Source: Tabrizicola flagellatus | GTDB taxonomy: Bacteria > Pseudomonadota > Alphaproteobacteria > Rhodobacterales > Rhodobacteraceae | Assembly: GCF_008271465.1 (NCBI RefSeq) | Contig: NZ_VMDU01000001.1 | Location: 434,001-498,000 of the forward strand | DNA: 64,000 nt | Reading direction: 5' to 3' | Shown: positions 1 to 64,000 of the stretch, piece after piece | Layout of the letters: every line of letters begins with the position of its first letter | Numbering within the stretch: the stretch's first letter is position 1 | Position numbers and translations under genes: made by a program | Notes under the pieces: generated by a model | Seen by the model: only the letters and a program-made list of their open reading frames with translations | The model's database searches: none | What the model was told of the DNA's origin: nothing

Positions 1-1601
1 ACGCCCTGGACGTGATCGATGCGGTAATCCCGCCCCTCGACAAGGCGCCGCGCGCTGATGACCCGGCTGCTGACCGGGTCGCGCAGCTCGACGATCAGCG
101 TCTCGCTGCCGACCTGGATGTCGCGGCGCGACAGGAAGTATGCGCTGCCGCCGGTGCCCCGGAAGACGTCGCGCTGGACGAGACTGTCAGGCTGGGCAGC
201 ATAGCCGGTGAAGCGCAGCCGCTGTTCGCCGTTCGGCATGGTTTCGCCGGATTGCCATTCGCCAATCAGGCCATAGAGCGTCCGGTCCGACCTGACGATC
301 CGGTCAAGATCCCCGACCGGCTTGAAATCGCCCCACTGCAGATAGCTGCCGTCCCGTTCGATCCGGGCGAAGAACTTGCCCGAGGTCGGAGCCAGATCCT
401 CGACCACGGAATCGTCGCCGGTGGTGACCCAGACCTCGTCGGCTTCGATGCCCCGCAGCATCTGGTCGGGATGCTTGCGGCCGAAGTCGCGGAAGAGATC
501 CTTCAGTTCGTCCTCGCGGGTATCGACAGAGGCGGTGAACCGGGTCCTGTTCCCGGTGACTCCGTCCACGAAGCCCGAGATGCGCCCGCGGTTCCACGTC
601 TCGTCACTGACGAGGTCGCGGCCGATCGTGACGTCGATGATCCCGGTGGCGAAGACCTCGCGCTCCGGTATGGTGACGTCGCGCGTCTCGCTGCGGGCAC
701 CGGCGCCGATCTGGACCCCATGCGTGCCCGGCGGCAGGATGCGCTGGATGACGAACCCGCGCCGGACGTCGAGAATGACCGGCTCACCCATCACGTTGAT
801 CTCGGTGCCGGCCGGGACGTCGAGACCCGAGATGGTGACGGCCCCGCCCCGCACCGGAATCCGGCGCCGGGCGGTCCGATCCTCGCCTTCGCCCGCGGCC
901 ACGATCGGGCCGTCAAGGTCGGGGTCGTCCATCCGGGTTTCCGTCCGTCTCAGGGGCAGTGCAGCCGTCTCGTCATAGCGGCCCTGTGCGTCATAGACCC
1001 GCAGGACATAGTCGAGATCCGCATCGCCCTCAGCGGGCATGACCCACTCTGCCGTCCCGTTCGGCTGGATCGGCACGGTCGTCACCTTGCCCTGACGGTC
1101 GCGGATCCGGACCTCGGCCCGTGCAATCCAGGCCGGATAGTTGGAAGAGGCGCGGAAGGTGACGGTATCGCCGGCGACATAGCTGCGACGCATGTCCTCG
1201 GTCGAGATGTTCAGTCTGGGCCTGGCCCCCAGTCCATCGTAGGTCAGCTGTATGCCCAGATCGTCGAGCGTGCGGTCGACCTCGCGGGTATCGCCCACGG
1301 CCACGGGATCCCCGGCAATGTTCTGCCGCGGCCCGCCGGGGCTGACCGGATCGATGGAGATCGAAAAGCCCAGATCGCCGACGGGCGAGCTTCCATCCGC
1401 CTCGGTATTGGCGCCGGTTTCCCGCACAACCAACTGGCCTTCATTTGCCTGATAGCAGCCCGCAGGGATCCGACCGTCCACCAGCACGCAGCCCTGAACC
1501 CGGTCTTCCGCCATGGCCGCGCCCGCCAGAACAATCGCCAGTGCGGTGCTGCCTGCAAGATGCGCGATACCGAAGCCCTTGAACCTGTTCCTGAGTTCCA
1601 T
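1..1601 (-). CDS. Probable outer-membrane protein paired with the DUF11 adhesin (3' end beyond window)
   Basis: An open frame runs from ATG at 1601 to the window edge, about 533 residues without a stop. The N-terminus has a signal peptide (basic MELRNRFK, hydrophobic ALAIVLAGAAMA, cleavage near AMA-ED). The middle is beta-rich. Near residue 490 comes a module reading GTGGSAYFLSRRDI, then VGSETLIVELRDP, then GRDYRIDHVQG. From memory, this module recurs in large outer-membrane proteins that accompany DUF11 surface proteins in several phyla. I infer an outer-membrane anchor or export partner. It starts 10 bp after the stop of the DUF11 gene on the same strand, so the two are probably cotranscribed. 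No enzymatic motif is visible. The exact family is uncertain because the C-terminus is missing. Confidence 0.6.
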   Translation of the reverse strand, partial: MELRNRFKGFGIAHLAGSTALAIVLAGAAMAEDRVQGCVLVDGRIPAGCYQANEGQLVVRETGANTEADGSSPVGDLGFSISIDPVSPGGPRQNIAGDPVAVGDTREVDRTLDDLGIQLTYDGLGARPRLNISTEDMRRSYVAGDTVTFRASSNYPAWIARAEVRIRDRQGKVTTVPIQPNGTAEWVMPAEGDADLDYVLRVYDAQGRYDETAALPLRRTETRMDDPDLDGPIVAAGEGEDRTARRRIPVRGGAVTISGLDVPAGTEINVMGEPVILDVRRGFVIQRILPPGTHGVQIGAGARSETRDVTIPEREVFATGIIDVTIGRDLVSDETWNRGRISGFVDGVTGNRTRFTASVDTREDELKDLFRDFGRKHPDQMLRGIEADEVWVTTGDDSVVEDLAPTSGKFFARIERDGSYLQWGDFKPVGDLDRIVRSDRTLYGLIGEWQSGETMPNGEQRLRFTGYAAQPDSLVQRDVFRGTGGSAYFLSRRDIQVGSETLIVELRDPVSSRVISARRLVEGRDYRIDHVQG

Positions 1602-1611
1602 CACCGCGCCC

Positions 1612-4600
1612 TCACTCGTTCACTGACCTGGTGGCACGGCGTTGGATCACCGTCTCCACGTTCAACTGATACCGACCGTTCGCTGGCCACAACTTCCGCA
1701 GCAAACGCTCCACTTCGCGCATACGCTGCCTGGCAAGCCGCTCGCTTTCGCCCTCGGCCAGCTGATAGCTGATCCGCAGCATCGCCGGCGTGCTGGCAAT
1801 CTCGGCCACCATGGCCTTGAGCCCGTCGACAAGCTCGGCACGCGGCGCCCTGCCCTGGTCACCCGAGCCGAAGGCACGATCCGACAAGTCGATCCGCACC
1901 ACGCGGCTGATCGTGGCCCCGAAGTTCATCTTCGTCATCATGCCGGGCGTGACACGCACCACACGCGGGTTTTCGGTCGTCAGCCGGTAGCCTGAGGGCA
2001 GCGTCCGCGTGTCCAGCTTCAACATGAAGTTCGACCCGATATCGGCAGCGGGCAGCGCCGCGCAGGGCAGGCTGTAGCGGCCGAATGCGTCGGTTGTCAC
2101 CGAAAGTCCGTTCGGAGCCACCAGACGGACGCCGGGAATGCCGCGTTCCGGGCCAGGACCATCTTCTGCAGCATCCGGGCCGCCCTGGTCCTCCGCCGGC
2201 GTCTCGTACTTGTCGGCGTAGTAGGTCTGATCGGTGATCGCAGCGCCTTCCTCGACCGGGGCGGGGTTGTAGTTGTAGTAGCCGTCCTGATTGAGGTCGT
2301 CGAAGACCCGCCCGATGACGGTCGAGCAACCGAAGACCGGGTCGGCAATGACGCGCACCGTCGCACGGGCATCCGCTGTCACGGCAATCCCCGTGGTGGG
2401 GCTGATCGCGCGCGCGATGTTGTCGTGATCACCCGATCCGGCGCTCGCACTGACCAGGACCTGAAGCGTGACCACCGCACTGCCGCCCGGCGGCAGGCTG
2501 ACCCCGGACCAAGTCAAAGTACGGCCCGACACTGCCGGTTCGACGGCTGCCCCGTCCAGAGCACCTGTTCCGGCCTGGTAGATGAAACCGGACGGGAGGA
2601 CATCGACGATGTTCGTGACGGTCGTCAAGGTATCCGAGGTGTTGCTGACCGTGATCGTGTAGGTCACGAGTTCGCCCGGATTGACCCGGCTGCGATCGAC
2701 GGTCTTGGTGATCGCCAGTCCGCCAAGGCCCAAGACGGGCGAAACCACACTGTCATCATCCGAGACCACGACACCGGACGGCGAGTCCCCGGTTGCGGTC
2801 CCACTGAGCGTAACGGTTCCCGCCGCCTGATCCGCGTCAGTGATCACATAGGTGTTGCCCGTGCAGACAAGGGTCTGGGTCTCGCCCACCGCCAGGGAGA
2901 TCGGCGTGCAGACAAGGTCGAGCGGCAGGCTCAGCGATGCCGGGTCCATGTTGACATCGGTCAGCGGCACTGTGCCGGTGTTCGTCACCGTGAAGGTGTA
3001 GACGATCGTGTCGCCCGCATCGATGATGCCATTGCCGTTGGTGTCAAGGATATCGGCAATCTCGATATCGAGTTCGATCTCGGGAATGCCGACGCGGATC
3101 ACCGTGGGGTCATTGGTCGGATCGCCATCCGTGCCGCCAAGCGCATCCGGTGTCTCCGTCGTGCCGGGATCGGTCACGGTGCTGCCGTCCGGGGCGGTGC
3201 CGGTGTCCGAGATGTCGGTAGCCGTCAGCGGGCTACCTCCCGGCCCGAGGATCGGATCGCCGACGAGTGTCACGGCATTGCCGGTTACCGTCGCCGTGTT
3301 CTGGACATAGGTCCGGGTGATGTCGTCCGCGACAATCGTGTAGCTTGCCGCGAAGGTGGTGCCATCAGATGCGCCGGGTGCAAGCGTGATCGGCCCGCCC
3401 GTCACAGTCACGATAGGGTCGGTCACGGTGATCCCGGCCAGAGTGACGTTGCCGGTGTTAGTCACCTCGAAGACGTAGTTCACGATATCGCCCAGATCGA
3501 CGATGCCGTTGCCATTGACATCGGTCGTGCCGGTAATCCGCTTGACCAGCTGGATACGCGCCTGCGGCGACAGCGGGAACGAGGTCGGATCGTTCGTCGG
3601 ATCGCCATCGGTCACACCGCCGGCCGAAGGCGTCTCGGTCGTCGCCGGGTCGGTCACTGCGCTGCCGTCCGGCGCGGTACCCGTGTCGGACACATCGCTC
3701 ACGGTGATCGGCGTGCCGCCGGGTCCCAGGATCGGATCGCCCGCGCTGGTCGCGGCAGTCCCGGTTACCGTGGCCGAATTGTCGACAAAGCCACGGTCCA
3801 CATCGGCCTGCGTGATCACATAGGTCGCGGTGAAGCTGGTGCTGTCGCTGGCCCCGACGGCCAGGCTGATCGGGCCGCCGGACATCGTCACCAGCGGGTC
3901 CGTCACGGTAACGTCGATCAGGCGCACGAGACCGGTGTTGGTCACCGTGAAGGCATAGGCGGCGGTATCCCCTGCCCCGATCAGGCCGTCGCCCGTCGTG
4001 TCGGTCAGCGAAACGAGCCGCTTTTCCAGCACGATGCCCGGCGTCTGCGACAGGACGATCACGGTCGGGTCGTTCGTCGGATCTCCGTCCGTGCCGCCGG
4101 TTCCATCCGGGGTTTCCGTGGTTTCCGGGCTGACCACAGGCCCGCCCGTGGCATCGGTGCCGCTGTCCGAGACATCGCTGACCGTCACCGGGTTGCCGAG
4201 ATCGTCAAGGATCGGGCTGCCGTCGGCGGCCACCGCGTCGCCCGTCGCAAGGGCCGTATTCTCGACATAGCCCCGGTCGATGTCAGCCTGGGTCAGCACA
4301 TAGCTTGCGGTGAGGGCTGTGCTGTTCGTTTCTCCAACGGCGAGGGTGATCGGCCCGCCCGAGACGGTGACCAGCGGATCGGTCACCGTGACATTCGCCA
4401 GAAGAAGCTGCCCGGTATTCGTCACTGCGAAACTGTAGGTGGCTGTGTCACCCGGATCGACCCGACCGCTGCCGTTGGTGTCTGCCAGAGCCGACAGCGA
4501 CCTCACCAGCCGGATGCCCGCGGTCAGGTCCAGCGGCACAGGCGTCGGGTCGTTCTCACCGGCCTCGTTGCCCCGTCCGTTGCCATTGGGGTCCGGGCTG

Positions 4601-7600
4601 GTGCCGTTGTCCGACAGATCGGTCAGTTGCGGGTTCGTGGCAGAGGTCTGGCCGGAGATCGCACCGGTGGCTTCGACCTCGGCCTGGTTCAGATAACGCG
4701 CACCACCGGTCAGCAGGGGCGGCAGCGGATTGCTGGGCATCACCCGCAGCTGCAGGTCGATGAAGCAGGTGCTGGTCGCGGCCATGCCGAAGCCGGAGGC
4801 GACAACCTGGTCCGCGGCGCCATTGTAGGCGGCGTTCAGGCCGCCGCAGCTTCCGGTCGGGGCTGCGGCCATCGTGTAGGTGCCCGGCGCGGTCGGCGTG
4901 CTGCCGACATGGGTGCCGAACAGCGGCGCAGCCCCCTGAAGCGCATCGGTCACCTCGACAGCGGTCAGCGCCTCCAGGCTGAAATTCTGCACGTTCAGCC
5001 GGAAGGTGACCGAGAAACTGCCATCGGCGTTGATGGTCGGTCCTGCCTGCACGGTCTTGGCAATGGCAACCCGGGCCTGGGGAATCTTCGGGAACAGATA
5101 CCCGGTGGCGGCCGTGTTACCCGGCAGCGAGATGGCAGAAATCACCGTCGGTGCAACCGTTCCGCCCACGCTGCCCGCAGCCGTCTGTCCATCGGTGAGG
5201 TAGGCCTCGGAAATGCTGCCTTGCGTGATCGTGTAGGTGCCCGCGGGGAGCAGGCTGAAGCTGTAGGTTCCCCCCGGCCCGGTCGTGACCGTGCGCGTGA
5301 TCGGAGTGCCATCGAAGGCGGTTCCGGTCAGCGTCATCGTGACGCCGGAAATGCCGGTGTCGCCAGCGGTCAGAGCCCCGTCATCAGCGAAATCGCGGAA
5401 AACCGTGCCCGCAATCGAGGAGGAGTTGACCGTCACCGGTCCCGAGTTCGAGTTGTTGGCCGGAACCTCGTCGAAGGAACTGGTCGAGACGCTCGCGGTG
5501 TTGGTGAAGACCTGTCCCGCAGCGGTGACCGACACGACGCGAACGGGGACCGTGATCTCGACCACGCCGCCGAGGCTGAATGTCCCGAGGCTGCAGGTGA
5601 ACGAGGTCGCGCCCGCGGCTCCGGTGCAGCTCGACGCCGTCGTCGTGCCCGAAGTCACCGCGACCGTGGGCGTCCCGGTCAGTTCCATACCAGCCGGCAG
5701 GCTGTCGGAAACGACGGTGTCATCCGCCTCCGCCCGTCCCGGTCCGGTGTTGTTGCGCACGGTGACAAGGAAGGTGAAGGGCTCGCGCAGGTTGACGGTG
5801 GCCGGCGTCGCAACCTTGCTGGCGACTTCCAGATCGACCCGGGTGCGGACCGAAGTCGTCTCGGTCGCCAGGTTGTTCCCGGTGTTCGTCTCGAAGCCCA
5901 GGGCGGTTTCATCCGAAGCCACGCGTGCGCTGTTGAGCGCGCTGCCCTTGGCGACGCCGCGACCGGTGATCAGGATCACCCGGCTATCGCCCGCCGGGAT
6001 GACGGGGAAGCTGCAGATCAGCTGCTGCCCGAGCGAATCCACCGCCGGCACGGTGCCACAGGAGCCGTCCGCAGGCACGACATGCGACCGGTAGGTGATC
6101 CGGCTCGGCGGCATGTCGTCCGTGACAACAACGTTTTCCGCCGCCGAAGGGCCGAGGTTCGTCACCGTGACCGAATAGACCGTGTCGTCTCCGACCGTCA
6201 GAGGATCGACCGAGTCGTCCTTGTTGATCAGAAGATCGATGGCCGGGTTGCCGACAGCCGTGGTCTGGGTTGCGCTGTTGTTGGTCGTGTCGGTCTCGGT
6301 GGTCGTGGTCGAGACGGTGACGCTGTTCGTCAAGGTCGTGCCGCGGGTGGCGAGATTTGGCCGGACGACGACGGTCACGGTCTGCTGCGCGCCGTTCGCG
6401 ATGGTGCCGAGGTTGCAGACGAGGCTGTTGTTGCCCGGACCGGTCGTGCTTCCCGCCGTAGGTGCCGTCGTGCAGCTACCCGAAGATGGACTGGCCGAAA
6501 GGAAGGTGACATCAGACGGCAACGTATCGCTGATCGTCACACCCGCCGCCGAGGACAGGCCATTGGCCGGGTTCCGGGCAGTGATGACATAGGTCAGGTT
6601 CTGACCCGCCGCGACCGGATCGGCGCTGTCGGCCTTGGTGACCGTGACATCCGCCCGCGCCTCGACGCCGTAGGTAATGGTGCCGGAGTTGTTGGTCAGG
6701 TTCGGATCGGCGGTCGATCCAGAGATGGCCGAAGCCGTATTGCTCCGCGTTCCTGCCTCGCCACCCGGGCGGACCTGGACCGTGATCACCGGGCAAGTGC
6801 TGCCCGGCGTGCAGACCGGAAGGCTGTCGATCGTGCAGGTCAGGAGCCGGCTGGTCCCGCTCGACGGTGCCGAGGAACAGCTGAGCCCGGTCGCGGAGTT
6901 CGGAGTGGCAACCACGCTGACCAGACCCGATCCGGTCGGCCCGACACCGCTGTTGATGAGGCTCAGAAGGTTGTCGGTCAGGGTCACATTGGTTGATGTC
7001 GTCGGTCCGGCATTCCTGACCTCGAGGGTAAACGTCTGCACCTCGCCCGCAGGGACCGTCGCGAGGCTGGCCGATTTCGACACCGAGATATCGGCCGAGT
7101 CGGTCGGGTCGCTGCCCGTGACACCATAGGTGATCACGTTGTTCGGCAGGTTCAGGTCCGGCAGGTTCGGGTTCGGCGAACCGACTTCCAGTCCGTTCAC
7201 GATCGACCCGGCCGCAGTCACCCGCGTCGTCAGGACGACCGCTGGCGTCGTCGCCCCGGCAGCCAATGGAGCCGCTGCCGTGTAGTCGCGCGTACAGGTG
7301 ATGGATGCCGGCCCGACGACAGGCGCTGCGGGAGAACAGCTCCATCCGTTCAGGCCGTAGGATGTGACCTCCAGGCCGGCGGGCAGGGTGTCGGTCATCA
7401 CGACCGTGCCGAAGAAGGCGGCATTGCCGATGTTCGAGGTGCTGATCGAGAAGCTGTAGGTATTTCCAACCACGGCCAGCGGCGGAACCGGCCCGCTCTT
7501 GTTCGCCCGCAGGTCGATGGTCGGGTCGAGAATGGTCGCGCCGCCGTCGGTCGCGATATTGTTGCCGGGATTCGGATCCACCGGACCGGCAGCCGAAATT

Positions 7601-8448
7601 TCGGCGGTGTTCGTCGGGCTGCCCGACGAGGCGACGGTCGTGGCGATGGTGATCGGTCCGAGCGGCACGTTCGCACCCGATCCGCTGCCGCTCGGCCGGG
7701 TGCATTCGAGTACCTGGCCCGTGACCGTGCAGGTCCAGCCCGGTGCCGTGACATTGGCAAGCGTGAAGGAATAATTCGCCGGGATCGTATCGCGCACGAC
7801 GATGCCGCTGGGCGAGTCCCCGGTGTAGGTCGGGGTCAGCGTGAAGGTCACGGAATTTCCGACCAGAAGGGAACCCGACGGGCTGCGTGCCTTCGTGATC
7901 CTCAGATCGCTGCCCGCAGTCACGGCCGTGCTGAGTGTTGCACTGTTATTGGTCGAAATCGGATCGACAGGCGTTCCGCCGCCAACCGACCCGACAGCCG
8001 ATATGGTCGACCCTGACCCAGCCGAGATCTGCCCCTCGAAGATCAGGGGGACGCTCGCTCCGACGGCGACGGGACCAGCTACGGTGCAGTTGTAGACGCT
8101 GCCGCTCAGAACGCATCCGGCGGGCGGCACGACATTGATGATCCCGGTCGGCACAGGGAACTGCACCACCACATTCGACACCGGATCAGGGCCGTTGTTG
8201 GTGGCCGCGAAAGTGTAGGAGATCACAGACCCCGCTGCAGCTGTCATCGGCCCGCTGAGGCTCAACGACATGTCCGCTCCGGCCGTGACCGTGGTTGACT
8301 CTGTCAAGCTGTTGTTTGCCGGGTCGGTATCTCCAGGAAGCACCGGCACGGAAGCGCCGAAGTCGTAGAGGCCCGAAGCCATTGTCCGTACCAGCGCCAC
8401 CAGCGATGCCGACGCGCCTGCCGCCAGGGGAGGCACGGCACAGGTCAC
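1612..8448 (-). CDS. Giant DUF11-repeat surface protein, main open frame (lacks its signal peptide because of an upstream in-frame stop)
   Basis: This 2278-residue frame is built of about thirteen DUF11-type immunoglobulin-like repeats. Each starts with a strand such as ADISVSKS or ADVTVTKAD and ends with a tail such as DPNLTNNSGT. Near residues 1010-1090 and 2080-2200 there are SdrD B-like modules (GTVFRDFADDGALTAGD and VFDDLNQDGYYNYN). Four consecutive repeats (about 1290-1900) each carry a dockerin-like calcium loop such as DTNGNGIIDAGD. The last 90 residues (IDLSDRAFG to the stop) look like a degenerate OmpA-type domain. The nominal start is a GTG at 8448 with no ribosome binding site, in the middle of a repeat. 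The frame continues upstream unbroken to a TGA at 8479-8481 and is in phase with the signal-peptide fragment beyond it. It is a probable secreted adhesin or matrix protein. As it stands, this piece would be translated only by readthrough or reinitiation. Confidence 0.75.
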   Translation of the reverse strand: MTCAVPPLAAGASASLVALVRTMASGLYDFGASVPVLPGDTDPANNSLTESTTVTAGADMSLSLSGPMTAAAGSVISYTFAATNNGPDPVSNVVVQFPVPTGIINVVPPAGCVLSGSVYNCTVAGPVAVGASVPLIFEGQISAGSGSTISAVGSVGGGTPVDPISTNNSATLSTAVTAGSDLRITKARSPSGSLLVGNSVTFTLTPTYTGDSPSGIVVRDTIPANYSFTLANVTAPGWTCTVTGQVLECTRPSGSGSGANVPLGPITIATTVASSGSPTNTAEISAAGPVDPNPGNNIATDGGATILDPTIDLRANKSGPVPPLAVVGNTYSFSISTSNIGNAAFFGTVVMTDTLPAGLEVTSYGLNGWSCSPAAPVVGPASITCTRDYTAAAPLAAGATTPAVVLTTRVTAAGSIVNGLEVGSPNPNLPDLNLPNNVITYGVTGSDPTDSADISVSKSASLATVPAGEVQTFTLEVRNAGPTTSTNVTLTDNLLSLINSGVGPTGSGLVSVVATPNSATGLSCSSAPSSGTSRLLTCTIDSLPVCTPGSTCPVITVQVRPGGEAGTRSNTASAISGSTADPNLTNNSGTITYGVEARADVTVTKADSADPVAAGQNLTYVITARNPANGLSSAAGVTISDTLPSDVTFLSASPSSGSCTTAPTAGSTTGPGNNSLVCNLGTIANGAQQTVTVVVRPNLATRGTTLTNSVTVSTTTTETDTTNNSATQTTAVGNPAIDLLINKDDSVDPLTVGDDTVYSVTVTNLGPSAAENVVVTDDMPPSRITYRSHVVPADGSCGTVPAVDSLGQQLICSFPVIPAGDSRVILITGRGVAKGSALNSARVASDETALGFETNTGNNLATETTSVRTRVDLEVASKVATPATVNLREPFTFLVTVRNNTGPGRAEADDTVVSDSLPAGMELTGTPTVAVTSGTTTASSCTGAAGATSFTCSLGTFSLGGVVEITVPVRVVSVTAAGQVFTNTASVSTSSFDEVPANNSNSGPVTVNSSSIAGTVFRDFADDGALTAGDTGISGVTMTLTGTAFDGTPITRTVTTGPGGTYSFSLLPAGTYTITQGSISEAYLTDGQTAAGSVGGTVAPTVISAISLPGNTAATGYLFPKIPQARVAIAKTVQAGPTINADGSFSVTFRLNVQNFSLEALTAVEVTDALQGAAPLFGTHVGSTPTAPGTYTMAAAPTGSCGGLNAAYNGAADQVVASGFGMAATSTCFIDLQLRVMPSNPLPPLLTGGARYLNQAEVEATGAISGQTSATNPQLTDLSDNGTSPDPNGNGRGNEAGENDPTPVPLDLTAGIRLVRSLSALADTNGSGRVDPGDTATYSFAVTNTGQLLLANVTVTDPLVTVSGGPITLAVGETNSTALTASYVLTQADIDRGYVENTALATGDAVAADGSPILDDLGNPVTVSDVSDSGTDATGGPVVSPETTETPDGTGGTDGDPTNDPTVIVLSQTPGIVLEKRLVSLTDTTGDGLIGAGDTAAYAFTVTNTGLVRLIDVTVTDPLVTMSGGPISLAVGASDSTSFTATYVITQADVDRGFVDNSATVTGTAATSAGDPILGPGGTPITVSDVSDTGTAPDGSAVTDPATTETPSAGGVTDGDPTNDPTSFPLSPQARIQLVKRITGTTDVNGNGIVDLGDIVNYVFEVTNTGNVTLAGITVTDPIVTVTGGPITLAPGASDGTTFAASYTIVADDITRTYVQNTATVTGNAVTLVGDPILGPGGSPLTATDISDTGTAPDGSTVTDPGTTETPDALGGTDGDPTNDPTVIRVGIPEIELDIEIADILDTNGNGIIDAGDTIVYTFTVTNTGTVPLTDVNMDPASLSLPLDLVCTPISLAVGETQTLVCTGNTYVITDADQAAGTVTLSGTATGDSPSGVVVSDDDSVVSPVLGLGGLAITKTVDRSRVNPGELVTYTITVSNTSDTLTTVTNIVDVLPSGFIYQAGTGALDGAAVEPAVSGRTLTWSGVSLPPGGSAVVTLQVLVSASAGSGDHDNIARAISPTTGIAVTADARATVRVIADPVFGCSTVIGRVFDDLNQDGYYNYNPAPVEEGAAITDQTYYADKYETPAEDQGGPDAAEDGPGPERGIPGVRLVAPNGLSVTTDAFGRYSLPCAALPAADIGSNFMLKLDTRTLPSGYRLTTENPRVVRVTPGMMTKMNFGATISRVVRIDLSDRAFGSGDQGRAPRAELVDGLKAMVAEIASTPAMLRISYQLAEGESERLARQRMREVERLLRKLWPANGRYQLNVETVIQRRATRSVNE

Positions 8449-8478
8449 CGTCGCAGGGCCGGCAGCCGGAACCGGCGT

Positions 8479-8481
8479 TCA
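8479..8481 (-). other. In-frame TGA stop dividing the DUF11 surface protein
   Basis: The codon lies between GTITG and TPVPAAG in a continuous frame. The next repeat has GCVLSGS followed by NCTVAGPVAVGA. Here the corresponding residues are TGA-TPVPAAG and TCAVPPLAAGA, so the stop occupies the position of the first cysteine of a likely disulfide pair. TGA is one base from the Cys codons TGC and TGT. A nonsense mutation or sequencing error is the simplest reading. Confidence 0.75.
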
Positions 8482-8811
8482 GCCCGTGATCGTTCCGGTC
8501 GCACTCGTCAGCGTCGTTCCGGCATTGACCGTCAGCGTCAGAGTCGTTGCGGGCGAAGACGTGACGAAATCGTTGTTCGACACCGCCACCGTGTAGCTGA
8601 TGGTGCCACCTGCCGGCGTCGGATCGGACCCTGCGTCCGTGATGTTAACCAGCAGATCCTGTGCAGTTGCCTGGCTTGCGCCCAGACTCGCCACAAGCAG
8701 CATGGCCAGAAAGGCGACCACTGCTCCGAGACGCCGCTGCGGCTTGCAGGACCTGAGAGATGCATCCGTCCGATTGAAGCGCTCGCCTACTGCACCGTCA
8801 CTCGAAATCAT
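8479..8811 (-). CDS. N-terminal fragment of the DUF11 surface protein (signal peptide and start of first repeat)
   Basis: ATG at 8811 is preceded by GGAG six bases upstream, a good ribosome binding site. This supports it over an upstream in-frame start at 8991. The 110-residue product has a long basic N-region (SCKPQRRLG), a hydrophobic core (AVVAFLAMLLVASLG) and a cleavage site near ATAQ-DLL. It continues with the first DUF11 strand (NITDAGSDPTPAGGTISYTV) and stops at TGA 8479-8481 after ATGTITG. The next codons read TPVPAAGPATVTCAVPPLAAG in the same frame, completing the repeat. This is therefore the 5' end of the 1612-8448 gene, split by one stop codon. Confidence 0.7.
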   Translation of the reverse strand: MISSDGAVGERFNRTDASLRSCKPQRRLGAVVAFLAMLLVASLGASQATAQDLLVNITDAGSDPTPAGGTISYTVAVSNNDFVTSSPATTLTLTVNAGTTLTSATGTITG

Positions 8812-9112
8812 AACACGCTCCACACTCGCGGCTACGGCGCTTCTCAGCGCGCCTCGGCTCGTCCTTGTTGTGATGGGTTCCCGACCGCTTGCCGCCCCCA
8901 GTGCATCAGGACACACGTTGCCCTCGCAGGGAAAGGACACATGGACTGCGGCTGAGGGGCAGTATGTCCGAAGCCCCATTTTTTCCCGCATTTGGATTAC
9001 AGGTCACGCGCCGATCAAGATTATTTCATCTGGACAACTCGGATCGCTTCGGATTTCCGCACGAAATCTGCCGAATGTGCCCGGCAAGCCACACAACTGG
9101 TAGGGGTGGTAA
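8812..9112. other. Leader region between the surface-protein start and the IS element
   Basis: I see no gene here. An upstream extension of the minus-strand frame reaches 8991, but its residues are low quality (Cys/Arg-rich) and it has no ribosome binding site. This stretch should hold the promoter of the surface-protein operon. I could not pick a convincing -35/-10 pair. The IS end at 9113 marks its outer limit. Confidence 0.4.
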
Positions 9113-9139
9113 TGAACCGCTCCGGGTTTGCCGGAGGCT
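9113..9139 (+). repeat. Left terminal inverted repeat of the IS3-family element
   Basis: It begins TGAACCGC and contains the core CCGGGTTTGCCGGAG. It matches the right end in inverted orientation with about three mismatches over the first 27 bases. Confidence 0.8.
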
Positions 9140-9165
9140 CCGGCTCTTGAGCAGGATGGAGCATC

Positions 9166-9493
9166 ATGAGCAATACCACGAACGAGTTTTACCCCTGAAG
9201 TGCGTGAACGTGCAGTGCGGCTGGTGTTCGATAGCGTGGGTCAGCATGGGTCGCGCTGGCAGGCAATCGTGTCGATTTCCGCGAAGATCGGCTGTTCTGC
9301 CCAGACGCTGAACGAGTGGGTGAAGAAGGCGGAGGTGGATAGTGGCAAGCGAGCGGGCATTCCGACCGAGATGGCCGAGAGGATGAAGGCGCTCGAGCGG
9401 GAGAACCACGAGTTGCGCCAGGCCAACGAGATCCTTCGCAAGGCTTCAGCGTATTTTTTTGCGATGGCGGAGCTCGACCGCCGGTCGAAGTGA
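9166..9493 (+). pseudogene. IS3-family OrfA (frameshifted)
   Basis: OrfA is the helix-turn-helix subunit that, in this family, joins OrfB by programmed -1 frameshifting. The natural start is probably ATG at 9166 (MSNTTNEF). A run of four Ts at 9187-9190, one more than expected, throws the frame into TGA. The correct phase continues as [20 protein letters not shown]. The rest is intact: the HTH segment ([14 protein letters not shown]), the leucine-zipper segment ([18 protein letters not shown]) and a T7G stretch near 9453 that could be the slippery site. It stops at 9491-9493, overlapping the OrfB start. Confidence 0.75.
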
Positions 9494-10421
9494 TGGTGGG
9501 TTTCATCGACGCGCATCGCGATGCGCACGGGTCTGACCCATCGCGGCGCCACCGGTTCGAGCCCGATGGCGAAGGCCGATCTGCGGCGTGCTGCCGATCG
9601 CCCCGTCCACCTATCATGAACATCTGGCCAAGAGGGCCGATCCGGCGCGGCTGTCGGATCATGCGCGCCGGGACGAGGCCCTGCGCCCCGAGATCCTTCG
9701 GGTCTTCGAAGAGAACTGGCGGGTCTATGGCGTCCGGAAGATCTGGCGGCAGCTTTGCCGCGAGGGCTTCGATGTCGCGCGATGCAGGGTGGCGCGGCTG
9801 ATGAAGAGCATGGGGATTCAGGGTGTTATCCGGGGAAAGCCGCACCGGAGGACGATCCCGGACAACAAGGCACCGTACCCGCTGGACAAGGTGAACCGCC
9901 AGTTCCGGGTGCCTGCGCCGAACAGGCTGTGGGTCAGCGACTTCACCTATGTCGCCACCTGGAGAGGCTTCGTCATCGACGCCTATGCCCGACACATCGT
10001 GGGCTGGCGGGTCAGCACTTCGGCCCATGCGGGTTTCGTCCTCGATGCCTTGGAACAGGCGGTGCATGATCGCCGCCCTGGAAAGGGCATGGGACTGGTT
10101 CACCATAGCGACAGGGGCAGCCAGTATCTGTCCATCCGTTACACGGAACGCCTCGCAGACGCAGGTATCGAACCCTCGGTCGGCAGCGTCGGCGACAGTT
10201 ATGACAATGCCTTGGCCGAGACGATCAATGGACTGTTCAAGGCAGAGGTCATCCACCGCCATGGCCCATGACGCAGCCTCGAGGTTGTCGATTATGCAAC
10301 GCTGGAATGGGTCGACTGGTTCAGCAACCGACGGCTCCTCGAGCCCATCGGGAACATCCCGCCGGCAGAGGTCGAGGCCAGCGTCGGCGTCACTCTGGAA
10401 ACTGAACCCATGGCCGCGCGA
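9493..10421 (+). pseudogene. IS3-family OrfB, DDE transposase (disrupted)
   Basis: OrfB is the rve-type DDE integrase. It begins [13 protein letters not shown], overlapping the OrfA stop. The phase then changes: a stretch around 9535-9580 is not transposase-like, and the normal sequence resumes with [15 protein letters not shown] at 9588. The catalytic landmarks remain: WVSDFTY (first Asp), HHSDRGSQY (second Asp) and ALAETINGLFKAE (Glu). The block after TWRGF lacks about five residues compared with relatives. A TGA at 10269-10271 ends the frame, after which coding resumes in phase (LEWVDWFSNRRLLEPIGN). It is almost certainly inactive. Confidence 0.8.
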
Positions 10422-10433
10422 CTTAAAGAGTTA

Positions 10434-10460
10434 AGTCTCCGGCAAACCCGGGTCGGTTCA
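10434..10460 (-). repeat. Right terminal inverted repeat of the IS3-family element
   Basis: Read on the minus strand it begins TGAACCGA and shares the core CCGGGTTTGCCGGAG with the left end. This fixes the element boundary at 10460. Confidence 0.8.
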
Positions 10461-10570
10461 AGGTGGTGCCGCAGGTCATTCGGGACGCGCCTGCAGAAGT
10501 AGTAGATGCCGTCCTTCACAAATAAGTGCGGTGCAGCCTTTTTCTCCGCCATGTTCTGCGCCAGCTCCAT
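10461..10570 (-). pseudogene. Tyrosine-type integrase, 5' fragment truncated by the IS
   Basis: Only 37 codons survive before the IS right end. They read PHLFVKDGIYYFCRRVPNDL, the beginning typical of island and phage integrases with a DUF6538-like N-terminal strand (YYFxRRVPxDLR). A second ATG at 10552 (MAEKKAAP) may be the true start. The gene begins 44 bp downstream of tRNA-Thr on the same strand, the standard position for an integrase that uses the tRNA 3' end as its attachment site. The catalytic domain is gone from this locus. Confidence 0.6.
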
Positions 10571-10613
10571 CCTTCGATAAGGCTGAGGCTATTCAATGGC
10601 TTGACTGACGGCG

Positions 10614-10689
10614 TGGTGCCCCCAGAGGGACTCGAACCCCCGACCCTCTGATTACAAATCAGATGCTCTACCAGCTGAGCTATAGGGGC
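10614..10689 (-). tRNA. tRNA-Thr (anticodon TGT)
   Basis: The cloverleaf reads from G at 10689. The acceptor stem GCCCCTA pairs with TGGGGGC (one G-T pair). A D arm with AGCTGGTAGAGC, an anticodon loop TTTGTAA (anticodon TGT) and a T arm with GGTTCGAGTCC follow. CCA is encoded at 10616-10614. Its 3' end faces the truncated integrase, marking it as a probable island attachment site. Confidence 0.95.
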
Positions 10690-10698
10690 CACGCCCTT

Positions 10699-10727
10699 CA
10701 GATACAGGCGACGACGGGGCGGTGCAA
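10699..10727 (-). promoter_or_regulatory. Predicted promoter of tRNA-Thr
   Basis: On the minus strand TTGCAC is followed by 17 bases and TATCTG. The -10 box ends 10 bases before the mature tRNA 5' end. Confidence 0.55.
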
Positions 10728-10731
10728 GGGT

Positions 10732-12390
10732 TCAGTCCCGCTGGTCCCGGGCCAGGATCGCGACGGCGACAAGCCCCACCGCCATCACCAACAGCGCGGC
10801 CGGGGCTGCCTCGGACAGGCGTTCCAGGCTGGCAAGCTCGAAGACGCGGGTCGAAAGCGTGTTGTAGTTGAACGGCCGCAAGAGGAGTGTCGCAGGCAGT
10901 TCCTTCACGCAATCGACGAAGACGACCAGGAGCGCCGTCAGGACCGACCCCCGGATCAGCGGCAGATAGACCGCACCCAGCGTCCCGGCAGCCGAGCGGC
11001 CCAGCGAACGGGCGGCCATGGCCAGGCTTGGCGAGACGCGCCCGAAGGCCGCATCGACCGCACCCTGCGCGATGCCGAAGAAACGCACCATGTAGGCCAG
11101 GCCAAGGGCAAAGGCGGTACCGGTGATCATCAGCCCCGGGTCCCAGCCGGTCAGTGCCAGGATCCCGTCGGCCAGCCGGTGGTCCAGTGCCGCCAGCGGC
11201 AGAAGCAGTCCCAGCGCCAGCACCGCCCCCGGCGCGGCATAGCCGATCAAGGTCAGGGGCAAGAGCCATTGCGCCCCGCGCGAGCCCTTCATGCGCAGCG
11301 CATAGACGAGGAACACCGCCGCCGACACCGTGGCCAGCGCCGCGAGGCCGGCAACGACCAGCGTGTTCCGCAGCGCCTCGAACAGGCCCGGCGCCAGCCA
11401 GCCCGCGGGCGCGGCTGCGGCATGGACCAGCATAACCGTGACGGGCAGCACGAAGCCTCCGGCGAACGGGATCAGGCACAGGATCGTCGCGTACCAGCGC
11501 TTGCGACCGGCGATCGGATGGGGTTCGACGCTCTGGGCTGCCCGGCCAAGCCGGTGGAACCGGGCGCCACCGCGCCCTGCCCGCTCGAGTCCGACCAGAA
11601 GCAGGATCAAGGCCAGAATCACCAGAGCGATCTGCGCTGCCCCCCCGGCATTGCCGCCGTTGAGCCAGGTCGAGAACACCCCCGTGGTCAGGGTCTGCAC
11701 GCCGAAATGCAGGACAGTGCCGTAGTCGGCCACCGTCTCCATCAGCGCCAGCGCCACCCCGGCCGCGATCGCCGGGCGGGCCAGCGGCCAGCCGAGCCGC
11801 AGGAACAGCCCCCAGGGCCCGCAGCCCAGCGAGCGCGCAACCTCGTAGGCGCGGCCCGACTGTTCGCGGTAGGCCGCGCGGGCGAGAAGGTAGACATAGG
11901 GATACAACGCAAAGGACAGGACCAGGATCGCGCCGGGCAGCGAGCGCATCTGCGGAAACCAGTAGTCGCGTGCCGAGGTCCAGCCGAAGGTCGCGCGCAG
12001 GGCCGACTGGACCGGGCCGGCATAGTCCGTCAGGTCCACCAGCGCATAGGCCGCCACGAAGGCCGGGATGGCCAGGGGAAACAGCAGCGCATGCGCAAGC
12101 CAGTCGCGGCCCGGAAAGCGGTACTGGCTGACCAGCCAGGCCGCGCCGGTCCCCATCGCAGCGGTCAGGACGGCGACGCCGGCCATCAGCACCAGCGTCG
12201 TGCCCAGATAGCGCGGGAGCACCGTCGCCATCAGATGCGGCCAGATGTTGCCGGTGGCCGTCAGCGCCAGCCACAGGATCGAGAGGATCGGCGCCAGCAC
12301 GATCGCCGCAATGGCAAGCGCGCCCAGCGTCCAGCGGTCCGGGACCAGCCGGAAGCGGCGAAAGTCAAGTTGAGCGAAACGGTCGGACAT
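10732..12390 (-). CDS. fbpB: Iron(III) ABC transporter permease, FbpB/SfuB type
   Basis: A 552-residue inner-membrane protein with two fused MetI-type permease halves and about twelve hydrophobic segments, the usual length for the family. Each half has an EAA loop for docking the ATPase: EVARSLGCGPWGLFLRLGWP near residue 185 and MAARSLGRSAAGTLGAVYLP near 455. The family moves ferric iron delivered by a periplasmic FbpA-type protein. No binding protein or ATPase gene is adjacent, so its partners must lie elsewhere. The stop lies just past the tRNA-Thr promoter. It is divergent from the gene at 12490. Family assignment is firm; iron as substrate is inferred from the fused architecture. Confidence 0.85.
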   Translation of the reverse strand: MSDRFAQLDFRRFRLVPDRWTLGALAIAAIVLAPILSILWLALTATGNIWPHLMATVLPRYLGTTLVLMAGVAVLTAAMGTGAAWLVSQYRFPGRDWLAHALLFPLAIPAFVAAYALVDLTDYAGPVQSALRATFGWTSARDYWFPQMRSLPGAILVLSFALYPYVYLLARAAYREQSGRAYEVARSLGCGPWGLFLRLGWPLARPAIAAGVALALMETVADYGTVLHFGVQTLTTGVFSTWLNGGNAGGAAQIALVILALILLLVGLERAGRGGARFHRLGRAAQSVEPHPIAGRKRWYATILCLIPFAGGFVLPVTVMLVHAAAAPAGWLAPGLFEALRNTLVVAGLAALATVSAAVFLVYALRMKGSRGAQWLLPLTLIGYAAPGAVLALGLLLPLAALDHRLADGILALTGWDPGLMITGTAFALGLAYMVRFFGIAQGAVDAAFGRVSPSLAMAARSLGRSAAGTLGAVYLPLIRGSVLTALLVVFVDCVKELPATLLLRPFNYNTLSTRVFELASLERLSEAAPAALLVMAVGLVAVAILARDQRD

Positions 12391-12417
12391 CCTGATGTGG
12401 CGGTTACAGGAAAGCGG

Positions 12418-12445
12418 TTTAACTGTCCAGAAAAGCCCGTATAGT
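12418..12445 (+). promoter_or_regulatory. Possible promoter for the 12490 gene
   Basis: TTTAAC, a 16-base spacer and TATAGT lie 45 bases before the ATG. The -10 box is good and the -35 is weak. Confidence 0.3.
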
Positions 12446-12489
12446 CGCGCCGTCGGGCGAGGGTTGCCCGCGCCGCAAAGTCAGGACCG

Positions 12490-13362
12490 ATGCGCATTGT
12501 CTACCACCTTGGTGCCCATTGCACCGATGACGACCGGCTGGTCCGCTGCCTTCTGAAGAACCGGGCCAGGTTGGCCGAACAGGGAATCGTGGTGCCCGCC
12601 CCCACCCGGTATCGCAAGCTTTTGCGGGACACGGCGACACAGCTTCGGGGTGCGGCCGCCTCGGAGGAGACCGAGGCGATGATCCTCGACCAGATCATGG
12701 ACGAGCCCGCCGCCGACCGGCTGATCCTGTCCTGGAGCAGCTTCCTCAGCTTTCCTGCCTATGCCTTGTCGGGCGGCCTGTACGCCCAGGGCGGCGAGAG
12801 GCTGCGCGCCTTCACCCGGATCTTCCCGGACATCGAGGCAGAGTTCTGCCTGGCGATCCGCAACCCCGCGACCTTCCTGCCCGACCTGCGCGCGCGCGCC
12901 CGGCAGAAGGGGCACGAGGACATTCTGGATGGCGTCGATCCGCTGACCCTGCGCTGGTCACGGGCGGTGCGCGGGATCCTGGATCACAACCCCGGCGTGC
13001 CGCTGACGGTCTGGTGCGACGAGGACACGCCGCTGATCTGGCCCGAGGTGCTGGCGGTGGTCTCGGGGCACGCGACCGGCACGGTGCTGGAGGATGCCGA
13101 CGAGCTTCTGGGCCTCTTGCTGACCGACATCGGTCTGGCGCGCTTTCACGCCTACTGCCGCGAGCATCCGCCGCAGTCCGTTTCGCAGCGCCGCCGGATC
13201 GTCACGGCCTTCCTCGAAAAGTTCGGCCGGCCCGAGCAGATCGAAATGCCGATCGAGATCCCGGGCTGGACCGGAGAACTGGTCGAAGAGCTGACCCAGG
13301 CCTATCTGGCCGATGTCGAACGCATCGCCCAGATGCCGGGGGTGCGGCTTCTGGAGGCCTGA
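12490..13362 (+). CDS. Conserved hypothetical protein, weakly sulfotransferase-like
   Basis: A 290-residue soluble protein that I do not recognise firmly. The N-terminus (MRIVYHLGAHCTDDDRLVRC) resembles the first strand and loop of bacterial sulfotransferase-like proteins (HLGAHKTGT), but the TGT that binds PAPS is replaced by DDD. A segment FCLAIRNPATFLPDLRARAR, around residue 120, resembles the 3'-phosphate-binding R-NP motif of that fold. It may be a non-catalytic or divergent member. It has no signal peptide or membrane segment. It ends immediately before the convergent gapR-like stop (13363), with no intergenic base. Confidence 0.45.
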   Translation: MRIVYHLGAHCTDDDRLVRCLLKNRARLAEQGIVVPAPTRYRKLLRDTATQLRGAAASEETEAMILDQIMDEPAADRLILSWSSFLSFPAYALSGGLYAQGGERLRAFTRIFPDIEAEFCLAIRNPATFLPDLRARARQKGHEDILDGVDPLTLRWSRAVRGILDHNPGVPLTVWCDEDTPLIWPEVLAVVSGHATGTVLEDADELLGLLLTDIGLARFHAYCREHPPQSVSQRRRIVTAFLEKFGRPEQIEMPIEIPGWTGELVEELTQAYLADVERIAQMPGVRLLEA

Positions 13363-13617
13363 TCACGCCATGCCAAGGGCGGACTTGTAGACCTCCAGCA
13401 CGGCTTCTTCCTCGGCCAGTTCGTCAGGCTTGCGCTTGCGCAGCGCGATCAGCTTGCGCATTACCTTGGTGTCGTAGCCACGCCCCTTGGCCTCGGCCAT
13501 CAGCTCCTTCTGCTGCTCGGTCACGTCCTTCTTTTCGGCTTCCAGCTGCTCGTAGCGTTCGATGAACTGGCGCAGCTCGTCGGCGGTGACGGCATAGGGA
13601 TCGGTCGCGTCGGCCAT
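13363..13617 (-). CDS. DUF2312/GapR-family nucleoid-associated protein
   Basis: 84 residues, almost the family's usual length. The protein is a coiled coil with the signature order DELRQFIERYEQLEAEKKDV, then AEAKGRGYDTKVMRKLIALR, then EEEAVLEVYKSALGM. GapR of Caulobacter binds overtwisted AT-rich DNA and assists replication and topoisomerases. The family is nearly universal in Alphaproteobacteria, which supports the taxonomic placement. It is monocistronic and convergent with the 12490 gene. Confidence 0.85.
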   Translation of the reverse strand: MADATDPYAVTADELRQFIERYEQLEAEKKDVTEQQKELMAEAKGRGYDTKVMRKLIALRKRKPDELAEEEAVLEVYKSALGMA

Positions 13618-13761
13618 GGGTCTCTCCGGGTCGGGATGGGTCGGGCGTTCCTACCCTGCCCCGGCCCCGGGGTTCAAGGCGCGATCGGCGCCGGCGCGCG
13701 CCTTGCTTGCGCGACCGGCGGGATGCGGCTAGCTAGCGCGGATACAAGGAAGGGGACAGGC

Positions 13762-13977
13762 ATGCAGGGTCTGATCTGGGCAGGGGCGGCGCTGACACTT
13801 CTGGGGGTCGCGGGGCTGGGCTATTGTATCCTGGCCGCGACCAGGGCGCGCCGGGCGGGGCTGGACGACGCGGCGATGCGCGCTGCCTTGCAGCGGGTGG
13901 TCACGCTGAACCTGGCGGCGGTCGGCGTGTCGGCGCTGGGGCTTGCGGCGGTGATCGCCGGGATCCTGCTGGGCTGA
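13762..13977 (+). CDS. Small two-helix inner-membrane protein
   Basis: 71 residues with two transmembrane segments (LIWAGAALTLLGVAGLGYCI and NLAAVGVSALGLAAVIAGIL) separated by a basic loop with RARRAGLDDAAMR. The ATG at 13762 is chosen over an upstream ATG at 13636 because AAGGAAGGGG precedes it and the upstream residues look non-coding. I know no function for it. It stands alone, ending 45 bp before the convergent small gene at 14023. Confidence 0.6.
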   Translation: MQGLIWAGAALTLLGVAGLGYCILAATRARRAGLDDAAMRAALQRVVTLNLAAVGVSALGLAAVIAGILLG

Positions 13978-14022
13978 GGCGCACCCCCGGAGCCGCGGTC
14001 GCCGGGGTGACCGGACCCGGCC

Positions 14023-14217
14023 TCAGACCGGCATGTTGTCGAAGCCGGCCTCGATCTCGGCGTCGGTGGGCAGGCGCGAATCTTCGCCCGGCATCAGGGC
14101 GGCCAGGGCACGCATTTCGGCCAGGAGAAGTTCGAGCCCCTGCTGCTGGACAGCGATCCCAGCGGCCACGAGCTCGGCTTCTTCGCGGATCAGGTCGGCG
14201 GGTTTGCGGGCGGTCAT
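14023..14217 (-). CDS. Small alpha-helical hypothetical protein downstream of the DksA-like gene
   Basis: 64 residues (MTARKPADLIREEAELVAAG onward), acidic and helical, ending in GFDNMPV. The start at 14217 overlaps the stop of the DksA-like gene by ATGA, so it is translationally coupled. The longer frame to 14247 lies inside the upstream gene. Function unknown; the coupling suggests a partner of the zinc-finger protein. Confidence 0.6.
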   Translation of the reverse strand: MTARKPADLIREEAELVAAGIAVQQQGLELLLAEMRALAALMPGEDSRLPTDAEIEAGFDNMPV

Positions 14218-14546
14218 TGGGCACAACTCCTGCAAAGGGGGGTCCACGGAAGGGCGTCGAGCCGCGCCTCGGCGATGGGTTCGCCACAGCGGACGCAGAA
14301 CCCGTAGCTCCCGTCCTCGATCCGGCGAAGCGCGGCACGGATCTGCGAGATTTCGGCAAGTCCTGCCTGGCCGGTGGCTTCCAGCACCTCGTCGCCCTCG
14401 CGTTCGGTGGCCAGATCCTCCCAGTCGGGGTTGTGATGCGAATCGAGCTCTTCCTCGATCGCCTCGAGCCGGGCGCCAAGTTCGACCAGCCGTTGCCTGA
14501 GCGCGGCCTTGCGGACGGAAATCGGTTTCGGGGCCTGAGCCTGCAT
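14214..14546 (-). CDS. TraR/DksA-family zinc-finger protein
   Basis: 110 residues. The N-terminal helices (RKAALRQRLVELGARLEAIE) form a coiled coil. The C-terminus carries four cysteines in the order CVRC and CRSC around GEPIAEARLDALPW, the DksA-type zinc finger. Family members bind the RNA polymerase secondary channel and adjust transcription, often with ppGpp. It is shorter than classical DksA (about 150 residues), as for the short DksA-like paralogues of Rhodobacterales. The start is fixed by AAGGAGG five bases upstream of ATG 14546. The longer frame to 14702 lacks a site. Confidence 0.8.
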   Translation of the reverse strand: MQAQAPKPISVRKAALRQRLVELGARLEAIEEELDSHHNPDWEDLATEREGDEVLEATGQAGLAEISQIRAALRRIEDGSYGFCVRCGEPIAEARLDALPWTPLCRSCAQ

Positions 14547-14682
14547 CGCATCCTCCTTCTTGCAGGATGAAGGATAGGCGGTCCCGGCCCGGATGTCCTT
14601 GACCCAGGTCAACGGCGCTTTCGCTTTGCGCCGGGGCTGGCTATGGTCGGGGCGCCTGCCAGCCCCAGGAGTGGAGAGAGCC

Positions 14683-15108
14683 ATGGACATCCGCGCGATC
14701 ACCCCCGACTATGCCGTCTCGCCCCAGATCGAGCCTGCGGACCTGCCGGCGATCAAGGCGGCGGGCTATGTCACGGTCATCGACAACCGCCCGGACGGCG
14801 AGATCCCGCCGCACCTCCATACCGCCGAGATGCGCCGCGCCGCCGAGGCGCTGGGGCTGGTCTTCGTGGCCAACCCGGTGATCGGCGGGGCGCTGACGAT
14901 GGACAACGTCAAGGCCCAGGCTGCGGCGATCGCCGCCTCGCCGGGGCCGGTCTTTGCCTATTGCGCCAGCGGAAACCGGTCCTCGATCGTCTGGGCGCTG
15001 GCCAATGCCGGCAAGCGCCCGGTGGACGAACTGGTGGGCCTGCCTGCGCGCTTTGGCTATCAGCTGGATCACCTGCGGCCGCAGATCGAGGCGCTTTCCA
15101 GGGGGTGA
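14683..15108 (+). CDS. TIGR01244-family (DUF442) sulfurtransferase/phosphatase-like protein
   Basis: 141 residues beginning MDIRAITPDYAVSPQIEPAD. It has the typical strand TVIDNRPDGE and, near residue 90, the catalytic loop YCASGNRSS, a phosphatase-like P-loop with a reactive Cys. Homologous domains occur fused to the persulfide dioxygenase-like Blh protein of BigR operons, so a role in handling sulfane sulfur is plausible. The ATG at 14683 follows GGAGTGGAGAG. It is divergent from the DksA-like gene with a 136-bp gap. A possible link to the SqrR-like operon at 46180-52277 is only inference. Confidence 0.75.
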   Translation: MDIRAITPDYAVSPQIEPADLPAIKAAGYVTVIDNRPDGEIPPHLHTAEMRRAAEALGLVFVANPVIGGALTMDNVKAQAAAIAASPGPVFAYCASGNRSSIVWALANAGKRPVDELVGLPARFGYQLDHLRPQIEALSRG

Positions 15109-15131
15109 TCGCGCCGGGGCCGGCGCCCGCA

Positions 15132-16115
15132 TCAGCCCGCCGCCCGCAGTTCGGGGCCGGCAGCCGGCTGCCCCGGCGCGGCCGAATCCGCGGACGCCAC
15201 CGGACTTGCGGCGGGTGCCGGTGCAGGCCGCGGCACTTGGGGCACGGCTTGGGTCTCGTTCAGCTTCAGCGCCCGCATGCCGCGATGCTGGCCAAGCCGC
15301 GCCCCGGCGACGCGCCGCCCTTCCAGGGTTTCGAGCGAGACGGCATCCAGTGCCGCCGAGGGCAATACCAGGGTTTCCCCGACCGCCAGCGCCATGATCC
15401 GGTGCAGGGGCAGCCGCAAACGGCCTAACACGGCATCCAGTCGGCAATCCGCCTGAAGCACCTGTGTCGCCAGCTCCTGGGTGAACTGGGGCGCCGCTGC
15501 TTCCCTGTCGTCGGCCGGCTGGACGGGCCGATGACCCCGACCCAGGTCAGGCAGGACCAGGATCACCTGCCCCTGCCGACCCAGAGGGCCCATCGCGACC
15601 TCGGCGGTCAGGACACGGTAGGTTTCCTCCTCCAGCATCAGGGCGAGCGGGCGCGCATCCTCCAGCCAGGAGGCATAGCGGAACCCCCCGGCCCAGGACA
15701 GGTCCGCTTCCTCGGCCAAAGTGTCGTCCAGCCCGGCGAGCGCCCGGTCGATCACGCCGGCGACCATTGCAGCATCGATCCGGCTGGGACGTCGCGGGGC
15801 CGGCGCCTGCGACGAGAGGCGGCCAAGCGTCTGCATCTCGATCAGGGATGCGGTCACCATCGGCGAGAGCATGATGACCCCAAGCCCGCCCTGCGGCCCA
15901 TCCAGAAGCGCCAGAAGCGCGCGATCCGGCACGGTTTCCAGGATTTCGGCCAGGCTGAAGCGTGAAATGGTCAGCGCGCGGATGTCGAGGTCCAGCCCCA
16001 TGGCGTCGCGCGTGGCGCGGGCAAGGGCCAGCCGCCAGCCCCGGTCCGCCCCCGGGGCGCCTTCCGCCACCGCCGGGCGGGCACGGTCGATCTTGCGGCG
16101 GATCACATCGGTCAT
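15132..16115 (-). CDS. FliM/FliN-family flagellar motor-switch-like protein
   Basis: 327 residues. The N-terminal two-thirds reads like the FliM middle region (LDIRALTISRFSLAEILETV onward). A SpoA/surface-presentation domain near residues 210-285 (LQADCRLDAVLGRLRLPLHR, then GETLVLPSAALDAVSLETLE) is the C-ring module. The last 50 residues are a Pro/Ala tail. Such proteins form the cytoplasmic C-ring that binds CheY-P. No other flagellar gene is in the window, so it may be an isolated FliM-like paralogue. Start is the ATG at 16115. Confidence 0.75.
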   Translation of the reverse strand: MTDVIRRKIDRARPAVAEGAPGADRGWRLALARATRDAMGLDLDIRALTISRFSLAEILETVPDRALLALLDGPQGGLGVIMLSPMVTASLIEMQTLGRLSSQAPAPRRPSRIDAAMVAGVIDRALAGLDDTLAEEADLSWAGGFRYASWLEDARPLALMLEEETYRVLTAEVAMGPLGRQGQVILVLPDLGRGHRPVQPADDREAAAPQFTQELATQVLQADCRLDAVLGRLRLPLHRIMALAVGETLVLPSAALDAVSLETLEGRRVAGARLGQHRGMRALKLNETQAVPQVPRPAPAPAASPVASADSAAPGQPAAGPELRAAG

Positions 16116-16169
16116 GGCGGCCTGTCCCTCGTGAGGCCAGAGCCTAGACCGGGCATCCTTGCAGAAAGG

Positions 16170-18854
16170 TTAAGCGGCCTGGGCTTCCAGCCGGAGCGGC
16201 ACCGTCACACGGAAGGCCGCCCCGCCCTGCCCCGGCAGATAGGCGACCGATCCGCCGAGATTGGTCATGATCTCGCGGCAGATCGCAAGGCCAAGGCCCG
16301 CCCCGCCGGCGCGGTTCGCGTCGGTCAGCCGGGCGAATTTCTCGAAGATCAGCCGCTGGGCGTCCTTGGGGATTCCCTTGCCGTTGTCGATGAAATCCAC
16401 CGTGACCCGGCCGCCCCGTTGCCGGACGACGATGCGCAGTTCCGGCCGGGGCGCGTCGCAGTATTTCCGGGCGTTGGAGATCAGGTTGATGAAGACCTGG
16501 GTCAGCCGGTCGGCGTCGGTCTTGAGGTAGATCGCCTCGGACGGCAGGTCGCGGATCACCAGGAACTCGCGCTCCGGCCGCGTTGCCCGCGCCGCGGTCA
16601 GCGCGGTATCGATCATGCCCTGCAGGCTTGCCAGTCCGACATTCAGCTGCACGGTGCCATTCTCCAGCACCGACAGGTCCAGAAGATCGTCCAGCAGCCG
16701 CGTCAGCCGCTTGGCCTCGTCATGGATGATCTGGCCGTAGCGCACCACGGTTTCCGGCGGCAGGTCGCCCTCGGTCAGGATCTCGGAGAAGGCGCGGATC
16801 GAGGTCATCGGCGTGCGCAGCTCATGGCTGATCTGGCTGAGGAAGGCGTCCTTCTGCAGGGACAGCTGGGTCAGCTTCTCGTTCGCCTCGCGCAGGGCGC
16901 CGGCGGTGCGGGTGAGTTCCGCCTCGCGCGCCTCGAGCCGGGCGGAATATTCCAGAAGCTGGGCGGATTCCGAGGCCACCGCCATCAGGTCCTCGACCGT
17001 CACCGTGGCGCGGCCGACCAGCTGGCTGATCATCGCATGCGCCGTCGCCGCACCGACCGAGCCGGACAGCCGCGATTCCAGGCCATCGAGGAAAGCGGGC
17101 GTCGGGTCCGGCAGGAAGCCATCCTTGCCCTGTGCCCGCGCCGCCTCCTGGAACAGCGCCAGGGCGGCGTCCTCGCCCAGGATGCGCTGGGCCATGGTCA
17201 GGAGCGCCTCGGGTTCCACCTGCCCGCGCGCCCAGCGTTGCGGGCCGACCGATCCCTCGAAGACGTTGACGAAGGCAGCGCCCTGCAACCGCTCTACCGG
17301 CCCGGGGAAGGTGAGAAGCGAACCGATGCAGAAGGCGATGGTGTTCAGCGTCAGCGACCAGAAGAGCGCGTGGATCATCGGGTCCATCGCCTCGGTCCCG
17401 AACAGCGCATGCGGGCGCAGCCAGGAGAGGCCGAAAGCGCCTTCGGCAAAGACCTGGGCCGAGAGGGCGGCGCCCGGTCCGAAGGAGGGCAGGAAGGAGG
17501 TATAGGCCCAGACCACGAAACCGGTGACGAGGCCGAGGATGGCCCCGGTGCGGGTGGCCCCGCGCCAGAAGATGCCGCCGATCATTGCCGGCAGCACCTG
17601 CGCCACGCCCAGGAAGGCGATCAGCCCGATGGCGGCAAGCGCGGCCGAACCGCCCGAGACGTGGTAATAGGCATAGCCGAGCGCCAGCACCGCCCCGATG
17701 GCGATCCGCCGCGCCATCAGCACCACCTGGCGCAGGTCGTCCCCCGCCCCCGCCTTGGGGCGCAGCCGCAGCCAGAGCGGGATCATGACGTGGTTCGAGA
17801 TCATCGTGGCCAGCGCGATCGATTCCACGATCACCATCGAGGTGGCCGAGGAAAAGCCGCCAAGAAAGGCGAACATCGCCAGGGCGCCCTGCCCTTCGGC
17901 CAGGGGCAGGGTCAGGACGAACATGTCGGGGTTCGCGCCCTCGGGCAGGCGTTCGAGGCCGACCACCGCGATGGGCACGATGAACAGGCTCATAGCCATA
18001 AGATACAGAGGGAAGGCCCAGCTGGCGCGGGCGAGGTGGCCCTCGTCCTCGTTCTCCACCACCATGACCTGGAACATGCGCGGGAGGCAGATCACGGCGG
18101 CGGCCGAGAGGAAGATCAGGCCCGTCCAGCGCCCCGGCTGGACCTGCCAGGCGGCCAGGTCGGCGGCGTCGATCCGGGCGATCACGTCCGCAATCCCGCC
18201 CGCGATGCCCCAGACCACGAAACTGCCCACCGCAAGCAGCGCCACGAGCTTGACCACCGCCTCGACCGCAATCGCGGTGACGATGCCGTGGTGCTGTTCG
18301 CGCGCATCGAGGTTGCGGGTGCCGAAGAGGATGGTGAAGAGCGCCAGCCCCACCGCCACCCAGACCGCGATCTGCCCGGGGTCGAGCGGGCGCGAGCCGC
18401 CGGGCTCGGTGGCGGCAAAGACGCCGAAGGCCAGGACCACCGACTGCAGTTGCAGCGCGATGTAAGGCGTGGCCGCCACGACCATGATGACCGTGACGAT
18501 CACCCCGAGCCCGTTCGACTTGCCGTAGCGCGACGAGATCAGGTCGGCGATCGAGGTGACATGGTGCTGCCGTCCGATCCGCACCAGCTTGCGCAGGAGC
18601 CACCACCAGCCGATGAACACGAGCGTCGGGCCGAAGTAGATCGTCAGGAACTCCAGCCCCGAGCGCGCGGCATAACCGACCGCGCCGTAGAAGGTCCAGG
18701 CCGTGCAGTAGATCGACAGCGAGAGCGTATAGACCAGCGGCGAGCGCAGCCAGCCGAGCCGCCCGCGCGCGGCCCTGCGCTCGACAAGAAAGGCGACGGC
18801 AAAAAGTAAGACGACGTAAAGGAGGCAGGACAGGACGAGAAGATTGAAGGGCAT
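16170..18854 (-). CDS. Sensor histidine kinase fused to a sodium:solute symporter domain (CrbS/CbrA-like)
   Basis: 894 residues from ATG 18854. Residues 1-500 hold about thirteen membrane segments with SSF-family sequence (YTLSLSIYCTAWTFYGAVGY, TSIADLISSRYGKS). A linker and coiled coil follow, then a HisKA domain with the phosphoacceptor in SHELRTPMTS near residue 675. An HATPase domain closes it with DNGKGIPKD and GGAGLGLAI. CrbS-type kinases sense substrates such as acetate and phosphorylate a response regulator. It is third in an operon after the receiver and the small membrane protein, one base after the latter's stop. The adjacent ScfR supports a role in short-chain fatty acid metabolism; the actual ligand is inferred. 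Confidence 0.85.
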   Translation of the reverse strand: MPFNLLVLSCLLYVVLLFAVAFLVERRAARGRLGWLRSPLVYTLSLSIYCTAWTFYGAVGYAARSGLEFLTIYFGPTLVFIGWWWLLRKLVRIGRQHHVTSIADLISSRYGKSNGLGVIVTVIMVVAATPYIALQLQSVVLAFGVFAATEPGGSRPLDPGQIAVWVAVGLALFTILFGTRNLDAREQHHGIVTAIAVEAVVKLVALLAVGSFVVWGIAGGIADVIARIDAADLAAWQVQPGRWTGLIFLSAAAVICLPRMFQVMVVENEDEGHLARASWAFPLYLMAMSLFIVPIAVVGLERLPEGANPDMFVLTLPLAEGQGALAMFAFLGGFSSATSMVIVESIALATMISNHVMIPLWLRLRPKAGAGDDLRQVVLMARRIAIGAVLALGYAYYHVSGGSAALAAIGLIAFLGVAQVLPAMIGGIFWRGATRTGAILGLVTGFVVWAYTSFLPSFGPGAALSAQVFAEGAFGLSWLRPHALFGTEAMDPMIHALFWSLTLNTIAFCIGSLLTFPGPVERLQGAAFVNVFEGSVGPQRWARGQVEPEALLTMAQRILGEDAALALFQEAARAQGKDGFLPDPTPAFLDGLESRLSGSVGAATAHAMISQLVGRATVTVEDLMAVASESAQLLEYSARLEAREAELTRTAGALREANEKLTQLSLQKDAFLSQISHELRTPMTSIRAFSEILTEGDLPPETVVRYGQIIHDEAKRLTRLLDDLLDLSVLENGTVQLNVGLASLQGMIDTALTAARATRPEREFLVIRDLPSEAIYLKTDADRLTQVFINLISNARKYCDAPRPELRIVVRQRGGRVTVDFIDNGKGIPKDAQRLIFEKFARLTDANRAGGAGLGLAICREIMTNLGGSVAYLPGQGGAAFRVTVPLRLEAQAA

Positions 18855-18855
18855 C

Positions 18856-19119
18856 TCAGTCCTCGTCCTCCTCTGCCCCCTCGCCACCGCGCAGCCCCGG
18901 CGCGAAGGCCGCGGCCAGGAGGACAAGGCCCAGCCAGACCACGAAGAAATAGATCACGTCGCCGGATTCCAGCGCCATGCGGGAGTCCGGGGCCCAGAGG
19001 AGCGGCAAGAGGAGCAGGAACAGGCCGAGGACGGGCAGAAGCCGCGCGGCATCGCGCAGGCGGCGGCGGCGGTAGGGCGCCCGCGCGAGGAACAGGGGCT
19101 GCTTCGGGCGGCGCGTCAC
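18856..19119 (-). CDS. Small membrane protein of the symporter-kinase operon
   Basis: 87 residues with two hydrophobic segments (LLPVLGLFLLLLPLLW and DVIYFFVVWLGLVLLAAAFA), a basic N-terminus and an acidic tail (GGEGAEEDED). It starts with GTG, overlapping the receiver gene's stop as GTGA, and ends one base before the kinase ATG. Small proteins at this position accompany SSF-kinases and may be an accessory subunit. The function is not established. Confidence 0.7.
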   Translation of the reverse strand: MTRRPKQPLFLARAPYRRRRLRDAARLLPVLGLFLLLLPLLWAPDSRMALESGDVIYFFVVWLGLVLLAAAFAPGLRGGEGAEEDED

Positions 19120-19493
19120 GGGGTGCGCCCGGACTGGGCCAGCATCGCGCGAACCTCGGCCAGGATCTCGGCGTTCGAGAAGGGCTTGGTCATGAAGCGG
19201 TCGGCGCCCGCCTGTTCGGCCACCTCGCGGTCGCGGCCGCGGGCGGTGAGCATGATCACCGGGGTCGTCCTGCTGGCCGGATCGGCGCGGAGGCTGGCCA
19301 GCACCTCGAGCCCCGACATGCCGGGCAGCATGTGGTCGAGGATCACCAGATCCGGCGGGTCCTGCCGGGCCAGCACCAGCGCCGCGGCGCCCTCGCCGGC
19401 ATGGCTGACGCGCAACCCGTCGCGGGTCAGCAGGAAGCGGATCGCCTCGGCGATGTTCGGTTCGTCCTCGATCAGAAGGACATGCGCGGCCAA
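19116..19493 (-). CDS. Single-domain response regulator (receiver only)
   Basis: 125 residues, a complete CheY-like receiver. It has acidic pocket residues in LLIEDEPNIAEA, the phosphoacceptor Asp in LVILDHMLPG, Thr in MLTARGR and Lys in FMTKPFS. There is no output domain, unlike CrbR, which has a LuxR-type DNA-binding domain. The start is a TTG at 19493 after a G-rich site; the frame upstream of it is not receiver-like. It heads the operon with the membrane protein and the symporter-kinase, so it is the probable kinase partner and would act by protein interaction or relay. Confidence 0.8.
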   Translation of the reverse strand: MAAHVLLIEDEPNIAEAIRFLLTRDGLRVSHAGEGAAALVLARQDPPDLVILDHMLPGMSGLEVLASLRADPASRTTPVIMLTARGRDREVAEQAGADRFMTKPFSNAEILAEVRAMLAQSGRTP

Positions 19494-19638
19494 TGGTTCC
19501 CCCCGGTCGGTCTTCTGCCGCCCTACCCCACTATCGGCGCAAACCGCGGCCCGTGTCAAAGCCTGAGGGCGACGCTCGTCGATGCCTGCGGCACTCCTCG
19601 CAGCCCGACCACCCGTCAGGCGCCGCAGGTGGAGCGGG

Positions 19639-20916
19639 TCAGGCCAGGCCCTCGACCGGAAGGATCGAGGGCTCGCGCCGGGCCGGGCAGTCGCCGCGCA
19701 CGCAGACCCGGCAGCTCGACCCGATGGGCAGCACCGGCCCCTCACCCTCGTCGGGCAGGATCAGCATCGCCGCCTCGCGCAGTTCGGGACCGCGCAGGCC
19801 CCTCGGATGCCGCGTCTCGGCCCAGGCGACGACGCGATGGCGCCGCTCGCCCTGCCCGGCCATCTGCACCCGCGCCTCGAAGGGCTGCCCGGGCCGGCCA
19901 AGCGCCGCGTAGAGCGGCCAGAGCGGACAGGCGGCGCCGAAGCGCGGCAAGGGGAACCCGGTCGTCGGCTTGCGAAAGGTCAGCGTGCCCGAGCCGTCGC
20001 AGGTGACGAGGCCGGCTTGCAGGTCCGCCATACCGGCCAGCCGGCGCATCACCACGAGGGGCGAGACGCCAAGCCGGTCAGACAGCAGGAGCGGATCGGG
20101 GCCGAGCGCCGCCAGGCCCGCAGCAAGCGCGGATTCGGGCAGGACCTCGGCGTCCGAACGCGCGCGCGCGAGGAACCCGCCGGCCAGACTGCGCGCGGCC
20201 GAAGAGGCGAGCCCGGCCACCTCGGCCTCAAGCCCCGCGGCAAGTTCGGCGTCGGCAATGCGCCAGCCACGGCTGCGCAGCCAGTCCTCCACCTCTTCCT
20301 GCGGGGCGGCGATACCCTGTTCCTCGATTCCCTGCCGCGCGTCGAGGAACCCAACCAGCGCCTCTGCGCCCGCCGCAAGACGCTCACTGTCCTGATGCAG
20401 GTTGCGGTGGAACCGGGCGGCCCAGTCGGCGTCGAGGTCCGGCGTCTCGGCCAGGATCGCGGCCGTGGCCCGGACCGCCGACAGCGAGGAGAGCAGCTCG
20501 TGCAGCGAGGCCGAAAGGTGCGGGTCGTGGCTCATCCGGTCGTTCAGCGCCTCGACCGCGCGCTCCAGCGCCAGGGTCCTTGCATCGAGCGTCGCCAGAA
20601 GACCGGCCCAGCCCGGAAAACGGTCCACGAACTCCTCCACCCGCTCGACCTCGGCCATCGTCCCGCTGCGGGCGGCGGCGGAGCGCAGGTCTTCGACCAG
20701 CGCCGCGTTGCGTCCCTCGGCCAGCGCCGCGCGGTCGATCTGCAAGGCATCGGCCAGCCGCTCCATCACCTCGGGCGTGATCTTGCGGCGGTTGTGTTCG
20801 ATGAGGTTGAGGTAGCTGGCCGAGATTCCGGCCCGCTGGGCCACCTCGGCCTGGCGCATCCCCTGGGCCAGACGCAGGTCGCGCAGCTTGGTGCCGGTCA
20901 GGGCAGACAGTGGCAT
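19639..20916 (-). CDS. ScfR/RamB/PrpR-family short-chain fatty acid regulator
   Basis: 425 residues. An XRE helix-turn-helix (KLRDLRLAQGMRQAEVAQRA, then GISASYLNLIEHNRRKI) is followed by a long effector region and a DUF2083-type C-terminus. The C-terminus includes a cysteine cluster CRVCVRGDC near residue 405. The family regulates acetate and propionate assimilation genes (RamB, PrpR). It is encoded beside the symporter-kinase operon, pointing to a common role. Two direct repeats 22 and 42 bases upstream of the start look like an autoregulatory operator. The start ATG 20916 gives the family's standard N-terminus. Confidence 0.8.
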   Translation of the reverse strand: MPLSALTGTKLRDLRLAQGMRQAEVAQRAGISASYLNLIEHNRRKITPEVMERLADALQIDRAALAEGRNAALVEDLRSAAARSGTMAEVERVEEFVDRFPGWAGLLATLDARTLALERAVEALNDRMSHDPHLSASLHELLSSLSAVRATAAILAETPDLDADWAARFHRNLHQDSERLAAGAEALVGFLDARQGIEEQGIAAPQEEVEDWLRSRGWRIADAELAAGLEAEVAGLASSAARSLAGGFLARARSDAEVLPESALAAGLAALGPDPLLLSDRLGVSPLVVMRRLAGMADLQAGLVTCDGSGTLTFRKPTTGFPLPRFGAACPLWPLYAALGRPGQPFEARVQMAGQGERRHRVVAWAETRHPRGLRGPELREAAMLILPDEGEGPVLPIGSSCRVCVRGDCPARREPSILPVEGLA

Positions 20917-20938
20917 CGGACCCTCCCCCGGCCGAAGG

Positions 20939-20966
20939 TTTACAAGCGCAGTGAAGCTTTACAAGC
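20939..20966. promoter_or_regulatory. Direct-repeat operator candidate upstream of the ScfR gene
   Basis: TTTACAAGC occurs twice, at 20939-20947 and 20958-20966, 19 bases apart (about two helical turns). On the gene's strand it reads GCTTGTAAA. It resembles the TTTGCAA-type half sites reported for RamB/PrpR. Binding is inferred. Confidence 0.5.
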
Positions 20967-21029
20967 CCGCAAGACGGAAAGGCGCCGCCCCGAAGGACGG
21001 CGCCATGGTTCACGTTGCTGCGCGCTGGA

Positions 21030-22013
21030 TCAGTTCGCCAGCGCCTTGTCGGTGATCGCATGGGTCCAGGCCCCTTCCGGCGCCTTCGAGATCACCGGGT
21101 CGGACCCGCCGGCCAACAGCGTGGCCACCGTGCGTTCATAGTCGGCCGGATCGAGCGCGCCGTTCGAGCCGGCGGTCAGCTTGGCCACCTCGCCCATCAT
21201 GCGCTTCTGGTGGGCCTCGGTCTGGGCGCCGGTCTGGTCGTTCTCCAGCACGATCATCGCGGCTTCGTCCGGGTTCTCCTCGGCATATTTCCAGCCCTTC
21301 ATGCTGGCCCGGACGAACTTGACCATGGTTTCGGCGAAGGCCGGATCGGCCAGGCGGTCCTCGAGCGCATAGAGACCGTCCTCGAGCGTGGCGACGCCCT
21401 GATCCTCATACTTGAAGGTGATCAGGTCGTCCGGGCTGATCCCGGCGTCGATCACCTGCCAGTATTCGTTGTAGGTCATGGTCGAGATGCACGCGGCCTG
21501 CTTCTGCAGCAAGGGGTCCACGTTGAAACCCTGCTTCAGCACCGTAACGCCGCCGGGGCTGCCGTCGGTCTTGAAGCCGAGCTGGCTCATCCACGACAGG
21601 AAGGGGTATTCGTTGCCGAAGAACCAGACGCCCAGCGTCTTGTCTGCGAAATCCTTGGGCTCCTTGATCCCGGTTTCCTTCAGGCAGGTCAGCATCATGC
21701 CCGAGGACTTGAAGGGCTGGGCGATGTTCACCAGCGGCAGGCCCTTTTCCCGCGCGGCAAGCGCCGCCGGCATCCATTCCACCACCACATCGGCCCCGCC
21801 CCCGGCGATGACCTGCGTCGGCGCGATGTCCGGGCCGCCCGGCAGGATGGTGACGTTAAGACCCTCTTCCTCGTAGAACCCCTTGTCCTTGGCCACATAG
21901 TAACCCGCGAACTGGGCCTGCGTGACCCATTTGAGTTGCAGCTTCACATCCTCGGCGCTGGCCCCCGAGGCCATCGCTGCCATGGCTGCCGCCATCAGTA
22001 GCTTCTTCATCAT
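21030..22013 (-). CDS. ABC transporter substrate-binding protein, THI5/NMT1 type (pyrimidine or related N-compound)
   Basis: 327 residues with a signal peptide (MKKLLMAAAMAAMASGASAE). The mature protein starts KLQLKWVTQAQFAGYYVAKD and has GGADVVVEWMPAALAA and MTYNEYWQVIDAG, typical of the THI5/NMT1-like fold. These proteins bind pyrimidine-related and similar N-heterocycles in the periplasm. It is the last gene of the importer cluster after two permeases, and the cluster is embedded among pyrimidine-degradation genes. The ligand is therefore likely uracil, thymine, a dihydropyrimidine or hydantoin. The second ATG (22010) has better spacing from GGGAG. Confidence 0.8.
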   Translation of the reverse strand: MMKKLLMAAAMAAMASGASAEDVKLQLKWVTQAQFAGYYVAKDKGFYEEEGLNVTILPGGPDIAPTQVIAGGGADVVVEWMPAALAAREKGLPLVNIAQPFKSSGMMLTCLKETGIKEPKDFADKTLGVWFFGNEYPFLSWMSQLGFKTDGSPGGVTVLKQGFNVDPLLQKQAACISTMTYNEYWQVIDAGISPDDLITFKYEDQGVATLEDGLYALEDRLADPAFAETMVKFVRASMKGWKYAEENPDEAAMIVLENDQTGAQTEAHQKRMMGEVAKLTAGSNGALDPADYERTVATLLAGGSDPVISKAPEGAWTHAITDKALAN

Positions 22014-22028
22014 CGTACTCCCATGTTG

Positions 22029-22043
22029 GGCCCCTTCCGGGCC
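22029..22043 (-). other. Intercistronic hairpin between permease and binding-protein genes
   Basis: GGCCC, a five-base loop and GGGCC lie in the 33-bp gap between the permease stop (22047) and the binding-protein start (22013). There is no T-run, so it is more likely an mRNA-processing or stability element than a terminator. Confidence 0.35.
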
Positions 22044-22046
22044 TTG

Positions 22047-22892
22047 TTAATGCCGTTGCGACGGATGCCAGAAGGTCACCCACCGTTCGATCAGCGAAAT
22101 CAGCCCATACAGAACCGACCCCGCCAATGCCGCCACCGCAATCTCGGCCCAGACCATGTCGAGGCCAAGCCGGCCCACCTCGGTCGAGATGCGGAACCCC
22201 ATGCCATAGACCGGGCTGCCGAAAAACTCGGCAACGATGGCCCCGATCAGCGCCAGAGTCGATGCAATTTTCAGCCCGTTGAAGACGAAGGGCATCGCCG
22301 CGGGCAGGCGCAGCTTGAGAAGGCTCTGCCAGTAGGAGGCGCCCCAGGTCGCCATCAGGTCGCGCTGCATGCGGTCCGAGGCCTGAAGGCCCGCAACGAT
22401 GTTCACCAGAAGCGGGAAGAACACCATCACCACCACGACCGCCGCCTTCGACTGCCAGTCGAAGCCGAACCACATCACCAGGATCGGCGCGAGGCCGACG
22501 ATGGGCAGCGCGGCGACGAAATTGCCGATCGGCAGCAGGCCGCGCTGCAGGAAGGGGCTGCGATCGACGGCGATGGCGGTCAGGAAGGCCGCGCCGGCGC
22601 CGATCAGGAAGCCCGGGATCGCCCCCTTTAGGATCGTCTGCGCGAAGTCCTGCCACAGGACCGGCAGCGAGGTCGCGATCTTCGCGGCGATGGCGCTGGG
22701 GGCGGGCAGGATCACCGGGGCGACGTTCAGGCCGCGCACCAACCCCTCCCAGAGCACCAGGACCGTGACACCGAAGATCAGCGGCACCAGGATCCTGCCC
22801 AGGCGGGTCTGCGCGATCCCGCTTCCCGCCAGCCGGACGTTCAGCGCCCAAGCGGCGAGCCACACCGTAATTGCCAGCCACAGCGCCGTCAT
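22047..22892 (-). CDS. ABC transporter permease, SsuC/ThiX type (second permease)
   Basis: 281 residues with about six membrane helices. The ATPase-docking loop reads ATWGASYWQSLLKLRLPAAM near residue 185. The pattern LPAPSAIAAKIATSL near residue 65 is typical of SsuC/TauC/ThiX permeases. Its ATG overlaps the stop of the first permease (ATGA), so the two are coupled and probably form a heterodimer. It is the inner-membrane channel of the importer with the ATPase at 24313 and the binding protein at 21030. Confidence 0.85.
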   Translation of the reverse strand: MTALWLAITVWLAAWALNVRLAGSGIAQTRLGRILVPLIFGVTVLVLWEGLVRGLNVAPVILPAPSAIAAKIATSLPVLWQDFAQTILKGAIPGFLIGAGAAFLTAIAVDRSPFLQRGLLPIGNFVAALPIVGLAPILVMWFGFDWQSKAAVVVVMVFFPLLVNIVAGLQASDRMQRDLMATWGASYWQSLLKLRLPAAMPFVFNGLKIASTLALIGAIVAEFFGSPVYGMGFRISTEVGRLGLDMVWAEIAVAALAGSVLYGLISLIERWVTFWHPSQRH

Positions 22893-23755
22893 GCCCGCAC
22901 CCCCATGCGCCTCCCGGCAATCCGTTCGATCAGGCCCACCACCAGGATCAGGATCCCCGCCAGGATCGCTGCCGCGAAAAGGCTCGCCCACATGATCAGC
23001 GGCTCGCCGAACTGCGACCCGATCAGCATGCGCGCGCCCAGGCCCTCGATGGCCCCGGTCGGCAGCTCCCCCACGATCGTCCCCACGAGCGAGGCCGCGA
23101 CGGCCACCTTCAGCGAAGCGAAGAAGTAGGGCATCGAGGCCGGCAGCCGCAGCTTCAGGAAGGTCTGCGCATCGCTGGCGCCATAGGTCCTGAGGAGGTC
23201 GAGCTGCATCTGGTCGGGACTGCGCAACCCCTTCACCATGCTGACGAGGACCGGGAAGAAGGACAGGTAGGCCGCGATCACCGCCTTGGGAATGTCGCGT
23301 CCGGTCAGGCCCAGCTGGCTCGACAGCGTGATGATCATGGGGGCAAGGGCCACGATGGGAATGGTCTGGCTGATGATCGCCCAGGGCATGACCGACATGT
23401 CCATCACCCGGAACCGGACGATGGCAACGGCGAGGAGGACGCCCACGACGATCCCCAGGCCGAAGCCCGTCATCGTGCCCTTGAACGTCACGAAAGCGTG
23501 GTAGACGAGGCTGCGCTTCGAGGTCACTGCCTGGCCGAACAGCCCCTTCCAGAGCTCGGCCCCGACCTGGTGTGGTGGCGGCAGGAGCGGCCGGGCCTGG
23601 TCCATGGTCTGCGGGATCACCTCGGCCCACGTCACGGTCTGCCCGGCCCGCTCTGCCTGGTCGAAGGCCCAGGTCGCGTTCATCCAGACGGCGGCCGCAT
23701 ACCAGATCGCCACGATACCGGCGAGGACGGTCACGACGGGAAGCGCACGGCTCAT
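22889..23755 (-). CDS. ABC transporter permease, SsuC/ThiX type (first permease)
   Basis: 288 residues from ATG 23755, which has AGGAGG nine bases upstream. The longer frame to 23887 is discarded. Six membrane helices; the EAA loop reads RTYGASDAQTFLKLRLPASM near residue 195. It pairs with the second permease by a four-base overlap. A long periplasmic N-terminal loop (VTWAEVIPQTMDQARPLLPP) follows the first helix. It belongs to the pyrimidine-associated importer. Confidence 0.85.
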   Translation of the reverse strand: MSRALPVVTVLAGIVAIWYAAAVWMNATWAFDQAERAGQTVTWAEVIPQTMDQARPLLPPPHQVGAELWKGLFGQAVTSKRSLVYHAFVTFKGTMTGFGLGIVVGVLLAVAIVRFRVMDMSVMPWAIISQTIPIVALAPMIITLSSQLGLTGRDIPKAVIAAYLSFFPVLVSMVKGLRSPDQMQLDLLRTYGASDAQTFLKLRLPASMPYFFASLKVAVAASLVGTIVGELPTGAIEGLGARMLIGSQFGEPLIMWASLFAAAILAGILILVVGLIERIAGRRMGVRA

Positions 23756-23822
23756 GGCCGGCCCTCCTGCCACCTGCCATGTCCCGCCAGACCCCGAGGC
23801 AGCGGATCGTGCCAGCCTCTGC

Positions 23823-24233
23823 TCATTGCACCTTTCCTTTCCTGCGCGACCGCCGGGGCTTTTCCGCGGCCGCAGCGATCTCCGCATCGGCGGCAGCCAT
23901 GGCCTGCGCCTGCGCCTCCGGCGGCAAGGCCTCCCAGGCGCGGGCAGCCCGCAGCCCGTCGATCAGATCCCAGACCAGGACCACAAGCGCGACCGGATAG
24001 AGCAGCGCGATGAGGCCCAGCCACATCAGGATCTCGCCGATCTTCAGCTCGGTGCGCAGCATCAGGCCGGCACTGCCCGCAGCCCAGAAGGCCAGCCAGA
24101 TCGCACCAAGCGCCCCGGCGACCACCACCGGCACGCCGACCGCCCATTTCAGGAACTGCGCCCATGCCGCGCCCCGCCCCGGCGGAGGCAGTATCGCAGG
24201 CTGGGACGGTCTTGAGGACGGGGATCGTGACAT
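23823..24233 (-). CDS. Small membrane protein of the importer cluster
   Basis: 136 residues with two hydrophobic segments (AVGVPVVVAGALGAIWLAFW and LMWLGLIALLYPVALVVLVW), an Ala-rich helix and a basic tail (KPRRSRRKGKVQ). It sits between the ATPase and permease genes on the same strand. I know no function. The position suggests an accessory subunit of the importer. Confidence 0.6.
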   Translation of the reverse strand: MSRSPSSRPSQPAILPPPGRGAAWAQFLKWAVGVPVVVAGALGAIWLAFWAAGSAGLMLRTELKIGEILMWLGLIALLYPVALVVLVWDLIDGLRAARAWEALPPEAQAQAMAAADAEIAAAAEKPRRSRRKGKVQ

Positions 24234-24312
24234 GCATGTTCACCCCTGTGTCCCCGCCGGAATGCCTTTCCGAGCCTCCGAAGGGACCGGCCCCAGACCT
24301 GTGCCCGAGCCC

Positions 24313-25104
24313 CTAGTCATCATGATGCCCCGCCCGCAGCCCCTCGCGCACGCGGTGGGCGATCTCGATGAACTCGCGACTGTCGCGGATGTCGAGCGGA
24401 CGCTCCTTCGGCAAGGGCGAGTCGATGACATCGGTGATCCGGCCCGGACGCGGCGACATGACCACGATCTTGGTGGAAAGATAGACCGCCTCGGGGATCG
24501 AATGGGTGACGAAGCCGATGGTCTTGCCGGTGCGCGCCCAGAGCTTCAGCACTTCCTCGTTCAGCCGGTCGCGGACGATTTCATCCAGCGCGCCGAAGGG
24601 TTCGTCCATCAAGAGGATGTCAGCATCGAAAGCCAGCGCCCGCGCGATCGAGGCGCGCTGCTGCATACCCCCCGACAACTGCCAGGGGAACTTCTTGCCG
24701 AAGCCCTTCAGCTCCACCAGTTCCAGCACCCGTTCGATCCGCTGGTCCTGCTCGGCCTTCGGAAAGCCCATGATCTCCAGCGGCAGACGGATGTTGCCGG
24801 CGATTGTCCGCCAGGGATAAAGCCCCGCCGCCTGGAAGACATAGCCATAGGCGCGCTTCTGCCGTGCCTCGTCGGGCGTCATCCCGTTCACGATCAGCGT
24901 GCCGCCCGTGGGATGTTCCAGCGCCGCGATGCAGCGCAGGAAGGTGGTCTTGCCGCAACCCGACGGCCCGATGAAGCTGACGAAATCGCCCTGGTTGATC
25001 GTCAGGTTGACATCCTTCAGCGCCTGGACCGGCCCGTCCGCCGTCTGGAAGACAAGGTTCAGCCCCTTGGCCTCGATCACCGGTTGGCTGACAGTATCCT
25101 TCAC
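24313..25104 (-). CDS. ABC transporter ATP-binding protein, SsuB/TauB/ThiZ type
   Basis: 263 residues with the full set of ABC motifs. These are Walker A GPSGCGKTT near residue 48, a Q-loop in YVFQAAGLYPWRT, signature LSGGMQQR, Walker B ILLMDEPFGALDE, and a switch His in FVTHSIPEA. It powers the adjacent permeases. The start at 25104 begins MKDTVSQPVIEAKGLNLVFQ. About 50 bases separate it from the next gene of the cluster, so the cluster is probably one transcript. Confidence 0.9.
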   Translation of the reverse strand: MKDTVSQPVIEAKGLNLVFQTADGPVQALKDVNLTINQGDFVSFIGPSGCGKTTFLRCIAALEHPTGGTLIVNGMTPDEARQKRAYGYVFQAAGLYPWRTIAGNIRLPLEIMGFPKAEQDQRIERVLELVELKGFGKKFPWQLSGGMQQRASIARALAFDADILLMDEPFGALDEIVRDRLNEEVLKLWARTGKTIGFVTHSIPEAVYLSTKIVVMSPRPGRITDVIDSPLPKERPLDIRDSREFIEIAHRVREGLRAGHHDD

Positions 25105-25220
25105 GCCCTCATCCCTTCCCTCATCGGCCGCGAATCCGCTCCCGGGCCTTCACATTCCCGTTGCCTCGCGGTGCGACCCTGCGCTCCGGTCCCCATCTTG
25201 GGGTCGAAAGGAGGACCGCC

Positions 25221-25361
25221 ATGCTTTTCACCACCCCGCAGACGACCCTCGCCTTCGCGCCCGAGCCCGAGGACCTGGAGGAGGTCTATTTCGACTCCCC
25301 GGTGATCGCCTTCACTCCGTCGCCTGGTGACGAGGAGGAAAGCGAACAAGGGGAGCCATAG
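25221..25361 (+). CDS. 46-residue acidic small protein
   Basis: ATG at 25221 follows a near-perfect ribosome binding site (AAAGGAGG, six bases). The product begins MLFTTPQTTLAFAPEPEDLE and ends EEESEQGEP: strongly acidic, no membrane segment, no Cys. It is the only plus-strand gene inside the minus-strand pyrimidine cluster and is followed by a strong hairpin. No family is recognised. Confidence 0.5.
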   Translation: MLFTTPQTTLAFAPEPEDLEEVYFDSPVIAFTPSPGDEEESEQGEP

Positions 25362-25371
25362 TCCAAGGCAT

Positions 25372-25400
25372 GTTCACCTTCGGATCAACCGAAGGTGAAC
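25372..25400. terminator. Bidirectional terminator-like hairpin
   Basis: A 12-bp perfect stem (GTTCACCTTCGG with its complement) and a five-base loop ATCAA lie 10 bp after the small plus-strand gene. The hairpin straddles the stop codon of the convergent lipoprotein gene. No long T-run follows on either strand. Confidence 0.5.
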
Positions 25401-25723
25401 GTAAATAGCCTGCCTCCGATTTCACCCGTGCCAGTGCCACGAACGCCTGTCGATACAAAGGTGAACGGCCCGGACTGACCGTCACTGCACTGAAACACAC
25501 CTTCCCCGTTGCGGCTGGTAACATAGACAAAGTTCCCGGAACAGGTCCTCCCCCTGTTGGATACGATGGTAAGTGTCCCGCCTCCGTCAGAGTATCCAGT
25601 CGCAGTTCCGGTAAAGGTCTCGCCCCCGGATGCCATCTGTCCTTTGACCGGAAGCGTCATGGAGCATCCTGCCAGACCTGCGACAACGACAGACAGGACG
25701 CCGGCGCGAAGTTTAACCATCAT
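25385..25723 (-). CDS. Small putative lipoprotein
   Basis: 112 residues with a lipoprotein signal (VLSVVVAGLAGC, lipid-modified Cys near 20). A beta-rich domain follows, with GGETFTGTATGYSDGGGTLT and two cysteines (RTCSGNF, FQCSDGQ) that could form a disulfide. Its base composition is visibly less GC-rich than its neighbours, and it separates the dihydropyrimidinase from the transporter genes. It may be an insertion into the operon. Function unknown. Start at 25723 or the adjacent ATG at 25720. Confidence 0.65.
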   Translation of the reverse strand: MMVKLRAGVLSVVVAGLAGCSMTLPVKGQMASGGETFTGTATGYSDGGGTLTIVSNRGRTCSGNFVYVTSRNGEGVFQCSDGQSGPFTFVSTGVRGTGTGEIGGRLFTFTFG

Positions 25724-25762
25724 CTGATATCTTCCACTGTTCTTCCATTGATCTGATCTTGC

Positions 25763-27217
25763 CTACACTCCCGTCGCCGGGATGCCCGTCCGCTCCACGG
25801 GCCGGGGCGCGGTCAGGTCCTTCCACTGGGTCAGCGCACGGTTGATCGCCGGGCGCGGCTCGCGGGCGACGAACTTGCCGTGGCCTTCCTGGGTGCGCAC
25901 CTCGCCATCGTGGATCGCGATATGGCCGCGGGTCAGGGTAAAGCGCGGCAGGCCCTTCACGATGTGGCCCTCGAAGACGTTGTAGTCGATCTTCGACTGC
26001 TGCTTGCCCGCGGTAATGGTCTTCGTCTTCTCCGGGTCCCAGACCACCAGGTCCGCGTCCGCCCCCACCAGAACCGCGCCCTTCTTCGGGTAGCAGTTCA
26101 GGATTTTCGCGATATTGGTTGAGGTTACGGCGACAAATTCATTCGGCGTCAGCCGCCCGGTGTTCACCCCGTGGGTCCAGAGCATCGGCATCCGGTCCTC
26201 CAGCCCCCCCGTCCCGTTCGGGATCTTGGAGAAGTCACCGAGGCCATAGCGTTTCTGTTCCGTGGTAAAGCTGCAATGGTCGGTCGCCACTACCGACAGG
26301 CTGCCGGACATGAGGCCCGCCCAGAGGCTGTCCTGATGCTGCTTGTTGCGGAAGGGCGGGCTCATCACCCGCCGGGCGGCGTGGTCCCAATCCGGGTGGA
26401 AGTATTCGGACTCATCAAGGGTCAGGTGCTGGATCAGCGGCTCCCCCCAGACGCGCTTGCCCGCCGCCCGCGCGCGCCGGATCGCCTCATGCGCGTCCTC
26501 GCAAGATACGTGAACCACATACAGCGGCACCCCGGCCATGTCGGCGATCATGATGGCGCGGTTGGTGGCCTCACCCTCCACCTGCGGCGGGCGGGAATAG
26601 GCGTGGCCCTCGGGGCCGGTGTTGCCCTCTTTCAGCAGCTTCGCCGTCAGTTCGGCCACCACATCGCCGTTCTCGGCATGGACCATCGCCAGGCCGCCCA
26701 CATCCCCCACCCGGCGGAAGCTGTTGAACAACTCGTCGTCGTTCACCATCAAGGCGCCCTTGTAGGCCATGAAGTGCTTGAAGCTGGTGATGCCCGCCTT
26801 GGCCGAGTCCTCGATCCCCTGCCAGACCTTCTCGCCCCACCAGGTGACGGCCATGTGATAGGAGTAGTCGCAGGTCGCGCGGGTGGACTTGTTCGACCAG
26901 ACCTTGGCCGCATCCATCAGGTCCTGGCCCTGGCCCGGCAGGATGAAGTCAACGACCATCGTCGTCCCGCCCGACAGCGCCGCCCGGGTGCCGCTCTCGA
27001 AATCATCCGCCGAGTAGGTGCCCATGAAGGGCATCTCCAGATGCGTATGCGGGTCGATGCCGCCGGGCATGACATAACAGCCGGTCGCGTCCAGCACCCT
27101 GTCACCTTTCAGACCCTGCCCGATCTCGACGATCACGCCGCCTTCAACCTTGACGTCAGCCAGATAGGTCAGGTCCGCCGTTACGACCGTTCCCCCCTTG
27201 ATCACCGTCGAAGCCAT
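25763..27217 (-). CDS. hydA: Dihydropyrimidinase (hydantoinase)
   Basis: 484 residues of the amidohydrolase fold. Metal ligands are visible in GGIDPHTHLEMPF near residue 55. The carboxylated Lys is in SFKHFMAYKG near 150, His in VVHVSCEDAH near 230 and Asp in VVATDHCSF near 315. The enzyme opens dihydrouracil or dihydrothymine to N-carbamoyl-beta-amino acids, step two of reductive pyrimidine degradation. The start at 27217 follows GAGAGG; the longer frame to 27238 is less likely. It is downstream of the amidohydrolase at 27287 in one operon. Confidence 0.9.
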   Translation of the reverse strand: MASTVIKGGTVVTADLTYLADVKVEGGVIVEIGQGLKGDRVLDATGCYVMPGGIDPHTHLEMPFMGTYSADDFESGTRAALSGGTTMVVDFILPGQGQDLMDAAKVWSNKSTRATCDYSYHMAVTWWGEKVWQGIEDSAKAGITSFKHFMAYKGALMVNDDELFNSFRRVGDVGGLAMVHAENGDVVAELTAKLLKEGNTGPEGHAYSRPPQVEGEATNRAIMIADMAGVPLYVVHVSCEDAHEAIRRARAAGKRVWGEPLIQHLTLDESEYFHPDWDHAARRVMSPPFRNKQHQDSLWAGLMSGSLSVVATDHCSFTTEQKRYGLGDFSKIPNGTGGLEDRMPMLWTHGVNTGRLTPNEFVAVTSTNIAKILNCYPKKGAVLVGADADLVVWDPEKTKTITAGKQQSKIDYNVFEGHIVKGLPRFTLTRGHIAIHDGEVRTQEGHGKFVAREPRPAINRALTQWKDLTAPRPVERTGIPATGV

Positions 27218-27286
27218 CGAACCTCTCCCAGATTTCATCTGTCCAAAAATATCCCGGGGTCCGGGGCAGCGCCCCGGGGCCTGCCA

Positions 27287-28537
27287 TCAGGAGACGACCT
27301 CCGCCACCTCGAGGCAGGCGTGGAGGAGCACATCCGTCCCCGCCGCGGCCCATTCCGGGCTGATCTCCTCGGCCTCGTTGTGGGAAAGCCCGTCCACGCA
27401 GGGGCACATCACCATCACCGTGGGGGCGACGCGGTTGATCCAGCAGGCGTCGTGGCCGGCGCCAGAGACGATGTCCATGTGGGAATAGCCAAGTTTCTCA
27501 GCGGATTGCCGGACGATCTTCACGAGGCCCGGATCAAAGGTGACCGGGTCGAAATGGCCCACGTCCTCGATCTCGCAGCCGAGGCCCAGTTCTTTCGCCA
27601 CCGCATGGGCGGCGCGGATGACTTCGGCCTTCATCGCATCCAGCTTCGCTTGTTCGGGCGACCGGATATCCACGGTGAACACGCATTTCCCCGGGATCAC
27701 GTTGCGCGAGTTCGGGTAGACGTTGCACTGGCCCACCGCCCCCACCGCGTTCGGCTGGTGGCTCATGGCGATCTGGTGGACGCGCTCGGTGATCCGCGCC
27801 ATCCCCAGCCCGGCGTTGACCCGCATGTGCATCGGAGTCGATCCGGTATGCGCCTCGCGCCCCGTCAGCGTGATCTGCAACCACCACAGGCCCTGCCCAT
27901 GGGTCACGACGCCGATATCCTTGCCCTCGGCCTCGAGGATCGGGCCCTGTTCGATGTGCAGCTCCAGCATCGCATGCATCTTCCGCGCGCCCACGGGTTC
28001 GTCGCCGACCCAGCCGATGCGCTTCAACTCGTCGCCGAAGGCCTTCCCCTCGGCATCGCGGCGCGCATAGGCATAGTCCTGCGTGTGCATCCCCGCAAAG
28101 ACGCCCGAGGCCAGCATGGCGGGCGCGAACCGCGTGCCTTCCTCGTTGGTCCAGTTCGTCACCACGATCGGACGGCGGGTCTTGACCCCCATGTCGTTCA
28201 GCGTGCGCACGACTTCCAGCGCGCCGAGAACCCCGAGCACGCCGTCATACTTGCCCCCCGTGGGCTGGGTGTCGAGGTGCGAGCCCATGTAGACCGGCAG
28301 TGCATCCGGGTCCGTCCCCGCCCGCGTCGCGAACATGTTGCCCATGGTATCGACGCCCATCGTCATGCCCGCGGCCTTGCACCAGGACGCGAACAGGTGG
28401 CGCCCCTCGCTGTCGGCATCGGTCAGGGTCTGGCGGTTGTTGCCGCCCGCGACGCCCGGGCCGATCTTGGCCATCTCCATCAGGCTGTCCCACAGCCGTT
28501 CGGAATTGATCCGCAGGTTGTCCCCGGTTGCTGGCAT
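27287..28537 (-). CDS. Zn-dependent M20-family amidohydrolase (beta-ureidopropionase/N-carbamoyl-amino acid hydrolase)
   Basis: 416 residues from ATG 28537 (GGGAG upstream). Metal-site motifs: GSHLDTQPTGGKYDG near residue 85, NWTNEEGTRF near 128, ELHIEQGP near 195 and a C-terminal SGAGHDACW near 355. The HyuC/AllC-like family hydrolyses N-carbamoyl-beta-alanine to beta-alanine, CO2 and ammonia. In this setting it is step three of pyrimidine degradation. It is the first gene of the minus-strand operon, facing the RutR-like regulator across two operator palindromes. Confidence 0.88.
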   Translation of the reverse strand: MPATGDNLRINSERLWDSLMEMAKIGPGVAGGNNRQTLTDADSEGRHLFASWCKAAGMTMGVDTMGNMFATRAGTDPDALPVYMGSHLDTQPTGGKYDGVLGVLGALEVVRTLNDMGVKTRRPIVVTNWTNEEGTRFAPAMLASGVFAGMHTQDYAYARRDAEGKAFGDELKRIGWVGDEPVGARKMHAMLELHIEQGPILEAEGKDIGVVTHGQGLWWLQITLTGREAHTGSTPMHMRVNAGLGMARITERVHQIAMSHQPNAVGAVGQCNVYPNSRNVIPGKCVFTVDIRSPEQAKLDAMKAEVIRAAHAVAKELGLGCEIEDVGHFDPVTFDPGLVKIVRQSAEKLGYSHMDIVSGAGHDACWINRVAPTVMVMCPCVDGLSHNEAEEISPEWAAAGTDVLLHACLEVAEVVS

Positions 28538-28591
28538 CTGACGCTCCCTGTTCGCGCGGGGCCATCCTGCCCCTTGCCGCGACTCATTTCC

Positions 28592-28605
28592 TGACCGTAT
28601 GGTCA
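28592..28605. promoter_or_regulatory. RutR-type operator 1
   Basis: TGACCGTATGGTCA is a 14-base inverted repeat matching the RutR pattern TTGACCAnnTGGTCAA. It lies 55 bases upstream of the amidohydrolase start. Confidence 0.7.
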
Positions 28606-28625
28606 AGGTGAAGGCGACCACAACC

Positions 28626-28639
28626 TGACCATTCGGTCA
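28626..28639. promoter_or_regulatory. RutR-type operator 2
   Basis: TGACCATTCGGTCA is a second copy of the same palindrome, 34 bases from the first and 19 bases before the regulator's ATG. It suits autorepression. Confidence 0.7.
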
Positions 28640-28657
28640 ACAAGAAACCGGAGAGCG

Positions 28658-29305
28658 ATGAGCGGCGACGCCCAGATTTCACGCCTCAAACCGGGACGTC
28701 GCACGGATATCCGGCGCGAGAACGAACGCGCGATCCTGGAGGCGGCCGAGAAGGTCTTTGCCGAAGCCGGTTTCGGGGGGGCCACCATGCAGCTGATCGC
28801 CGACATGGCGGGGCTGCCCAAGGCGAACCTGCACTACTACTTCGCCACCAAGGAGGACCTTTATCGCCGCGTGGTGCAGCAGATCTTCGAGATCTGGCTC
28901 GATGCTGCCGCCAGCTTCGACGACGCGCCCGGCCCGGTTGAAGGGATCGGCGCCTATATCGACGCCAAGATGGACATCTCGCGCCGCCATCCGCATGGGT
29001 CGAAGGTCTGGGCGAGCGAAGTGATGCACGGCGCGCCGGTGATCCAGGACTATCTGGAAACGACGCTGCGCGACTGGACCGAGGGCCGGATCGCGGTCAT
29101 CCAGCGCTGGATCGACGAAGGCAAGATGCGTCCGGTAAACCCGCGGCATCTTCTTTACCTGCTCTGGGCCACGACCCAGCACTACGCGGATTTCGGGCAC
29201 CAGATCCAGACGCTGAACGGGGGCCGGCCGCTGAGCGAGGCGCAGTGGAAAGAGGCCAAAGCCAGCGTGAAGGACATGGTCCTGCGCGGGATCGGGGCGA
29301 TCTGA
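28658..29305 (+). CDS. rutR: TetR-family regulator, RutR-like
   Basis: 215 residues. The N-terminal HTH (AGFGGATMQLIADMAGLPKA, then NLHYYFATKEDLYRRV) is followed by a RutR-type C-terminal domain (WASEVMHGAPVIQDYLETTL; LLWATTQHYADFGHQI). RutR releases DNA when it binds uracil or thymine. It is divergent from the amidohydrolase gene with two RutR-type palindromes between them, so it probably controls both directions. GGAG precedes the ATG. Confidence 0.85.
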   Translation: MSGDAQISRLKPGRRTDIRRENERAILEAAEKVFAEAGFGGATMQLIADMAGLPKANLHYYFATKEDLYRRVVQQIFEIWLDAAASFDDAPGPVEGIGAYIDAKMDISRRHPHGSKVWASEVMHGAPVIQDYLETTLRDWTEGRIAVIQRWIDEGKMRPVNPRHLLYLLWATTQHYADFGHQIQTLNGGRPLSEAQWKEAKASVKDMVLRGIGAI

Positions 29306-29316
29306 GGGGGGCGGAG

Positions 29317-29781
29317 ATGGACCTGACCGAACTCGAGGCCGAATATGCCACGCTCGCCCTGCCCGCCTTCGACGAGTTGTCGGCGCTGCGGCTGGGACAG
29401 ATCCTCGTGGATCTGGCCCTGGCCGAGGATCTGCCGGTGGTCATCGACATCCGCACCGGGGACCGGACACTCTTCCATGCCGCCCTGCCGGGCTCGGCGC
29501 CGCTGAACGACCTCTGGGCGCGGCGCAAGTCGAACACGGCGCTGAAGTTCCAGCTGCCCTCGCTTCTGGTCGGGCGCCGGCTGGCGGCCAGGGACGAGAC
29601 GCTGGCCCGGCACGGGCTTTCGGCCGAGGATCATGCCGAGGCGGGCGGCGCGGTGCCGATCCGGGTGGCCGGGGTCGGCGTGGTGGCGGTGGCCACCGTC
29701 TCGGGCCTGCCGCAGGTCGAGGATCACCGGCTGGTCGTCCGCGGCCTGCGCGCGATGCTCGACGGCGCGGGCACGGGCTGA
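29317..29781 (+). CDS. UPF0303-family protein
   Basis: 154 residues beginning MDLTELEAEYATLALPAFDE. It contains VVIDIRTGDRTLFHAALPGS and NDLWARRKSNTALKF, the core of the UPF0303 family (HbpS/GlcG-like fold, sometimes annotated as heme-degrading). It lies 11 bp after the RutR-like gene and before a second TetR gene, so the three are probably cotranscribed. The biochemical role is not established; a link to pyrimidine degradation is contextual. Confidence 0.75.
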   Translation: MDLTELEAEYATLALPAFDELSALRLGQILVDLALAEDLPVVIDIRTGDRTLFHAALPGSAPLNDLWARRKSNTALKFQLPSLLVGRRLAARDETLARHGLSAEDHAEAGGAVPIRVAGVGVVAVATVSGLPQVEDHRLVVRGLRAMLDGAGTG

Positions 29782-29860
29782 CCCCCCTGTTGCAGCCGGT
29801 TTGACCTCTCGCCTCGGGCTGCGCTATTCCCGATGTGTCCATCCCCTTGTTCCGGTTCCC

Positions 29861-30481
29861 ATGTCTGCCACCGCACGCCCCCGCTCCCGCATCCAGCAGA
29901 GGAACCGCGAGGTCATCCTCGACGCCGCGCTGGAGGTGTTCTCGGCGCACGGGTTCCGGGGGGCGACGCTCGACCAGATCGCCGAAGTCGCCGGTCTGTC
30001 GAAGCCCAATCTGCTCTACTACTTCCCCTCGAAGGAGGCGGTGCACAAGGCGCTGCTGACCGGGCTGCTGGACACCTGGCTGGATCCGTTGCGCGCCATG
30101 GATCCGGCCGGCGACCCGCTGGCGGAAATCCTCGCCTATGTCCGCCGCAAGCTTGACCTCGCGCGCGACTACCCGCGCGAAAGCCGGCTTTTCGCGGGCG
30201 AGATCCTGCAAGGCGCCCCGCGCATGCGCGAGGCCATCGAGGGCGACCTGAGGGCGCTGGTCACCGACAAGGCCGCCGTGCTGACCCGCTGGATGGAGGA
30301 AGGCCGCATCGCCCGGGTCGATCCGGTGCATCTGATCTTCTCGGTCTGGGCCCTGACCCAGCACTATGCCGATTTCGACGTGCAGGTGCGCGCCGTCCTC
30401 GGCCCCGGCCACGATCCCTTCGCGGAGGCGGGCGGGTTCCTCGACACGCTCTTCACCCGTCTGCTCAAGCCCGATCCCTAA
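29861..30481 (+). CDS. Second RutR-like TetR-family regulator
   Basis: 206 residues. The HTH (HGFRGATLDQIAEVAGLSKP, then NLLYYFPSKEAVHKAL) and ligand domain (FAGEILQGAPRMREAIEGDL; VWALTQHYADFDVQV) closely parallel the RutR-like protein at 28658. The two are paralogues. ATG 29861 is chosen because the HTH begins shortly after; the frame upstream overlaps the UPF0303 gene. It may control the preT-preA genes or sense another intermediate of the pathway. Confidence 0.8.
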   Translation: MSATARPRSRIQQRNREVILDAALEVFSAHGFRGATLDQIAEVAGLSKPNLLYYFPSKEAVHKALLTGLLDTWLDPLRAMDPAGDPLAEILAYVRRKLDLARDYPRESRLFAGEILQGAPRMREAIEGDLRALVTDKAAVLTRWMEEGRIARVDPVHLIFSVWALTQHYADFDVQVRAVLGPGHDPFAEAGGFLDTLFTRLLKPDP

Positions 30482-30563
30482 AGTCTTAAGGACAATCCGG
30501 CTGAGCAGGTGTTGATTTCGGGTTAAGATCCGCTTGCTCTTTTGACCGAAAGGAGGGCGAGCG

Positions 30564-30857
30564 ATGGCCATGATCACCAGCATCCGTGCGCCGCTTCCAG
30601 TGGCAGAGGCGCCCCTTCATCCCCCCGCCCCGACGCGCGCCGACCGGTCGGCACCCGTTGACGGGACGGCTGCGGTCGCACCGCCCCAGAGGGTCGGGTC
30701 CGTGACCCAGGCTCCGGCCGAACGGGGGACAGACCCGCAGCTTCTGCTGAGCCGGGCTTCGGCCGAAGCCACTGCTGCCGCCGCCGCAGAGGCCGCGCGG
30801 GACGCCTACATAAAGGCGAGCATCGCTGCCGGTATCAGCCCCCTGCCCCTGCCCTGA
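30564..30857 (+). CDS. Ala/Pro-rich hypothetical protein
   Basis: 97 residues beginning MAMITSIRAPLPVAEAPLHP, with an Ala-rich helix (ASAEATAAAAAEAARDAYIK) near the end. GAAAGGAGGG lies just upstream of the ATG. It has no signal peptide or known domain. A palindromic terminator-like repeat follows 16 bp later. Function unknown. Confidence 0.5.
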   Translation: MAMITSIRAPLPVAEAPLHPPAPTRADRSAPVDGTAAVAPPQRVGSVTQAPAERGTDPQLLLSRASAEATAAAAAEAARDAYIKASIAAGISPLPLP

Positions 30858-30872
30858 GCCGACCGGCCGGAC

Positions 30873-30901
30873 CGCAAGAATTTTCGCCGAAAATTCTTGC
30901 G
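30873..30901. repeat. Palindromic intergenic repeat, copy A
   Basis: Arms CGCAAGAATTTTCG around a single central base. It shares AAGAATTTTCG and its complement with copies at 31194 and 53234. It may act as a terminator after the 30564 gene. Confidence 0.75.
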
Positions 30902-30952
30902 CCACGATGGGCCGTTCACTTCGCCTTAACCTTGTGGGTCGAAGCTCGGGCC

Positions 30953-31183
30953 ATGTTGCAAGCCTCCTCTCCCGCTGCCACCCTGCCCTGGCTCGATCAC
31001 GTCTTCTCTGCCAAGGCGGCGGCGACCGGCGGGGTCGTCCGCCGGTCGATCCGGGACGTGGAGCGCGAAGTCGGCCGCGCGCGCTTTGTTGCGGAAGTCC
31101 GCCGTCGCGGCTTCCATCTGGTGGAATGCGGCGGCCAGTACATCGTGATCTGCAACCAGGGTCAGATCCGGATCCTCTGCTGA
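30953..31183 (+). CDS. Small conserved hypothetical protein
   Basis: 76 residues. The C-terminal two-thirds is basic then hydrophobic: RRSIRDVEREVGRARFVAEV, then FHLVECGGQYIVICN and GQIRILC. The conserved-looking end contains three cysteines. The ATG at 30953 is preferred over an upstream in-frame GTG because it starts closer to the composition shift; no strong ribosome site is seen. Palindromic repeats flank both sides. Function unknown. Confidence 0.5.
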   Translation: MLQASSPAATLPWLDHVFSAKAAATGGVVRRSIRDVEREVGRARFVAEVRRRGFHLVECGGQYIVICNQGQIRILC

Positions 31184-31193
31184 GCCGCAGGGA

Positions 31194-31224
31194 ACCCAAG
31201 AATTTTCGACGAAAATTCTTGGGT
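31194..31224. repeat. Palindromic intergenic repeat, copy B
   Basis: Arms ACCCAAGAATTTTCG around a central A. It lies between the convergent ends of the 30953 gene and preA, fitting a bidirectional terminator. Confidence 0.75.
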
Positions 31225-31234
31225 CGTCCAGGAC

Positions 31235-32533
31235 CTATTCGGCGGCCTGCACGCTCGGGTTGTTCGGGTGCGTGGTCCAGTTCGCGTAATCGCCGACCTT
31301 CACGCCCGTCCGCGGATCGACCGCCCCCTTGGCCAGCGGCACCATGGTGATGCAGTTGTCCACCGGGCAGACGTTGACGCAGAGATTGCAGGCCACGCAT
31401 TCCTCGTCCTTCACGGTGAAGGTCCGGTCCGCAGACATGGCGATGGCCTGGTGGCTGGTGTCCTCGCAGGCGGCATAGCAGCGGCCGCACTTGATGCAGG
31501 CATCCTGGTCGATATGGGCCTTGGTGACGTAGTTCAGGTTCAGATACTGCCAGTCGGTGACATTCGGCACCGCGCGGCCGACCAGGTCGCTGAGGCCGAT
31601 CTGCTTGTCGTCCAGATACTGCGACAGGCCCGAGATCATCTCCTGCACGATCTTGAAGCCATAGGTCATCGCCGCGGTGCAGACCTGCACGTTGCCCGCG
31701 CCCAGGGCCAGGAACTCGGCCGCGTCGCGCCAGGTGGTGACGCCGCCGATGCCGCTGATCGGCAGGCCGCGGGTTTCCGGGTTGCGGGCGATCTCGGCCA
31801 CCATGTTCAGCGCGATGGGCTTGACGGCCGGGCCGCAGTATCCGCCGTGCGTGCCCTTGCCGTCGATCGAGGGCTCGGGGCTGAAGTTGTCCAGGTTGAC
31901 CGATGTGATCGAGTTGATCGTGTTGATGAGACTGACGGCATCCGCCCCGCCGCGCTTGGCCGCCTCAGCCGGCTTGCGGATGTCGGTGATGTTCGGCGTC
32001 AGCTTGACGATGCAGGGCATGCGGCTGTGTTGCTTGACCCAGCGCGTCACCATCTCGATGTATTCCGGCACCTGCCCCACGGCCGAGCCCATGCCGCGTT
32101 CGGCCATCCCGTGCGGGCAGCCGAAGTTCAACTCAACCCCGTCGGCCTCGGTGTCCTCGATCCGGTGCAGGATGTCCTTCCAGGACTCCTCGTCGCAGGG
32201 CACCATCAGGCTGATGACCAGCGCGCGGTCGCGCCATTTGCGCTTGACCGCCTTGATCTCGCGCAGGTTCACCTCCAGCGGCCGGTCGGTGATCAGCTCG
32301 ATGTTGTTGAGCCCGAGAAGCCGCCGGTCCGCGCCCCAGATCGCGCCATAGCGCGGCCCGTTGACGTTCACGACCGGAGGCCCCTCGGCGCCGAGCGTCT
32401 TCCACACGACGCCGCCCCAGCCGGCCTCGAAGGCGCGCTCGACATTGTATTGCTTGTCCGTCGGCGGCGCCGAGGCCAGCCAGAACGGGTTCGGAGACTT
32501 GATGCCGACGAATTCGGACGACAGGTTAGCCAT
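31235..32533 (-). CDS. preA: NAD-dependent dihydropyrimidine dehydrogenase, subunit PreA
   Basis: 432 residues. The FMN-binding TIM barrel (SEFVGIKSPNPFWLASAPPT; VELNFGCPHGMAERGMGSAV; SGIGGVTTWRDAAEFL) is followed by two 4Fe-4S clusters: CIKCGRCYAAC near 335 and CVACNLCVNVCP near 375. With PreT it reduces uracil or thymine with NADH, step one of reductive pyrimidine degradation. The gene order is preT, DedA-like, preA on one strand. Start at 32533 (MANLSSEF). Confidence 0.92.
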   Translation of the reverse strand: MANLSSEFVGIKSPNPFWLASAPPTDKQYNVERAFEAGWGGVVWKTLGAEGPPVVNVNGPRYGAIWGADRRLLGLNNIELITDRPLEVNLREIKAVKRKWRDRALVISLMVPCDEESWKDILHRIEDTEADGVELNFGCPHGMAERGMGSAVGQVPEYIEMVTRWVKQHSRMPCIVKLTPNITDIRKPAEAAKRGGADAVSLINTINSITSVNLDNFSPEPSIDGKGTHGGYCGPAVKPIALNMVAEIARNPETRGLPISGIGGVTTWRDAAEFLALGAGNVQVCTAAMTYGFKIVQEMISGLSQYLDDKQIGLSDLVGRAVPNVTDWQYLNLNYVTKAHIDQDACIKCGRCYAACEDTSHQAIAMSADRTFTVKDEECVACNLCVNVCPVDNCITMVPLAKGAVDPRTGVKVGDYANWTTHPNNPSVQAAE

Positions 32534-32611
32534 GATGCACCTCTCCCTGACATGCGGCAGCCGCCGCCATGGGGCGGGCGATGCCGAGGATTGTTGTTGT
32601 GAAGGTCCGGC

Positions 32612-33166
32612 TCAGGCGCCGGTGAACAGCGACCAGATCCAGCCGATGGCGTGGCCCGCCACCTCGCCGAACAGCGGCGTGACATAGGCCCAGGCGAGAC
32701 AGCCGATGAAGTTGACCACCATGAAGCACGGCACCGACATCCGCGCGATCCCGGCCATCACGAAGACGACCGCGCGCAAGGGGCCGAAGAAATGCCCGAT
32801 CATGACCGCCCAGATCCCCCAGCGCCGGAAGGCGGCATTGCCCTTCTCCACGGCGTCGGGATGGTTGCGGAACGGCCAGAGCGACAGGATCGGCCCGCCG
32901 AAATACCAACCGATCGCGTAGGAGGCAATCGAGCCGATCAGCGCCCCGATCGAGGCGCCGGCCCAGATCGGGAACAGCGACAGCTCTCCGCTGGCCACGA
33001 AGGCGCCGACCCCCAGCAGGATCGCCGTCGAGGGAATGGCGATGGACAGGAAGGCGAGGTTCTCGCCGAAGGCGAAGACCAGGGCGATCCAGAAGGCCCA
33101 GTCCCGGTTCTCCCGTACGAAGGCGAGCGTCGCCTCGATCCATCCGTCCACGTTCGCCACCCACAT
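32612..33166 (-). CDS. DedA/VTT-family membrane protein
   Basis: 184 residues with about five hydrophobic segments. The VTT hallmarks are FGENLAFLSIAIPSTAILLG, ASIGALIGSIASYAIGWYFG and MIGHFFGPLRAVVFVMAG (the G-PLRA loop). DedA proteins act in lipid scrambling, membrane-potential maintenance or solute handling. It sits between preT and preA on the same strand, with 58 and 78 bp gaps. Whether it serves the pathway, for example in transport, is open. Confidence 0.8.
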   Translation of the reverse strand: MWVANVDGWIEATLAFVRENRDWAFWIALVFAFGENLAFLSIAIPSTAILLGVGAFVASGELSLFPIWAGASIGALIGSIASYAIGWYFGGPILSLWPFRNHPDAVEKGNAAFRRWGIWAVMIGHFFGPLRAVVFVMAGIARMSVPCFMVVNFIGCLAWAYVTPLFGEVAGHAIGWIWSLFTGA

Positions 33167-33224
33167 CCCGGCCAGGCCATCCGCCTAGCCGGGCCAGAGC
33201 GAATGTGCAACCGCCTGCCATCGG

Positions 33225-34541
33225 TCAGGCCATCAGGTGCTTGTGGATCGCCTCGGCGGCATCGCGCCCCTCGGCGACGGCGGTCACCGTCAGGTCTTCG
33301 CCACCCGCGGCACAGTCACCGCCCGCCCAGACCTTGCCCTGGTGCCCGGCAAGCTTGCCGCCCTGCACCGCCAGCCCCTCGGGCGCGCCGGCCAGCGTCT
33401 GGCCGATGGCCTTGAACACCTGGTCGGCCTTCAGCCGGAAGGTCTCGCCAGTGGATTTCAGGCCCTCGGGCGTCTCCTGCGTATAGGCGAATTCCACCTC
33501 GCGCACCGCGCCGTTGCCGTGGATCGCCACCGGCATCGCGTTGCAGATGATCCGCACGCCGGCGCTGGTGGCATGTTCCTGTTCGTAGGCCGAGGCGGAC
33601 ATCTTCTCCTGCCCGCGGCGATAGACGATGGTCACGGTCTCGGCGCCCAGAAGCTTGGACTGCACCGCCGCATCGACCGCCGTCATGCCGCCGCCGATCA
33701 CCACCACGTCGCGGCCGATGGGCAGGGTGGACAGATCGGCGGTCTGGCGCAATTCGGCGATGAAATCCACCGCGTCGCGCACACCGGCCTTGTCCTCGCC
33801 AGCGGCGCGGAGCGCGTTCACCCCGGCCAGACCGATGCCGAGGAACACCGCGTCATACCCGGCCTCCAGCTCGGCCAGCGTCACGTCGCGGCCGAGTTCC
33901 ACTCCGCAGCGCAGCTCGATTCCGCCGATGGACAGTAGCCAGTCCACCTCCTTCTGCGCGAAACCATTCGTCGCCTTGTAGCTGGCGATGCCGTATTCGT
34001 TCAGGCCCCCCGCCTTGGGGCGGCGTTCATAGATCACCACGTCATGACCATGCATCGCCAGCCGGTGCGCGCAGGCCAGACCCGCCGGCCCCGCACCCAC
34101 CACCGCCACCCGCTTGCCGGTCGGCGTGCCGCGCGTGAAGGGATGCAGACCTTTGGCCATCGCCACATCGGTCGCATAGCGTTGCAGCCGGCCGATCTCC
34201 ACCGGCTTGCCCTCGGCCGCCTCACGGACGCAGGCCTCTTCGCAAAGCGTCTCGGTCGGGCAGACCCGGGCGCAGATGCCGCCCAGGATGTTCTGGCTCC
34301 AGATCGTCGTCGCCGCCGCCTCGGGCGTGCCGGTCGCGATCTGGCGGATGAAGAGCGGAATGTCGATCGAGGTCGGGCAGGCCGTGATGCAGGGCGCATC
34401 ATGGCAGAAGTAGCAGCGGTCCGCCGCCACACGCGCCTCGTGCCGGTCGAGCGCAGGCTCGTGGTCGGCGAAGTTGCGGGCGTAGGCTTCGGCTGGCAGG
34501 CGACCCGGAACGATGCCGGGCGTCAGCGGGCTGTTCGACAT
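33225..34541 (-). CDS. preT: NAD-dependent dihydropyrimidine dehydrogenase, subunit PreT
   Basis: 438 residues from ATG 34541. The N-terminal cysteine-rich segment (CYFCHDAPCITACPTSIDIP, CARVCPTETLCEEACV) binds 4Fe-4S clusters, as in the GltD-type subunit. An FAD motif VVGAGPAGLACAHRLAMHGH lies near residue 130. An NAD motif VVIGGGMTAVDAAVQSKLLG lies near 275. PreT passes electrons from NADH to PreA. The extended frame to 34826 runs through the promoter region and is rejected. It heads the preT-DedA-preA group. Confidence 0.92.
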   Translation of the reverse strand: MSNSPLTPGIVPGRLPAEAYARNFADHEPALDRHEARVAADRCYFCHDAPCITACPTSIDIPLFIRQIATGTPEAAATTIWSQNILGGICARVCPTETLCEEACVREAAEGKPVEIGRLQRYATDVAMAKGLHPFTRGTPTGKRVAVVGAGPAGLACAHRLAMHGHDVVIYERRPKAGGLNEYGIASYKATNGFAQKEVDWLLSIGGIELRCGVELGRDVTLAELEAGYDAVFLGIGLAGVNALRAAGEDKAGVRDAVDFIAELRQTADLSTLPIGRDVVVIGGGMTAVDAAVQSKLLGAETVTIVYRRGQEKMSASAYEQEHATSAGVRIICNAMPVAIHGNGAVREVEFAYTQETPEGLKSTGETFRLKADQVFKAIGQTLAGAPEGLAVQGGKLAGHQGKVWAGGDCAAGGEDLTVTAVAEGRDAAEAIHKHLMA

Positions 34542-34590
34542 GGGCTGGGGGCCTCCCTGGCTTATGATTGGTCTCAGGCTGGCACAGGTC

Positions 34591-34612
34591 GATTTTTTTA
34601 TCAAACGGTAAA
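34591..34612. promoter_or_regulatory. AT-rich imperfect palindrome upstream of preT
   Basis: TTTATCAAACGGTAAA (34597-34612) is an imperfect inverted repeat (TTTA-C/TAAA arms), overlapping GATTTTTTTATC. It lies in the 251-bp preT/accB divergent gap, about 55 bases before preT. It is a candidate site for the second TetR regulator and differs from the RutR palindromes. Confidence 0.3.
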
Positions 34613-34689
34613 TTTTCCGGAATGAACGATTTTCGACACGATGACACCGGTCGGATCGGCATTGCCTGTCTCTTGGGCGCTTTCGCGGC

Positions 34690-34718
34690 TTTTCAGCCCC
34701 CATGGGCTCGCGTATAAG
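34690..34718 (+). promoter_or_regulatory. Predicted promoter of accBC
   Basis: TTTTCA, a 17-base spacer and TATAAG lie about 75 bases before the accB ATG. Confidence 0.45.
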
Positions 34719-34792
34719 CGCCGAATACCAGACTGCGGCGGGCTGCGGGCCCAAGCCGCACGCGCCCAGGGCAGAGAAGAACAGAGGACCCG

Positions 34793-35293
34793 ATGAGCAA
34801 GCAGAACACCGACTCCGACGTCGCATTCATCTCGGCCCTGGCCGAGCTTCTGAACAAGAACGACCTGACCGAACTGTCGGTGAAGCGGGAGTATGGCGAG
34901 GACGACAGCCTGGAAGTGCGCGTCGTCAAGCAGGCCAACGTGGTGACGGTTGCCGCCGCTCCGGCCCCGGTGGTCCATGCCGCGCCCGCGCCTGCCGCGA
35001 CGGCAGCGGCTCCGACCGCCCCCGCGGCGGCCCCGGCCAACGAGGATCCGGCCCAGCATCCGGGCGCCGTGACCTCGCCCATGGTCGGCACGGTCTATCT
35101 CGCCCCCGAACCCGGCGCCGCCCCCTTCGTGACCGTCGGCGCCCAGGTGGCCGAAGGCCAGACCGTCCTCATCATCGAGGCGATGAAGACGATGAACCAC
35201 ATCCCCGCCCCGCGCGCGGGCACGGTGAAGCGCATCCTGGTCGAGGATGGCCACCCGGTCGAATACGGCGCCCCCCTGATGATCATCGAATAA
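34793..35293 (+). CDS. accB: Acetyl-CoA carboxylase biotin carboxyl carrier protein
   Basis: 166 residues. An N-terminal helical domain ([20 protein letters not shown]) and an Ala/Pro linker (residues 60-85) lead to a biotinyl domain. The biotin-accepting Lys is in [11 protein letters not shown] near residue 130. BCCP carries the carboxyl group between biotin carboxylase and carboxyltransferase in the first step of fatty acid synthesis. It is followed by accC 10 bp later. Confidence 0.95.
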
Positions 35294-35303
35294 GGGCGGG
35301 CCG

Positions 35304-36650
35304 ATGTTTGACAAGATCCTGATCGCCAACCGGGGGGAGATCGCGCTGCGCGTGATCCGGGCCGCCCGCGAAATGGGGATCAAGTCGGTGGCCGTCCATT
35401 CCACCGCCGACACCGACGCGATGCACGTCCGCATGGCCGACGAAAGCGTCTGCATCGGGCCGGCGCCGTCCTCGGCCAGCTACCTGAACAAGGCCGCGAT
35501 CATCTCGGCCTGCGAGATCACCGGCGCGCAGGCGGTGCATCCGGGCTACGGGTTCCTTTCGGAAAACGCCAGCTTCGCCCAGGCGCTGGAGGATCACGGC
35601 ATCACCTTCATCGGCCCGAACGCGGAACATATCCGCATCATGGGCGACAAGATCACCGCCAAGGAAACCGCGAAGGAGTTGGGCATCCCCGTGGTGCCCG
35701 GATCGGACGGCGGCGTGCCGGATTTCGAGACGGCGAAGAAGGTCGCTGCCGAGATCGGCTATCCGGTCATCATCAAGGCCACCGCCGGCGGCGGCGGGCG
35801 CGGCATGAAGGTCGCGAAGGACGCCTCCGAGCTGGAGATCGCCTTCCGCACCGCGCGGTCCGAGGCCAAGGCCGCCTTCGGCAACGACGAAGTCTACATG
35901 GAGAAATACCTCCAGCGCCCGCGTCACATCGAGATCCAGGTCTTCGGGGACGGCAAGGGCGGCGCGGTGCATCTGGGCGAACGCGACTGTTCGCTGCAAC
36001 GCCGCCACCAGAAGGTGTTCGAAGAGGCCCCCGGCCCCGTCATCACGCCGAAGCTGCGGTCGGAGATCGGCACGATCTGCGCCAATGCGATGAAGAAGCT
36101 GAAATACATCGGCGCGGGCACGATCGAGTTCCTGTACGAAGACGGCAAGTTCTACTTCATCGAGATGAACACCCGGCTTCAGGTCGAACATCCGGTGACC
36201 GAGGCGATCTTCGGCGTGGACCTCGTGCGCGAACAGATCCGCGTCGCCTCGGGCCTCGGCCTGTCCTTCTCGCAGGAGGAGCTCGAGATCAACGGCCACG
36301 CGATCGAGGTGCGGATCAATGCCGAGAAGATCCCCGGCTTTTCCCCCTGCCCCGGCCGGATCACCCAGTTCCATGCCCCGGGCGGTCTGGGCGTGCGGAT
36401 GGATTCGGCGATCTACGACGGCTACCGGATCCCGCCCTATTACGACAGCCTGATCGGCAAGCTGATCGTGCATGGCCGCGACCGGCCCGAGGCGCTGGCC
36501 CGCCTCCGCCGCGCGCTGGGAGAGCTGATCATCGACGGCATCGACACCTCGATCCCGCTGTTCCACATGCTTCTGGCCGAGCCCGACATCCAGAACGGCG
36601 ACTACAACATCCACTGGCTGGAAAAGTGGCTGGAAAAGCAGTTCTCTTGA
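35304..36650 (+). CDS. accC: Acetyl-CoA carboxylase biotin carboxylase subunit
   Basis: 448 residues, the normal AccC length. Motifs: N-terminal [23 protein letters not shown]-grasp Gly-rich loop GGGGRGMK near 165, [20 protein letters not shown] near 230, and [14 protein letters not shown] near 290. It carboxylates the biotin on AccB using ATP and bicarbonate. It is cotranscribed with accB. The downstream gap contains three consecutive hairpins before aat. Confidence 0.95.
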
Positions 36651-36659
36651 TCTGAACGG

Positions 36660-36680
36660 GGCGCCCCGGCAACGGGCGCC
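36660..36680 (+). terminator. GC-rich hairpin after accC
   Basis: GGCGCCC, a seven-base loop and GGGCGCC start 10 bases after the accC stop. No T-run follows, so it could be a weak or Rho-assisted terminator. Confidence 0.4.
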
Positions 36681-36685
36681 TCACC

Positions 36686-36731
36686 GCAAAAGTTTCCGTA
36701 AACTTTTGCAAAATCCTCCGAAGGATTTTGC
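36686..36731 (+). promoter_or_regulatory. Two overlapping hairpins covering the aat ribosome binding site
   Basis: The first has arms GCAAAAGTTT and AAACTTTTGC (36686-36709). The second has arms GCAAAATCCT and AGGATTTTGC (36708-36731). They share the bases GC, so only one can form fully at a time. The aat Shine-Dalgarno AAGGA (36721-36725) lies at the start of the 3' arm of the second hairpin, which ends one base before ATG 36733. Confidence 0.6.
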
Positions 36732-36732
36732 G

Positions 36733-37428
36733 ATGTCCGTGCCCGCCGACGAGATCACCCCGGACATCCTCCTGCGCGCCTATGCGATGGGCATCTTCCC
36801 GATGTCCGACGGTCGCGACGACCCCGAGATCCACTGGGTCGATCCCCGGCTTCGGGGTGTGATCCCGCTGGAGGGCTTCCATATATCGCGCTCGCTGGCC
36901 AAACGCATCCGCTCTGGCCGGTTCCGGGTGACGGTGGACGAGGATTTCGACGCGGTGGTCGAGGCCTGCGCCGCGCGAGGCGAAACCTGGATCAGCCGTC
37001 GCATCCAGGCCCTGTACCTCGACCTGCACCGGCTGGGCTTTGCCCACAGCATCGAGGTGCGCGAGGGCACGGCGCTGGTCGGCGGGGTCTATGGCGTGAC
37101 GCTGGGGGCGGCCTTCTTCGGCGAAAGCATGTTCTCGCACGTGACCGATGCCTCGAAGGTGGCGCTGGCCCATGCGGTGCACCGGCTGCGGGCCGGCGGC
37201 TTCCGGCTCTTCGACACCCAGTTCCTGACACCGCACCTGGCAAGCCTCGGCGCGGTCGAGATCACGCGCGCCGACTATCATCGCCGGCTGAGCGACGCCC
37301 TTGCGCAACGCGCCGTGTTCGCGCCCGAGGGCTATTCGCCCTCGCCGTCCGAGGTTGCATCCGCCTCGGGCGCGATCTCGGGCACCGAGCCTCCAGGCAG
37401 GATGCAGCCCAGCACCCAGACGTCATAG
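36733..37428 (+). CDS. aat: Leucyl/phenylalanyl-tRNA-protein transferase
   Basis: 231 residues. Family motifs: LLRAYAMGIFPMSDG near the N-terminus, HWVDPRLRGVIPLEGFHISR, GGVYGVTLGAAFFGESMFSH near 120, and FDTQFLTPHLASLGAVEI near 160. It adds Leu or Phe to proteins with N-terminal Lys or Arg, making them ClpAP/ClpS substrates. The ATG at 36733 is chosen over an upstream TTG at 36706. The last 32 residues overlap the convergent DUF2155 gene by 97 bp and are Ser/Pro-rich and probably dispensable. Confidence 0.93.
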   Translation: MSVPADEITPDILLRAYAMGIFPMSDGRDDPEIHWVDPRLRGVIPLEGFHISRSLAKRIRSGRFRVTVDEDFDAVVEACAARGETWISRRIQALYLDLHRLGFAHSIEVREGTALVGGVYGVTLGAAFFGESMFSHVTDASKVALAHAVHRLRAGGFRLFDTQFLTPHLASLGAVEITRADYHRRLSDALAQRAVFAPEGYSPSPSEVASASGAISGTEPPGRMQPSTQTS

Positions 37429-37772
37429 CGCGGATGGTCCAGCGCCGACAGCGCCGGGGACGAGGCCAGCATCCAGCCGGTGAAGAGCGGCGTCTCGGTC
37501 GTCTCTTCCAGGATCGTCAGGTGCGCCTCGGCTTCCGAGGCCGGGTTGCCGGTCGGATAGCGGCAGCTGTCCAGCCGGACGATCAGCCGGCCGAACTTGG
37601 CCGTCTGGCCACGCGACAAGGTGACGTCGCCTGTCGAACTGGTCAGCTTGTCCAGAAAGCGCAGCGACGCCCCTTCGGACTCGGTGAACTCCGGGCCTGC
37701 GGGTTGTCCAGTTTCCTGCGCCACGACCGGCAACGCCAGGACAAGAACGAGTGCCGCAAGCAGCGCCCTCAT
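37332..37772 (-). CDS. DUF2155 periplasmic protein
   Basis: 146 residues with a signal peptide (MRALLAALVLVLALPVVAQE). It has the DUF2155 core: LRFLDKLTSSTGDVTLSRGQ, CRYPTGNP, FTGWMLASSPALSALDHPRY and DVWVLGC, with two conserved cysteines. It has been linked by gene neighbourhood to cell-envelope genes. It starts within the mlaD-like stop (ATGA overlap) and its variable tail overlaps aat. Function unknown. Confidence 0.85.
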   Translation of the reverse strand: MRALLAALVLVLALPVVAQETGQPAGPEFTESEGASLRFLDKLTSSTGDVTLSRGQTAKFGRLIVRLDSCRYPTGNPASEAEAHLTILEETTETPLFTGWMLASSPALSALDHPRYDVWVLGCILPGGSVPEIAPEADATSDGEGE

Positions 37773-38251
37773 GGTGCAGGAGCCTCGTCTGCCGGGGCCT
37801 CGTCCCCGCTGCCGCCCCCGGAGGCGAACTTCATCAGGAGCGTGATCAGGCTGACCGCGCCCTGGGTATCCTCGATCTCGCCGCCGGGTTCCAGCATCTC
37901 CAGCGCGCCGCCGGGCTGGACTTCGACGAAGGTGCCGCCAAGGAGGCCTTCGGAGGCGACCAGGATCGTCGAATCGACCGGAACCGCCACGTCCTTGCGC
38001 ATCGAGATGGTGGCATCGGCGAAATAGGTCTCGGGGTTGAGCCGCAGGTCGGTCACCGTCCCGACCTTGACGCCGGCCAGCCGCACGTCGGTGCCGACGC
38101 GCACGCCTTCGGCCGACCGGAAACTGGCCGTCAGCGGATAGCTGTCAGGCGCGGCACCGACCCCCGCACCCCGCGCGGCATAGACGGCAAACCCCAAGGC
38201 AACCGCAAGCACGGCGGCTCCGGCCAGGATCTCGGCGCGTTCGTAGGCCAT
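37769..38251 (-). CDS. MlaD-family lipid-transport substrate-binding protein
   Basis: 160 residues. One N-terminal membrane helix (AEILAGAAVLAVALGFAVYA) is followed by an MCE/MlaD domain (YPLTASFRSAEGVRVGTDVR, LAGVKVGTVTDLRLNPETYF, VASEGLLGGTFVEVQPGG). The family binds phospholipids in the periplasm for outer-membrane lipid asymmetry. ATG 38251 overlaps the preceding stop by one base; the GTG at 38266 is an alternative. No MlaE or MlaF gene is adjacent here. Confidence 0.88.
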   Translation of the reverse strand: MAYERAEILAGAAVLAVALGFAVYAARGAGVGAAPDSYPLTASFRSAEGVRVGTDVRLAGVKVGTVTDLRLNPETYFADATISMRKDVAVPVDSTILVASEGLLGGTFVEVQPGGALEMLEPGGEIEDTQGAVSLITLLMKFASGGGSGDEAPADEAPAP

Positions 38252-38625
38252 CACTCGGGCTGCCACGCCTCGTAGTCGGCCCTTGCGACCGGCTCGGCAC
38301 GACGGATCGAGCCAGGCGGCACATAGGCAGCCTCGGTGCCGGTCAGGTTCTCCTGATGCGGCTTTTCCCAGGGCTTGTGGCGCAGGGGTGCCTTGGTCGG
38401 CGGCTCGTCCCAGGTGTGGTGCAGCCAGCCGTGCCAGTCGGGCGAGATGCGGCTTGCCTCCATCTCGCCATTGTAGATCACCCAGCGCCGCTTGCCGTCA
38501 CGGGTCTGGTAGAAGACATTCCCCGCCTCGTCCTCGCCCACCTTCACGCCCTTGCGGCTGGTGAAAAGCTGGGTGCCGATGGTCTGGCTGTTCCACCAGG
38601 TCAGCAGGCGCTTGAGGAAGTACAT
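38251..38625 (-). CDS. NDUFA12-family complex I accessory subunit (17.2 kDa)
   Basis: 124 residues from ATG 38625. The sequence matches NDUFA12: [20 protein letters not shown], then [20 protein letters not shown], then [17 protein letters not shown] and [17 protein letters not shown]. It is an alphaproteobacterial and mitochondrial accessory subunit of NADH:ubiquinone oxidoreductase. Its start is downstream of a 38766 frame that has no coding character. It forms an operon with mlaD and DUF2155 genes by overlaps. Confidence 0.92.
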
Positions 38626-38733
38626 GGGCGGACTCCGTCTTCGTTTCCCCCCATATGGCGGAAAGCCGGGGCGAGGTCTAGGGTCAAGCGGCAGGTCCCG
38701 CACCACGGGTGCTTCGCTGCCGGTCGAGCCATG

Positions 38734-38760
38734 AAAAAAGGCGGGCATGAGGCCCGCCTT
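38734..38760 (-). terminator. Rho-independent terminator of clpX
   Basis: On the minus strand AAGGCGGGC, a five-base loop and GCCCGCCTT are followed by a T-run, 20 bases after the clpX stop. Confidence 0.85.
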
Positions 38761-38779
38761 CCGCATCGCAAGAGCCGGA

Positions 38780-40042
<1,263 letters not shown>

Positions 40043-40126
40043 CCGCAGTCCTCTGAGCTTTGACCCGCTTCGCCGGGCCGGTGCCTCGGGGGAAGTTTAG
40101 GGCCTTCCCCCAGGCTCCACAATCCG

Positions 40127-40152
40127 AAAAACCCGCCGGGAAACTCGGCGGG
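40127..40152 (-). terminator. Rho-independent terminator after clpP
   Basis: On the minus strand CCCGCCG, a seven-base loop and CGGCGGG are followed by TTTTT, 11 bases past the clpP stop. It would separate or attenuate clpP from clpX transcription. Confidence 0.8.
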
Positions 40153-40162
40153 AATGTGGGCG

Positions 40163-40795
40163 TCATTTCGACGTATCGTCGGCCTTTCCGCGGCTTTCGA
40201 GGATCTGGTCGATCAGGCCCCAGGCCTTCGCATCCTCGGCCGACATGAAGTTGTCGCGCTCCAGCGCCGCCTCGACGGTGTCGTAGTCGTTGCCGGTGTG
40301 CTTGACGTAGATTTCGTTCAACCGGCGCTTCAGTTTCAGCGTTTCCTGCGCATGGATCATGATGTCGGTCGCCTGGCCCTGGTAGCCGCCCGAGGGCTGG
40401 TGCACCATGATCCGGCTGTTCGGCAGGCTGAAGCGCATGCCCTTTTCCCCGGCCGTCAGCAGCAGCGAGCCCATCGAGGCCGCCTGCCCGATCACCAGCG
40501 TGGAAACCTTCGGCCGGATGTACTGCATCGTGTCGTAGATCGACAGGCCCGCGGTCACCACGCCGCCTGGGCTGTTGATGTACATGCTGATTTCCTTGGA
40601 GGGGTTTTCCGATTCCAGGAACAGAAGCTGGGCGCAGATCAGGCTGGACATGCCGTCATGCACCGGGCCGCCGAGGAAGATGATCCGTTCCTTCAACAGG
40701 CGGCTGAAGATGTCGTAGGCGCGTTCGCCCCGGCTCGTCTGTTCGACGACCATGGGGACCAGCGTGTTCATGTAGTGCTCAACGGGATCGCGCAT
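40163..40795 (-). CDS. clpP: ATP-dependent Clp protease proteolytic subunit ClpP
   Basis: 210 residues. The catalytic triad is visible: Ser in [14 protein letters not shown] near residue 107, His in IMVHQPSGG near 132, and Asp further on in the conserved helix region. The N-terminal [20 protein letters not shown] and hinge [10 protein letters not shown] are typical. It forms the tetradecameric chamber with ClpX or ClpA. It is preceded by a good promoter and followed by a terminator. Confidence 0.97.
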
Positions 40796-40848
40796 CGGGG
40801 CCTGCCTCTTTCAGTCGCTCGAGGAATATCGTCGAATGTATTGCCAGA

Positions 40849-40877
40849 GTCTTAGTGGGGTGACACGGGGGCTGCAA
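40849..40877 (-). promoter_or_regulatory. Predicted promoter of clpP
   Basis: On the minus strand TTGCAG, a 17-base spacer and TAAGAC lie about 54 bases before the clpP ATG. Confidence 0.5.
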
Positions 40878-40949
40878 GGGCACGTCCTGCGCTTTTGCCG
40901 CAGGGGTTCCGCGCCTTGAAAGCCGCGCGCGGCGGCCTAGACCCGGTGC

Positions 40950-42116
40950 ATGTTCACGCCGACACGAGCCGCGGGCCTGGCGCGCCTGGCCGACTTCCTG
41001 CCCCGGGCGGGCCGCGACTATGCGGCGCTGCGCAACCTCGATCTGCCCGGTCATCCGCATGTCTCCACCCTCTCGCCCTGGCTGCGCCATCGCCTCGTGA
41101 CCGAGGAGGAAGTCATCGACGCCACCCTGCGCGCGCATCCGCAGGGGGCCGAGAAGTTCCTGGCCGAGATCTGGTGGCGCACCTACTGGAAGGGCTGGCT
41201 GGAGCTGCGGCCGGGGCTCTGGACGGCCTACCGGCAGGGCCTGGCGGCGGGCCTGAACCGGCTGGCGGCAGAACCGGGTCTCGCGGCGCGGGCAGAGGCG
41301 GCAATGACGGGCGACACCGGCATCGACTGCTTCGACCACTGGGCGCGCGAGCTGGTGGCTACCGGCTATCTGCACAATCACGCCCGGATGTGGTTCGCCT
41401 CGATCTGGATCTTCACCCTGCGGCTGCCCTGGGAACTGGGGGCCGATTTCTTCCTGCGCCACCTCCTGGACGGCGACCCGGCCTCGAACACCCTGTCCTG
41501 GCGCTGGGTGGCGGGCCTGCACACGCCCGGCAAGACCTATCTCGCCACAGCCGACAACATCCGGCGCAACACGAACGGCCGCTTCCGCCCCGAAGGCCTG
41601 GCCCCCGAGGCCCCGCCCCTGCCTATGTCGCCCCTGCCGCCGCCCCGTCCCGCCCCGCAGGGCGATCACTTCGATGCCTCGGCGCCCTCGCTCCTCCTGG
41701 CAACCGAAGAGGACCTGTGTCCCGAGTTCCTGCTGAACCTCGGACTGCGCCCCGTGGCCGTTGCGGCGCTCGGCGACGTTGCCGGTCGGTCGCCTCTGGC
41801 CGTCGCCGACCCCGTCCACCGCTTCACCGAGGCGGCGATCGCCGACAGCCTCGGCCGTCTCGGCCATCCCGGCGCGCCCCGGTTCGGCCGCCGGACCCTC
41901 CCCGCGCTGGTCGATCTGGCAGAGCGCGCGGGCGCAGCGCAGATCGTCACGCCCTATGCCCCGACCGGCCCGGTGGCCTCGGCCCTGTCCGATCTCGCGT
42001 CTCTGGCGGGACGGCGGGGCATCGGCCTGACCCGTGTCCTGCGCGATCACGACCGGCACGCCTGGCCGCTGGCCACGCACGGGTTCTTCCGCTTTCGCGA
42101 GGCGGTGATGGGCTAG
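40950..42116 (+). CDS. Photolyase/cryptochrome-related FAD-binding protein with unusual domain order
   Basis: 388 residues. Residues about 30-215 match the FAD-binding helical domain of photolyases: LSPWLRHRLVTEEEV, FLAEIWWRTYWKGWL, FDHWARELVATGYLHNHARM, FLRHLLDGDPASNTLSWRWV and the AGLHTPGKTYLA end. The usual N-terminal antenna domain does not precede it. Instead residues 240-388 form an alpha/beta-like region (AAQIVTPYAPTGPVASALSD, then LTRVLRDHDRHAWPLATHGF) that may be that domain placed after the FAD domain. A role in light sensing or DNA repair is possible. The stop codon shares bases with the convergent gene's stop. Confidence 0.7.
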   Translation: MFTPTRAAGLARLADFLPRAGRDYAALRNLDLPGHPHVSTLSPWLRHRLVTEEEVIDATLRAHPQGAEKFLAEIWWRTYWKGWLELRPGLWTAYRQGLAAGLNRLAAEPGLAARAEAAMTGDTGIDCFDHWARELVATGYLHNHARMWFASIWIFTLRLPWELGADFFLRHLLDGDPASNTLSWRWVAGLHTPGKTYLATADNIRRNTNGRFRPEGLAPEAPPLPMSPLPPPRPAPQGDHFDASAPSLLLATEEDLCPEFLLNLGLRPVAVAALGDVAGRSPLAVADPVHRFTEAAIADSLGRLGHPGAPRFGRRTLPALVDLAERAGAAQIVTPYAPTGPVASALSDLASLAGRRGIGLTRVLRDHDRHAWPLATHGFFRFREAVMG

Positions 42117-42745
42117 CGGAAGGTCCGGGCCGCCAGCGCCACCCGCGCCCCGGCGGTGACGACGCACAAGACCCCGAAGGTCCACGCCAGAGGCACGAAC
42201 AGGCCTGGCCAGAGCGCGAGGATCAGGAAACAGAGGATCGTCTCGGTTCCTTCCATCAGGCCGGCGGTGAAATAGAGCGACTTCTCGCCCCGGCTGCGGG
42301 TCTGCATGCCCTGCCGCTCGGCCAGCACCGCAAAACCCAGAAAGGTCGCCGCGTTGACATAGAAGCTGAACAGAAGGAAGGCCCCCGCGACCCCGTTCGC
42401 GGCCGGGTCGCGCAGGACGAAGGCCAGCGGGATCGCGCCGTAGAAGGCGAAATCGGCCACGATGTCGAGAAAGCCGCCGAAATCGCTCTTGCCGCGCGCC
42501 CGGGCAACCGCGCCGTCAAGGCCATCGGCCAACCGGCTGGCCATGAGCACCAGCGCCACCCCGGCCCCTGCCCCGCCGGCAGAGATCAGCCCAGCCGCTG
42601 CAAGCCCCAGCACGAGGCCCGCCAGCGTAACTGCGTTGGCCGTGGCCCCGCGCGCCGCCAGCCAGCGGCCACCCTCGTTCAGGGGAGCGTCGATCACCCC
42701 GCGCATCAAGCCGTCCAGCATGGCCCACTCCCGATTCGTCCGCAT
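42113..42745 (-). CDS. CDP-alcohol phosphatidyltransferase family protein
   Basis: 210 residues with about five membrane helices. The signature DG-x2-DG-x2-AR-x8-G-x3-D-x3-D is present as DGLDGAVARARGKSDFGGFL followed by DIVADF. Family members transfer a phosphoalcohol from CDP-diacylglycerol-type donors to make phospholipids. The substrate cannot be told from the sequence. ATG 42745 (MRTNREWAM) is chosen with GAGG upstream; 42721 is an alternative. The upstream extension to 42946 lies over the next gene's leader. Confidence 0.82.
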   Translation of the reverse strand: MRTNREWAMLDGLMRGVIDAPLNEGGRWLAARGATANAVTLAGLVLGLAAAGLISAGGAGAGVALVLMASRLADGLDGAVARARGKSDFGGFLDIVADFAFYGAIPLAFVLRDPAANGVAGAFLLFSFYVNAATFLGFAVLAERQGMQTRSRGEKSLYFTAGLMEGTETILCFLILALWPGLFVPLAWTFGVLCVVTAGARVALAARTFR

Positions 42746-42944
42746 GATCCTCGCTAGCCGGACGGCAGGGAAGTCAACTTTCCGCGGATTTCCGCCCAAG
42801 GCATCGGCCGGACCGCTGGCGCACGCCAAAGTTGCGTGCGCAGGTCTGCGTTTTTCGACTATTTCACCAATAACGCCACTTTCTGCCCGATTCCGGCCCA
42901 ACTGGTCGACGATCAACAAGACTGCCATTCTACGGGGAGTTGCC

Positions 42945-43430
42945 ATGATGATGCGCCTGCAGCTGGCGGCGGTTGCCGCCTCGGCCGTGCTTTGCCTCGG
43001 AACTGCCGCTCAGTCCTGCTCGATTCCCGCCAATGCCCAGGCCATGCAGGCAGAGCTGCTGGCGCACCTGAACGCCGAACGCAAGGCGCGCGGCCTGTCG
43101 CCGCTGACGCTCTCGGCCAAGCTCGACAAGGCCGCCCAGGGCCATGCCTGCGACAATGCAAGCCGCAGGTCGATCAGCCACACCTCCTCGGATGGCGGCA
43201 CGCTCAAGACGCGCCTGCGCCGCGCGGGCTATGCCTTCCGCACTGCCGCCGAGAACACCGGCCGCGGCTTCGCCAGCGGTGCGCGGGCGGTGCAGTGGTG
43301 GATGAACTCGCCCAAGCACAAGGACAACATCCTGTTGCGCAAGGCGCGCGAAGTCGGGGTCGGCATCGCCCTCAGCCCCGCGCCCGACAACAAGCTGCAC
43401 TGGATCATCGTGGTCGGCGCCTCGAAATAG
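42945..43430 (+). CDS. Secreted CAP-domain (SCP/PR-1-like) protein
   Basis: 161 residues. A signal peptide (QLAAVAASAVLCLGTAAQSC) is followed by a bacterial CAP domain: LLAHLNAERKARGLSPLTLS, ISHTSSDGGTLKTRLRRAGY, AAENTGRGFASGARAVQWWM and NSPKHKDNILLRKAREVGVG. The CAP His/Glu cavity residues are in SHTSS and AENTG. Three consecutive ATGs (42945, 42948, 42951) follow GGGGAG. Bacterial CAP proteins are extracytoplasmic with mostly unknown roles. It ends two bases before the convergent kinase gene's stop. Confidence 0.85.
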   Translation: MMMRLQLAAVAASAVLCLGTAAQSCSIPANAQAMQAELLAHLNAERKARGLSPLTLSAKLDKAAQGHACDNASRRSISHTSSDGGTLKTRLRRAGYAFRTAAENTGRGFASGARAVQWWMNSPKHKDNILLRKAREVGVGIALSPAPDNKLHWIIVVGASK

Positions 43431-43431
43431 C

Positions 43432-44745
43432 CTAGCGCGCGATCACCAGTTCCGCCTTCAGCCCCCCTAGCGCCTCGCCTTGCGACAGGCGCAGGTCACC
43501 GCCGTGGCTGCGCGCGATGTCCGAGGCGATCGCCAGCCCCAGCCCGACCCCTCCGCCCTGGTTCGGATCGCGCGAGGCATCCAGCCGCGCGAAGGGTCGC
43601 AGGGCCTCGTCGCGGCGGTCCTCGGGGATGCCGGGGCCGTCGTCCTCGACCGCTATGCGCAGGCTGCGGTCCTGGAAGACCAACCGCAGTTCCACCTTTC
43701 GGCCATAGCGCAGGGCATTGCCGACCAGATTCTCGATGGCACGGCGGATGGCCGTCGGTCGCATCTCCACCGGCTCGGCCCGCCCCTCGACACCCGCAAG
43801 CCGCACCCTTGCCCCCGCCTTCTCGACCACATCCGTCACCAGGGCGACCGCATCCACCGGCTCGGACTGTTCCGTCGCGTCGCTGCGCACGAAGGCCAGG
43901 AACTCGTCCACCATGCGTTCCATCTGCGCGACGTCCTCCTGCAACGCCGCCACTTCCGGGTCCTCCGGCATCAGCGACAGGGCCAGCCGCATCCGCGTCA
44001 GCGGCGTGCGCAGGTCGTGACTGACGCCGGACAGCATCAGCGTGCGCTGCTCGATCTGGCGCTCGATCCGGGCGCGCATGTCCAGGAAGGCGCGGCCCGC
44101 CGCCCGAACCTCGAGCGCTCCGCGCGGCTTGTAGCGCACGCTCTGCCCCTTGCCGAAGGCCTCGGCCGCCTCGGCCAGCTTGGTGATCGGCCGAAGCTGC
44201 CGGCGCAGGAAATAGTAGGCGATCACCGTCAAAAGGACCGATGTGAACAGCATCAGCACGATCAGCTGATGCGGGTTGGTCGCCGACATCCGCCGCCGGC
44301 TGACCTCGGCCCCGACCGGCCCGAAACGGCTGTCGAAGCGGAGGAACACCCTCCGTGCCGGATCGGTCAGGTCGATCGCACGCAGTCCCGGCAGCCGCGA
44401 CCGCAGCGTCGTCATGATCGTGTTGCCGGACAGGTCGATGAACGCCATCCGGTCCGCGACCGGGGCCTCCGGCCCGGCCGGAATCGACAGCCTGATCTCC
44501 AGCGCCTCGGCCAGCGGCGTGACCTCGGCGCGGGCCTCCTCCAGCGTGGCGCTCGACTCGATCCGGTCCATCAGGAACCCCAAGTCGATCGCCACACCTT
44601 GCGTCATCTGTGCGGTTACGCCTTCATAGAAGCGCTGGATGAACTCGGTCGAGAACACCAGTTGAATCGCCAGGATCGGCACGATCAGGATCAGCGCCGC
44701 CCGGCCGTAGAGCCCTCTGGGAAGAAGACGTTGCAAGATCGACAT
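43432..44745 (-). CDS. EnvZ-like sensor histidine kinase (no adjacent regulator)
   Basis: 437 residues. TM1 (GRAALILIVPILAIQLVFST), a periplasmic loop of about 120 residues, TM2 (QLIVLMLFTSVLLTVIAYYF), HAMP (LRRQLRPITKLAEAAEAFGK), HisKA with SGVSHDLRTPLTRMR, and HATPase with ENLVGNALRYG, EDDGPGIPED and GGGVGLGLAI. It is an OmpR-partner type kinase. No response regulator is adjacent; a divergent MBL gene starts 30 bp upstream, so the partner lies elsewhere. ATG 44745 (MSILQRLL) is preferred to 44769, which leaves only six bases to the next gene. Confidence 0.85.
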   Translation of the reverse strand: MSILQRLLPRGLYGRAALILIVPILAIQLVFSTEFIQRFYEGVTAQMTQGVAIDLGFLMDRIESSATLEEARAEVTPLAEALEIRLSIPAGPEAPVADRMAFIDLSGNTIMTTLRSRLPGLRAIDLTDPARRVFLRFDSRFGPVGAEVSRRRMSATNPHQLIVLMLFTSVLLTVIAYYFLRRQLRPITKLAEAAEAFGKGQSVRYKPRGALEVRAAGRAFLDMRARIERQIEQRTLMLSGVSHDLRTPLTRMRLALSLMPEDPEVAALQEDVAQMERMVDEFLAFVRSDATEQSEPVDAVALVTDVVEKAGARVRLAGVEGRAEPVEMRPTAIRRAIENLVGNALRYGRKVELRLVFQDRSLRIAVEDDGPGIPEDRRDEALRPFARLDASRDPNQGGGVGLGLAIASDIARSHGGDLRLSQGEALGGLKAELVIAR

Positions 44746-44774
44746 CACCCCGACCCTAACCGCGCGCATGCGGC

Positions 44775-45671
44775 TTGGAAAGCCGGCAGACCGTGACCGG
44801 CGCCCGGACCTCCGACCCGCCGGTGCGCTGCCTGGTGGCGCCGAACCCGTCTCCGCTGACCGGGGCCGGAACCAACACCTGGATCGTTGGCGGCAGCGGC
44901 CTCGTCGTCATCGACCCGGGACCCGATGATCCCGCGCATCTGGCGGCGATCCTGGGCGCGGTCGGCCCGGGGCAACGGATCGACCTGATCGTGGTCACCC
45001 ATGCCCATCTCGACCACTCCGCCCTCGCGCCGCGCCTTGCCGCCCGGACCGGAGCCCCGGTCCATGCCTTCGGCGGTGCCACTGACGGTCGCAGTCGCGT
45101 GATGCAGGGCCTGGCCGACAGCCTCGCGGTCCGGGGCGAGGGCCTCGACCTTCGCTTCGCGCCCGACCGGCGGCTGGCGGATGCCGATCTGCTGACCGGC
45201 CCGGACTGGGACCTGCGCGCGCTGCACACGCCGGGGCACCTGGGCGGGCACCTTTGCCTCGCTCTCGGCGACACCCTGTTTTCCGGCGATCATGTCATGG
45301 GCTGGTCCACCTCGATCGTCTCGCCGCCGGATGGCGACATGACCGACTACATGGCGTCGCTGCACCGGCTGGCCCAGGCGCGCTGGTCCCGCTTCCTGCC
45401 CGGCCACGGCGATCCGGTCGCGGATCCGGCACGGCGCCTGGCCGAGCTGATCGCGCATCGTCAGGGGCGCGAGACGCAGATCCTTGCGATGCTCTCCGAA
45501 GGTCCTGCCCGCATAGCTGAACTCACCGCGCGCATATATGCCGGCACCCCGTCACATCTCCTCCCTGCGGCCGCGCGCAATGTCCTTGCGCATCTCGTTG
45601 ATCTGGCAAGCAGAAAGCTCGTGACCGCTCGCCCCTCCCTGGCCCCAGACGCCGAGTTCCGCCTTGCCTGA
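44775..45671 (+). CDS. MBL-fold metallo-hydrolase (LACTB2/glyoxalase II-like)
   Basis: 298 residues. Metal-binding THAHLDHSAL near residue 75, His in LHTPGHLGGHL near 158, Asp in LFSGDHVMGW near 175, and His in FLPGHGDPV near 215. A C-terminal winged-helix-like tail (LVDLASRKLVTARPSLAPDA) matches LACTB2-type enzymes. The substrate is unknown; thioesters or nucleic acids are the family's usual targets. The start is uncertain: TTG 44775 or GTG 44793. Confidence 0.82.
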   Translation: MESRQTVTGARTSDPPVRCLVAPNPSPLTGAGTNTWIVGGSGLVVIDPGPDDPAHLAAILGAVGPGQRIDLIVVTHAHLDHSALAPRLAARTGAPVHAFGGATDGRSRVMQGLADSLAVRGEGLDLRFAPDRRLADADLLTGPDWDLRALHTPGHLGGHLCLALGDTLFSGDHVMGWSTSIVSPPDGDMTDYMASLHRLAQARWSRFLPGHGDPVADPARRLAELIAHRQGRETQILAMLSEGPARIAELTARIYAGTPSHLLPAAARNVLAHLVDLASRKLVTARPSLAPDAEFRLA

Positions 45672-45701
45672 CCGCCGGCGCATTTTCCCCGGATTTGCCC
45701 C

Positions 45702-45730
45702 TTGCCGCCCCCAAGCGGCCTTGCTATAGA
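45702..45730 (+). promoter_or_regulatory. Predicted promoter of tRNA-Asn
   Basis: TTGCCG, a 17-base spacer and TATAGA end 11 bases before the tRNA. Confidence 0.6.
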
Positions 45731-45741
45731 CCGCCCCGTGT

Positions 45742-45816
45742 TCCGGCGTAGCTCAGCGGTAGAGCAGTTGACTGTTAATCAATTGGTCGTAGGTTCGATC
45801 CCTACCGCCGGAGCCA
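45742..45816 (+). tRNA. tRNA-Asn (anticodon GTT)
   Basis: A 75-base cloverleaf: acceptor TCCGGCG paired with CGCCGGA, D arm with GCTCAGCGGTAGAGC, anticodon loop CTGTTAA (anticodon GTT), T arm with GGTTCGATCCC, encoded CCA. Confidence 0.95.
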
Positions 45817-46119
45817 AAAAATCCTGATCTAATTGGATATTGAACGGGCGACGTCTCCCTCCGCCCGGTTTTGTCCATGTCATGCGCTCCTTCGCTGGCA
45901 GAGAGGACAGGAGACGCGCCTCGCCGACGTCCGCCGCCGCAGTCTGCCCCGGCCACGCGCGCCATCCCGGATGCACCCTTGGCCTCGGATCCGGCCGCAC
46001 CGAAAGTTTTGCGGTTGATGCGACCGAACCACCCGTCCAGACTGGTCCGACAGATCTGCTGTTTTCCGGCCCGATCCCGACCTTGCCGGGACCAACTCTT
46101 CCGCCGCATCATTTTTGTA
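45817..46119. other. Noncoding stretch between tRNA-Asn and the RND operon
   Basis: I see no convincing gene in the roughly 300 bases. Short open frames on both strands lack ribosome sites and coding character. The first 30 bases after the tRNA are A/T-richer and may terminate it. The stretch leads into a promoter at 46120. Confidence 0.4.
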
Positions 46120-46147
46120 TTGTCATAGCTTTGAAATTTACTATATG
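46120..46147 (+). promoter_or_regulatory. Predicted promoter and possible operator of the RND-SQR operon
   Basis: TTGTCA, a 16-base spacer and TATATG lie 32 bases before the adaptor ATG. TCATAG and CTATATGA form an imperfect inverted repeat 12 bases apart across the spacer, a possible site for the operon's ArsR-type regulator. The surrounding 40 bases are distinctly AT-rich. Confidence 0.5.
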
Positions 46148-46179
46148 AACCCCATCAGACAAACGCGAGCGCGAATCCG

Positions 46180-47193
46180 ATGTCCCGACCCCTTCTCCTG
46201 TCTAGCCTGCTGGCTGTTGCCGTTATCTCCGCCGGTTCGCTCCTGGCCGAGCCGTTCACCGTCACAGCAAAACCCGTCACGGTCTGGAAATCCGTCTACG
46301 GCAGCGTCGAGGCGCGCGACCGGATCCCGGCCCGCTCGCGCATCGGCGGAACGCTGGTCGAACTGTCGGTGAACGAAGGCGACCTGGTGACCGCCGGTCA
46401 GGAGATCGCCCGGATCGTCGATGACAAGCTGGACTTCCAGCTTGCCGCGATCGCCGCGCAGCGCGAGGCTCTGTCGGCCCAGCTTGCCAATGCCGAGGTC
46501 GACCTGAAACGTGGCGAGGACCTTCTGAAGAACGGCGTGACCACGACGCAGCGGGTGGATGCCCTTCGCACCCAGGTCGATGTGCTGAAGGGCCAGATCG
46601 CCGCGCTGGTCGCCCAGGCCGACGTCGTCACCCAGCAGGCGAAGGAGGGTGTCGTGCTGGCGCCCGTCGCGGGCCGGGTGCTGGACGTGCCGGTCACCAA
46701 GGGCGCGGTCCTGATGCCGGGCGAAATCGTGGCCGTGGTCGGCGGCGGCGGCACCTATCTGCGTCTGGCCGTGCCCGAACGCCATGCCACCGCGCTTGAT
46801 GCCGGCGACAAGATCCGCATCACCGAAGGCGGCGAGGACCGCGAGGGCACGCTTGCCCGCGTCTATCCGCTGATCGAGGGCGGCCGCGTTACCGCCGATG
46901 TCGAGATCGACGGTCTGCCCGACAGCTTCGTCGGCAAGCGCATGCTGATCAGCCTGCCCGTCGCCGAACGCGAGGCCCTTCTGGTGCCCGAAACCACGCT
47001 CGTCACCCGCGCCGGGCTCGATTTCGTCGGCCTCAAGACGCCTGAAGGCGTGGCCCTGCGCAGCATCGTGCCGGGCGAGACCCATGTGATCGACGGCATC
47101 CCGATGGTCGAGGTCGTCACCGGCCTTGCGGCGGGCGATGTCGTGCTGCCTGCTTCCGAGGCGACCCATGCCGCCGAGGTGGGCCATGAGTGA
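46180..47193 (+). CDS. RND efflux periplasmic adaptor subunit (HlyD/MFP family)
   Basis: 337 residues. A signal peptide (LLLSSLLAVAVISAGSLLAE) precedes a lipoyl half (IGGTLVELSVNEGDLVTAGQ), an alpha-helical hairpin (residues 85-150), the second lipoyl half (APVAGRVLDVPVTKGAVLMP), and beta-barrel and membrane-proximal domains. It links an RND pump to the outer membrane. It overlaps the pump gene by eight bases. It is the first gene of the SQR-type operon. Confidence 0.88.
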   Translation: MSRPLLLSSLLAVAVISAGSLLAEPFTVTAKPVTVWKSVYGSVEARDRIPARSRIGGTLVELSVNEGDLVTAGQEIARIVDDKLDFQLAAIAAQREALSAQLANAEVDLKRGEDLLKNGVTTTQRVDALRTQVDVLKGQIAALVAQADVVTQQAKEGVVLAPVAGRVLDVPVTKGAVLMPGEIVAVVGGGGTYLRLAVPERHATALDAGDKIRITEGGEDREGTLARVYPLIEGGRVTADVEIDGLPDSFVGKRMLISLPVAEREALLVPETTLVTRAGLDFVGLKTPEGVALRSIVPGETHVIDGIPMVEVVTGLAAGDVVLPASEATHAAEVGHE

Positions 47194-50100
47194 GCCGAGG
47201 ACCAAGCACCCGCTGGGGATCGCGGGCGGGCTGACCAAGGCCTTCATCAACTCGGCCCTGACCCCCCTCTTCATCCTCGCCGCCCTCGCTGCCGGCCTCG
47301 TGGCGCTGGTCTCGCTCCCGCGCGAGGAAGAGCCGCAGATCTCGGTGCCGCTGGTGGACATCCATGTCCAGGCCCAGGGCCTCAAGGCGGTGGATGCGAC
47401 GAAGCTCGTGACCGAACCGCTCGAGGTGCTGGTCAAGGGCATCAATGATGTCGAACACGTCTATTCCTCGACCCGCGACGATGCGGCGATGGTGACGGCA
47501 CGGTTCGTCGTCGGCACGCGGTCGGAGGATGCGATCCTGCGCGTCCACGACAAGATCCGCGCCAACATGGACGTGATCCCGGTCGGCATCCCCGAACCGC
47601 TGATCGTGGGCCGCGGCATCGACGACGTGGCGATCCTGACCCTGACCCTGTCCTCGGAAACCGCCACCGCGAACGACCTGACCCGCATCGCCCGCACGCT
47701 GCAGACCGAGGTCGCCAAGACCGAGAACGTGGGCCTGACCTACCTCGTCGGCGACGCGCAGGACGCGATCCGCATCGAACCCGACCCCGACCGCCTGGCG
47801 CTGTACGGCGTGACGCTGCAACAGCTTGCCGGCAAGGTCGCCCAGGCCAACCGCACGCTGAACACGGGCAAGCTGCGCGATCAGGGCCAGATGGTGGACC
47901 TCGTCGCCGGCGAGACGCTGACCGCGCCGGCCGAGGTGGCGAACCTCCTGCTCACCACCCGCGACGGGCGTCCGGTCTATGTCTCGGACGTGGCCACCGT
48001 GGCTTACGTCGAAAACACCAGCGACACCATCGTCTCGCACATGGCCAAGACCGGGGACGGCAAGGTCGTCTCGGGTCCGGCGGTGACGCTGGCCATCGCC
48101 AAGCGTGCCGGTGCGAACGCGGTGGTCGTGGCCGAAGAGGTGCTGCACCGCGTCCATGAACTGGAACCGAAGCTGATCCCGGACGGCGTGGACATCACCA
48201 TCACGCGCGACTATGGCGAGACGGCGAACGAAAAGGCGAACGAACTGCTGTTCCACCTCGGCCTCGCCACCGTCTCGATCATCGCTCTGGTCCTGTTTGC
48301 CATCGGCTGGCGCGAGTCGCTCGTGGTGGCCATCGTGATCCCGGTGACGATCCTGCTGACGCTCTTTGCCGCCTGGATCATGGGCTACACGCTGAACCGG
48401 GTGTCGCTCTTCGCACTGATCTTCTCGATCGGGATCCTCGTCGATGACGCGATCGTGGTGATCGAGAACATCGACCGCCACTGGGGCATGGACCGCCGCA
48501 AGCCGCGCCTGCAGGCCGCCATCGAGGCGGTGGCCGAGGTCGGCAACCCCACCATCGTCGCCACGCTGACCGTGGTCGCGGCGCTTCTGCCGATGCTGTT
48601 CGTCTCCGGCCTGATGGGTCCCTACATGTCGCCCATCCCGGCCAATGCCAGCGCCGCGATGATCTTTTCCTTCTTCGTCGCGGTCATCATCACCCCCTGG
48701 CTGATGGTCAAGATCGCCGGCCGCGCCGACATGCGGGAACATGCCCATGACGACATCCACGGCGGCCATCACGGCGGCTGGCTGGAAAAGGCCTACTCCG
48801 CCGTCGCGCGGCCGGTGCTGAAGACCAAGGGGCGCAGCCTGGCCTTCCTTCTGGTCACCGCCGTCCTGTCCTTCGGCTCGCTCGCGGCGCTCTACACCCG
48901 CGACGTGACAGTGAAGCTCCTGCCCTTCGACAACAAGTCGGAACTGTCGGTGGTGATCGACCTGCCCGAGGGCTCCTCGGTCGAGGCGACCGACCGCGTT
49001 GCCCGCGACGTGGCCGATGTCGTGATGCAGCTGCCCGAAGTGACCTCGGTCCAGACCCATGCCGGCACGCCCGCGCCGTTCAACTTCAACGGGCTGGTGC
49101 GCCACTACTACTTGCGCAAGGAACCGCAGCTCGGCGAGGTGGCGATCAACCTGACGCCCAAGACCGACCGCGACCGGGCCAGCCACGACATCGCGCTCGA
49201 CATCCGCCAGCGTCTGGCCGACCTGCCGGTGCCGGAAGGCACCAGCCTGAAGGTCGTCGAACCCCCGCCGGGGCCGCCGGTGATCTCGACCCTGCTGGCC
49301 GAAGTCTATGGTCCCGATGCCGAAACCCGGCGCGAAGCCGCCCGGATGATCCGCCAGGCCTTCGAGTCCGTGCCCTTCATCGTCGATGTGGACGACAGCT
49401 TCGGCACCCAGGCCCGCCGCCTGCGCGCCACGATCTCGACCGACGATCTCGACTTCTACGGCGTGCAGGAACAGGACGTGTTCGACACGCTCGCGCTTCT
49501 GAACGGCGGCCAGACGGTGGGCTACTCGCACCGCGGCGAGGGGCGCCTGCCGATCCCGCTGGTCGTGGGGCGCGACAAGTCCGACCGGGTCATGGACGAA
49601 CGCTTCCTGACCACGCCCATTCCGGCCAACGCCCTGCCCGGCGCGCGCGGGGTGGTGGAACTCGGCGACGTGATCCGCGTCTCCGAGGATCAGGCGAGCT
49701 ATCCGATCTTCCGCCACAACGGCCGCGATGCCGAGATGGTGACGGCCGAACTGGCCGGCGATTTCGAAGCGCCGCTCTACGGCATGCTCGCCGTTGCCGA
49801 CCAGATCGAGAAGATGGACTGGCCCGAAGGCACCAAGCCCACGATCGCGCTGCACGGCCAGCCCGAGGACGAAAGCAAGGTCACGCTTCTGTGGGACGGC
49901 GAATGGGAAGTGACCTTCGTCACCTTCCGCGACATGGGGGCGGCCTTCGGGGTGGCGCTCCTGGGCATCTACATCCTGGTCGTGGCCCAGTTCGGTTCGT
50001 TCAAGCTGCCGCTCGTCATCCTCACACCGATCCCGCTGACCTTCCTGGGGATCATCTTCGGCCACTGGCTGTTCGGGGCACCGTTCAGCGCCACATCGAT

Positions 50101-50431
50101 GATCGGTTTCATCGCGCTCGCGGGCATCATCGTGCGGAACTCGATCCTGCTGGTCGATTTCATCCGCCACGCCACGCCAGAGGGCCAGTTGCCCAGCGTC
50201 GCCACCCTGATCGAGGCCGGCGCGATCCGCTTCAAGCCGATCCTCCTGACCGCCATCGCCGCCATGATCGGTGCGGTGGTGATCCTGGCCGACCCGATCT
50301 TCCAGGGCCTCGCCATCTCGCTCTTGTTCGGTCTGCTCAGCTCCACGCTGCTGACCGTGCTTGTCATCCCGGCGATCTACCGCGTCTTCCGGACGGCATC
50401 CGGCAGCACGGCGCCCGCCACCACTGCCTGA
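47186..50431 (+). CDS. RND-family efflux permease
   Basis: 1081 residues, the AcrB-family size. TM1 (LTPLFILAALAAGLVALVSL) and twelve predicted helices; TM4 reads ILVDDAIVVIENIDRHW with the proton-relay Asp pair. Two large periplasmic domains are present. A His-rich cytoplasmic loop (HAHDDIHGGHHGG) near residue 520 is unusual and could bind metal. ATG 47186 overlaps the adaptor's stop. The cargo is unknown; the neighbouring SQR-like and persulfide-sensor genes suggest sulfur-stress products. Confidence 0.88.
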   Translation: MSEPRTKHPLGIAGGLTKAFINSALTPLFILAALAAGLVALVSLPREEEPQISVPLVDIHVQAQGLKAVDATKLVTEPLEVLVKGINDVEHVYSSTRDDAAMVTARFVVGTRSEDAILRVHDKIRANMDVIPVGIPEPLIVGRGIDDVAILTLTLSSETATANDLTRIARTLQTEVAKTENVGLTYLVGDAQDAIRIEPDPDRLALYGVTLQQLAGKVAQANRTLNTGKLRDQGQMVDLVAGETLTAPAEVANLLLTTRDGRPVYVSDVATVAYVENTSDTIVSHMAKTGDGKVVSGPAVTLAIAKRAGANAVVVAEEVLHRVHELEPKLIPDGVDITITRDYGETANEKANELLFHLGLATVSIIALVLFAIGWRESLVVAIVIPVTILLTLFAAWIMGYTLNRVSLFALIFSIGILVDDAIVVIENIDRHWGMDRRKPRLQAAIEAVAEVGNPTIVATLTVVAALLPMLFVSGLMGPYMSPIPANASAAMIFSFFVAVIITPWLMVKIAGRADMREHAHDDIHGGHHGGWLEKAYSAVARPVLKTKGRSLAFLLVTAVLSFGSLAALYTRDVTVKLLPFDNKSELSVVIDLPEGSSVEATDRVARDVADVVMQLPEVTSVQTHAGTPAPFNFNGLVRHYYLRKEPQLGEVAINLTPKTDRDRASHDIALDIRQRLADLPVPEGTSLKVVEPPPGPPVISTLLAEVYGPDAETRREAARMIRQAFESVPFIVDVDDSFGTQARRLRATISTDDLDFYGVQEQDVFDTLALLNGGQTVGYSHRGEGRLPIPLVVGRDKSDRVMDERFLTTPIPANALPGARGVVELGDVIRVSEDQASYPIFRHNGRDAEMVTAELAGDFEAPLYGMLAVADQIEKMDWPEGTKPTIALHGQPEDESKVTLLWDGEWEVTFVTFRDMGAAFGVALLGIYILVVAQFGSFKLPLVILTPIPLTFLGIIFGHWLFGAPFSATSMIGFIALAGIIVRNSILLVDFIRHATPEGQLPSVATLIEAGAIRFKPILLTAIAAMIGAVVILADPIFQGLAISLLFGLLSSTLLTVLVIPAIYRVFRTASGSTAPATTA

Positions 50432-50449
50432 TCAGAAGAGGAGACTGAA

Positions 50450-51736
50450 ATGGCACATGTCGTCGTACTGGGCGCCGGACTTGGCGGCGCCATCATGGCC
50501 TACGAGCTGAAGGACCAGCTGCGTCCCGAGGACAAGGTGACGGTCGTCACCAAGGATCCGCACTATCACTTCGTGCCCTCGAACCCCTGGATCGCCGTGG
50601 GCTGGCGCGACCGCGAGGACATCACGGTGGACCTCGCCCCGACGATGAAGAAGAAGGGGATCGACTTCATCCCCGTCGCGGCCGAGAAGCTCCACCCCGA
50701 GGAGAACCGGATCGAGCTGGTGGACGGAAAGTCCGTCAGCTACGACTACCTCGTCATCGCCACCGGGCCGGAACTGGCCTTCGACGAGATACCGGGCTTC
50801 GGCCCGCATGGCGGCTATACCCAGTCGGTCTGCCACATCGACCATGCCGAGGCGGCGAAATCGGTGTTCGAGAAGCTGGTGGCCAACCCCGGCCCGGTCA
50901 TCATCGGCGCGGCGCAGGGCGCGAGCTGCTTCGGCCCGGCCTACGAGTTCCTGTTCATCCTGGAAACCGCGCTCCGCCGCGCCAAGGTGCGCGACCGCGT
51001 GCCGATGACCTTCGTCACGCCCGAGCCCTACATCGGGCACCTCGGCCTCGACGGGGTGGGCGACACCAAGGGCCTTCTCGAAAGCCAGATGCGCGAGAAG
51101 CACATCAAGTGGATGACCAACACCCGGATCAAGAAGGTCGAGGAAGGCCACATGTTCGTCGAGGAAATCAACGACGATGGCACGGTGAAGGCCGAACGCG
51201 ACCTTCCCTTCGCCTTCTCGATGATGCTGCCCGCCTTCCGCGGGATCAAGGCCGTCTCGGGGATCGAGGGCCTCTCGAACCCGCGCGGCTTCACCATCGT
51301 GGACAAGCACCAGCAGAACCCGAAATACAGGAACATCTTCGCGGTGGGTGTCTGCGTTGCGATCCCGCCGATGGGCCCGACCCCCGTGCCCTGCGGCGTG
51401 CCGAAGACCGGCTTCATGATCGAATCGATGGTCACCGCGACCGCCCACAACATCGGCAACCTCGTGCGCGGCAAGGAGCCCGACTCGGTCGGCACCTGGA
51501 ACGCCGTCTGCCTGGCCGATTTCGGCGACGGGGGCATCGCCTTCGTGGCCCAACCCCAGATCCCGCCGCGCAACGTCAACTGGTCGTCGTCGGGCAAATG
51601 GGTCCATCTGGCCAAGGCCGGTTTCGAGAAATACTTCATCCGCAAGCTGCGGAAAGGCACCTCTGAACCCTTCTACGAAAGCCTCGCACTGAAAGTGCTG
51701 GGGATCGACAAACTCAAGGAAACCACGAAAGGATAA
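50450..51736 (+). CDS. Sulfide:quinone oxidoreductase-like FAD flavoprotein
   Basis: 428 residues. FAD-binding VVVLGAGLGGAIMAYEL at the N-terminus, a second flavin segment YDYLVIATGPELAFDEIPGF near 105, and a C-terminal membrane-associating helix region. Cys160 (GAAQGASCFGPAYEF), Cys302 (VGVCVAIPP) and Cys315 (PVPCGVPKTGFMIE) are candidates for the redox/polysulfide site of SQR enzymes. SQR oxidises sulfide to sulfane sulfur and reduces quinone. AGAGGAG precedes the ATG. It is 18 bp after the RND gene. Confidence 0.8.
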   Translation: MAHVVVLGAGLGGAIMAYELKDQLRPEDKVTVVTKDPHYHFVPSNPWIAVGWRDREDITVDLAPTMKKKGIDFIPVAAEKLHPEENRIELVDGKSVSYDYLVIATGPELAFDEIPGFGPHGGYTQSVCHIDHAEAAKSVFEKLVANPGPVIIGAAQGASCFGPAYEFLFILETALRRAKVRDRVPMTFVTPEPYIGHLGLDGVGDTKGLLESQMREKHIKWMTNTRIKKVEEGHMFVEEINDDGTVKAERDLPFAFSMMLPAFRGIKAVSGIEGLSNPRGFTIVDKHQQNPKYRNIFAVGVCVAIPPMGPTPVPCGVPKTGFMIESMVTATAHNIGNLVRGKEPDSVGTWNAVCLADFGDGGIAFVAQPQIPPRNVNWSSSGKWVHLAKAGFEKYFIRKLRKGTSEPFYESLALKVLGIDKLKETTKG

Positions 51737-51740
51737 GTCC

Positions 51741-51944
51741 ATGACCCTCGATGCTGCCGTTCTGCGCTTTGCCGGCGTGATGGTGCTGCTCAGCGTCCTG
51801 CTGACCGTCTATGTCTCGCCGCTCTTCGTCTGGTTCACCGTGTTCATCGGGCTGAACCTGATCCAGTCGTCCTTCACCGGCTTCTGTCCGGCCGCTGCGG
51901 TGTTCCGCAAGCTCGGGGTCAAGAAGGGCTGCGCCTTCGAATAG
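51741..51944 (+). CDS. DUF2892 inner-membrane protein
   Basis: 67 residues with two hydrophobic segments (FAGVMVLLSVLLTVYVSPLF and WFTVFIGLNLIQSSFTGFCP) and two cysteines (GFCPAAAV and KKGCAFE). The DUF2892 module often accompanies rhodaneses and sulfur genes (YgaP-like). It is four bases after the SQR-like gene and within the same operon. It may anchor a sulfur carrier at the membrane. Confidence 0.82.
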   Translation: MTLDAAVLRFAGVMVLLSVLLTVYVSPLFVWFTVFIGLNLIQSSFTGFCPAAAVFRKLGVKKGCAFE

Positions 51945-51953
51945 GAGAAGATG

Positions 51954-52277
51954 ATGGCAGAGATCCTGGAAGGCTTCGGCGGCACCGCCGAACAGGCCAG
52001 CCGCGCCGTGGCGCTTCTGAAGTCGCTGTCGCACGAGGGTCGGTTGCAGATCCTCTGCCTGCTTGTCGATGGCGAGATGAACGTCACCCAGCTGGCCGAG
52101 GCCCTGCGCGCCAGCCCCGTCACGGTCTCGCAGCAGCTGATGCGGCTGCGGGCCGAAGGGATCGTGCAGACCCGGCGCGAGGGGAAAAGCGTCATCTACA
52201 GCCTGGCGCAGGAAGAGGTGGCCAGGATCGTCACCGCACTGCGCGACACCTTCTGCCGCGCCAGGATCGCAAGCTAA
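51954..52277 (+). CDS. ArsR-family persulfide-responsive repressor (SqrR/BigR-like)
   Basis: 107 residues from ATG 51954, chosen over ATG 51951 for better spacing from AGGAG. Winged-helix HTH (MNVTQLAEALRASPVTVSQQ). Cys35 (RLQILCLLVDGE) and Cys101 (TFCRARIAS) are the only cysteines and lie 66 residues apart. That equals the Cys41-Cys107 spacing of R. capsulatus SqrR and the Cys42-Cys108 spacing of BigR, whose cysteines form a tetrasulfide or disulfide. It should derepress the operon under sulfide or persulfide stress. It is the last gene of the operon. Confidence 0.85.
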   Translation: MAEILEGFGGTAEQASRAVALLKSLSHEGRLQILCLLVDGEMNVTQLAEALRASPVTVSQQLMRLRAEGIVQTRREGKSVIYSLAQEEVARIVTALRDTFCRARIAS

Positions 52278-52314
52278 CCCAGCATCTGCCCGCAGGGCGG
52301 CATGATCTGCTGCC

Positions 52315-52343
52315 TTGCGCTTGCCGCGCGGACTGGCTAAATG
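52315..52343 (+). promoter_or_regulatory. Predicted promoter of tRNA-Gly
   Basis: TTGCGC, a 17-base spacer and TAAATG end 8 bases before the tRNA. Confidence 0.5.
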
Positions 52344-52351
52344 AGCGCTGT

Positions 52352-52425
52352 GCGGGTGTAGCTCAATGGTAGAGCAGAAGCTTCCCAAGCTTACGACGAG
52401 GGTTCGATTCCCTTCACCCGCTCCA
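52352..52425 (+). tRNA. tRNA-Gly (anticodon CCC)
   Basis: A 74-base cloverleaf: acceptor GCGGGTG paired with CACCCGC, D arm with GCTCAATGGTAGAGC, anticodon loop TTCCCAA (anticodon CCC), T arm with GGTTCGATTCC, encoded CCA. Confidence 0.93.
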
Positions 52426-52496
52426 TCACCTCTCTGCGGCGATTGACAGGCGATCCGCGCCGGTTGACCTTCGCGTCACAGCCACCGGAGCCTGTC

Positions 52497-52805
52497 ATGC
52501 CGCGCCCTCTTCTCGCCCTGCCCCTCTGCCTCGCCCTCGCCGCCTGCGTCGAGGACAGCGGCCCCTCCGAGCCCTATCCCTTCGTCGGCCGCTGGGATTG
52601 CGGGGTGCAGACCTTCACCTTCACCAACACCACCTACAACAACGGCAGCCGGACCTACCCGATCCAGTCGGTCAGCCGGCAGGACCGCACCTACACGCTG
52701 CGCTTCGCCGACGGCTACATGATCATCCTTGCCGCAGTCACCGACACCGGCCTGACCTGGATCTCGGGCGCGACCGGCGACCAGTTCAACTGCCGCCGGC
52801 TCTAG
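52497..52805 (+). CDS. Small putative lipoprotein
   Basis: 102 residues. Lipoprotein signal PRPLLALPLCLALAACVED with the lipobox LAAC. The mature part has VGRWDCGVQTFTFTNTTYNN and ends TGDQFNCRRL; two cysteines may pair. The ATG at 52497 replaces an upstream ATG at 52443 whose leader is not hydrophobic. No family is recognised. It follows tRNA-Gly. Confidence 0.65.
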   Translation: MPRPLLALPLCLALAACVEDSGPSEPYPFVGRWDCGVQTFTFTNTTYNNGSRTYPIQSVSRQDRTYTLRFADGYMIILAAVTDTGLTWISGATGDQFNCRRL

Positions 52806-52866
52806 GTGCTTCCGTTCCGCGCCGGAACCGGCTAACCAGCCGGCCGACGCCAACAGGGAGACAGAC

Positions 52867-53220
52867 ATGAACACCGACATCACCCGCTACGGCACCGGCC
52901 CCCGCATGTCCGAGGCCGTGGCCTACAACGGCATCCTCTGGGTCGCGGGACAGCTCGGCGAACCGCGCGGCTCGGTCGCGGAGCAGACCGCCCAGGCCCT
53001 GGCCGAGGTGGACCGGATCCTGGCCGAGGCCGGCACCGACAAGACCCGGATCCTCTCGGTCCAGATCTGGCTCGCCGACATGGCGACCTTCGCCGAGATG
53101 AACTCGGTCTGGGACAAGTGGGTCCCGCAGGGCCACACGCCCGCCCGCGCCACCGGCGAGGCGAAACTTGCCACCCCCGACTACAAGGTCGAGATCATCG
53201 TCACCGCCGCGCTGAAGTAA
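52867..53220 (+). CDS. RidA-family (YjgF/YER057c) protein
   Basis: 117 residues. Family motifs: YGTGPRMSEAVAYNGILWVA, GSVAEQTAQALAEVDRILAE and TPARATGEAKLATPDYKVEI near the end, with the active-site Arg in PARAT. RidA members hydrolyse reactive enamines and imines; this subgroup often has other roles. GGGAG precedes the ATG. A palindromic repeat separates it from the convergent pgi gene. Confidence 0.85.
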   Translation: MNTDITRYGTGPRMSEAVAYNGILWVAGQLGEPRGSVAEQTAQALAEVDRILAEAGTDKTRILSVQIWLADMATFAEMNSVWDKWVPQGHTPARATGEAKLATPDYKVEIIVTAALK

Positions 53221-53233
53221 CTTCGCCCGCCAA

Positions 53234-53264
53234 GCCCAAGAATTTTCGACGAAAATTCTTGGGC
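53234..53264. repeat. Palindromic intergenic repeat, copy C
   Basis: Arms GCCCAAGAATTTTCG around a central A, identical over 29 bases to copy B. It sits between convergent RidA and pgi gene ends. Confidence 0.75.
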
Positions 53265-53269
53265 ACCGC

Positions 53270-54865
53270 CTAACGCAGAAATTCGACCAAAGCCGCCGTG
53301 GAGCCGTCCTTGCCCTCGGTGCCCGCCTTGCCTTCCAGCACCGGTTGCAGCGCCAGCGCCAGTTCCTTGCCCAGTTCCACCCCCCACTGGTCGTAGGAAT
53401 TGATCCCCAGGATCACCCCCTCGACGAACACCCGGTGTTCATACAGTGCGATGATCTGGCCCAGGGTGAAGGGTGTCAGCCGGTCGTAGGCCAGCACCGT
53501 CGAGGGCCGGTTGCCCGGGAACACCCGATGCCGCGCCTGCCGTTCCAGTTCCGCCCCGGTCAGCCCCTTCCGCGCCATGATCGCCCGCGCCTCATCTAGG
53601 CTGCGGCCCCGCAAGAGCGCCTCGGCCTGCGCCAGGCAATTGGCGACCAGAAGCAGGTGCTGATGCACCAGGTCCGGCTCATGCCCGCGCCGCGCCACGA
53701 GGAACTCGCAGGGCACGACCCGAGTGCCCTGATGGATCAGCTGGTAGAAGGCATGCTGGCCGTTCGTGCCCGGCTCGCCCCAGACCACGGGGCCCGAGTG
53801 CGTCTCCAGGTCCGACCCGTCGATGGCGACGCGCTTGCCGTTCGATTCCATCTCCAGCTGCTGCAGATAGGCAGGCAGCCGCGCAAGCCTTTGATCATAG
53901 GGCAGAACCGCCCGCGTGGCATGGCCGCAGATCTGGTTGTGCCAGATGCCGACCAGCGCCAGCATCACCGGCATGTTGGCCGCGAAGGGCGCTGTCAGGA
54001 AATGTTCATCCATCGCCCGGCCGCCGGCGAGGAACTCCTCGAACCGCTCCGGCCCCACGGCGATCATCAGCGCCAGGCCGATCGGCCCCCACATGGAATA
54101 GCGGCCGCCCACCCAGTCCTCGAAGCCGAAAACCCTCGCCGGATCAATACCATAGGCGGAAGTCCTGTCGCGCGCGGTCGAAACGGCGGCGAACTGGGCC
54201 GCCGGATCGGCCACCTTCGCCGCCATCCAGCGCTTCGCCGTGTCGGCATTGGTCATCGTCTCGATCGTGGTGAAGGTCTTCGAGGCGACGATCACCAGAG
54301 TCGTCGTCGGATCAAGGCCTTGCAACACGTCGTGAATATGCGCCCCATCGACGTTCGAGACGAAATGGCAGCGCGGCCCGTCATGGTAGGGCGCCAGCGC
54401 CAGCGTTGCCATGGCCGGGCCAAGGTCGGATCCGCCGATCCCGATGTTCACCACATCGGTGATCCGCCCGCCCTGTCCCTGGAACGCCCCCGAGCGCACG
54501 TCGCGCGCGAAGGCCGCGCAGGCGGCGCGGATCCGGCGCACCTCGGGCAGCACGTCCTGCCCATCGACGCGGATCACCGCCTCGTCTCCGGCCCGCAGCG
54601 CCACATGCAGCACGGCGCGGCCTTCGGTATCGTTGATCTTCTCCCCGGAAAACATCGCCGCGCGCTTTTCCGCCACGCCCGAGACCTCGGCCAGTCGCAC
54701 CAGGGCGGCACGGGTAGCGCTGTCGATGTTGGTCTTGGAATAGTCGAACAGCATCCCGTCGGCAGTCACCGAGAAATCGCCCGCCCGGCCTTCGTCAAAC
54801 AGATCAAGGATATGGCGGCCCTTGTTCACGTCGTGAAGCCGCTGCAATTCAGCCCATTTGCTCAT
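53270..54865 (-). CDS. pgi: Glucose-6-phosphate isomerase
   Basis: 531 residues. PGI signatures: [20 protein letters not shown] near 240 and [20 protein letters not shown] near 440, followed by [12 protein letters not shown]. It interconverts glucose-6-phosphate and fructose-6-phosphate. It is third in a zwf-pgl-pgi operon, one base after the pgl stop, so glucose-6-phosphate enters the Entner-Doudoroff or pentose phosphate route from here. Confidence 0.96.
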
Positions 54866-54866
54866 G

Positions 54867-55538
54867 TCATTCCGCCCAATGCACGGTTGCGCTGTCGAGG
54901 ACGGCCCGGACGGGCGCCTCCTGCGGGCTCAGGGTCATCGCGCGCTCCAGCGCCGCGCGCTTTTCCGTCCCGGTGATCAGGATGTGGATGTTGAATGCCT
55001 CGCGCAGCACCGGCGCGGTCAGGGTGACGCGCGGCTCGCCCGCCGCCTCGGCACGCAACGCCATCAGGATCGGCGCGTCGGGCGCCAGCGCCTCCTCCAG
55101 CCGGTCGGCGCCGGGAAACAGGCTTGCGGTGTGCATGTCCGCCCCCATGCCCAGCAGGAGGACCGAGATCGGCAGATGCGGCCGGATCCCGTCGGCCAAC
55201 GCCTCCAGCATCTCCTCGGGCGTCTCGGCGGGCGCATAAAGCGGCACCAGCCGCGCCGGCGCCGCCCGGCCCCGCAGAAGCCGCTCCCGCACCAGCCGGG
55301 TGTTCGACCGGTCCGACGACTCGGGCACCCAGCGTTCGTCGTTCAGGATCACCGCCACATTCGCCCAGTCCAGATCCACCCCCGACAGCGTGTCGAAGAT
55401 CGGCCCCGGCGTGGTCCCGCCCGGCACCGAGAAGGTCGCGCTGCCCTCTCGGCGCAGGAAATCGCCCAGCTGGCCGGCGATCAGGTCGGCCAGCCGCAGC
55501 ATCATCAGATCCCGGTCGGGGTAGGTTTCCAGGTTCAT
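54867..55538 (-). CDS. pgl: 6-phosphogluconolactonase
   Basis: 223 residues of the NagB-like fold: [20 protein letters not shown] near 35, [20 protein letters not shown] near 70, and [20 protein letters not shown] near 130. It hydrolyses 6-phosphogluconolactone made by Zwf. It overlaps the zwf stop by four bases (ATGA) and is followed by pgi. Confidence 0.95.
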
Positions 55539-56989
55539 TCGCGTATCTCCCGCCAGCGCCGCCCGTCGCGGTGCATCAGCATCAACGCATCTTCCGGGCC
55601 CGAGGATCCGGGGTCGTAGGTCTGCGGCTTGTCGCCCCGCGCCTCCCAGCCCTCGATGATCGGGTCGGTCCAGGCCCAGGCCGCCTCGACCTCGTCGCCG
55701 CGCATGAACAGCGTCTGGTTGCCCCGGATCACGTCCATGATGAGCCGCTCGTAGGCGTCCGGCACATCCTCGGCCTCGGCCCCCAGCGCATCGGCGAAGG
55801 ACATGTCCAAGGGCACCTGCATCAGCCGCATCCCCCCGGGTCCTGGTTCCTTGATCATCACCATCAGGTTCATGCCCTCGTTCGGCTGCAACCGGATGAC
55901 AAGCACGTTCTCGTGCCAGCCGGCCGCGTCATCGAAGATCGCATGCGGCGGCTGCTTGAAGGTGATGGCGATCTCGCTGGCCCGCGCCCGCAGCCTCTTG
56001 CCCGTGCGCAGGTAGAAGGGCACCCCCTGCCAGCGCCAGTTCGAGATCGCGACCTTCAGCGCGATGTAGCTTTCGGTCCTCGACTGCGGATTCTCGGCAT
56101 GTGCGAGATAGGACTTCTCGCCCTGCCCTGCCCCGTATTGCCCGCGCACGATGTCCTCGGGCGGGACCGGCTTCAGCGCGCGGATCACCTTCAGCTTCTC
56201 ATCGCGCACGGCATCGGGGTCGAAGTGATAGGGCGGTTCCATCGCGATCAGGCAGAGAAGCTGCATCAGGTGGTTCTGCACCATGTCCCGCATGGCGCCC
56301 GACTTGTCGTAATAGGCGCCGCGGCCGTCCACGCCCACGGTTTCCGCCACCGTGATCTGGACGTGGTCGATGTATTCGGCCTTCCACAAGGGCTCGAACA
56401 GGATGTTGGCAAAGCGCACCGCCATCAGGTTCTGGACGGTTTCCTTGCCCAGGTAATGGTCGATCCGGTAGATCTGCGTCTCGTTGAAATGCCTGGCCAG
56501 CACCGCGTTCAGCGCCTTGGCGCTCGCCAGGTCGCGGCCGAAGGGCTTTTCCACCACGATCCGGCTCCAGGCATCGGCGATGCCATGTTCCGACAGCCGC
56601 TGCGCGATGTCGCCGAAGAGGCTGGGCGCGACCGAGAAATAGAAGGCCCGGACCACGTTCTCGCGCATCAGCTTCTTCAGCGCCGCCCAGCCGTTCGTGC
56701 CGGTGGCGTCGATCGCAACATAGTGCAGACGGCCGATGAACGCCTCGATCGCCGACTTGTCCTGCCGCGCCTTGGGCACGAACTCGGCCAGCGCCTCGCG
56801 CACCTGGTCGCGGAAGCCCTCATCGGTCAGATCGGCCCGGGCCGCCCCGATGATCCGGCTCTCCGCCGGCATCTGCCCGGCCACGAACCGCCGATAGAGG
56901 CCCGGCAGGATCTTGCGGCGCGCCAGATCGCCCGTGCCGCCGAAGATCACCAGATCGAAGACATCCACCGGAATGACGCGCGAGACCAT
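55535..56989 (-). CDS. zwf: Glucose-6-phosphate 1-dehydrogenase
   Basis: 484 residues. NADP-binding IFGGTGDLARRKILPGLY at the N-terminus and the substrate signature RIDHYLGKETVQNLM near 175. It oxidises glucose-6-phosphate to the lactone, the committed step for the Entner-Doudoroff and oxidative pentose phosphate pathways. It is first in the operon with pgl and pgi; a 12-bp palindrome lies 21 bases upstream of its ATG. Confidence 0.96.
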   Translation of the reverse strand: MVSRVIPVDVFDLVIFGGTGDLARRKILPGLYRRFVAGQMPAESRIIGAARADLTDEGFRDQVREALAEFVPKARQDKSAIEAFIGRLHYVAIDATGTNGWAALKKLMRENVVRAFYFSVAPSLFGDIAQRLSEHGIADAWSRIVVEKPFGRDLASAKALNAVLARHFNETQIYRIDHYLGKETVQNLMAVRFANILFEPLWKAEYIDHVQITVAETVGVDGRGAYYDKSGAMRDMVQNHLMQLLCLIAMEPPYHFDPDAVRDEKLKVIRALKPVPPEDIVRGQYGAGQGEKSYLAHAENPQSRTESYIALKVAISNWRWQGVPFYLRTGKRLRARASEIAITFKQPPHAIFDDAAGWHENVLVIRLQPNEGMNLMVMIKEPGPGGMRLMQVPLDMSFADALGAEAEDVPDAYERLIMDVIRGNQTLFMRGDEVEAAWAWTDPIIEGWEARGDKPQTYDPGSSGPEDALMLMHRDGRRWREIRE

Positions 56990-57009
56990 GGCTTTCTCCT
57001 CGGAAGGCT

Positions 57010-57021
57010 GTTAGCGCTAAC
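57010..57021. promoter_or_regulatory. LacI-type operator palindrome upstream of zwf
   Basis: GTTAGCGCTAAC is a perfect 12-base palindrome with the central CG typical of LacI-family sites. It lies just before the zwf start, where binding would repress the operon. No LacI-family gene is in the window. Confidence 0.55.
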
Positions 57022-57091
57022 GGGCGCCTTCTACAGCCTGCCCGACCCCATGTCTAGCAGTCAGCACGGGCCGGGCCAACCGGCGGCGTCG

Positions 57092-57676
57092 TCACGCCTC
57101 CAGCTCGGCATCCCAGTAGAGGTAATCCATCCAGCTGTCGTGCAGGTGGTTCGGCGGAAACCGGCGGCCGTGCGCCTGCATCTCCTCGGCCGTCGGCGCG
57201 CGCGGCGGGCGGCGCAGGGAGAGGCCCGACTGTTTCAGCGTCTTCGAACCCTTGCGCAGGTTGCAGGGGCTGCAAGCCGCAACCACGTTCTCCCAGCTGG
57301 TGATCCCGCCGCGCGACCTCGGCACCACATGGTCAAAGGTCAGATCGCCCTTCGCGCCGCAATACTGGCAGCAGAATTCGTCCCGCAGAAAAAGATTGAA
57401 GCGCGTGAAGGCCACGCGCTTCTGGGGTTTGACGTAATCCTTCAGGACGACCACCGAGGGTATCCTGAACTCCTGCCGCTGGCTTCGGACGACATGGTCG
57501 TATTCGGCGACGATCTGCACCCGGTCCAGGACGGCCGCCTTGATCGCCTCCTGCCAGGGCCACAGGCTGAGCGGGTAGTAGCTGAGCGGGCGATAGTCGG
57601 CATTCAGCACCAGCGCCGGATAATGCTTCAGCGCCGCCGGATCGCGCACGAACTGGGTTCTGAAATCGCCGTCCAT
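57092..57676 (-). CDS. HNH endonuclease family protein
   Basis: 194 residues. N-terminal ALVLNADYRPLSYYPLSLWP and an HNH/zinc domain: EFCCQYCGAKGDLTFDHVVP, then SRGGITSWENVVAACSPCNL. Two CxxC pairs bind zinc and DHV/N residues form the HNH site. Single-gene HNH proteins of this type are widespread in Alphaproteobacteria with undefined substrates. Monocistronic. Confidence 0.85.
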   Translation of the reverse strand: MDGDFRTQFVRDPAALKHYPALVLNADYRPLSYYPLSLWPWQEAIKAAVLDRVQIVAEYDHVVRSQRQEFRIPSVVVLKDYVKPQKRVAFTRFNLFLRDEFCCQYCGAKGDLTFDHVVPRSRGGITSWENVVAACSPCNLRKGSKTLKQSGLSLRRPPRAPTAEEMQAHGRRFPPNHLHDSWMDYLYWDAELEA

Positions 57677-57978
57677 TCCGTCAAAGACTCCGCGCTTCGC
57701 CCGTCGACCGTTCGGCCAGCAGGGCGGGGAGTCCCGCCCCGTCAGCCGAAACTATATCTGGCGTTTCCGCCATGGCAACCCCCAAGCGCCAGAGTGTCGC
57801 TGCGGGTTTTCCACAGGCCTTCTGCCCGATCCGGGTAACATCACGGTGACATTCGCGGCCCTGACCCGCGCCCTTCGGCCGGCCGGTTGCCGCGCAATCC
57901 GGCCCCATCCGCGCGGGTCGGGGTTGCGCCTGCCGGCCGCGCGCCGGTATCAGACGGCGATCCACAGCGGAGCCACCG

Positions 57979-58440
57979 ATGCCCCTTACCCGCCGCCTGA
58001 TGCTGCTCTCTGCCGCCGCCGCCCTCGCCGCCTGCGGCCGCGCACCACAGCCGCCCGTGACCCGTGCGCCGATGGCGCCCGGCGCCACGCCCGAGATGCT
58101 GGCGCTGGTGGACCGCTACGCCGATTTCCACGAAATCCCGCGCAGCCTGATGCACCGGGTCGTCCGGCGCGAAAGCGGCTACAATCCGGCCGCCCGCAAC
58201 GGGCCCTATTACGGGCTGATGCAGATCCATCCGCAGACCGCGCGGACCATGGGCTACAACGGCCCGCCCGAAGGCCTGCTGGATGCCGAAACCAACCTGA
58301 CCTATGCCGGCAAGTATCTCCGCGGCGCCTGGCTGGTCTCGCGCGGGTCCGAGGACCGTGCGGTCATGTGGTATGCCAAGGGCTATTATTACGAGGCCAA
58401 GCGCCTGGGCCTCCTTTACGAAACGGGTCTGCGCACCTAG
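57979..58440 (+). CDS. SLT-domain lytic transglycosylase lipoprotein
   Basis: 153 residues. Lipoprotein signal RRLMLLSAAAALAACGRAPQ (Cys near 19). The SLT core has the catalytic Glu in VVRRESGYNPAARNG near 70, GLMQIHPQTARTMGYNG near 84, and AGKYLRGAWLV. It cleaves peptidoglycan to 1,6-anhydro products. The C-terminus is short. GGAG lies before the ATG. The DAG-kinase-like gene starts 27 bp later. Confidence 0.85.
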   Translation: MPLTRRLMLLSAAAALAACGRAPQPPVTRAPMAPGATPEMLALVDRYADFHEIPRSLMHRVVRRESGYNPAARNGPYYGLMQIHPQTARTMGYNGPPEGLLDAETNLTYAGKYLRGAWLVSRGSEDRAVMWYAKGYYYEAKRLGLLYETGLRT

Positions 58441-58466
58441 CTGTCTCCGGTCAGGCAGGGGGGCGC

Positions 58467-59375
58467 ATGGCCGAGAACCGACCCGATATCTGCGTCCTGT
58501 CGAACCCGCGATCGGGCACCTCGCAACGCAACCCCGGCGCGGTCGAACGCGCCATGGCCGTGTTCGGCGCCCGGGCAGAGCTGCGGCCCTTTTCCGGCGA
58601 TCCGGCGGACGAGGCCGCGCGCGCGGTGCAGGACGGCTTCCGCATCGTGGTCGCGGCCGGCGGCGACGGCACGGTGGCGGGCGTTGCCCATGCTCTGGCC
58701 GGAACCGGGGTCGCGCTGGCCGTCCTGCCCTTGGGCACCTTCAACTACTTCGCCCGCGGCCTGAAGATGCCCGAAGCCCCCGAGGCCGCTGCCCGTGCCA
58801 TCCTGGACGGCGCCCCGCATGACATCCGGGTGGGCACGCTGAACAGCCGCGTCTTCCTGAACAACGTCGCCATCGGCCTCTACCCCGCGATCCTCGAGGA
58901 ACGCGAGGCCGTCTATGCCCGCTTCGGGCGCTATCGCCTTTTGGCGCATCTGGCCTCGCTGCGCACGATCCTGCGCTTTCAGAAACCCTACCGGATGGAG
59001 ATCTACCAGGACGACACCCGGCACAGCATCCGCACGCCCATGGTTTTCGTCGCCCGCTCGGCCTATCAGCTCGACCAGTTCGGGCTGCAAGGGGCCGAGG
59101 CGATCTCGGACGACCGTTTCGTGCTGTTCCTCGCGCATCAGCAGACGCGGCTCGGATTCCTGCGCCTCGCCTGGCGGCTGGTGCGGCGGCGGGTGGACCA
59201 TGGGCGCGACGTGATCGTCTCCACCCCGCGACGGATCGCGATTGCGGTGCGCGGGCGGCGGCGCATCGCCGTGGCGCTCGACGGCGAGAAGCTGAAGATG
59301 CGCCTGCCGCTGCGGATCCGGCTGAACGATCACCTGTTGCAGGTCATCCTGCCGCCGGACAAGCTGGCCGGATGA
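58467..59375 (+). CDS. Diacylglycerol/lipid kinase family protein (YegS-like)
   Basis: 302 residues. DAGK catalytic domain: VLSNPRSGTSQRNPG at the N-terminus and VAAGGDGTVAGVAHAL near 55 (GGDGT nucleotide loop), then LPLGTFNYFARGL near 82. The rest is beta-rich as in YegS/DgkB. It would phosphorylate a lipid or sphingoid substrate. ATG 58467 follows AGGGGGG; the much longer upstream frame belongs to another phase of the transglycosylase gene. It overlaps the phosphoesterase gene by four bases. Confidence 0.88.
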   Translation: MAENRPDICVLSNPRSGTSQRNPGAVERAMAVFGARAELRPFSGDPADEAARAVQDGFRIVVAAGGDGTVAGVAHALAGTGVALAVLPLGTFNYFARGLKMPEAPEAAARAILDGAPHDIRVGTLNSRVFLNNVAIGLYPAILEEREAVYARFGRYRLLAHLASLRTILRFQKPYRMEIYQDDTRHSIRTPMVFVARSAYQLDQFGLQGAEAISDDRFVLFLAHQQTRLGFLRLAWRLVRRRVDHGRDVIVSTPRRIAIAVRGRRRIAVALDGEKLKMRLPLRIRLNDHLLQVILPPDKLAG

Positions 59376-60172
59376 GCCGGATCCTGCACCTTTCCGACCT
59401 GCATTTCGGCACGGTCGATGCGCGGCTGGTCGATCCGCTTGTCGATCTGGCGCATCGGCTGAAGCCGGATCTCTGCGTGGTCTCGGGCGATCTGACCCAG
59501 CGCGCGCGGGCCGACCAGTTCCGCGCGGCGCGCGCCTTTCTCGACCGCCTGCCGGCCCCTGTGCTGCTGGTGCCCGGCAATCACGACATGCCGCTTCACA
59601 ACCTGCCCCTGCGGCTTCTGGCGCCGCTGGCGCGCTACCGGCGCGCCTTCGGGCCGCTGACCGAGCCGCAGGCGACCCTCCCCGACGCCGTGGTGCAGGG
59701 GCTGAACACCGCAAATCCGCTGGTCTGGAAATCCGGTCGCCTGCGGCGCGCCTCGATCCGGCGACTGGAGCGGACCTTTTCCGAGGCGCCGACGGGGCAC
59801 TGGCGGGTGGCGGTGATGCACCATGCCCCGGTCCCGGCCGCCGACGGCACGCCCGCCGATATCGCCGATCCCGCCGGGACGCTCGCCGCCCTCGCCCGCG
59901 CCGGGGCCGAGATCGTGCTGTCCGGCCATACCCACATGCCGCACATGGGCCTTGCCGACACGGCGGCCGGGGTGCTGTTCCTCCAGGTCGGGACCGCCCT
60001 GTCCACCCGGCTGAAGACCGGCAGCAACGATCTGGCGCTCCTCAGCCTTTCGCCGGGGGTGGTGAGGGTGGAAAGCTGGCTCTCCCCGCCCGGAGCACGC
60101 GGATTCGAGCCCGGCCCCGCCCGGACCTACCGGCGCCTGGACGGGGTATGGAACGAGGTTGACAAAGCGTAA
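59372..60172 (+). CDS. Calcineurin-like metallophosphoesterase
   Basis: 266 residues with the family's metal sites: ILHLSDLHFG (D-x-H), VVSGDLTQRA (GD), LLVPGNHDMP (GNHD), VMHHAPVP, and LSGHTHMPH (GHTH). ATGA overlap couples it to the lipid kinase gene. The substrate could be a cyclic nucleotide or a phospholipid; the coupling favours lipid-related chemistry, but this is inference. Confidence 0.9.
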   Translation: MSRILHLSDLHFGTVDARLVDPLVDLAHRLKPDLCVVSGDLTQRARADQFRAARAFLDRLPAPVLLVPGNHDMPLHNLPLRLLAPLARYRRAFGPLTEPQATLPDAVVQGLNTANPLVWKSGRLRRASIRRLERTFSEAPTGHWRVAVMHHAPVPAADGTPADIADPAGTLAALARAGAEIVLSGHTHMPHMGLADTAAGVLFLQVGTALSTRLKTGSNDLALLSLSPGVVRVESWLSPPGARGFEPGPARTYRRLDGVWNEVDKA

Positions 60173-60230
60173 ACGTCCGCGGGCAACCGATTGGATTTGC
60201 AGTGGTATCCGGAAATGTCCACCGTGGACA

Positions 60231-61769
60231 TCAATACCAGGCATCGGCCACGGCGGCCTTCTTGCGGGCGACGAAGTCGTGCAGGGCGTCGCGGACCCCC
60301 GCGTCCAAGGGTGGCGCCTCATACTCCGCCAGCCGCTTCTTCCACAGCCGGTTCGCCCGGGTCGCGGCGTCGGTGGACCCCGCCGCCTCCCATTTCTCGA
60401 AGGGTTCGTTGTCCGACAACTCGCTGTCCCAGAACGCCGTCTCATAGTGCCGCATCGTGTGCGAGCAGCCGAAGAAATGGTTCCCCGGCCCGACCTCGGC
60501 AAAGGCCTCGACCGCCAGCTGGTCGTCGTCGATCTTCACCCCGTCCAGATAGGCATGCAGCGCGCCGCAAAGGTCGGCATCCAGCATGAACTTCTCGTAG
60601 GACATGCTGAGGAGACCGTCGAGGAACCCGGCCGAATGCAGGATGAAGTTGGCCCCGCAGTGGACCGCCGCCAGCATCGACATCGTCCCTTCCATCATCG
60701 CCTGCCCGTCCGGCAGCTTGGAAGTGGTGAAGTTCCCCGAACAGCGCAGCGGCAGGTTCAGCCGGCGGGCGAGCTGGCCGATCACCTGGCTCCCGATCGC
60801 CGGTTCGGGCGTCCCGAACGTGGGCGAGCCCGACCGCAGCGACATCGACGACAGGAAGTTCCCGAAGATCACCGGCGCGCCCTTCCGCTCCAGCTGGGTC
60901 AACGCGCAGCCGGCCATCGTCTCGGCCAGCGACTGCACGATTCCGCCCGCGTTCGTCACCGGCCCCATCGCCCCGCCCAGGATGAACGGCACCACCACCG
61001 CAGCCTGGTTGGCCCGCGCATAGGCGCGCAGCGATTTCGTCATCGTGCCGTCCCAGACCAGCGGCGAGTTCACGTTGACGTTGCCCAGGATCACGCAGTT
61101 CCGATCGACGAAATCGGCGCCGAACAGGATCCGGCACATCTCGATGCTGTCCTCCGACCGCTCCTCGGCGGTGACGGACCCCATGAAGGGCCGATCCGAC
61201 AGCACGATATGGGCCAGCACCATGTCGAGATGCCGCTTGTTCACCGCCACGTCGGTCGGTTCACAGATCGTCCCGCCGGAATGGTGGAAGTTGGGGCTGG
61301 ACTGGGCCAGCTTGATGAAGTTGCGGAAGTCCTCGATGGTGCCGAAGCGGCGGCCGCGGTCGAGGTCCATCACGAAGGGGCTGCCATAGGCGGGCGAGAA
61401 CACCACGTTCCGCCCCCCGATCCGCACCGAATTGGCCGGGTTCCGCGCGTGCTGGGTGAACTCGGCCGGGGCGGATTTCAGGATCTCGCGCAGCATGCCG
61501 GGCTCGAACTTCACCAGCAGGCCCTCGACCTTCGCCCCGGCCCGCCGCCAGTGGTCCAGCGCCACCGGGTCGTCGCGGAACTCGATCCCCGTTTCGGCCA
61601 GTACCCGGTCGGCGGCACGCTCGATGCGGACCAGGTTCTCTTCCGACAGCACGTCATAGGTCGGGATGTTGCGGACGATATAGGGCCGGCCCACCCCCTG
61701 CCCCTTGTGCGCCCGCTCCGCCTGACGCGCCTGCCTTCCCGACCTGACCCTGACCTCACCCATAGCCAC
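60231..61769 (-). CDS. Trimethylamine methyltransferase (MttB) family protein, non-pyrrolysine
   Basis: 512 residues. MttB-family core: VLAETGIEFRDDPVALDHWR, FSPAYGSPFVMDLDRGRRFG, FILGGAMGPVTNAGGIVQSL, CSGNFTTSKLPDGQAMMEGT and FFGCSHTMRHYETAFWDSEL. The frame contains no internal amber codon, so it is the non-Pyl subgroup, whose studied members demethylate quaternary amines such as glycine betaine. No corrinoid protein or activase gene is adjacent. Substrate unknown. Confidence 0.85.
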   Translation of the reverse strand: MAMGEVRVRSGRQARQAERAHKGQGVGRPYIVRNIPTYDVLSEENLVRIERAADRVLAETGIEFRDDPVALDHWRRAGAKVEGLLVKFEPGMLREILKSAPAEFTQHARNPANSVRIGGRNVVFSPAYGSPFVMDLDRGRRFGTIEDFRNFIKLAQSSPNFHHSGGTICEPTDVAVNKRHLDMVLAHIVLSDRPFMGSVTAEERSEDSIEMCRILFGADFVDRNCVILGNVNVNSPLVWDGTMTKSLRAYARANQAAVVVPFILGGAMGPVTNAGGIVQSLAETMAGCALTQLERKGAPVIFGNFLSSMSLRSGSPTFGTPEPAIGSQVIGQLARRLNLPLRCSGNFTTSKLPDGQAMMEGTMSMLAAVHCGANFILHSAGFLDGLLSMSYEKFMLDADLCGALHAYLDGVKIDDDQLAVEAFAEVGPGNHFFGCSHTMRHYETAFWDSELSDNEPFEKWEAAGSTDAATRANRLWKKRLAEYEAPPLDAGVRDALHDFVARKKAAVADAWY

Positions 61770-61870
61770 CCTCTCCCGCGAAACTCGACAGTTGTGTCAG
61801 GTTTGTCGCGATCCGTCACCGGGTCTGGTCAGATCGCGACCCCTGATGGTCAGGAAACGCCGGATCGGTC

Positions 61871-64000
<2,130 letters not shown>

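Follow-up and report, generated by a model that had tools for sequence, protein, structure and literature searches.

Organization of the Locus

The window, a 64,000-nt stretch of Tabrizicola flagellatus DNA, carries five genes on the plus strand between 46180 and 52277, in the order adaptor, RND permease, sulfide:quinone reductase (SQR), DUF2892 protein and ArsR regulator (Table 1). The adaptor and permease genes overlap by 8 nt and the gaps 3′ of the permease are 18, 4 and 6 nt, so the open reading frames bear out an initial annotation of the locus that described five tightly packed genes. The families it had assigned are also those found by Pfam (ACR_tran, HlyD_3, Pyr_redox_2, YgaP-like_TM, and HTH_5). 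A consensus scan of 45980-46240 gave no sigma70 promoter.

Table 1. Coordinates of the genes and other features of the operon in the window.
Feature	Position	Strand	Basis
RND periplasmic adaptor (MFP), 337 aa	46180..47193	+	TIGR01730 RND_mfp 115.6 bits (cut-off 94.9); HlyD_3
RND permease, 1081 aa	47186..50431	+	PF00873 (ACR_tran) 503 bits
Sulfide:quinone reductase (A. ferrooxidans / A. aeolicus group), 428 aa	50450..51736	+	phmmer; Pyr_redox_2
DUF2892 / YgaP-like TM protein, 67 aa	51741..51944	+	PF11127 42.9 bits (cut-off 25.3)
ArsR regulator, SqrR/BigR type, 108 aa	51951..52277	+	HTH_5; Cys36 at 52056-52058, Cys102 at 52254-52256
Predicted operator ATAGCTTTGAAATTTACTATATGA	46125..46148	.	imperfect palindrome upstream of the operon; left-out PWM
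His-rich cytoplasmic linker of permease, residues ~514-530	48725..48775	+	structure model; orthologue variability

The flavoprotein matches solved SQRs by phmmer (3sz0, E 1.2e-156, over residues 2-425; 3hyv, E 6.6e-112), and its Cys128, Cys160 and Cys354 align with Cys residues of the solved A. ferrooxidans enzyme. A full-length match that retains the catalytic Cys argues for a true SQR, of the AfSQR/AaSQR group, which we take to be type I-like. The DUF2892 protein carries Cys49 and Cys64, and its GxCPAA motif is present in 26/26 aligned sequences, that of the window included.

The Regulator and Its Predicted Operator

The Cys pair that had been noticed 66 residues apart in the ArsR protein lies at residues 36 and 102. 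The two residues align with the Cys pair of R. capsulatus SqrR, giving a two-Cys ArsR fold with Cys at the SqrR positions, and both are present in all 25 members of the regulator's cluster; in a wider alphaproteobacterial set, the second Cys is absent from 4 of 26 pump-linked ArsR proteins. The best solved relatives are the 6o8k/13ct chains (E 1.6e-23), tabled as ArsR family regulator and presumably R. capsulatus SqrR itself; HlyU, BigR (Biofilm growth-associated repressor) and YgaV are within the first seven rows. The protein scores 82.8 bits against a cut-off of 155 for the NCBIfam BigR equivalog NF040642 and is therefore not filed as BigR in NCBI's sense. The genome has three SqrR-like ArsR proteins at E<=1e-18, a threshold that sets aside a fourth match of E 6.7e-7, and among the three only the window's has both Cys, the second being Asp in each of the others. 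By analogy with SqrR, Cys36 and Cys102 may form a persulfide switch.

A position weight matrix (PWM) trained on the upstream regions of ten relatives, with the window left out, ranks 46125-46148 first of 63,977 window positions at 19.5 bits. The next-best score is 2.5 bits once overlapping hits at 46109-46140 are excluded. The site is not the canonical one: its half-site is approximately ACATCTT instead of SqrR's ATTC, and ATTC-N8-GAAT does not occur in 46000-52300 with up to one mismatch. The recognition helix differs as well, starting with [S/N]PV in 11/11 proteins (the ten relatives and the window) as against QAA in SqrR.

The IUPAC form of the operator occurs at four places in the 3.6 Mb genome with up to one mismatch, the operon's own included, and the reversed control at one. 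Two of the other three lie 22 bp upstream of a rhodanese gene and 10 bp upstream of thioredoxin 2; the remaining one lies between carA and yqeY. Among relatives, a matrix site precedes 7/7 close rhodanese orthologues (p 0.001-0.017) and is found 10-11 bp before the thioredoxin 2 start in 10/10, with p<0.03 in 9; the background for these p-values is a set of 998 upstream regions in which each of the ten training loci is represented twice. The operon, the rhodanese and thioredoxin 2 are thus predicted to form a three-unit regulon, and we infer that the operon's own ArsR is the repressor that binds all three sites. A candidate site is also present upstream of soxX.

SqrR-type Sites at Pump Loci

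In the available part of one report, the sequence deduced for SqrR binding is ATTC-N8-GAAT (PMC9774250). We find it in exact form in the 150 bp preceding the adaptor gene in 28 of 58 pump loci that have no SQR within four genes, some of which do have DUF2892, ArsR or sox genes nearby. It occurs in 8 of 534 control promoters, seven of the eight being the pump's site seen from a divergent gene, and in 7 of 183 AT-rich controls. It should be noted that the pattern was first seen in these same loci, before the published form was confirmed, so that the comparison is controlled but not independent. Where SQR is linked (19 loci), the exact site occurs in one and a one-mismatch form in two. Three SQR-linked loci (L032, L034 and L083), together with L067, have no good site by the other matrix either. 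These upstream tests exclude L031, L054 and L061, which have no predicted adaptor, and L071, an identical contig with the same upstream region as L069 that is counted among the 81 pump loci.

As a class-wide signal the SqrR site was rejected, being weak in the wider alphaproteobacterial set. Related intergenic regions of that set contain the exact site in 3/42 cases (0/112 in controls) and a site with up to one mismatch in 7/42 (9/112); upstream of the adaptor there are 0/38 exact and 4/38 one-mismatch sites, two of the 40 loci having no predicted adaptor. The T. flagellatus genome has six exact copies (reversed control, one), none at the operon and none preceding a recognizable sulfur-responsive gene, on visual inspection of the first 50 residues of the surrounding gene products.

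Linkage of the Pump to Sulfur Genes

The initial annotation let its proposal depend on whether the pump co-occurs with the other genes, and it does. Counted, as throughout, without correction for relatedness, SQR, DUF2892 or ArsR lies within four genes of the pump in 32/40 alphaproteobacterial loci, and among 219 genomes this type of SQR is present in 24 of 54 with the pump and 11 of 165 without it. The exact order found in the window recurs in 12/81 loci, the window included, so the arrangement is more than chance. Elsewhere the pump is linked, in a variety of gene orders, to SQR, DUF2892, ArsR, rhodanese, TauE and sox genes. Outside the alphaproteobacteria, 20 distant homologues were hand-picked from a longer list, the neighbors of five being obtained by tblastn. 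All six short ones have DUF2892 nearby, five of them also ArsR; the long ones, which form a sister RND clade, have SQR, DUF2892 or ArsR nearby in 0/14 cases.

One genome of the same genus (G170) has an adaptor-pump-DUF2892-ArsR operon and SoxX, with no SQR in the operon or anywhere in the genome at E<=1e-60. The cargo of the pump need not, therefore, come from SQR.

Taken together, the rhodanese and thioredoxin 2 sites kept in relatives, the left-out matrix, the SqrR sites and the linkage place the pump, most likely, in a sulfane-sulfur regulon. The operator, the regulon sites and the linkage likewise support the original proposal that this is a sulfide/persulfide response operon of the SqrR/BigR type, one to which the pump truly belongs.

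Comparison with Known Systems

The system resembles the SqrR regulon of R. capsulatus in its two-Cys ArsR, in the SQR and rhodanese among the predicted targets, and in an operator that is a variant of ATTC-N8-GAAT. The accessible text on SqrR names a rhodanese (rcc01557) as a target besides sqr (PMC9995734). Unlike in R. capsulatus, the regulator here is the last gene of the operon, and an RND pump and a DUF2892 gene are part of it. The bigR operons of Xylella and Acinetobacter and E. coli ygaVP share the regulator family, and the DUF2892 protein of the window is a YgaP-like TM domain (PF11127). As far as the available excerpts describe them, bigR operons carry a persulfide dioxygenase and YeeE/YedE transporters or Blh, not an RND pump (PMC7315123, PMC9995734).

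The pump had been regarded as an unexpected member of such an operon. That view is not supported, as precedents exist, one of them in the betaproteobacterium Azospira suillum. In strain PS, the operon Dsui_3440-3443 is described in the consulted part of the study as encoding an SQR, an RND pump, an RND adaptor and an unknown protein; it is highly expressed under H2S oxidation, and transposon fitness data point to it (PMC5358917). Deletion of the whole SQR-RND operon left the H2S oxidation rate unchanged (same passages, PMC5358917). The likeness is one of gene content; the gene order differs from that in the window, and those passages name no ArsR (PMC5358917). Secondly, the excerpt of a survey says that two-Cys ArsR proteins seem to control RND pumps as well as sqr, pdo, rhd and TauE genes (PMC12423496). 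That is a statement in the text, giving neither operator nor pump clade in the part available. A further likeness is MexR-mexAB-oprM, where, by the portion of the report at hand, an RND pump is under a sulfane-sulfur-responsive repressor (PMC11211675). MexR differs from the window's regulator in belonging to the MarR family, and mexAB-oprM differs in being a general drug pump. We know of no SQR in the mexAB-oprM operon.

A Model for the Operon and Its Alternatives

As an explanation of the whole, we favor, on balance, a self-regulated sulfane-sulfur (persulfide/polysulfide) stress operon whose pump exports a sulfane-sulfur product. In its reduced form, the two-Cys ArsR bound at 46125-46148 and at the other two promoters would repress the operon, the rhodanese and thioredoxin 2. 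When sulfide is oxidized and persulfides accumulate, Cys36 and Cys102 would become bridged by sulfur, as expected from SqrR. The regulator would then leave the DNA, allowing synthesis of SQR, of the DUF2892 membrane protein and of both RND components. At the membrane, SQR would convert sulfide into zero-valent sulfur. The pump, driven by protons and joined to an outer-membrane channel that is provided in trans, would collect polysulfide, persulfides of low molecular weight or other forms of zero-valent sulfur that partition into membranes, drawing them from the periplasm or the outer leaflet, and expel them. Rhodanese and thioredoxin would clear the sulfane sulfur left inside. The parts of the model differ in strength. 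The pump is very probably a regulated part of the sulfane-sulfur response; that the compound it exports also contains sulfane sulfur is plausible but somewhat short of an even chance. In the literature searched, sulfane-sulfur export by any RND pump was not found. Sulfane-sulfur species would be the likeliest cargo, metal export being disfavored.

The permease belongs to the RND superfamily (AcrB/AcrD/AcrF): it has an ACR_tran domain, an AcrB fold and the TM4 Asp pair, and orthologue alignments show D420/D421 (TM4) and R984 (TM10) to be conserved. It falls below the cut-off of every NCBIfam model that it matches, including the multidrug models TIGR00915 (275 of 940 bits), NF033617 (429 of 1250) and NF000282 (341 of 1250). 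Alternatively, it may be an exporter of general (multidrug-like) function, or one that protects the envelope, brought under the control of a sulfane-sulfur sensor. What it exports would then be a toxic organic that is formed or becomes enriched during sulfide stress rather than a sulfur compound. Among the best 50 of 323 matches, the predicted fold appears closest to the multidrug pumps AcrB, AcrD, BpeF, CmeB and OqxB, although the model is of no more than fair quality (mean pLDDT 68), so that these matches serve only to separate AcrB-like from metal pumps. MexR and MarR are reported, in the part of the source available, to tie sulfane sulfur to drug-efflux genes (PMC11211675), and 30/54 pump genomes lack this SQR type. 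Against this, there is little reason for a general pump to accompany sulfur genes, and this one does so repeatedly while its sister clade does not; this SQR or SoxX is present in 51/54 pump genomes as compared with 108/165 others. We consider a general exporter rather unlikely.

Export of metals or metal-sulfide complexes is improbable. The Azospira authors suggested it for RND pumps induced in sulfide oxidation (PMC5358917, in the part consulted), and the initial annotation, which had entertained metal-sulfur products, pointed to a His-rich loop in the permease. The score for the heavy-metal RND model (CusA/CzcA, TIGR00914) is, however, 253.5 against a cut-off of 701 bits, and no heavy-metal pump appears among the best 50 of 323 fold matches (E<=0.001). 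The loop does exist, as a low-confidence stretch of the structure model, flanked by the TM6 helix on one side and an amphipathic helix on the other; by homology it would be a cytoplasmic linker off the export path, and it is variable (1-5 His in 81 orthologues, at least three in 68), for which reasons it was rejected as a metal site.

The Cys content of the permease was also considered and rejected as a sign of persulfide cargo. Cys is absent from 79/81 pump orthologues and from 30/40 of the class set, but paralogous RNDs are equally Cys-poor (3, 0 and 0 Cys in the orthologue set; 0, 0, 0 and 1 in the class set). The long sister clade has 4-9.

The pump might instead serve thiosulfate/sulfur oxidation, moving a Sox-related intermediate, with SQR joining the operon later. 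It lies beside a sox cluster in 8/81 loci and beside SoxYZ/MBL genes in 3/81 (one representative of each checked by family search; SoxT, SoxS, SoxV and SoxW are named from position, SoxX alone having passed a model), and G170 keeps pump, DUF2892 and ArsR together with SoxX in the absence of SQR. The association with SoxX is weak, however (above cut-off in 42/54 pump genomes and 104/165 others, p 0.03). Of the 12 pump genomes that lack SoxX, moreover, nine carry this SQR, which makes a Sox role unlikely. That the genes are chance neighbors and the regulator does not control the pump is very improbable, given the operator upstream of the first gene, the recurring gene order and the SqrR-type sites at pump loci without SQR nearby, even though 46/81 loci lack SQR, DUF2892 or ArsR nearby; some of these are on short contigs, and since several loci stop at contig ends, the absent neighbors are partly absent sequence.

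Implications

To our knowledge, little is understood of how cells dispose of the polysulfide or zero-valent sulfur arising from sulfide oxidation. A concrete candidate for this task is a pump clade that goes along with SQR, DUF2892 and SqrR-type regulators and that often has SqrR-type sites even without a neighboring SQR. We suggest tentatively, at less than even odds, that the permease could represent an alphaproteobacterial RND clade of its own, specialized in moving sulfane sulfur (polysulfide, persulfide or nascent zero-valent sulfur) out of the envelope, and so a candidate route for sulfide-oxidizing Alphaproteobacteria to discharge what SQR and Sox produce. The three predicted promoters could be used directly in gel shifts and reporter assays, and the altered operator and recognition helix together offer a naturally occurring example of changed DNA specificity in a persulfide sensor. 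Since sulfur genes and a switch site of this type accompany the pump family in many relatives, the family is, judging from sequence, probably a real part of how these bacteria cope with reactive sulfur.

Operon and regulator

Five consecutive + strand genes form the operon in the window (contig 1, 434001-498000, of the 3.6 Mb, 42-contig genome G000). The initial annotation was correct in its genes, their tight packing and the cysteine pair of the regulator (Cys36/Cys102).

Features of the operon and its flanks, with predicted operator matches across the genome
Feature	Position in window	Strand	Remark
tRNA-Asn	45742-45816		flanks the five-gene row
Operator match, window operon	46125-46148		exact; 31 bp before adaptor start
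RND adaptor	46180-47193	+	
RND permease	47186-50431	+	
SQR	50450-51736	+	
DUF2892/YgaP-like membrane protein	51741-51944	+	
ArsR regulator	51951-52277	+	
tRNA-Gly	52352-52425		flanks the five-gene row
Operator match, rhodanese			own genome, 22 bp upstream, at most one mismatch
Operator match, thioredoxin 2 (Trx2)			own genome, 10 bp upstream, at most one mismatch
Operator match, carA and yqeY			own genome, between the two genes, at most one mismatch

The flavoprotein matches solved SQR chains that we take to be those of A. ferrooxidans (E 1.2e-156, spanning residues 2-425) and A. aeolicus (E 6.6e-112), and its Cys128, Cys160 and Cys354 align to cysteines of the former. The closest solved relative of the ArsR regulator is presumably R. 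capsulatus SqrR (E 1.6e-23), with whose Cys pair Cys36 and Cys102 align, as they do in 25/25 cluster members; against the NCBI BigR model it scored under the cut-off. Two more SqrR-like ArsR proteins are encoded in the genome at E<=1e-18 (a fourth match is weaker, E 6.7e-7); one is an orphan (L124:8211-8588), the other lies within the sox cluster (L125:5554-5919). Because both keep the first Cys and have Asp at the second position, only the window regulator among the three has two Cys. The sox-cluster regulator of this strain, to judge from this substitution, may therefore sense something else or nothing.

A predicted operator and its targets

A palindrome search of width 24 upstream of eleven close loci scored 148 against 35-37 for shuffled copies, although the relatedness of these loci raises such scores. 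With a matrix from ten relatives, the window excluded, the predicted operator was the top match among 63,977 positions (19.5 bits); the next best, overlapping matches set aside, reached 2.5 bits. Across the whole genome its IUPAC pattern occurs at four places with at most one mismatch, vs one for the reversed control. The match between carA and yqeY looks like chance.

Close orthologues of the rhodanese were found in 7/11 related genomes and of Trx2 in 10/11. The matrix site lies upstream of 7/7 rhodanese orthologues (p 0.001-0.017), and in 10/10 Trx2 orthologues the best matrix match lies 10-11 bp before the start, the weakest being at loci L244 (poor, p 0.10) and L236 (weak, p 0.028), with all p values taken from a background of 998 upstream stretches in which those of the ten training loci are counted twice. 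A weaker second rhodanese match (L235) lacks the site. Over 11 Trx2 promoters, conservation is 0.83 in the palindrome arms vs 0.59 in the centre and 0.60 in the flank. The R. capsulatus SqrR targets include a rhodanese too (excerpts of PMC9995734). In the window's genome, a second YgaP-like transmembrane gene (L225:7941-8150) stands beside a Crp-type regulator, at a distance of some 3 kb from the rhodanese that has the operator match.

The half-site, roughly ACATCTT, is near the deduced SqrR site, ATTC-N8-GAAT (form taken from excerpts of PMC9774250), yet not identical to it, and the latter is absent from the window operon. The recognition helix starts with [S/N]PV in 11/11 regulators (window plus ten relatives) and with QAA in SqrR; we infer that the changed helix explains the changed operator. 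L019, a locus outside the window group, likewise has SP there. In another genome of the genus (G170), sequence much like the operator precedes an adaptor-RND-DUF2892-ArsR operon (L095). A palindrome between the soxW- and soxX-position genes of the window's genome, ATAGCA-N12-TGCTAT (L125:7801-7824; 7.2 bits with the window-clade matrix), is a possible further target.

SqrR-type sites where the pump has no SQR nearby

In 58 loci with no SQR within four genes, ATTC-N8-GAAT was sought up to 150 bp upstream of the adaptor. It was exact in 28/58 and present with at most one mismatch in 44/58, vs 8/534 and 28/534 control promoters and 0.3% and 6.7% of dinucleotide shuffles. Other spacings (2-15) in the same loci gave 0-3 exact matches and 0-15 with at most one mismatch. 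Seven of the eight exact control matches are the pump's own site viewed from the divergent gene; the eighth precedes a metallo-beta-lactamase gene. Most SQR-linked loci bear the variant operator of the window clade in place of this site, which is exact in 1 and one mismatch away in 2 of 19. Neither type is good upstream of the adaptor in L032, L034, L067 and L083.

Five genomes with the site carry 12-31 copies each, against 1-4 of the reversed control. In the broader set from the class the signal drops markedly (exact in 3/42 related intergenic regions vs 0/112; at most one mismatch in 7/42 vs 9/112). Near-identical palindromes, ATTCC(T/C)TCGAAGGAAT, lie shortly past gene ends in the window's genome (L127:3666, L128:3540, L130:3373), with one copy also in genome G951; their letters fit the pattern, yet they look like another element.

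Distribution and partners of the pump

The pump occurs at 57% identity or more in 37/387 class-sample genomes, the window's included (an additional match at 44% is a paralogue), and among 397 phylum-sample genomes identity of at least 56% is confined to this class. A tree of 94 sequences joins the alphaproteobacterial pumps in a single clade (70 tips, support 0.99). Around the pump in 40 loci read with longer flanks (36 belonging to the class sample and 4 to the family one), gene arrangements are many and differing: SQR, DUF2892 or ArsR lies within four genes in 32, and at least two of them in 26. The linked ArsR has both Cys in 22/26, and rhodanese, Trx2-like and TauE proteins recur as neighbours (in clusters of 11, 3 and 3, with a single member checked in each). 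Among 20 hand-picked non-alphaproteobacterial homologues (43-46% identity), a long-protein clade has SQR, DUF2892 or ArsR as neighbour in 0/14; the normal-length ones (L214-L219) have DUF2892 nearby in 6/6, five of them with ArsR too. This set of genes may predate the Alphaproteobacteria. In the sister RND clade L201-L213 (1134-1328 aa), a gene for 122-150 aa stands two genes before the pump in 12/13 loci.

Could the pump be explained by SQR only? Of 219 family genomes, 54 have the pump (at least 63% identity), 35 have this SQR type and 24 have the two together (Fisher p 1.5e-9, with no correction for relatedness); this SQR type or SoxX is present in 51/54 pump genomes vs 108/165 others. Counting against such an account are the 30/54 pump genomes without this SQR type, G170, with its adaptor-pump-DUF2892-ArsR row lacking SQR, and 46 of 81 loci (80, mostly Rhodobacterales, plus the window; five genes before and six after the pump counted) that have none of SQR, DUF2892 and ArsR near the pump. 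At least one of the three is present in 35/81, all three in 13/81 and the window's exact order in 12/81; a sox cluster is near in 8/81, SoxYZ/MBL genes in 3/81 and any of these classes in 38/81. The pump is most likely a genuine member of the system. Its core appears to comprise adaptor, pump, DUF2892 and ArsR, which SQR often joins.

Pump cargo

RND pumps take up their cargo on the side of the periplasm and outer leaflet, as established for AcrB, and SQR in R. capsulatus probably acts on this side too. The permease scored below the cut-offs of curated metal and multidrug subfamily models alike. Its structural model is fair (pLDDT 68), with AcrB, AcrD, BpeF, CmeB and OqxB as best fold matches and no metal pump among the best 50 of 323 (E<=0.001). 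Since locus L024 holds an outer-membrane channel gene inside the cluster, discharge of the cargo to the outside of the cell is plausible. Sulfane sulfur is the candidate cargo on the simplest reading.

Precedents and significance

In excerpts of published work, two-Cys ArsR regulators seem to have RND pumps among their targets (PMC12423496). In Azospira, a sulfide-induced operon that combines SQR with an RND pump, its adaptor and one unknown protein was picked out by transposon fitness, its deletion left the H2S oxidation rate intact, and a separate DUF2892 gene rose about tenfold (excerpts of PMC5358917). MexR, of a regulator family other than the window's ArsR, ties sulfane sulfur to an RND pump (excerpts of PMC11211675). 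The portions available of the open-licence papers found name no cargo for such a pump. As both the SQR-RND operon and the ArsR-RND link are in print, this kind of operon is already known and the window holds a variant. New here are the operator, a predicted regulon of three units and the SqrR-type sites before pumps that have no SQR nearby, together with the clade-level linkage of the pump and its negative control.
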